Source: a virus
Length of the DNA: 22,326 nt
Virus record (IMG/VR): IMGVR_UViG_3300050035_000081
Coordinates: 1 to 22,326 of that record
Direction: 5' to 3' (one strand)
The position numbers were made by a program, and so were the translations under genes. This document shows, one piece after another, positions 1-22,326 of this stretch. The notes beneath the pieces were generated by a model. It saw only the letters and a list, made by a program, of their open reading frames with translations, had not been told where the DNA came from and made no database searches. How positions within the stretch are numbered: position 1 is the first letter of the stretch; every line of letters starts with the position of its first letter.

Positions 1-54
1 TTCAATAGTGGTAGTAATTCGCCAAACATCCATCGTATCAGGGTATTTAATCAT
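1..54 (-). CDS. Partial gene, N-terminus only (phage structural gene following the connector)
   Basis: An ATG at 54-52 opens a frame that runs off the left edge of the window; only 18 residues are visible (MIKYPDTMDVWRITTTIE). A strong Shine-Dalgarno (GGGAGGT, minus strand, about 56-62) sits just upstream and overlaps the end of the DUF4054 gene. From position alone it should be another head-tail connector or tail-completion gene, but the fragment is too short to assign. Confidence 0.6.
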   Translation of the reverse strand, partial: MIKYPDTMDVWRITTTIE

Positions 55-66
55 CGAACCTCCCTA

Positions 67-504
67 TCAGATCCATACACCGCCAGCGGATAACAGTTTT
101 GCCCTTGTGGCATACATACGACCATAATTGGTAGTAAGAAAATCACCCCAGTTCGCAATACCTTTGACTACAGCATTTTGATCATAACGATACGTTACGT
201 CTCCTGCTGCTTCCATCGTAACCAATCCTTCTGGGGTGTTACTTTCACTACCACTCGATATTTGACGGCGATACATTTCCGCATAATGCGCTACATACCA
301 GTGCATGGCTAATGTCCAAGCACTTGCACCCCACCTATCATAGAACACATGATTAGCAGCATCATCTACAAACAATTGCAATGACTGCGTTGGCAGTTCT
401 TTGAATTGCGGATAATAGGCGAGAAATTCAGTCACAGTATAGGGAGGATTGCCACCAAAACCAGTGAGGCCACCTGCTATAGATTGAATGGAATTTGGGT
501 ACAT
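67..504 (-). CDS. DUF4054-like head-tail connector protein
   Basis: 145 residues. The N-terminal part has the pattern of the DUF4054 phage family: a short Tyr/Phe-rich start (FLAYYPQF), then a helix with VDDAANHVFYDRWG and an Ala/His-rich helix (ALAMHWYVAHYAEMY-like, residues about 62-78). Proteins of this family sit at the head-tail junction and are found a few genes downstream of DUF2184 capsid genes, as here. The start is supported by a GAGGA ribosome site just upstream of ATG 504. Assignment is by recognition of family pattern and gene order, not by search. The distance from the preceding structural gene is unusually large because a transposon remnant lies between them. Confidence 0.75.
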   Translation of the reverse strand: MYPNSIQSIAGGLTGFGGNPPYTVTEFLAYYPQFKELPTQSLQLFVDDAANHVFYDRWGASAWTLAMHWYVAHYAEMYRRQISSGSESNTPEGLVTMEAAGDVTYRYDQNAVVKGIANWGDFLTTNYGRMYATRAKLLSAGGVWI

Positions 505-585
505 GGCATCCTCGATTGGTTAGCGGAATATTGCGATTTAACTTTGTTATGTTATCACACGCATATCATTAATGTATGCAGATTG

Positions 586-740
586 ACACGCCCCGCCGCT
601 AACGCGATAGGGATTCTTGCTTCACCGTCGTTTGCCTCAAAAGGTCTTACATCGACTCCACGAGCGTTTAACGTCTCCGTGTGCCCCACGGCGACAATAC
701 TGCATTCTGGTCTGACTCGGCGGACTTGGTTTTCGCCCAC
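586..740 (-). pseudogene. C-terminal remnant of a TnpB-like RNA-guided nuclease
   Basis: The minus-strand frame from about 740 down reads GENQVRRVRPECSIVAVGHTE, then TLNARGVDVRP and GEARIPIALAAG. The AVGHTETLNARG..VRP string followed by an EARIP-type end is how many TnpB proteins finish after their zinc ribbon. The RuvC-like catalytic residues and the zinc ribbon cysteines are missing; only about 50 residues remain and no ribosome site precedes the ATG at 740. In tnpB elements the 3' end of the gene plus the right-end hairpin also encodes the omega RNA scaffold, so the piece kept here is the RNA-coding piece rather than the enzyme. A purely non-coding remnant is equally possible. Confidence 0.55.
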
Positions 741-813
741 GGTGCGTGAGTCTCGATGCAGACACCCACCTTGCGATGGGCGACACGGATGAGATCACCT
801 CATCACAAGGACT

Positions 814-842
814 ATGATACCATACCTTGACGCGCCTGTCAA
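814..842 (-). promoter_or_regulatory. Sigma70-type promoter upstream of the tnpB/omega-RNA-like remnant
   Basis: On the minus strand TTGACA (842-837) and TATCAT (819-814) are separated by exactly 17 nt. Transcription would start near 807 and run through the tnpB remnant and the terminal hairpin towards the DUF4054 gene. A short inverted repeat (GATGAG...CTCATC, about 788-804) lies at the start of the transcript. Confidence 0.6.
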
Positions 843-886
843 GGGCTAACTACGACAACGGACACTATATGTGTCGGGCGAATTCA

Positions 887-912
887 CCCCCACTGCTAAA
901 GCAGGGGGTTTT
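887..912 (+). terminator. Hairpin followed by T-run on the plus strand; also the outer hairpin of the IS remnant
   Basis: CCCCC-A-CTGC, loop TAAA, GCAGGGGG then TTTT and CTTC. On the plus strand this has the form of an intrinsic terminator; on the minus strand it is a G/C hairpin with a CTTTAG apex like the other IS-type hairpins in the window. Which role matters cannot be told from sequence. Confidence 0.5.
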
Positions 913-948
913 CTTCACTTAGCAAAGAAGGTTACGCCGTCTTGGTAC

Positions 949-1010
949 CTTTGATATTCTACTACGATAGAGCACGACTTTTATGCAGAACAAGGGGAAC
1001 GGATTGGCAG
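949..1010. repeat. Copy 1 of a dispersed repeat shared with the portal leader
   Basis: Positions 949-969 are identical over 21 bp to 11287-11307 (core TTGATATTCTACTACGATA). Looser similarity continues for about 40 bp (GACTTTTA.GCA, then GGCAGGGAAT). Both copies have the same orientation and both lie upstream of a minus-strand head gene. If the IS remnant at 583-912 is removed, this copy would sit roughly 100 bp before the DUF4054 start, similar to the distance of copy 2 from the portal start. Confidence 0.75.
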
Positions 1011-1083
1011 GGAATAGGAACAATGTTTTAGCGGAATTGGTATAGAGGATCATTTTGGTGGCGTCAACGAAATGATCGATTAA

Positions 1084-2757
1084 TTATCTAAACCTTGCAA
1101 CGAATTCATCTACTTGCGACTCGTATGCCGATTGCAAGAAATTCGCACGAGACAAAGAGTTTTCGGAGGCTTTAGCGTACACCGAATCGTTTTCCATGAG
1201 AGACGTTATCTGTGTATCCCATGCATCAATACGAGACCTGTCACAAAATATACCTGCGTCACCCATAGCCTCTTGTAACCCCGGTGTAGGGTGTGCAATA
1301 GTTGGAATTCCAGATAACCCAGCTTCTATTGCCACACGTCCCCAAGATTCATACTCAGAAGGCATTAAAACAATGTGTGTACGTGAATACACTTCGCGAA
1401 TGTCAGGGATAGTATCTAGTAGTGTAACGTTAGACGGTAATTCATCCATGATCACCTGATCACCATAATCACCACGTACCGCTAAAAACTGATATTGTGG
1501 TAACCGCTGTGCTAGTTTCCAAAAGAGGGAAGCACCTTTGTTTTCCGACAAGTTAATAAGGGTTATGCAGTTACCTGTATTATAAACCTTAACTTTATCA
1601 GGGTCAATAATAGGGTAAATAACACTGTCTACTGATGCTTGACGCTGTACCCATGAGCTATTTGCATAGATTGTTGCACCGTATGAGCGCAAGGCTTGCA
1701 AGTTGCCACACAGCGTATTATGAATATATGCGGCGAATGGCTTATTGTGTTTACGCGCTAACACTACCGCGTCTTCTGCGCTATCGTGTGAACCAATCAC
1801 TACATCGGCTTGTGTAATAACTTCTTCTGCACGTTCTGCGCTATAGACCGAAACACCGTCAAAAACCTGATCAGGATACCCCTGTATCACAGCAGTAACG
1901 GTATGACCACGGCGCTGTAAGGACTTGAGCAATTCATGCAAAGCCCATTCAGCACCGGCACAACACACCGGAGGGTATTGCCTAGCGAGAGCCACAACGT
2001 TCAATCGCTTGTCACGCTCGAATATCAACTTACGCAATGCGTCGGGGTAACTGCTAGCTTTATCGTACTTATGCCAGCGGTCTAAATTCGCTTGTGTCTG
2101 GTTTGTACCCATTGCACCGCCCGCTAACCGTGGGTGATACAGGTGATACAGCATATAGGGAATACGGAAAATAGGCCCGATTAACGCTTGAATAACGACA
2201 CCGAACGCATCGTCCTCCGAACCCCAGGAACAAAACAGTTCATCAAAACCATTCACTTTGTAGAAGTTTTCCCGAGTGATAGCGAATAAACCACCAACAG
2301 GGGGATACTGCGCTACTTTGCGTGTCGTGGGAATTGCAAGAGGCAAGTCGGAAGGCTGGTCTAAAATGTCCAACGACTCTTCACGACTTAACAGTGTCAC
2401 GTACTGGTACTGTACCATTCCGTAATGTGGTAACGCACGTAACGCGACGTACACCTCTTCCGGCGCATAGAAAAATGTATCTGCATCGAGGAAGACGAAT
2501 ATATCAGTAGTAGCCTGTTTCGCAGCATTATTCCGCATCTTGCTACGATTCTTGTTATCTATACCTGAATTGTCTGTCCCTATGCAAATTTCTACACCAG
2601 GAAACATGGCCTTCAATCGCGCTAAATTCCACTCGAACAAAAAGTAGCGAACCGGATTACCTGCGCTATATGGGATCAATAACGAGAATGATGGAGTGGC
2701 AGGGATAGCAGGAATGGCAGTATTAGCGGTACTAGTTTTGTCTTTTCGTATCGCCAT
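1084..2757 (-). CDS. Two-domain glycosyltransferase (GT-A domain fused to GT4-like GT-B domain)
   Basis: 557 residues. Residues about 24-230 form a GT2/galactosyltransferase-like GT-A domain: FSLLIPYSAGN start, ICIGTDNSG, and the metal-binding DxD as FLDADTFFYAP (D91, D93), then CSWGSEDDAFG. Residues about 250-557 form a GT-B domain: a Gly/Ala-rich loop (YPPVCCAGAEWALHELL), and near the C-terminus MPSEYESWGRVAIEAGLSG, the E-x7-E type nucleotide-sugar site of GT4 enzymes. A low-complexity Ala/Pro/Thr linker follows the start. It would add two sugars in sequence, probably to a capsid or tail protein, DNA or a host surface glycan; the target is inference. It sits inside the head operon, with a weak ribosome site, between an unknown 91-residue gene and the IS remnant. 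Confidence 0.8.
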   Translation of the reverse strand: MAIRKDKTSTANTAIPAIPATPSFSLLIPYSAGNPVRYFLFEWNLARLKAMFPGVEICIGTDNSGIDNKNRSKMRNNAAKQATTDIFVFLDADTFFYAPEEVYVALRALPHYGMVQYQYVTLLSREESLDILDQPSDLPLAIPTTRKVAQYPPVGGLFAITRENFYKVNGFDELFCSWGSEDDAFGVVIQALIGPIFRIPYMLYHLYHPRLAGGAMGTNQTQANLDRWHKYDKASSYPDALRKLIFERDKRLNVVALARQYPPVCCAGAEWALHELLKSLQRRGHTVTAVIQGYPDQVFDGVSVYSAERAEEVITQADVVIGSHDSAEDAVVLARKHNKPFAAYIHNTLCGNLQALRSYGATIYANSSWVQRQASVDSVIYPIIDPDKVKVYNTGNCITLINLSENKGASLFWKLAQRLPQYQFLAVRGDYGDQVIMDELPSNVTLLDTIPDIREVYSRTHIVLMPSEYESWGRVAIEAGLSGIPTIAHPTPGLQEAMGDAGIFCDRSRIDAWDTQITSLMENDSVYAKASENSLSRANFLQSAYESQVDEFVARFR

Positions 2758-2766
2758 GCATCCACA

Positions 2767-3042
2767 CTATTCTTTCGTTAATTCGTCATACTTCGCAGCG
2801 ACCGCTGTTTTACTAGCACGCGGTTTCTTGTCGGCTTTCACGTCACTAGCAACATACGCCTTCGATGGCTCATTGTTGTCTACTAATACAATAATTGCAC
2901 CACATTCAGCACCCAGTTTCCACATAGCGGTGTCTTTGAGCCAACTCTCCACTTCAATTGGATCGTTACTAAACGGTGACTGGTAGGACTTGCCCTCACT
3001 ATTTTGAAATCCCATTTTTCCCGTAAACTGTGCTAAAAGCAT
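2767..3042 (-). CDS. Small head-module protein of unknown function
   Basis: 91 residues with a good ribosome site (AGAGGGGTAAC before ATG 3042). It is globular at first (LLAQFTGKMGFQ, a W-containing central part, AIIVLVDN) and ends in a Lys/Ala-rich tail (DVKADKKPRASKTAVAAKYDELTKE). Its place directly after the major capsid gene suggests a head accessory or head-tail joining protein, but I recognise no family. A TATAAT (minus strand, 3076-3071) lies about 30 nt upstream, without a convincing -35, so it may have its own weak promoter. Confidence 0.75.
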   Translation of the reverse strand: MLLAQFTGKMGFQNSEGKSYQSPFSNDPIEVESWLKDTAMWKLGAECGAIIVLVDNNEPSKAYVASDVKADKKPRASKTAVAAKYDELTKE

Positions 3043-3130
3043 ATTGTTACCCCTCTGTTTTGACTATGAAATTATACCTTGTTCGGTAGATATTTGTTTG
3101 TATTAATTCGGCACTCGACAAGCAGAATAT

Positions 3131-3171
3131 GACCATGACTCCCGGAGTTGAATCACGCGGGAGTCATGGTC
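3131..3171. terminator. Perfect 14-bp hairpin after the major capsid gene
   Basis: GACCATGACTCCCG (3131-3144) is perfectly repeated inverted at 3158-3171 with a 13-nt loop. It lies between the capsid stop and the next gene on the minus strand. There is no T-run on either side, so it may stabilise the 3' end of the abundant capsid mRNA or only partly terminate transcription. Confidence 0.55.
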
Positions 3172-3234
3172 GTTCACTGTATCACAAACGCTTATGCGGC
3201 GATACTTCCTGTACCACCGCACAATGACTTACCA

Positions 3235-4296
3235 TTAAACACCGTCGAGATAGCCGATGGTATTATAGCTGTGCATCTTGACGCACCCGAGATTCGCGAT
3301 GTAAGTGGTCTCGTAACCAGTCCCCGTGAACACAGTGGGCATTCGGGTCAAAGGCTCAAGAATGCGAATGCCGATGTATTCCTCATCGCACACGTAGGCA
3401 ACCATACGGTCAGTGTTCCCAATACCAGCACCCTTATTGAACGGGGTAGCAGAGATCGTTAACGGTTTTCCCGTCTCTTGGGTATACGTATTTCGAGTAG
3501 AAATGTACTCCGCAATACTAGCAAAGCCACCTACCGTCATAGGGGTATTCAGCAACGTTAATTGCTGATAAGGAACCAACACGGTATTCGGAATTGCCGC
3601 AATATCATAGTTCGCATTCCCCCACACGGTAGACAACAACCAGTTAATATCTTCCTGAACCTGGGTAGCAGTTTTTCCACTCCATGCGGTTGGGCCAGAC
3701 GCGCCAGACTGATAAGACGCCGTGTAATACGGCACACCAGCAGACACCGAGTTAATCAGACCAGTCGTTCCAAGCGGCTTATATCCTAAATAAGCGTTAA
3801 TGTTACAGTGACTGTCGAACGATTTACGCAGCGCCTTCTGGTACTTGGTATCCAAAGACTCCATCATTTGGTCTTCGCTAGCACGCAACATGTCAATATT
3901 CGCGATACTAATAGCACGACTATAGGTATGCGTCGGCCACATATCACGATTGACACTCACTTGAATACGATTGGTTTGCGTAGAACCGCCACCGGCGATC
4001 AAGTCTCCCGCAACACCATCGGTCTCTTGATACGAGTTGTTGTCAGCCGCCTCAAACTCGACCCAACCCCCACCCGATTCAACCGGAGGAAAGTGGCGCA
4101 TCCAAGTGAGAGAGCTTAACGGTTCGCGAACCTTCGGGTCAATACGCATTAACCCTGCGGTCAGATATGAGAGACCGGACGCGGCTTCTACCGAGTCACC
4201 AGTAAATCCAGTAGCACTAGACGGCGAATTGCCCAGACCCGAAATAGGGAATTGGCAAGGGTCGTCAACATATGCCCGATGTAAAATTTTAGCCAT
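3235..4296 (-). CDS. Major capsid protein (DUF2184 family)
   Basis: 353 residues, the usual size for DUF2184 capsid proteins of HK97 fold. N-terminal features include GLSYLTAGLMRIDPKVREPLS-type sequence after a flexible Ser/Gly/Thr arm, then a FPPV...WVEFEAAD segment, a SRAISIANIDMLRASEDQM helix, and near the C-terminus a VAYVCDEEYIGIRILEPLTRMP strand followed by MHSYNTIGYLDGV. It builds the icosahedral shell. A strong AAGGAG ribosome site precedes ATG 4296. It follows the cement gene and the DUF2213 protease gene, the usual order for this phage group. Confidence 0.9.
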   Translation of the reverse strand: MAKILHRAYVDDPCQFPISGLGNSPSSATGFTGDSVEAASGLSYLTAGLMRIDPKVREPLSSLTWMRHFPPVESGGGWVEFEAADNNSYQETDGVAGDLIAGGGSTQTNRIQVSVNRDMWPTHTYSRAISIANIDMLRASEDQMMESLDTKYQKALRKSFDSHCNINAYLGYKPLGTTGLINSVSAGVPYYTASYQSGASGPTAWSGKTATQVQEDINWLLSTVWGNANYDIAAIPNTVLVPYQQLTLLNTPMTVGGFASIAEYISTRNTYTQETGKPLTISATPFNKGAGIGNTDRMVAYVCDEEYIGIRILEPLTRMPTVFTGTGYETTYIANLGCVKMHSYNTIGYLDGV

Positions 4297-4321
4297 TATT
4301 TATAATCTCCTTGCCTATGTG

Positions 4322-4852
4322 TTAGGCGTTCGCCGGGTTAATCAGTTCAACAGTCACGGTACCATTAGCATCCTTGACTCCACACCATCGTGCATTAGTG
4401 ATGAGCACGGTATTAGAACCATCCGTCGCAGACTCAGCCTCAAACCCACCGATAACCATACCAGGAAGGGCAGAGTTCGTCGCCACGCGGACATACACAC
4501 CATTGAACGGAGAAGGGGTGCCAAGTTGACACGTCACAGACACTCTGCCGCGTGTCAGAACAGGAATAATTTTCCCGGCAGGATACGTCGCGGTAGTATT
4601 CGGGGACAGGAAGTTCGTCATAAGCTCAACTTGACGAACAGCAATGCCCGCAAAATTACTGATCGTCAACGTCGAGTCAGCGACATTAACACTAAAATCA
4701 CCGGCGCTATTAAAGATAACCGGCCCACCCCAGTTCACAGCGGCAGAACCGGAATTTACAGCATATGAGCACACAACGTTGCCCGGAATGTTAGCAAGAG
4801 TGCCCGGAAAGCCGGACAGCATCCCAGTGACAGGGATTTCGGTAATAGGCAT
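4322..4852 (-). CDS. Capsid decoration / structural cement protein
   Basis: 176 residues, mostly predicted beta, beginning MPITEIPVTGMLSGFPGTLA. It contains the ATYPAGKIIPVLTRGRVSV segment that I associate with structural cement proteins of phage heads, and a C-terminal ITNARWCGVKDANGTVTVE strand pair. It is expected to bind the outside of the capsid lattice and stabilise it. GGAG lies upstream of ATG 4852. The gap to the protease gene is only 2 nt, so the two are cotranscribed and probably coupled. Confidence 0.75.
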   Translation of the reverse strand: MPITEIPVTGMLSGFPGTLANIPGNVVCSYAVNSGSAAVNWGGPVIFNSAGDFSVNVADSTLTISNFAGIAVRQVELMTNFLSPNTTATYPAGKIIPVLTRGRVSVTCQLGTPSPFNGVYVRVATNSALPGMVIGGFEAESATDGSNTVLITNARWCGVKDANGTVTVELINPANA

Positions 4853-4854
4853 GA

Positions 4855-6612
4855 TTAATTAGTCTCCTTATTCGTTCGGCCTTCCGCACTATATTGGCGG
4901 TACATTTCTCGCATAGCCTTGTGGTCAACCTCAGCAGTTAGCGCACTCGCTTCATCATGAATACGAGCCGCAGAATCTTGCGTAGCGGTCATAATAGTTT
5001 TTAACGTGGTAGAAGATTGATTCGGATGCAACAGCGTATTCAACGAATCAACGGTTGCACGGCGCATGTCTTCATCGGGGTATCCGGCAAGCATGGGTGC
5101 CATAATAGCAATGCCCTTTTTCAGCATCTCCATACTATCGGAAGTTGGGGCAGTTTTCTTACCCGCTTTTCCCTTACCAATTTGATCAGGGGATACCACT
5201 AAAGAAGACGCACCATCGTCAACCGCAGCAGACAATTTCTTGGCGCTGTCCCCAGTAGCGCCGTCGCCACCGGAACAATCCCCATCGCCGTCCGTATCAC
5301 CGTTCTCATCCGCATCAGTAATGTCTTTCATTAGCGAATCAAACGCGGCCTTGGCAGGATCTACTACAACAGCATCAGTCACAACCGCATCGCTAGTTGC
5401 GCCCTTTTGTAATCCGGCGACACTGGCTTTCAATTCCTTGATAGCGTCAAGAATCGGCGCAAGTGCATCCTGAATCATTTTAGCGTCGTCTTTATCATCC
5501 TGTTTCGCAGCACCGGCATCCTGCTTGGCATCGGCGTCAGCGTCTTCCTTCGCATCACTCTTTTTCGCAGCATCTTGCGTACCGGTAATATCTTCACCTG
5601 TATTACAATCGGTCGTTTCTGCCACTTTCTTTTTGCCGTCTAACGTGCCTTCGTCAACATCCATGTCTTCGTCGGCAGTAACAGGCTTTTTGTCTTCAGT
5701 TACTTTAGCCAAATCGTCTTCCTTTTGTGTGGAATCTGTCACGGAAACAATAGGGGTTTCTACCACGGTATCTACTGTTGCCGTTGTGGTACTGTCGGTC
5801 GTAGCGGGATGAGCCGCAGACGAGAGCGCTTCAATAATATTCGCCGCATCTCGTGCAAAGTCACCGCTAATGTCTTCCACCGAATCTTGTGTACAAGCGC
5901 GTTGAAAGAGTCGTGTAACGGAATGAATCGCCCTCGAAAAAGGCGTCATGTTTTGTTCGTCTACCATATTGGGAATACTCCTTTTTGGAGGGTTATCTAT
6001 CTGTGTAGGAATGTCGTTATCTAGTGTCCCCATGTCATCTATCGAGTCGGTGATACACACCTTATGTCCTGCCCTACCTTCTTTACAGAGTGCCAAATGA
6101 TTACCTACGATATTAAACTGGTCAACAGTCATACCATCGGTAGTTGTTTCGACTCGATATTCCGCATGGTATCCACATGACACTTCTCGCCACGGCCTGT
6201 TACGACGTCGAATTAAAGTAATGGCATTTTTATCCATAAAGATAATGTCTGCCATTAAGAAGTCACTGTCTGTACCTTCACCACGATGCACCCGTGTGAT
6301 ATGACCAACAACTTTAACGCCTTCAATATTATCTAAGGTAATTAACCCAACATAAGGGTGATTAATCACAACAGGCTTAAGGTTAAAACTAGAAATAGTT
6401 GCATCGGAAAACAATTCATCCGCGCTACGATTTACCGCAATCATTTTGTGGTCAGAAATAGAAGACGGAATATCGGCAAGAGCTTTGCGTAAATCTTTCG
6501 CTGAATATAGCTGTGTACCGATTCTCCCTATTTTGACACTTGTGCAAATAAGGTAATTCTCGGGAGTGGTCACCATATTCTTGCTGATTAATTTTCCGAA
6601 ATATAATGCCAT
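4855..6612 (-). CDS. DUF2213 prohead protease fused to acidic scaffold-like region
   Basis: 585 residues. Residues 1-190 are DUF2213-like: VVINHPYVGLITLDN, VVGHITRVHRGEG, DKNAITLIRRRNRPWREVSCGYHAEYR in pieces, and the characteristic IVGNHLALCKEGRAGHKV end. This family supplies the maturation protease of DUF2184 phages. The middle (about 230-480) is low-complexity, rich in Asp, Ala, Lys and Thr, as expected for an internal scaffold removed during maturation. Inside it, near residue 430-445, is an Asp-repeat resembling a calcium-binding loop (DADENGDTDGDGD). The C-terminal 90 residues are helical. The ribosome site is a modest GGAG well upstream of ATG 6612. A tRNA on the opposite strand lies immediately upstream. 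Confidence 0.85.
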   Translation of the reverse strand: MALYFGKLISKNMVTTPENYLICTSVKIGRIGTQLYSAKDLRKALADIPSSISDHKMIAVNRSADELFSDATISSFNLKPVVINHPYVGLITLDNIEGVKVVGHITRVHRGEGTDSDFLMADIIFMDKNAITLIRRRNRPWREVSCGYHAEYRVETTTDGMTVDQFNIVGNHLALCKEGRAGHKVCITDSIDDMGTLDNDIPTQIDNPPKRSIPNMVDEQNMTPFSRAIHSVTRLFQRACTQDSVEDISGDFARDAANIIEALSSAAHPATTDSTTTATVDTVVETPIVSVTDSTQKEDDLAKVTEDKKPVTADEDMDVDEGTLDGKKKVAETTDCNTGEDITGTQDAAKKSDAKEDADADAKQDAGAAKQDDKDDAKMIQDALAPILDAIKELKASVAGLQKGATSDAVVTDAVVVDPAKAAFDSLMKDITDADENGDTDGDGDCSGGDGATGDSAKKLSAAVDDGASSLVVSPDQIGKGKAGKKTAPTSDSMEMLKKGIAIMAPMLAGYPDEDMRRATVDSLNTLLHPNQSSTTLKTIMTATQDSAARIHDEASALTAEVDHKAMREMYRQYSAEGRTNKETN

Positions 6613-6680
6613 GGGTACTTAGCTCCGAGGGGTATTGCGAAAAAAGGGGGGGGTGTGTTGACATAAAAGCTGTGGAATAA

Positions 6681-6753
6681 TGGGCGCTAGCCCAGATAGA
6701 GCAACACTCTTCTAAAGTGTAGGCTGAAAGTACAATTCTTTCGCGCCCAACCA
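6681..6753 (+). tRNA. tRNA-Arg (anticodon TCT)
   Basis: The acceptor arm TGGGCGC pairs fully with GCGCCCA, followed by discriminator A and an encoded CCA. The anticodon stem ACACT/AGTGT is perfect with loop CTTCTAA, anticodon TCT at 6711-6713. The T stem GAAAG/CTTTC is perfect. Odd points: the D loop is only 5 nt (AGATA) and lacks the GG pair, and the T loop is TACAATT rather than TTCRANY, so the usual D-T loop contacts are missing on both sides. It is on the plus strand, opposite to its neighbours, and is followed by a T-run. Confidence 0.8.
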
Positions 6754-6757
6754 TTTT

Positions 6758-7225
6758 TTAATTATTAACCGAATTGTCAACGGCGTCAAAAGGAACCACA
6801 ATAGATAATTCCCGTAGAATTAAATCACTAACAATACCCGAATGATCATTTTCGTCTCCGACAATCTCTACCAACTGTGCAACATCACTATCAGGGGCAG
6901 CCGCAATAACTTGCAGATAAAGTGCGATAGCATCTTCTTCGCTATCTCTAGCGGCTATTAACAAATCGGTATAACTCGGTTGCTGTCCATCCACCGAATC
7001 TTTCGTAGCAGGTTGTACCCCGAACTGATTCGCTAACCGTTTGATGTTTGCATAAATAGTTTTTTGTTCCGATTCAGAATACTGGTCTTTATTCTTTGCG
7101 AAATATGCAAGCGCAGAAATAGCTCTAGCTTTAGATGTGACAGGATATTTCTTCTCTTTCTCATTAGCGAATTTGTCATTCGGTACGCCAGGGTATTTCG
7201 TACTCTTCTTAACTGCTATTGCCAT
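6758..7225 (-). CDS. DUF6582-like N-terminal domain joined to a ferritin/rubrerythrin-like helical domain
   Basis: 155 residues. Residues about 12-70 follow the DUF6582 pattern seen near phage proteases: VPNDKFAN-KEKKYPV, ARAISALAYFAKNKDQYS, then an IYANIKRLANQFGV helix. Residues about 85-148 (DLLIAARDSEEDAIALYLQVIA, LVEIVGDENDHSGIVSDLI) have E and ExxH-like spacing reminiscent of ferritin-like helices with EExAI and DExxH motifs. Whether a metal is bound is unknown. GGTGG precedes ATG 7225. It is the first gene after a bidirectional terminator and lies just upstream of the DUF2213 gene. Confidence 0.65.
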   Translation of the reverse strand: MAIAVKKSTKYPGVPNDKFANEKEKKYPVTSKARAISALAYFAKNKDQYSESEQKTIYANIKRLANQFGVQPATKDSVDGQQPSYTDLLIAARDSEEDAIALYLQVIAAAPDSDVAQLVEIVGDENDHSGIVSDLILRELSIVVPFDAVDNSVNN

Positions 7226-7239
7226 ATTACCACCAAACT

Positions 7240-7269
7240 AAAAAGCCACCCGGTTAAGGATGGCTTTTT
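7240..7269. terminator. Bidirectional intrinsic terminator
   Basis: AAAAAGCCA (7240-7248) pairs with TGGCTTTTT (7261-7269) around a CCCGGTTAAGGA loop, giving a hairpin with A/T tails on both sides. It ends the transcript of the coiled-coil gene at 7303 on the minus strand and would also stop plus-strand readthrough from the tRNA-Arg. Confidence 0.8.
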
Positions 7270-7302
7270 GTGCGTATTGAATTAGAGAATTGTTACGTTA
7301 TC

Positions 7303-8568
7303 CTATTCGACAGATGCCCACTCTTTAGCAATAATATTTAATCGAACCCTTGCGTCTTGCAGTGTAAAATGGTCCTTATTGATTAGCGAAATCATATTTT
7401 GAGGACTACCCCAATTACTGCTAATCCAGTCAAAAACACGTAACGCAACTTTTGCATGTTCGTCAACTTGCCCAACAGTCGCTAAATCTTTCACCATTTT
7501 CGCGTTAGTCTCAATCAACGACTTCACAGCATCCAGCGTAGATTCACCCGTTTGCATGTTCAGCAAAGCACGAATGGATTCATCTTCGGCATACAGTGCA
7601 TCGAAAGCCTTGATGGCAGCACGGTTCTTTTTGGCATTCGCTTTCAAGTCGCGATTACTATTAACCAGAGAAGCCCATAAATGTGATTCAAAATCGCGAT
7701 TGAATAGCGTCTTCACCGCATCAATAATACTATCTTCTTCACCAATACCAAGTACTTCACGAATAGCGGCAAGGTCATCATTCATAGAATCAATGGTAAA
7801 AATAGCGTCTTCGTTCAATGAGTCTAACTCATCGTTACGCGCAATATAAGCGTCAACTTCTTCGCAACAATCGCAAACGGGTTCAAATTCATCGTACATG
7901 TAATCCGTTACTACACCTTTTGTGACCATCTTGACAGGAGTACCGCACGCAGCAAACAGTGTCTCTACAGGGTCGGAAGGAATATGTGTGGACTTACACG
8001 TCTCGTACGTTGCTGTAGTGTCGCGCAATGGTTGTTTGATAACCAACTTTCGCAATCGGGTAATCTCTAGTTGCAAAGAACCACAAAGCTCTTGCAACTC
8101 GTCGTTCTCTTGCATTAGGTTACAGATATTACCACTACGCTTGTAACATTTACCTTTCCACTCTTCTTTCTCAATGCGCAGATTCTCCACATCGTCTTGA
8201 AGAGATTGACGTTCTTTCAGCAACACGCCATTTTCTCCACTTAAGCGATTGAGGTCTTGCTTCATTTTCACTACGTCACAATTATAATTCCCTTTATACC
8301 ATGCCGCATTTAACTGCCCACAAAGATCATCGTACTGACGTCGCAACGTTTGCAACTTCCCTTTGTCGGCAAGTTGTTGTTTTTTGAGGGCTTCATTCGC
8401 CGTCTGTAACGTGTATACGGTTACTTGGTCAAAGCTTTCGACTTTGGCTGCCATTTTTGCTGCTACGCGATATGCTAGTGCCCCACCCTGGTAATACGAG
8501 TTTTTTTGTCCCACCGCATCAAGGTCACACACATTTGCTAACGCTAGAAATTCTTCACACAACCCCAT
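7303..8568 (-). CDS. Long coiled-coil protein in the head module, unknown function
   Basis: 421 residues from ATG 8568, chosen because AGAAGGGGTATAAAG lies just upstream; an in-frame ATG at 8622 has no such site. A short N-terminal domain (CEEFLALANVCDLDAVGQKN) is followed by a long heptad-rich coiled coil (about residues 60-185, with LQTLRRQYDDLCGQL, VENLRIEKEEWKGK, LQLEITRLRKL). A Cys-rich turn follows (FEPVCDCCEE), then more helices. No catalytic motif is visible. It could be a scaffold, a head-internal protein or a regulator placed by chance among head genes; position does not decide. Confidence 0.75.
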   Translation of the reverse strand: MGLCEEFLALANVCDLDAVGQKNSYYQGGALAYRVAAKMAAKVESFDQVTVYTLQTANEALKKQQLADKGKLQTLRRQYDDLCGQLNAAWYKGNYNCDVVKMKQDLNRLSGENGVLLKERQSLQDDVENLRIEKEEWKGKCYKRSGNICNLMQENDELQELCGSLQLEITRLRKLVIKQPLRDTTATYETCKSTHIPSDPVETLFAACGTPVKMVTKGVVTDYMYDEFEPVCDCCEEVDAYIARNDELDSLNEDAIFTIDSMNDDLAAIREVLGIGEEDSIIDAVKTLFNRDFESHLWASLVNSNRDLKANAKKNRAAIKAFDALYAEDESIRALLNMQTGESTLDAVKSLIETNAKMVKDLATVGQVDEHAKVALRVFDWISSNWGSPQNMISLINKDHFTLQDARVRLNIIAKEWASVE

Positions 8569-8652
8569 CTTTATACCCCTTCTTACCTGCACTACTTTTT
8601 GTAGGTGTTTATATTGTACCATACAATGGGTAGTTACGCAAGGGGTTTGTCG

Positions 8653-9678
8653 CTAATTCGTCGGGGGATTGTACGCTTTGAGCATATCGGCACGAGAAAT
8701 GATACCGCGTTTTTCCATCTCGCGAATTGATAACGGAACAGTTATAATACCATACCGTGTACGTTCTTTTGCTACCATAGCGGCAAGAGTGACTATTCCG
8801 GCAGCGTATAGGTATTGTTTACCACGACCCAAGATAGCTATTTGTGTTGCAGGAGACTGATTAGCAAACCATTCTGTACCAGTGTGCCCGTAGTTGTATG
8901 TTATGTCAGAGGTAGCAGGCAAGGCTTCACAACGGCAATTCGCGTGACTTATCATCTCTTCGCTTAATGGAAACCACTGACCATCAAGGCTAGCACAAAC
9001 CTCACATGTTTTTTCATCAAGCTTGGCTGTCCATATGTATCCATCTACACTATCTTTATTTTGCTTGTACCCACCGATAGTACCTTGACGAAATACCCGA
9101 ATAGGTTCTGTAGTGGACACACGTAACGCTGTATTGGTAATAATACTGTCTAGCGCAACACCTAATGCCATCGCTATCTGAATGTCAGAATGACCGTGCG
9201 CTAATCCATCGCGTATAATAGCATTCATCCTGTCGGTAACATCATGCCCCTCACGGATAAAACGCTGTACAATGTCTGTACCATCACGAAATTGATTCAA
9301 TGGTGTAATATCGTGCGGAACAGTCAGTTGACGCTCTGACAGTCCTATAGAGGCCAATACGGCGGCAGCGAATGCCACACCATCTTGCATACTATGGTGT
9401 TTCGCGTCTATAACTAACTTCGCAGCATGTGGCGCAGGATGGGCTAACTCAAACCTCATGTTTTGTAGTAAGTCATCAATACGTAAAGCCGCTAACCGGC
9501 GCGTATGTTCTGACTTATCACGTAAACTCGGTAGCTCATGTTGAATATTGTGAATAATAACGCGAGACTTGCTGTGCGCCACTGTATAAAGTGCTAATAG
9601 CGCCGCCAGTAACTTTTCATCTTTTGCTATTTGTTCTCGGCGAGCTTTGTGAGTGAGTGTTAAAGCAGATGTGTGCAT
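8653..9678 (-). CDS. Phage head morphogenesis protein (Mu gpF-like, minor capsid)
   Basis: 341 residues. The C-terminal half has the Mu-F-like zinc-ribbon pattern: DGYIWTAKLDEKTCEVCASL, DGQWFPL, then SHANCRCEALP, with Cys-x2-Cys and His-x2-Cys-x-Cys. The first 150 residues are helical. This family is a minor capsid protein at the portal vertex needed for procapsid assembly. It directly follows the portal gene (20 nt gap), the typical order. After the zinc ribbon there is an extra tail of about 90 residues ending in EKRGIISRADMLKAYNPPTN. Confidence 0.85.
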   Translation of the reverse strand: MHTSALTLTHKARREQIAKDEKLLAALLALYTVAHSKSRVIIHNIQHELPSLRDKSEHTRRLAALRIDDLLQNMRFELAHPAPHAAKLVIDAKHHSMQDGVAFAAAVLASIGLSERQLTVPHDITPLNQFRDGTDIVQRFIREGHDVTDRMNAIIRDGLAHGHSDIQIAMALGVALDSIITNTALRVSTTEPIRVFRQGTIGGYKQNKDSVDGYIWTAKLDEKTCEVCASLDGQWFPLSEEMISHANCRCEALPATSDITYNYGHTGTEWFANQSPATQIAILGRGKQYLYAAGIVTLAAMVAKERTRYGIITVPLSIREMEKRGIISRADMLKAYNPPTN

Positions 9679-9697
9679 GACCTACCCTCGCCGAACA

Positions 9698-11218
9698 CTA
9701 ACCGTTACCACTACCTACGCCGGGAAGAGCCGGTTGACCAGGTTTTTGCCACAATGCAGGATCATCGTCTGGATGTACCGTTGACGCAATACTTGTTGCC
9801 CCTGATGATGGATACTGCATAGACGCTAACGGGTCAGATCTCTTGGCAATATCCCACGTCCATACGTCGCGCCCATTTTCAATCATCTCATCGGAAATGT
9901 CGGTAAACATCCCTGTATCTTGTGACATCTCACGCAATTCTTTTTGTGCCGTAGCTTGATCGGTTAAACCAGCTTTAAACGTGTCAACAATAGTGCGCCC
10001 TTTGAATTCGGCAACACGCGCCATATCGTGAATGTCAGCACTACGGATAGGGTTAAACTTAAACTTGAAGTCGTTCGGTATTTTACCCCACGTGCTCACC
10101 ATTAAAATACGATAGAGCTTATTAATGATAGGACGAAGCTGTGCGTCTTGACGACCTTCTACACGGTCGATATAGATCTTTTCGTCACCTTCACCTGTGG
10201 CATTCAATCCTGTAGCAGAACGCCCAAATAACCGAGTGACCGGAATTTCAGCCGCACCTGACAAGTCTGAAATCACACCATCGTACACACCCTCTAAACC
10301 AGAGAATGAAAACTGAGATTGTGTAATTTTATCTTCGTCACCAATAACTTGCGTACCAAAATTGTTCCGCAACTGTGCAGACCCGTACATGCGTGCCCAA
10401 AAGTCGCGTATCATTTTAGGATCGCCGCCGCCAAATAACACATCAAGGTTCTTTATCGCCATGGTGGTTACCTTGGCTTGAAACACGAGACTTGCTATAG
10501 ATGATGATACGTTATCACGCTTAACTAACTCATCATATACTGGCTCAATGACTGACTCACCCCAGTACATATTCGCGCGCTCTTCATAATTAGGCAGTTT
10601 TAATCCGGTAAAACGTACCACCCGAGAATGATGTACCCGAGGAGATTGATTAGCTAAATCTGACGCGATAATGGTGTAATAATCAGGCAGTCCTAAATCT
10701 GGATCGCTTAAATTCGATACTAGTTCCGAACTAGGTGACACCCCGCACCATCGGTCTACAATATATAATCCCTTAAAACACCCTGGCAATACTGTGCGTA
10801 AATCAAGAGGTTTGTCCATTTCACCTTCTTGACCCTCGATTAATATGATACCAATAGCGCCGCCAAACAAATATCCCCATCGCATACCCGTAAGCAAGCT
10901 CGCTTTGAGACCAATTTCAGCCTCTGCTGTCGCTAACTGGTCTAACGCTTCTGGTGTGACCTGCGAGCGAACTCCTATCCAATTTTTCAACATGTCTTCG
11001 GGGTAGGTGTCTACGATACGACGTACTAACCATGAATTCCGATACAGAGATATGAGCTGGATGTAGTCGTTTGTCAAACGCGTAATGGGATACTGTGTAC
11101 CATTTATTAAGTTGTTGGACATCACGCCTAAATTAGCTAATGGGTTTGAAAAGGAGTCTTGTGTTACACCAATATTGCGAGGACGATAACCCGGAGGTAA
11201 CAAGATTTGTGACGCCAT
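9698..11218 (-). CDS. Portal protein (DUF1073 / anti-CBASS-free portal type)
   Basis: 506 residues, normal for DUF1073-type portals. Recognisable parts are an N-terminal SLYRNSWLVRRIVDTYPEDM segment, GGAIGIILIEGQ, SRVVRFTGLKLP, then ATGLNATGEGDEK with IDRVEGRQDAQLRPIIN shortly after, which is the signature stem region. The protein forms the ring through which DNA enters and leaves the head. A GAGG site lies 8 nt before ATG 11218. Upstream it carries copy 2 of the dispersed repeat, making 11287-11360 a likely promoter or leader for the head operon. Confidence 0.9.
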   Translation of the reverse strand: MASQILLPPGYRPRNIGVTQDSFSNPLANLGVMSNNLINGTQYPITRLTNDYIQLISLYRNSWLVRRIVDTYPEDMLKNWIGVRSQVTPEALDQLATAEAEIGLKASLLTGMRWGYLFGGAIGIILIEGQEGEMDKPLDLRTVLPGCFKGLYIVDRWCGVSPSSELVSNLSDPDLGLPDYYTIIASDLANQSPRVHHSRVVRFTGLKLPNYEERANMYWGESVIEPVYDELVKRDNVSSSIASLVFQAKVTTMAIKNLDVLFGGGDPKMIRDFWARMYGSAQLRNNFGTQVIGDEDKITQSQFSFSGLEGVYDGVISDLSGAAEIPVTRLFGRSATGLNATGEGDEKIYIDRVEGRQDAQLRPIINKLYRILMVSTWGKIPNDFKFKFNPIRSADIHDMARVAEFKGRTIVDTFKAGLTDQATAQKELREMSQDTGMFTDISDEMIENGRDVWTWDIAKRSDPLASMQYPSSGATSIASTVHPDDDPALWQKPGQPALPGVGSGNG

Positions 11219-11286
11219 GTGTTGACCTCAGGGAAGGATGAAAGGGGAGACAAGAGGGATAGACACTATTTCTATCGGAAGATTAA

Positions 11287-11360
11287 CTTTGATATTCTAC
11301 TACGATACCGCATGACTTTTACGCACGCTATAGGGAATTCATAGGCAGGGAATGGAATGG
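11287..11360. repeat. Copy 2 of the dispersed repeat, in the portal leader
   Basis: Identical to 949-969 over 21 bp at 11287-11307, with patchy similarity up to about 11360 (GACTTTTA.GCA and GGCAGGGAAT shared). It lies 70-140 bp upstream of the portal start on the minus strand. No clear sigma70 hexamers with correct spacing are seen, so if it is a promoter it is probably recognised by a phage factor. Confidence 0.75.
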
Positions 11361-11386
11361 TAGGCGAAGTATGGATAGAAAAGAAG

Positions 11387-11422
11387 ACTACACCCCCTGC
11401 CGGAATTTACGGGGGGTGTAGT
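11387..11422 (-). terminator. Intrinsic terminator before the portal operon
   Basis: ACTACACCCCC (11387-11397) pairs perfectly with GGGGGTGTAGT (11412-11422). On the minus strand the hairpin is followed by CTTCTTTTCT. It separates the broken HNH locus from the portal gene. Confidence 0.7.
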
Positions 11423-11435
11423 GGTGTGGTGTAGG

Positions 11436-11630
11436 TTACTCGATGGGTAGGGATGGTTGTTGCTTGGCTAGACGGCGCTGATCCCATCGATATTTAGCAG
11501 CACATTTTTTGTTATCGCATAGTGTTTTACTGTCTTTATTGATCGGAAATTCTGTTCCACACACAGGGCATACTCTTTGCTCATCATCTACACCAGATTT
11601 TCGGCGAAAATTAGACTTGCAGGCAGGGCT
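11436..11630 (-). pseudogene. C-terminal zinc-ribbon fragment of an HNH endonuclease
   Basis: The frame reads ACKSNFRRKSGVDDEQRV then CPVCGTEFPINKDSKTLC, CDNKKCAAKYRWDQRR and ends KQQPSLPIE. Cys-x2-Cys...Cys-x4-Cys followed by basic residues is the small zinc ribbon that ends many phage HNH endonucleases. No start codon or ribosome site precedes it: the open frame continues upstream straight into IS-type hairpin sequence, giving an artificial 124-codon frame. Together with the N-terminal piece at 11777-11956 it is best read as one HNH gene whose middle, including the HNH catalytic core, was replaced by the hairpin element. An independent small zinc-finger gene with an unusual start is the alternative. 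Confidence 0.55.
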
Positions 11631-11776
11631 GTCAACGACCCCTAGCCTAAAGGCATAGGGGCTTGTCGCTAACCGCGAACGGCTGCAACAATAGGCAGGT
11701 TGACGGCTGCCCGTGCCATGATATTCAAGGCGGCATTCCTCCCCTCCCCTAAAGGGAACGGGCTTCCTGCGCTGAA
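11631..11776 (-). mobile_element. Short IS200/IS605-like hairpin element (MITE-like) inside an HNH gene
   Basis: On the minus strand there is a first hairpin at 11762-11741 (CCCGTTCCC-TTTA-GGGGAGGGG, preceded by GCAGGAAG). After about 80 nt of non-coding sequence comes a second at 11661-11639 (CCCCTA-TGCC-TTTA-GGC-TAGGGG, preceded by GACAAG) followed by TCGTTGAC ending at 11631. The AAGCCCC hairpin with CTTTAG apex then TTGAC is a typical right end of IS200/IS605 or tnpB elements. No transposase coding is left. The exact borders with the HNH gene are uncertain. Confidence 0.5.
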
Positions 11777-11956
11777 TTAGCACGAAAGGGTACTTTTGTG
11801 AAACTGCCAAACATCACGATGTAAGTAACAATATCCTTTGAGTTTATCACCCATACCGCAAGTGTAATACTTACGATGTGACATCGTGTGTTGATTGTCG
11901 GGATAACGGCGATATTTAATGCCGTTAAAGGTAACTGTATCTACATTTGTACTCAT
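11777..11956 (-). pseudogene. N-terminal fragment of an HNH homing endonuclease
   Basis: ATG 11956 opens 59 codons: MSTNVDTVTFNGIKYRRYP, then SHRKYYTCG and KGYCYLHRDVWQFHK, stopping after STLSC. The TFNGIKYRRYP start and the YLHRDVWQFHK segment are the usual beginning of phage HNH endonucleases; the next expected part (G-x-IP-x-GY-x-IHH and the Asn residues) is missing because the frame enters the hairpin element and ends. No Shine-Dalgarno is present. A good promoter stands so close that a transcript would begin at or next to the ATG. The product, if made, lacks the catalytic core. Confidence 0.7.
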
Positions 11957-11962
11957 TTGACT

Positions 11963-11991
11963 AGTATAGCATACAATTGGTTTATATGCAA
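11963..11991 (-). promoter_or_regulatory. Sigma70-type promoter directly before the HNH fragment
   Basis: TTGCAT (11991-11986), a 17-nt spacer and TATACT (11968-11963) on the minus strand. The A of ATG 11956 lies 7 nt past the -10, the normal start position, so the mRNA would be leaderless. It lies between the terminase stop and the HNH fragment and could also serve the genes beyond. Confidence 0.6.
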
Positions 11992-12013
11992 GGTATCTAT
12001 CTGTATCCTTGCA

Positions 12014-14206
12014 TTATGCAGAATACCGATACTGTTCGATATATGTTTTCACAACGTAGCGGCTACAATCCATCACATGGTCATTACTTTTGATAGGTTG
12101 TTCCGTTCCAGCCTTCGCAGCTTTCTCATCCCATGCGTAACCTGTCAATTCCTGTTTATACATTTTACACCTATCACGATGAATCTTAATTTTACGCTTT
12201 CTATACAATACAGAACTTGCTAAAATACCCTCTAACACATCGTTGTTAGCCTTTTCTAATATTATACCACGATTCCTACACGCAGCGAATAAAGGGGTAG
12301 CAGAAGGGTCTGCCGCCACTCTAACGCCGTCACTAATCGTGTCTCTTGCAATAAATTCTTTTAAGTCTTCAGCATACTCTCCAGGATCTTTTTGCTTGCG
12401 CATATGTTTCTTATCTTTTGAATTATAATAATATTCATCGTCAAAATAAATACAATCGCCAGTATCGTATGCGTTAAGAAACACTGTAGGATTATTGGTT
12501 CCAAAGTCAATACCTATTAACCTGCGCGATATGTACTCTAACCCCTGCGGCCTTGTTTCGTCGTCATAAAAGTTTTCTTCGTTGATCTCGCTATATATCA
12601 GACCTTCCGCAGAACATCTTTCACCGAGAATAAACCGTTTGTAATAAAAACCTGAATACTGAGCTTTTACTTCTTGCTTTCGATCTTCCGTGAGAGCTAA
12701 GTTATCATCTAATAGAAACCTAAATATTCTAAAACCAGGAGTATTGTTTTGCTCATAAGGGTCAAGGTAGTCTGTATAAATAAAATGGTTTGGATCTCCG
12801 GGGTTTAAAGTCCATAGATGTCGCCTGTCCTTCGAGACAAGTGTACGGTTGAAAGCTTCAATAATAAAGGCTTCATCATGAGTATTTATCTCATCGGCAT
12901 ACCATCCCCCCGCAGTTATACCGCGTATCGTACTGTAACTACGAGCATCATTTGCACCAAATAGATAGACTTTCTTTACTACCCCAGGAGCTACAGTAAC
13001 TTCCACTATTCTATTACCGTACTTATCACCTTTTTCTTGCGCTAACGGGCCAAGCATGGCTAAAAAACCATAATTACCACCTAATACGTTTCTATATAAA
13101 GAACCTCTCGATTTTCCACTCATGATAAAAGTCGTGTCAGGAGACTCACATAGATAGTTAAACCAAGCTATTTGACTAGCAATAGTCTTTCCTGAATTAT
13201 GATTCACGATACCATTAGCGATATAATTCTCATATACAGGAACATGTAAATCGTAGTAATAATTAGTTTTTACATACTTGATAGACTTGACATTTTCCAT
13301 CTTTATGTTATAATTGTGTGTTGCTATATTTTCAGCACACAATATACTACTGTAAGGAACATTAACAGACGGCTCGCACGTTTTACAGTTTTGCAGAAGA
13401 TGCAAAAATAAGGAAGCTAATCTCTGAAGGTTGGTACTCCGTAGATATTGCCCGAGAAATCGGCAGAACTCAAGGTGCTGTGAAAAGATATTGCTTCCGC
13501 AATGGCATAAAAATGATGCCAAACACGTGTCCACCCGGCCCCCGTGGCCCAAACTGGAAGCGTGGTTATACGATAGACAAGGATGGATACAAGCTGTCTC
13601 GGAGTAAAGACCATCCTCGTGCTCGACGTGGTTATGTTTTTGAGCACAGACTTGTAATGGAAAAACATTTAGGACGATACCTTCTACCTGATGAAGTGGT
13701 TCACCATAAAGATGGAGACAATTCAAACAATTCATTAGATAATCTTGAATTATTTGCAACGAATGCCGAACATCTACATTGCGAATTGGCTGGTAAGTGT
13801 CCACAGTGGTCTGATGAAGGCAAGCGGAATATTTCCGCCTCGACTCGTCGTATGAATCATGATCGCGCTGAAAAGAAGAGACATCTTGCCACCCTGTTGG
13901 CGTTAAAAACCGATGACCAGCAGACACAGTAATCTTTTTACCCGACACTGTAGTTACTTCATATAAATCTACGATAGACTTTCTATAGGCAGCGCTAGCC
14001 TCTGCAACAACAAGTTCATTGCCGTTGTATGCTAGCACATGGCCTCCCTTAAAATCCCTAGCCTTAATGTGCTCATCTTCGACAGGATCATAGATAAGGG
14101 TGTCACCGTCGATGCACCTCACCGCCCCCTCTAACACGGTTAAAAACCCCTTGCATTCCAGCACATCTAACGCCTTATCGCTTAAGTCATAAAAATCAAT
14201 CGCCAT
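12014..14206 (-). CDS. terL: Terminase large subunit precursor, interrupted by an intein
   Basis: 730 codons. After removal of the intein (residues 31-337) the joined protein is 423 residues, a normal PBSX-like TerL. The splice restores Walker A as LEGAVR + SGKT. Walker B is GGWYADEIN (D438, E439), followed by a coupling motif in LWTLNPGDPNH. The nuclease domain has acidic residues in IGIDFGTNN (D567), AADPSA (D633) and DHVMDC (D713). The protein is the packaging motor ATPase and headful or cos nuclease. Packaging needs splicing, because the P-loop is split between the two exteins. No small terminase subunit is recognisable nearby. ATG 14206 has only a weak ribosome site and follows a highly structured leader. 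Confidence 0.93.
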   Translation of the reverse strand: MAIDFYDLSDKALDVLECKGFLTVLEGAVRCIDGDTLIYDPVEDEHIKARDFKGGHVLAYNGNELVVAEASAAYRKSIVDLYEVTTVSGKKITVSAGHRFLTPTGWQDVSSFQRDHDSYDESRRKYSACLHQTTVDTYQPIRNVDVRHSLQIIQDYLMNCLNCLHLYGEPLHQVEGIVLNVFPLQVCAQKHNHVEHEDGLYSETACIHPCLSYNHASSLGHGGRVDTCLASFLCHCGSNIFSQHLEFCRFLGQYLRSTNLQRLASLFLHLLQNCKTCEPSVNVPYSSILCAENIATHNYNIKMENVKSIKYVKTNYYYDLHVPVYENYIANGIVNHNSGKTIASQIAWFNYLCESPDTTFIMSGKSRGSLYRNVLGGNYGFLAMLGPLAQEKGDKYGNRIVEVTVAPGVVKKVYLFGANDARSYSTIRGITAGGWYADEINTHDEAFIIEAFNRTLVSKDRRHLWTLNPGDPNHFIYTDYLDPYEQNNTPGFRIFRFLLDDNLALTEDRKQEVKAQYSGFYYKRFILGERCSAEGLIYSEINEENFYDDETRPQGLEYISRRLIGIDFGTNNPTVFLNAYDTGDCIYFDDEYYYNSKDKKHMRKQKDPGEYAEDLKEFIARDTISDGVRVAADPSATPLFAACRNRGIILEKANNDVLEGILASSVLYRKRKIKIHRDRCKMYKQELTGYAWDEKAAKAGTEQPIKSNDHVMDCSRYVVKTYIEQYRYSA
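13321..13348 (+). promoter_or_regulatory. Candidate promoter for the antisense HNH gene
   Basis: TTGCTA (13321-13326), 16-nt spacer, TATACT (13343-13348) on the plus strand, inside the sequence that encodes the intein just before block F on the other strand. A TAAGGAAC ribosome-site-like string follows at 13352-13359. Spacing and hexamers are acceptable but not perfect. Confidence 0.45.
13480..13932 (+). CDS. HNH homing endonuclease encoded antisense within the intein
   Basis: From GTG 13480 the frame gives 150 residues with a clear HNH domain: RGYVFEHRLVMEKHLGRYL, then PDEVVHHKDGDNSNNSLDN and LELFATNAEHL. H75-H76, D78, N84 and N88 are the expected catalytic and structural residues, followed by a KCPQWSDEGKR tail. 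The frame is open further upstream to 13366 and there encodes AKIRKLISEGWYSVDIAREI then GRTQGAVKRY, a helix-turn-helix that GTG 13480 would cut in two, so the true start is probably upstream. No in-frame ATG, GTG or TTG exists there; see findings. The gene runs opposite to terminase and ends at 13932 inside sequence encoding intein block B. Its likely target is an intein-less terL allele. Confidence 0.85.
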   Translation: MKRYCFRNGIKMMPNTCPPGPRGPNWKRGYTIDKDGYKLSRSKDHPRARRGYVFEHRLVMEKHLGRYLLPDEVVHHKDGDNSNNSLDNLELFATNAEHLHCELAGKCPQWSDEGKRNISASTRRMNHDRAEKKRHLATLLALKTDDQQTQ

Positions 14207-14226
14207 AACACACCAAAAACCTAACG

Positions 14227-14281
14227 AGTTTCACTCACAGCGTCACTTTCAGCAAACGCTGAAACGCACCAAACGAGTGAA
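14227..14281 (-). promoter_or_regulatory. Structured leader directly upstream of terminase
   Basis: On the minus strand TTTCACTC (14281-14274) pairs with GAGTGAAA (14234-14227). Inside it GCGT...ACGC closes a perfect TTCAGC-GTTT-GCTGAA hairpin (about 14265-14250). The whole forms a nested stem about 20 nt before ATG 14206. It could be an RNA control element, or part of the packaging recognition site often found next to terminase genes. No known riboswitch is recognised. Confidence 0.45.
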
Positions 14282-14324
14282 AACCAACACAGTCATCATC
14301 CTGAAAACAAAAAACCAAAAACCA

Positions 14325-14365
14325 AAAATAGCGTCACTTTCTTAATTAAGAAAAGACGCTATTTT
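14325..14365. terminator. Bidirectional intrinsic terminator upstream of terminase
   Basis: AAAATAGCGTC (14325-14335) pairs with GACGCTATTTT (14355-14365), with a further CTTAATTAAG palindrome in the loop. A/T tails on both sides make it work in either direction. It isolates the terminase operon from the small genes to its right. Confidence 0.75.
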
Positions 14366-14404
14366 AAGAAACTCTATTCACAACCAGACACGAAGCTAAC
14401 ACAG

Positions 14405-14443
14405 AATATGCGTTGTCACATCCACAATGTTACAACGCATATT
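14405..14443. terminator. Perfect 12-bp hairpin after the 14467 gene
   Basis: AATATGCGTTGT (14405-14416) is exactly inverted at 14432-14443 (ACAACGCATATT), with a 15-nt loop. There is no T-run. It lies between the stop of the 14467-14820 gene and the terminator at 14325, so it may be an mRNA end structure or a protein-binding site. Confidence 0.5.
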
Positions 14444-14466
14444 AAATGTTACGTTACAATATCCCA

Positions 14467-14820
14467 CTACTTCCTGTCTGTCAAATATTGCCAAGTGCAA
14501 GAGCCATAATCATTACAACCTACACAGTCTTTTTCCCCTGGGCAGTTGAATGCAATTTCCCCTTGCGCCATATCTCTAGCAATCTTAAATTTGGACAATT
14601 CGTATTCTAGCGATTCGTGCGGTACTGACAACTTCAATGCACTAGCTGCAACGCCATTAAACTTAACACTTTTTGCGCCTACAGATATTTCCACTAATGG
14701 AAGTTGGCATGGCTCACAAGTTACCGTAACACGCACTATGGGCAAGTCAATCGGTACACCATCGCACAGAATGTCAACGGTTGCACCGTCGGATACTATT
14801 TCAAATTCAGGTATATTCAT
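14467..14820 (-). CDS. Hypothetical protein with beta-rich body and Cys-rich end
   Basis: 117 residues. The first half alternates hydrophobic strands (ATVDILCDGVPIDLPIVRVTV, trimmed here to its pattern), with Cys-x2-Cys as TCEPCQ. The C-terminus has a Cys cluster (FNCPGEKDCVGCNDYGSC) that could bind a metal or an iron-sulphur cluster. No family recognised. It directly follows the gene at 14822 with 1 nt between them, so the two are an operon. Confidence 0.65.
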   Translation of the reverse strand: MNIPEFEIVSDGATVDILCDGVPIDLPIVRVTVTCEPCQLPLVEISVGAKSVKFNGVAASALKLSVPHESLEYELSKFKIARDMAQGEIAFNCPGEKDCVGCNDYGSCTWQYLTDRK

Positions 14821-14821
14821 T

Positions 14822-15151
14822 TTATTTATCTTTCGTTAAAAACCCGTCAATGTTACTTGACATCTCAGAAGTATACGCATTACACCATATGGTAGGAGAT
14901 TCTAACGGTTCTACATGTTTTACCGCAGGAGAATCCGGGTATATAATCGTCGGTGGTACAAACGGGATATTCGTCTGCGCATACCCCCACGAAATATAAG
15001 GCGCAACTACCTTATTTTCTTTCTCTACTACACAGGGATAGTTTTTCTCAAGGTCTGCAATCTCCTGTTCAAGTTTCGCTATCATATCTTTTTTTGATTT
15101 TACTAATGCCTTGACACCATCCATAGTGGAACATTTATCACATTTACACAT
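14822..15151 (-). CDS. Hypothetical protein with N-terminal coiled coil
   Basis: 109 residues with an AGAAGGTAAC ribosome site before ATG 15151. It begins with a Cys pair (MCKCDKCSTM), then a short coiled coil (KSKKDMIAKLEQEIADLEKN), then a Pro/Tyr-rich region (FVPPTIIYPDSP). I recognise no function. Confidence 0.65.
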   Translation of the reverse strand: MCKCDKCSTMDGVKALVKSKKDMIAKLEQEIADLEKNYPCVVEKENKVVAPYISWGYAQTNIPFVPPTIIYPDSPAVKHVEPLESPTIWCNAYTSEMSSNIDGFLTKDK

Positions 15152-15179
15152 AGTTACCTTCTCTTTTGACGGAAATAGT

Positions 15180-15222
15180 GTGGTGTATTTCTGGCAAACA
15201 GTAAGAAATACACCACTTTTTT
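15180..15222 (+). terminator. Strong plus-strand intrinsic terminator
   Basis: GTGGTGTATTTCT (15180-15192) pairs exactly with AGAAATACACCAC (15204-15216), followed by TTTTTT (15217-15222). The T-run is on the plus strand although neighbouring genes are on the minus strand; it would stop antisense transcription, or act as a plain hairpin in the minus-strand mRNA. Confidence 0.75.
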
Positions 15223-15236
15223 CTTACTAAATAAGC

Positions 15237-15268
15237 ACAGTACCCGTAATTTGAGTCACGGGCACTGT
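15237..15268. terminator. Hairpin downstream of the 15279 gene
   Basis: ACAGTACCCGT (15237-15247) pairs with ACGGGCACTGT (15258-15268) with one mismatch and a 10-nt loop. On the minus strand it follows the gene stop and is followed by GCTTATTT, a weak tail. Confidence 0.5.
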
Positions 15269-15278
15269 ATTGTAGCGA

Positions 15279-15659
15279 TTAATGACGCTGGAAATAAGCT
15301 AACCATTCGCCAGACGTGTTAATCTTGCAAAACTCTTTCGATAAAGAAATAACAGTTGATACTGGTATTGTAACCTCACATGGTTTTACAAACAGTTGTT
15401 TAATAGTATCTGTACCATCGTATACAGTGTGCAGAAGGTTAATAATGTATGAATCCCTATCACGAATAACGTCAACCACATTACAGAACGTATCCGTATA
15501 TTTATTACCATCTTTATCAACGCGCTCAACTTCTACAGTCATACCGTCTAACCATTCACCCTGGTTATAACTTTCCACAGGAGTACTTGGCGTAGGAATC
15601 CCAAATAGTTCAAAATAAGTACCCACCACTTCACTTGTGTTTGCTTCTTGTTCTTTCAT
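15279..15659 (-). CDS. Hypothetical phage protein
   Basis: 126 residues from ATG 15659, chosen because AAAAGGA lies 8-10 nt upstream; the longer frame to 15770 would run into the tRNA-Thr. Body is beta-rich with EWLDGMTVEVERVDKDGNKY and a repeated strand-turn pattern (TFCNVVDVIRDRDSYIIN). It could be a small OB- or SH3-like fold. It is the first protein gene after the tRNA cluster and probably shares its transcript. Confidence 0.65.
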   Translation of the reverse strand: MKEQEANTSEVVGTYFELFGIPTPSTPVESYNQGEWLDGMTVEVERVDKDGNKYTDTFCNVVDVIRDRDSYIINLLHTVYDGTDTIKQLFVKPCEVTIPVSTVISLSKEFCKINTSGEWLAYFQRH

Positions 15660-15732
15660 TGTTTTTTTTCCTTTTGTTGTATTGTTTTTTGTACGTTCTA
15701 TTCTATGGGAGAAACGCCAAGAACCATTCATT

Positions 15733-15804
15733 TGGAGGCCCGTGAGTGAGTCGAACACTCTAACCTTCATTACAAAAGAAGGTGTCTACCACAGACTACA
15801 GGCC
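15733..15804 (-). tRNA. tRNA-Thr (anticodon TGT)
   Basis: The acceptor GGCCTGT pairs with ACGGGCC (one G-U), then T and encoded CCA. D arm GTCT-GTGGT-AGAC, anticodon stem CCTTC/GAAGG, T arm GAGTG-TTCGACT-CACTC. The loop between the anticodon stems is 9 nt (TTTTGTAAT); centring gives TGT. The linker before the D arm and the variable loop are both short, making a compact 72-nt tRNA. Confidence 0.75.
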
Positions 15805-15811
15805 GTTTAGT

Positions 15812-15899
15812 TGGAAGAAGGTGAGGGATTCGAACCCCCGGACACTTTCGCGTCAATTGTTTTCAAGGCAATCGCATTAAACCACTCTGCCAACCCTCT
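15812..15899 (-). tRNA. tRNA-Ser (anticodon TGA)
   Basis: The acceptor AGAGGGT pairs with ACCTTCT, discriminator T, encoded CCA. The D loop has AGTGG, the anticodon loop is CTTGAAA (TGA) with a C-A mismatch closing the stem. A long variable arm GACGC-GAAA-GTGTC marks it as class II, and the T arm is GGGGG-TTCGAAT-CCCTC. Confidence 0.9.
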
Positions 15900-15907
15900 A
15901 AAACTTT

Positions 15908-15992
15908 TGGTGCGTTAGGTCTGATTCGAACAGACTACCAGGGTCACTGGGCTTGTTGTACAGACAAGCGCGACCCACCATCTTCGCCGCTA
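15908..15992 (-). tRNA. tRNA-Tyr-like (anticodon GTA), degenerate 5' acceptor side
   Basis: Anticodon arm CTTGT-CTGTACA-ACAAG (GTA), variable arm CCAG-TGACC-CTGG, T arm GTCTG-TTCGAAT-CAGAC, then CTAACGC, A and CCA. The 5' strand that should pair with CTAACGC is not present: the corresponding bases are the last codons of the DUF4406 gene (stop TAG at 15992-15990). A D-arm-like GCGA...TCGC can be drawn. Either a decaying tRNA fused to the end of a gene or one that is repaired or processed unusually. Confidence 0.5.
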
Positions 15993-16451
15993 CAAATACA
16001 AAACCTGTAACCCCAAATACCGCGCAACAGCAATCTCGACATTCGCCCCTTTTGATTTCTCCCACCCAGGCAACATCGCAATATGGGTACACCCATCGCA
16101 CATAGCCGCAATGTCACGCAGAATACACGCGCGCGCGACACTTGGCGAAAAGTCAATGTGATGTTCATTTAACCCATGCGCCCGGTCAATATCAGCAGGG
16201 TTCACCACTATGTAACCTTCACCACGCAACTTAATAGCAGTAGCATCGAACGCAGGGAAGTTAAACAATGGCAAGGAAGACATCGGCCCAGCAATATAGA
16301 CCTTGCGATATTTCCCTGTCACTTCCATACCGCTACCCCACTTCGGACAGACAAAATTATCGGCAACTTCTTGACACACATAGGGGCACTCCGTTTTACC
16401 TACGCCTATACCACGAAAGATGCAATTAGCACAAGAATTCGTCCTATTCAT
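15990..16451 (-). CDS. DUF4406 protein (nucleoside deoxyribosyltransferase-like fold) with Cys-rich N-terminus
   Basis: 153 residues. Residues about 49-153 match the DUF4406 pattern: KVYIAGPMSSLPLFNFPAFD, then an YIVVNPADID strand, ARACILRDIAAMCDGCTHI and MLPGWEKSKGANVEIAVA with the final strand LGLQVLYL. This fold belongs to the deoxyribosyltransferase/TIR-related group; in phages it may act on nucleotides. Residues 1-35 carry several Cys (CANCIFRG, ECPYVC, FVCPKW), probably a zinc ribbon. The ATG at 16451 overlaps the stop of the upstream DUF5664-like frame, implying translational coupling. The 3' end overlaps the tRNA-Tyr-like sequence. Confidence 0.8.
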   Translation of the reverse strand: MNRTNSCANCIFRGIGVGKTECPYVCQEVADNFVCPKWGSGMEVTGKYRKVYIAGPMSSLPLFNFPAFDATAIKLRGEGYIVVNPADIDRAHGLNEHHIDFSPSVARACILRDIAAMCDGCTHIAMLPGWEKSKGANVEIAVARYLGLQVLYL

Positions 16452-16840
16452 AATTATGTACCGGAGTATCTACCATATCGGGCAAAAGCTCTTCCATGTG
16501 ACACAACGCGAAAGCACCCCAAGCAATAGCTGCCGGATGGTCGTCTGTACGGTCACCTGAAAGATACTTGAACAAGTGCTTGATTATATGGTTACAGATA
16601 ACACTAGTAGGTTGACCTTGCTGCCAATTCCTTTCGCCGTGCTTTTTAGTACCTAGAGCGTACCTACCAGCTAACCGTCAAACCTATCGGGCTAATTAAG
16701 TCATACCGTTCATCTACCTTGGAACGTGTAGAACCTGTACCGACATCGACAAGTTCTTCTTCTGCGTGGTTGCGTGTACCATCTATATATGTTACACCAC
16801 CTATAAAACCTACTCTTCGTTGTGGTTTATCTCCGCACAT
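16444..16840 (-). pseudogene. DUF5664-like (dATP/dGTP diphosphohydrolase N-terminal) gene with a frameshift
   Basis: ATG 16840, with AAAGGGG upstream, starts MCGDKPQRRV and reaches KVDERYDLISPIGLT near 16676, then soon stops. In the next frame the protein resumes RLAGRYALGTKKHGERNW, QQGQPTSV, NHIIKHLFKYLSGDRTDDHP, AAIAWGAFALCHMEE and stops at 16444. Joined, this is the DUF5664 pattern (RYDLIP..GL.RLA..Y..G..K.G.RNW, then RHL..Y..G...DH.AA..W). The break lies at ACGG (16678-16675); ACGCGG would restore it, so loss of one CG is likely. The C-terminal frame overlaps the DUF4406 start by 8 nt. A longer start at 16900 with its own AAAGGGG site is in frame. Sequencing error or programmed shift remain possible. 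Confidence 0.7.
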
Positions 16841-16931
16841 ATTTACCCCTTTACTAGAAGCTATTGACGCTTCCCATACATCCTGATTACTGACAGGCAT
16901 GTTTACCCCTTTTGTCCATAAAAGACCATTT

Positions 16932-16969
16932 TAGGTACAGTGACAGCGTATATGGGCACAGTGTACCTA
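16932..16969 (-). terminator. Hairpin at the end of the 16967 gene
   Basis: TAGGTACA (16932-16939) and TGTACCTA (16962-16969) form a perfect 8-bp inverted repeat that includes the stop codon of the 16967-17722 gene. No T-run. Could be a weak terminator or a binding site. Confidence 0.4.
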
Positions 16970-17722
16970 TTTAGGACTATCGTAATTAGCCCGTATTCTT
17001 TTATATTTAATCGCCTGACTTTCACCCCATACCTTACTGATTTCATCATACTTATCACGAGTACACGAACTTTGACAATCCTGTCGGATAACACTCATGT
17101 CCTGATCAAAATATGAATATTCTAACATCCTGGAGTAAGGCCAATATCCCATGCTAATAATATGGTCTACAGGAATTGATTGGCCACCAATTTCAACTGT
17201 TACCATATTGTATGTGTGACGTGTACTAAAACCTAGACTCGCAGCAATTGGGGAAGGACAACCACCGTTGCTAATTTCCTTGCAACACTTCTCCCACAAA
17301 GCACGACACTTATCATAAAAAGATTGGTCACTATACACCGCCACTTTCTTACTGCCACCTTGCATGAAAATAAGCTTATCTACATCAAATTCCATAGACA
17401 CGATTGATGACAAGTATACTCCGCAGTCATGGGGCATAACCCTATCACTACCGAACCACAAAACACCACCACTCACATAGGGATAGGTGTTAATGTCCTT
17501 TGTGTCTTTATTTAATTTAGGTAGCAATTCGACCACCGATGCGCCATTCTTGATCGCTGCAGACACCTCTAAATCAGCATCCTTATTATACTTATCCACC
17601 ATCTCCGCCGCTTCCTGAAACGCAGTAACCATTCCTAAGTGATAGTCTTCATTGCGACTAACAGTAGCAAGCTTCTTGTGTTCACGCGACTTCTTGATAA
17701 ATTCAATGTATAGGTCTTCCAT
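16967..17722 (-). CDS. Hypothetical protein, 251 residues
   Basis: Strong ribosome site (GAGGGGAGGGG) just before ATG 17722 and a sigma70 promoter upstream. The first 70 residues are helical and charged (EFIKKSREHKKLATVSRNED). The middle contains YLSSIVSMEFDVDKLIFMQGG, a DKCRALWEKCCKEISNGGC segment and EIGGQSIPVDHII. No family recognised. It is the first gene leftward of the integrase promoter region and therefore likely controlled together with it. Confidence 0.7.
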   Translation of the reverse strand: MEDLYIEFIKKSREHKKLATVSRNEDYHLGMVTAFQEAAEMVDKYNKDADLEVSAAIKNGASVVELLPKLNKDTKDINTYPYVSGGVLWFGSDRVMPHDCGVYLSSIVSMEFDVDKLIFMQGGSKKVAVYSDQSFYDKCRALWEKCCKEISNGGCPSPIAASLGFSTRHTYNMVTVEIGGQSIPVDHIISMGYWPYSRMLEYSYFDQDMSVIRQDCQSSCTRDKYDEISKVWGESQAIKYKRIRANYDSPK

Positions 17723-17740
17723 TGTAACCCCTCCCCTCGT

Positions 17741-17785
17741 CTAAAGTGCAACATGTACCACCACATAGCACTTTATGCACTTTAG
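17741..17785. promoter_or_regulatory. Operator- or arm-site-like repeats between integrase and the 16967 gene
   Basis: CTAAAGTGCA (17741-17750) is perfectly inverted at 17776-17785 (TGCACTTTAG), and a third copy of GCACTTTA lies at 17768-17775. They fall in the 5' leader of the minus-strand transcript. A related inverted pair lies just after the integrase gene. Confidence 0.5.
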
Positions 17786-17793
17786 CTATACCT

Positions 17794-17822
17794 ATACTAC
17801 CACTAACCGATAACGTTGTCAA
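17794..17822 (-). promoter_or_regulatory. Minus-strand promoter for the 16967-17722 gene
   Basis: TTGACA (17822-17817), 17-nt spacer, TAGTAT (17799-17794). It diverges from the integrase promoter; the two -35 boxes are about 34 bp apart. Confidence 0.6.
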
Positions 17823-17856
17823 TACCACCACGCCTAAAAATGGTTTGCGCCAACCC

Positions 17857-17885
17857 TTGACACCATCACCATCACGGCGTATAGT
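17857..17885 (+). promoter_or_regulatory. Plus-strand promoter for the integrase
   Basis: TTGACA (17857-17862), 17-nt spacer, TATAGT (17880-17885), with a start expected near 17892, 30 nt before ATG 17922. An almost consensus sigma70 promoter. Confidence 0.75.
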
Positions 17886-17921
17886 ACGTTTAATAAGCAC
17901 GTTCAAAAAGGACTTGTCACT

Positions 17922-18884
17922 ATGTTACAACAACTTGTACCCGCCTATACCCCTGATGTGATGCTACAACAAGCAGAAGAAGACTCACAAGAGTTCCTTC
18001 GCAATAGTAGCGCACCTAACACCATTCGCGCCTACCGATCACAATGGAAATATTTCGCGCTGTGGTGTAACGAAGTGGGGCTTGAATCCTTACCTGCAAC
18101 CCCCGACACTGTACGACTCTATATCTCTCACCGTGCAAGTGATAGCAAAACCGGTAGTATTGAAGTCATGATTTCATCTATCGGGAAGAACCACCTAGCG
18201 AACGGGTTCGATGACCCCTGTAGCACTACTGTAGTGCGCCAAACACTAAAAGGCATTAAAAGAACGTTAGGATGTAAGGTCACACAGAAAAATCCTATTC
18301 TTACTAAAGAACTGCGTGCAATGATTGATACTATTGACAACAGTACACTGACAGGGAAAAGAAATAAGGCGTTATTGTTGGTGTCTTTTTTTACTGCCGC
18401 TAGGAGAAGCGAATTGTCGGATATGAAGGTTGAAGATTTACAATTCACCGAAGAAGGTATGATTCAAACTTTACCTAGGTCGAAGACTGATCAGTCGCAG
18501 GTCGGATATAAAAAATTCATAGTCAAGAAAGATTCAGAATATTGCCCGGTGAGCGCGATACAGGATTATCTCACCACTGCCGGAATTACAGAAGGTTATG
18601 TGTGGCGTGCTATCTCACAAGTCGGCAAGCTATCTACAACCCACCTCACAGGACAAAGGATTTGTCTCATTATTAAAGCGTGCTGCAAAGCTATAGGATT
18701 AGACGAAAGAAACATTAGTGGTCACTCTATGAGGTCTGGTTTCGCAACTTCTGCGGCATTAGCCGGGGTAGACTTAATGGGTATTATGCAGGTGACGGCG
18801 CATAAGAGCAGCGATACTACTATGAAGTATATCCGCATAGCGAACGGGTTTAAAACGAGTGCTACTGCGAAGGTTGATATTTAG
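17922..18884 (+). CDS. int: Tyrosine recombinase / phage integrase
   Basis: 320 residues. An N-terminal SAM-like core-binding domain (residues about 15-115, with NTIRAYRSQWKYFALWC) precedes the catalytic domain. Catalytic residues visible: R161 in FFTAARRSELSD, K188 in SKTDQ, H268 and R271 in SGHSMRSGF, H294 in TAHKSSDTTMKY and nucleophile Y303. It lacks an arm-type N-terminal domain. It would insert or excise phage DNA at a specific site, or resolve multimers. AAGGA lies upstream of ATG 17922. It is the only large plus-strand gene and has its own strong promoter, separate from the leftward genes. The HSMRSGF group is common in cyanobacteria and proteobacteria, which does not settle the host. 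Confidence 0.9.
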   Translation: MLQQLVPAYTPDVMLQQAEEDSQEFLRNSSAPNTIRAYRSQWKYFALWCNEVGLESLPATPDTVRLYISHRASDSKTGSIEVMISSIGKNHLANGFDDPCSTTVVRQTLKGIKRTLGCKVTQKNPILTKELRAMIDTIDNSTLTGKRNKALLLVSFFTAARRSELSDMKVEDLQFTEEGMIQTLPRSKTDQSQVGYKKFIVKKDSEYCPVSAIQDYLTTAGITEGYVWRAISQVGKLSTTHLTGQRICLIIKACCKAIGLDERNISGHSMRSGFATSAALAGVDLMGIMQVTAHKSSDTTMKYIRIANGFKTSATAKVDI

Positions 18885-18888
18885 ATTC

Positions 18889-18926
18889 CAAAGTGTATCC
18901 ATCTACTAACAATATTCTACACTTTG
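18889..18926. repeat. Inverted repeat after the integrase (possible recombinase site or transcription stop)
   Basis: CAAAGTGTA (18889-18897) and TACACTTTG (18918-18926) form a perfect 9-bp inverted repeat with a 20-nt AT-rich spacer. The motif resembles the TAAAGTGCA repeats before the integrase. There is no T-run. An attachment site cannot be fixed without the host junctions. Confidence 0.45.
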
Positions 18927-18930
18927 TCAA

Positions 18931-19230
18931 TTACAAACCTGCGTCTTGCATGAGTTTTCGGTACGACTCGGGCACTTTGTCATCGGGAACAACAATCATC
19001 CTGTCGGGAAACATTAGAGTACCCACCCTACTACTTAATGACAGTTTTTTCCGTGATGTATAATCGTCATCTATGCCACGAACAGTTATTCTATCAGGAG
19101 CATACCTACCCGTATTGTCTATGGAAATCTTTAATATCTTACCTATTCGCAATGCAGCATGACGTCCTTCCGCGTGACCATATACTATCCAGCACCCCTC
19201 CGTTATTTCTTGACCTAGCTTATCTTGCAT
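18931..19230 (-). CDS. Small hypothetical phage protein
   Basis: 99 residues, beta-rich start (MQDKLGQEITEGCWIVYGHA, LRIGKILKISID) of the kind seen in small phage proteins that begin with a DKLG-x-E-x2-EGD-like segment, and a charged end (DKVPESYRKLMQDAGL). Function unknown. It ends facing the integrase gene (convergent). Upstream ribosome site is weak. Confidence 0.6.
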   Translation of the reverse strand: MQDKLGQEITEGCWIVYGHAEGRHAALRIGKILKISIDNTGRYAPDRITVRGIDDDYTSRKKLSLSSRVGTLMFPDRMIVVPDDKVPESYRKLMQDAGL

Positions 19231-19278
19231 ATTTACTTACACTTGCCCTTTCCATCTTTATCATCTTTTGGCATGTGC

Positions 19279-19377
19279 TTATCTACATTCAGGCTTACTG
19301 CAAGCAACAATCCAAAAATTATTAAAAAAATCCTCTTTCAGTAAGTCACCACAAATGCTACATTTAATTTTAGCCAT
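19279..19377 (-). CDS. 32-residue zinc-ribbon peptide
   Basis: ATG 19377 gives MAKIKCSICGDLLKEDF, then a hydrophobic turn and VACSKPECR. Cys-x2-Cys and Cys-x4-Cys in so short a peptide suggest a zinc knuckle. The ribosome site is weak (GGAA), so translation is uncertain. It lies between the membrane peptide and the 18931 gene in the same orientation. Confidence 0.45.
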   Translation of the reverse strand: MAKIKCSICGDLLKEDFFNNFWIVACSKPECR

Positions 19378-19407
19378 TATACATATTCCACATTTGAGAA
19401 ATTACTA

Positions 19408-19551
19408 TCATGCTAATATAGTCCAAGTTATCAATACACCAATACCAAAATAACACCAGAATATTAATAATGGCTCGTCAATAAAGTGTGCTGTTACCAT
19501 GGTTACTAAAATACACGCCAGGTAGCACGCGAAGAGCTTGAACTTTTTCAT
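19408..19551 (-). CDS. 47-residue two-helix membrane peptide
   Basis: ATG 19551 overlaps the TGA of the kinase gene as ATGA, and GGAGG is 7 nt upstream. The product has two hydrophobic segments, FACYLACILVTMVTA and LLIFWCYFGIGVLITWTI, joined by HFIDEP, so a hairpin in the membrane. No function can be named; small phage membrane peptides include superinfection-exclusion and lysis accessory proteins. Confidence 0.65.
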   Translation of the reverse strand: MKKFKLFACYLACILVTMVTAHFIDEPLLIFWCYFGIGVLITWTILA

Positions 19552-19997
19552 GTATATACCTCCGCATGTTTCGATAAAACATCCACTACACCTTCATCAC
19601 TAGTCGGCATTTCAAACGCTAATGCCATTCTATCAATGACGCTATCAGGTACAGGCAAAGACCGAATACCGTTACGCGCCTTACACAATTCAGTATCAAT
19701 ATCCACTACGAAAATTAACAGCAGGTTATCCGTTAACTCTTTCGCCATTTTAACCCAAGGTTCACGTCTCTGTTTCGTGATGTTGGTAGCATCAATCACG
19801 ACATCGTTTCCTGCAATTAACAGACCCCTCACCGCCAAGTCGATAGTAGCCCATACCAGCTTTTCAGCTTTCGGGTTAAACAGATTTCCCATTGCTTTTC
19901 GGAAAGCATCAGGACTCACAACGGTAACACCTAATTGTTCGGCGTACACCGACTTACCACTACCCGGAAGACCTACCATAATTGAAAGTGTTGACAT
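19548..19997 (-). CDS. Polynucleotide kinase-like P-loop protein
   Basis: 149 residues. Walker A is GLPGSGKS (residues 9-16), followed by VVSPDAFRKAM and the VVIDATNITKQRR motif (D69, T71, N72, R77, R78) typical of the 5'-kinase domain of T4 Pnk and related AAA_33 proteins. The phosphatase and ligase partners are absent. It would transfer phosphate from ATP to a 5' hydroxyl of RNA or DNA, often in tRNA or DNA repair after host nuclease attack; this fits a phage carrying tRNAs. It is coupled to the membrane peptide downstream. Confidence 0.85.
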   Translation of the reverse strand: MSTLSIMVGLPGSGKSVYAEQLGVTVVSPDAFRKAMGNLFNPKAEKLVWATIDLAVRGLLIAGNDVVIDATNITKQRREPWVKMAKELTDNLLLIFVVDIDTELCKARNGIRSLPVPDSVIDRMALAFEMPTSDEGVVDVLSKHAEVYT

Positions 19998-19998
19998 T

Positions 19999-20322
19999 TT
20001 AATCTAGTCCCTTCTTAATTATATCCCTGACTACATGATCACAATGTTTTTCATACGGTATTTTTTTGTTAATCTGATAGCATATGACATTACCATACTT
20101 ATCATAACCAACATCAATACTATAGGCACTCGTTCCATGGAAACAATCGTTACAAGAAATAAACACACGTTTCGATGACACCGTTTCCCCATCACGCCAA
20201 TAGGTAACAAGGATATGATGTATATTAACAGAGGGTACATGTCCATCATCAATCATTAACGACGTCAATTGACGAACACCAGTTTTTAATTTCGTCCAAC
20301 GTTTGGAATGAGGACTTGACAT
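19999..20322 (-). CDS. Hypothetical protein, 107 residues
   Basis: An AAGGGGTAAT ribosome site precedes ATG 20322. The N-terminus is basic (SSPHSKRWTKLKTG), the centre beta-rich (VNIHHILVTYWRDGE, RVFISCNDCFHGTSAYSID), the end basic with Cys/His (YEKHCDHVVRDIIKKG). It ends 1 nt before the kinase start and should be cotranscribed with it. No family recognised. Confidence 0.65.
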   Translation of the reverse strand: MSSPHSKRWTKLKTGVRQLTSLMIDDGHVPSVNIHHILVTYWRDGETVSSKRVFISCNDCFHGTSAYSIDVGYDKYGNVICYQINKKIPYEKHCDHVVRDIIKKGLD

Positions 20323-20407
20323 ATTACCCCTTACTAAAAAAGAGTGGGGGTAGGAATTGTCGCACCATCTACCCTCACCCGCAGGTCATCCCGGCACCGC
20401 TAGCATA

Positions 20408-20602
20408 CTACTTATCCAAAAATTCGATGATGTTTTTCAATTCACGGCGTGTGATTTTTACCCACTCACCCTTAACTGTATGCTCGATTGCACCACATGA
20501 TTTTACAGCAAAGTCCAACGCATTTTTAGGGCAATGGAACTCACGAGGAATTGCCGTTGTCGTTTCGTTTGAGATGTAGCTTTGTGCGCATACTCGGTAC
20601 AT
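20408..20602 (-). CDS. Hypothetical protein, 64 residues
   Basis: ATG 20602 is preferred because the GGGAGGGGAGG site (20622-20612) is 9-10 nt upstream; in-frame ATG 20611 abuts the site. Product begins MYRVCAQSYISNETTTAI and ends in a basic helix with an acidic tip (KITRRELKNIIEFLDK). Its upstream region is one of the two copies of the leader repeat described at 20664. Confidence 0.6.
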   Translation of the reverse strand: MYRVCAQSYISNETTTAIPREFHCPKNALDFAVKSCGAIEHTVKGEWVKITRRELKNIIEFLDK

Positions 20603-20663
20603 ACCACCCATCCTCCCCTCCCGTGTTAGTACTAGACAAAACACTCGTTTGCCTATACGTTAA

Positions 20664-20712
20664 GAGTTCGCGCCATGATTCACAACGCGCCGTCACGAGG
20701 AATGTCCCCGCC
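20664..20712. repeat. Leader repeat, copy 1
   Basis: GAGTTCGCGCCAT, about 10 variable bases, AACGCGC.GTCACGAGGAAT and GTCCCCGCC are shared with 21637-21688 in the same orientation. On the minus strand both encode AGTFLVTAR...WREL.TY in the same frame, but here a TAG immediately precedes that frame. Confidence 0.75.
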
Positions 20713-20738
20713 TATCAGGTTTTAATAATACCTGAACA

Positions 20739-21185
20739 TTAATTTACAACCATATTACCAGTCATTACGATGCTACCATCTTGAACTTTGGGCGTAACAG
20801 GATTACTGTTCTCGCCTTCATGCCATATTTTCACATCACACATTGGAATGTTAAAAAAACCGTCAAGTGTAACTACCGTTAATACAATCTCATCATATTC
20901 AACGTCAAAAACGTTATACAATACAATGGTGTCTCCTGTCTTAAATACGATATGTACAGCGGTTAAAGTATCAGGTTCATCATCTGCGCACCCATCACAA
21001 TCTTTACAATCAGGATTATCTTTGTCGTCTGTGCTCTTATCGTCTTCGTATGGCGCGTCAATATCTACTTCATCGTCGTCTATGTATGCACCACTGGCAA
21101 TAGATTGTTCTACATCGTACACATACTGGTCTTTGGCGTTAGATGGACGCAAGCGCGCTAATGGTGCTTTTGATTCTAATTTCAA
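20739..21185 (-). CDS. Acidic hypothetical protein with Asp/Cys-rich centre (TTG start)
   Basis: 148 residues from TTG 21185, which overlaps the TGA of the previous gene and has AAGGGG 8-9 nt upstream. The N-terminus is KLESKAPLARLRPSNAKDQY; then an acidic region (DDDEVDIDAPYEDDKSTDDK) and a Cys cluster (DCKDCDGCADDE); the last 70 residues are beta-rich (HIVFKTGDTIVLYNVFDVEY), perhaps a small barrel. Function unknown. Confidence 0.65.
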   Translation of the reverse strand: MKLESKAPLARLRPSNAKDQYVYDVEQSIASGAYIDDDEVDIDAPYEDDKSTDDKDNPDCKDCDGCADDEPDTLTAVHIVFKTGDTIVLYNVFDVEYDEIVLTVVTLDGFFNIPMCDVKIWHEGENSNPVTPKVQDGSIVMTGNMVVN

Positions 21186-21385
21186 TTATTTACCCCTTCG
21201 TGCGCTTTTCGGTAAGCAATATAGTGATCGAAAACATCACTAAAAAACTTCTCCATTAAGATATTTAACAACGCAGGATTACGCTCACAAGCTGAAAAAT
21301 CAACCTTAATGCACTTGCCGTATATGTGGCAGTCAGGATTATCCTTATACAACTTGACAAGTTTGACCAGTTTGTCGTCTTTCAA
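21182..21385 (-). CDS. Small hypothetical protein (TTG start)
   Basis: 67 residues. TTG 21385 is chosen: it follows the previous stop directly and has GGGTGGGGTAAAAAA upstream, matching the AAGGGGTAAA style of ribosome site used nearby. An ATG at 21466 would overlap the previous gene by 77 nt. Sequence begins KDDKLVKLVKLYKDNPDC and ends in a helical MEKFFSDVFDHYIAYRKAHE. Function unknown. Confidence 0.55.
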   Translation of the reverse strand: MKDDKLVKLVKLYKDNPDCHIYGKCIKVDFSACERNPALLNILMEKFFSDVFDHYIAYRKAHEGVNN

Positions 21386-21389
21386 TTTT

Positions 21390-21578
21390 TTACCCCACCC
21401 ATCCGCATATACGTGCAATACGTTTCGCAAACAACACGGGTTCGTTTGTAGTGTTACCGTACTCATCTAATGCACAAAAATATTGAGTAGCCAATTTGCT
21501 ACAATTATGAACGTCTTTCGATGTCTCGTGCAGTTCTTTTGTGTACGCGATTGCCTTCTGAATTTGTGATTGTGCCAT
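21390..21578 (-). CDS. Small helical hypothetical protein
   Basis: 62 residues from ATG 21578, the start best spaced from GGAAGGG; in-frame ATGs at 21629, 21587 and 21584 are less well placed. Contains AQSQIQKAIAYTKELHETSK and a second part with NCSKLATQYFCALDEYGNTT. Only 4 nt separate its stop from the next TTG start. Function unknown. Confidence 0.55.
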   Translation of the reverse strand: MAQSQIQKAIAYTKELHETSKDVHNCSKLATQYFCALDEYGNTTNEPVLFAKRIARICGWVG

Positions 21579-21732
21579 TCCCATCATCCCTTCCAGTGTC
21601 GGTGTAAGATAAAATATCCGTGTACCCATAAGTTTCGAGTTCGCGCCATACCATAGTATAACGCGCAGTCACGAGGAATGTCCCCGCCAATCCATCTATT
21701 TTGTATGTTAGGTATTCTTCCAGTGACCCCAC
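21505..21732 (-). CDS. Possible small protein sharing a conserved segment with the 20664 repeat
   Basis: A GTG at 21732 opens 75 codons: GSLEEYLTYKIDGLAGTF, LVTARYTMVWRELETYGYTD, ILSYTDTG. The AGTFLVTAR...WREL.TY..T..LS segment is also encoded upstream of the 20602 gene, and many of the differences are synonymous or conservative, which suggests this frame has been translated. Against it: a weak ribosome site, a GTG start and a 74-nt overlap with the next gene. It might be a leader peptide. Confidence 0.4.
   Translation of the reverse strand: MGSLEEYLTYKIDGLAGTFLVTARYTMVWRELETYGYTDILSYTDTGRDDGNGTITNSEGNRVHKRTARDIERRS
21637..21688. repeat. Leader repeat, copy 2
   Basis: The partner of 20664-20712. 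It lies inside the possible 21505-21732 frame, upstream of the 21578 start. One codon-length indel separates the copies, so the reading frame is kept. Confidence 0.75.
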
Positions 21733-21772
21733 GAAGTGCCAACCTATTAAACTATAGAGGACACTCTACGCA

Positions 21773-21850
21773 TCCGCTAATGGGAATCGAACCCATATCA
21801 CCTAACATTTACTTGGCGCATTACCACAATGCTACCATGATTGCAATCGC
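21773..21850 (-). tRNA. tRNA-like remnant
   Basis: A perfect T arm (ATGGG-TTCGATT-CCCAT, 21796-21780) and a D-arm-like GCAT-TGTGGTA-ATGC are at the correct distance. The anticodon arm is only CCAA...TT-A-GG, and the 3' acceptor strand TAGCGGA has no 5' partner and no CCA. An outer GACACT...AGTGTC repeat encloses the whole. Probably a decayed tRNA; a different structured RNA is possible. Confidence 0.35.
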
Positions 21851-21887
21851 CACCATGGAAAGTGTCTGAATCTTCATATCCAAGCAT
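21798..21887 (-). CDS. Possible 29-residue peptide overlapping the tRNA-like sequence
   Basis: ATG 21887, with GGAAG 8 nt upstream and a strong promoter about 20 nt further, opens MLGYEDSDTFHGGDCNH and ends VVMRQVNVR. It overlaps the tRNA-like D arm, so it may be accidental. Confidence 0.3.
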   Translation of the reverse strand: MLGYEDSDTFHGGDCNHGSIVVMRQVNVR

Positions 21888-21912
21888 TGTCGTTCTTCCT
21901 ATCGACTCTTTA

Positions 21913-21941
21913 ACTATACCACAACCCGGACAGCAAGTCAA
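21913..21941 (-). promoter_or_regulatory. Strong sigma70-type promoter
   Basis: TTGACT (21941-21936), 17-nt spacer, TATAGT (21918-21913) on the minus strand. Start near 21906. It would drive the tRNA-like remnant, the leader-repeat genes and the small-gene operon to the left. Confidence 0.7.
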
Positions 21942-21958
21942 GGGGTGTTGGATAATAT

Positions 21959-22264
21959 TTAAGAACCTACCGCAGTACCATCGTCTAACCACTTAAATTC
22001 AGATACAGGACGATGCATACGACATTCACAACAATACGTCGCACCATAGAAACCAGGATTAACAGCATAAGTTTCTGCACACGCATCCGGCATTGAAGTT
22101 ACACCACCACACTTATCATGTTTGTATGACTTGCGAAACGGGCGAACATACCCCTGTCTCAATTGTTCTTTAGACAATGCTAAATACACTTCGTTCTGTT
22201 CTTTAGGTTCTATGTCTACACCATGACCTAATCGAGAATCAGTAGGGTCTGTTGTAATAGCCAT
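21959..22264 (-). CDS. Phage hypothetical protein with Cys/His zinc-binding end
   Basis: 101 residues. The sequence pattern GYVRPFRKSYKHDKCGGVT, then CAETYAVNPGFYGATYCCEC and RMHRPVSEFKWLDDGTAVGS is one I know from many phage genomes, usually labelled hypothetical. Its Cys residues (KCGG, YCCEC) probably hold a zinc. Role unknown. AAGGCGG is 8 nt upstream of ATG 22264. The last 62 bases of the window contain only this leader. Confidence 0.75.
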   Translation of the reverse strand: MAITTDPTDSRLGHGVDIEPKEQNEVYLALSKEQLRQGYVRPFRKSYKHDKCGGVTSMPDACAETYAVNPGFYGATYCCECRMHRPVSEFKWLDDGTAVGS

Positions 22265-22326
22265 AAAAGAAACCGCCTTTTGTTTTTTTCATCATGGGTC
22301 ACTGTTCTACTCAAGACATTATGGAG

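Follow-up and report, generated by a model that had tools for sequence, protein, structure and literature searches.

The PATEs of Haloquadratum walsbyi are transposase-free elements, some of which arose through core deletion of IS605 elements (PMC3119063). A PATE-like element of about 271 nt in Halanaerobium hydrogeniformans combines 28 nt of the left end (LE) with the last 58 nt of tnpB and the whole right end (RE), as described in the relevant passages of PMC7290912. For ISDra2, the RNA partner of TnpB (reRNA, or omegaRNA) is drawn from the tnpB 3' end and the right end and runs on into flanking DNA as guide; it measures ~150 nt and ends with ~16 nt of this flanking DNA (PMC8612924). In ISDra2, tnpB is present, expression and cutting are proven, and the TAM is TTGAT (PMC8612924). 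TnpB also accepts reRNA from a separate plasmid, and the proposal is that it cleaves the empty donor site beside the TAM and thereby favours retention of the element (PMC8612924). Furthermore, TnpB trims its own RNA (PMC10278001), guide RNAs acting in trans were suggested for a frameshifted tldR locus, and TldR-gRNA cassettes are carried by phages (PMC13418256).

Here we describe a comparable locus in an incomplete viral IMG/VR record of 22,326 bases, analysed over its full length (the window). Its minus strand carries an IS200/IS605 element of ~330 nt (918-583) with an internal deletion, flanked by a DUF4054 head gene (67-504, minus) and by a gene for a two-domain glycosyltransferase (1084-2757, minus); the region has a G+C content of 54% against 43-45% in the surroundings. 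We read it, with a probability of roughly 0.78, as a non-autonomous (PATE-like) element caught between two phage genes and most likely a passenger today. Like PATEs, it carries IS605-like near-terminal palindromes and is too short for a transposase. With the H. hydrogeniformans element it shares the LE hairpin, the lack of tnpA, the tnpB 3' end and the whole RE, whereas that element resides in a bacterial chromosome together with IS605 copies (relevant passages of PMC7290912, which do not discuss an omegaRNA or a promoter). The H. walsbyi PATEs likewise possess near-terminal palindromes resembling those of IS605 elements, but they are archaeal, multicopy and in some cases shrunk to ~52 bp (PMC3119063). 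Thus, the layout as such is already known (PMC3119063; for the PATE-like element, passages of PMC7290912), and the points of interest here are the phage location, the promoter-like site and an omegaRNA scaffold that can be scored.

Ends and interior of the element

Read along the minus strand from 918 to 583, the LE hairpin is followed by the promoter-like site, ~115 nt without match, the last TnpB codons, GAAT, the RE hairpin and GTGTCAA, after which phage DNA resumes. Both ends, the scaffold, the promoter match and the absence of tnpA and tnpB are shown by the analysis, and the features are as follows:

878-918, minus: left end (LE), read directly; a DNA fold gives an inner and an outer stem
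814-842, minus: promoter-like site, TTGACA (842-837), 17 nt, TATCAT (819-814), with extended -10
698-813, minus: segment between promoter and omegaRNA, without homology, presumed remains of the deleted interior
600-697, minus: last TnpB codons, frame ..VAVGHTETLNARGVDVRPFEANDGEARIPIAL, open without a stop into flanking DNA
583-693, minus: omegaRNA (reRNA) scaffold, from covariance models R1 and R2 and from pair counts
583-616, minus: right end (RE), with GAAT foot (616-613), hairpin (612-591) and terminal TCAA (586-583)
563-582, minus: flanking phage DNA in guide position, TCTGCATACATTAATGATAT, directly past the transposon end as in IS200/IS605 reRNAs (PMC8612924)

The LE hairpin, CCCCCTGC-TTTA-GCAGTGGGGG (908-887, minus), has an intact stem, a 5' foot AAAA (912-909) and an outer stem in which GTGAA (918-914) pairs with TTCGC (882-878), a layout common to the window and to the LEs of the viral loci L014, L024, L030 and L033. 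This hairpin was not named in an earlier note on the same DNA and is newly added here, so that both transposon ends are present. The RE hairpin, CCCTATCGC-GTTA-GCGGCGGGG (612-591, minus), contains one A-C mismatch and two wobbles, and the element ends with GTGTCAA (589-583, minus); its layout recurs in the 15 viral stretches considered below and in a Butyrivibrio IS200/IS605 element. The subterminal hairpins and their tetranucleotide feet (AAAA at the LE, GAAT together with the TCAA end at the RE) therefore match those of intact relatives. None of the motifs TTAT, TTAC, TTGAT and TTAA occurs within 50 nt ahead of the LE hairpin on its 5' side, whereas L024, L030, L032 and L033 have TTAT or TTAC 16-29 nt ahead of theirs, a foot AAAA going with TTAT and AAAG with TTAC. 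Because a TTAT/TTAC-type target motif is absent there, the left boundary is undefined, and the element is, as a consequence, probably immobile.

The promoter-like site matches the sigma-70-like consensus at 11 of 12 positions and has a TG before the -10; when the element was simulated with a Markov model, 0.03% of the runs gave an 11/12 site on the minus strand, in a test chosen after the site had been seen. A perfect 7-bp dyad, CCTTGAC (844-838)/GTCAAGG (831-825) on the minus strand, overlaps the -35 and is a possible operator, although dyads of such size are not rare by chance. The interior segment (698-813) matched nothing in blastn against all fetched elements or in Pfam searches of three frames. 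A 13-bp inverted repeat (676-688/777-789) was considered as a long-range stem and rejected, as it competes with the covarying scaffold stem P1 (see below); it probably reflects the near-palindromic nature of P1.

Of tnpB only the last codons are left. Their frame, ..VAVGHTETLNARGVDVRPFEANDGEARIPIAL, matches the ends of intact TnpB proteins from L024 (VAAGHAETLNACGAQVRP..VKQES) and L033 (VGHTGINACGHRVR..GEARIPCL*), and the expected TnpB stop is lost, so that the frame reads through. No tnpA/Y1 transposase ORF occurs in or next to the element, the 22-kb record holds neither a transposase ORF nor a TnpB zinc ribbon (PF07282), and the longest minus-strand ORF of the element, with 61 aa, is too short for a transposase. 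The TnpB-end peptide itself found no Pfam match and no match in peptide-based scans of viral and genome collections, and tblastn against plasmids and phages gave chance matches only.

The earlier note had proposed that the enzyme is gone while a promoter, the right end and the 3' part that encodes the RNA remain, and this structural reading is supported; its suggestion that such an RNA may work with a host TnpB is doubtful (see below). The TTGACA-17-TATCAT promoter on the minus strand and the TnpB C-terminal codons are borne out by the 11/12 match with extended -10 and by the L024 and L033 protein ends, respectively; the terminal hairpin (612-591) and GTGTCAA (589-583) are present, and the sequence in guide position, including its near-palindrome, is as described there. 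This near-palindrome, GCATACATTAATGATATGC (561-579), adjoins the RE within the guide position, occurs once in the window and may be an older phage regulatory site.

The omegaRNA scaffold, here and in other viral records

Strict LE and RE patterns failed as a route to relatives, as neither viral nor genome collections gave an exact match. When the element was compared with 7.3 Gb of plasmids by permissive blastn, with no pattern selection, the search placed its core inside a Thermaerobacter IS607-type tnpB (E 2e-4) and weakly recovered the RE of the Butyrivibrio element, which carries TnpA and TnpB (E 0.09). An RE pattern, AAGCAAGAATCCC..TTAG..GTGTCAA, led to 15 viral stretches, and in nearly all of them the block upstream of the RE begins with a hairpin whose loop is GGGCA or GGACA, continues with GCTTGTGGA and ends in a GTAAGAC-like sequence. 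Since this block is coding in some relatives and lies past the tnpB stop in others, the conserved thing is an RNA. The nearest full-length relative is L024 (IMGVR_UViG_3300045912_000463), a viral contig with 72% identity over 124 nt; it has the closest scaffold and the same RE and LE layout as the window, but differs in possessing TnpA and TnpB ORFs and a TTTAT motif at its left end. The searches brought up no highly identical element that could be its direct parent. The element is present once in the 22-kb record, and no copy was seen in the other collections searched; a single copy in an incomplete record does not prove mobility.

The scaffold shares sequence with the 3' end of tnpB and finishes where the transposon ends, directly ahead of the guide position. 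Stems P1 (CCGTG, 691-687; loop GGGCA; CACGG, 681-677) and P3 (GTCG, 656-653/CGAC, 630-627) are intact in the window, P2 (GCTC, 665-662/AAGC, 622-619) keeps three of four pairs with one C-A mismatch, and the scaffold motif GCTCGTGGA occupies 665-657 (minus). To avoid circularity, the core-only covariance model R1 was derived from 14 relatives, leaving out both the window and the sequence that had served to find them, and it covers the block upstream of the latter. Its match in the window spans 609-693, minus (44.4 bits, E 3e-13). That of R2, the model of the full scaffold, spans 583-693, minus (74.8 bits, E 7.8e-19), where part of the score stems from the RE that was used to pick the relatives; several intact or near-intact relatives score 76.7-86.6 bits. 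In the 15-sequence alignment, 94% of cells are paired, while shuffles reach 82% and the controls with slid partners 33-44%, and the covariation score is 0.335 against 0.129 in shuffles. Furthermore, nearly all positions invariant among the relatives are kept in the window, despite 28% divergence from the nearest one. Hence two of the refuting conditions in the earlier note do not hold, since a covariance model matches and a related full-length element exists, namely L024 with its TnpA and TnpB. Rfam returned no relevant match for the window or a close-up of it; this silence is uninformative, because the omegaRNAs of intact IS605 elements, run as a control, were likewise unmatched. The IscB HEARO model RF02033 had no match in the window. 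A single-sequence fold of the whole RNA, made without homologs, was not informative either (z 0.18).

TnpB elements are usually counted via their enzyme, so that loci consisting of a guide RNA only go unseen, and the scaffold model obtained here finds such loci in viral genomes. When R2 was run on the viral records from which the loci came, 35 omegaRNA loci turned up in 15 records; in 19 of the loci a TnpB zinc ribbon lies no more than 400 nt upstream, and in 16 there is none. These records were picked by the RE pattern, so that the fractions do not amount to a census, and some of the records may be other than pure phage. One of the 19 is L032, but the zinc ribbon 286 nt from it belongs to the neighbouring element, and the split is thus, if anything, 18 to 17; in the examined records, loci without TnpB are nearly as many as those with it. 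Both kinds can share a genome: a 220-kb record (G010, IMGVR_UViG_3300037502_002993, with L028 and L038-L041) carries eight omegaRNA loci, all of the same strand, of which four have a TnpB and four lack it, and one full locus beside one TnpB-less locus is the count for the record G009 and for the contig that holds L027 and L029. L032 and L041 are compact LE-omegaRNA-RE units without a TnpB of their own, and L039 has the same order with the first ~26 tnpB codons kept between LE and scaffold. As in the window, these three lie in viral records, lack TnpB and have an LE closely followed by a full scaffold and RE; they differ in that full TnpB elements occur in the same record, and the interior of the window is found in none of them. 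At some TnpB-less right ends (L043, L044, L045) the scaffold is partly or wholly lost, and with loss or damage in about 4 of the 10 other TnpB-less right ends, retention is frequent but not universal.

Three viral loci showed further peculiarities. In L019 (1925-2372) and L018 (1361-1805), which lie in two contigs of the viral collection, a TnpB-type omegaRNA block leads directly into CRISPR-like repeats of 29-32 nt, spaced by ~61 nt and set behind leader-like sequence. In L029 (4385-6468, minus), a HEARO RNA and an IscB-like ORF stand just upstream of a TnpB-type omegaRNA and RE, without TnpB; this may be an IscB element whose right end is of the TnpB type.

Passenger, decay or guide RNA in trans

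The origin, transcription and any use in trans of the element are matters that we infer. A deletion would have taken tnpA and nearly all of tnpB, halting just before the 5' edge of the scaffold and leaving the LE, the promoter, the omegaRNA scaffold and the RE. Most likely, the element either arrived as a mini-element moved by a TnpA in trans or inserted at full length and lost its interior later. It is now unable to move by itself, and it no longer shows a recognisable left target motif. The missing left motif, the ~115 unmatched nt, the imperfect RE hairpin, the broken P2 pair and the lack of a close parent speak against our main reading. If the promoter is active, it would yield an omegaRNA of ~225 nt plus guide, a predicted transcript with everything needed bar TnpB. 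With a cognate TnpB in the cell, this RNA would direct the cutting of element-free copies of the site, and the element would be kept.

A simpler account, towards which we lean slightly, is plain decay: a full IS605 element inserted, lost its interior and is eroding, with promoter and scaffold as inactive leftovers, which overlaps the passenger part of our main reading. The absent left target motif, the imperfect RE hairpin, the lost TnpB stop and an interior without identity to anything agree with it, but the LE stem, P1 and P3 are intact, and the positions invariant among relatives have nearly all survived the 28% divergence. Recent decay would still be compatible with this retention.

It is doubtful, in our view, that the locus encodes a functional omegaRNA acting in trans, which the phage transcribes from 842-814 and which a TnpB from the host or a co-resident IS605 element trims and loads, so that the complex cuts element-free copies of the locus (TAM plus TCTGCATACATTAATG) and confers an advantage over sister phages lacking the element. 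The good promoter-like site with its extended -10, a scaffold score near those of several relatives and the coexistence of TnpB-less and full copies in G010 (four and four) and G009 (one and one) would suit such a role, as would the acceptance of plasmid-borne reRNA by TnpB (PMC8612924) and the trans guides suggested for the tldR locus (PMC13418256). Yet TnpB is absent from the record, no TAM plus 16-nt guide match was found in viral contigs, and the scaffold is lost or damaged at the ~4/10 other TnpB-less right ends noted above. For this locus, a passive passenger is more likely than an omegaRNA working in trans. Similarly, the broader idea that elements reduced to their omegaRNA and carried by phages make up a class of guide RNAs acting in trans, with scaffold and promoter kept by selection, TnpB borrowed from host or co-resident transposons and the complex turned on element-free genomes, seems to us improbable, though if such use occurs, one TnpB could serve many guides, a step from transposon nucleases toward CRISPR-like systems. 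If it does not, these loci amount to no more than transposon debris of the ordinary kind, and for the locus described here this is more likely.

Far less probable is a domesticated guide RNA for a nuclease-dead, TldR-like TnpB, with repression of a promoter in the host or a phage to which the guide is matched: TldR-gRNA cassettes do occur in phages (PMC13418256), but the record has no tldR or tnpB gene, and the guide is simply the DNA adjoining the RE, intergenic in the phage and with no target identified. That the LE hairpin does no more than terminate plus-strand transcription of the phage, and that the scaffold match is a product of chance, is scarcely credible, for although TTTTCTT follows the hairpin on the plus strand, the terminator scan did not report it, its TTTA loop, AAAA foot and outer stem fit IS605 LEs, and the covariance search (E 3e-13 to 8e-19) refutes a chance match.

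The rest of the record

The record encodes head genes, a portal, an intein-bearing terminase and a tyrosine integrase; portal, terminase and integrase each share less than 45% identity with named records, and Bacillota is our guess for the host. The glycosyltransferase next to the element (1084-2757, minus), with a GT7-like N part and a GT4-like C part, is inserted among the head genes and is a probable moron. In the terminase large subunit (13195-14116, minus), an intein (PF14890) sits at the Walker A motif, and opposite its middle an HNH_3 protein (E 7.5e-11) is encoded on the plus strand (13480-13932), with a 12/12 promoter, TTGACA-16-TATAAT, at 13287 on the strand of the HNH_3 gene. It is unusual for an intein to harbour a homing endonuclease gene in antisense orientation while its own sense frame is kept open.
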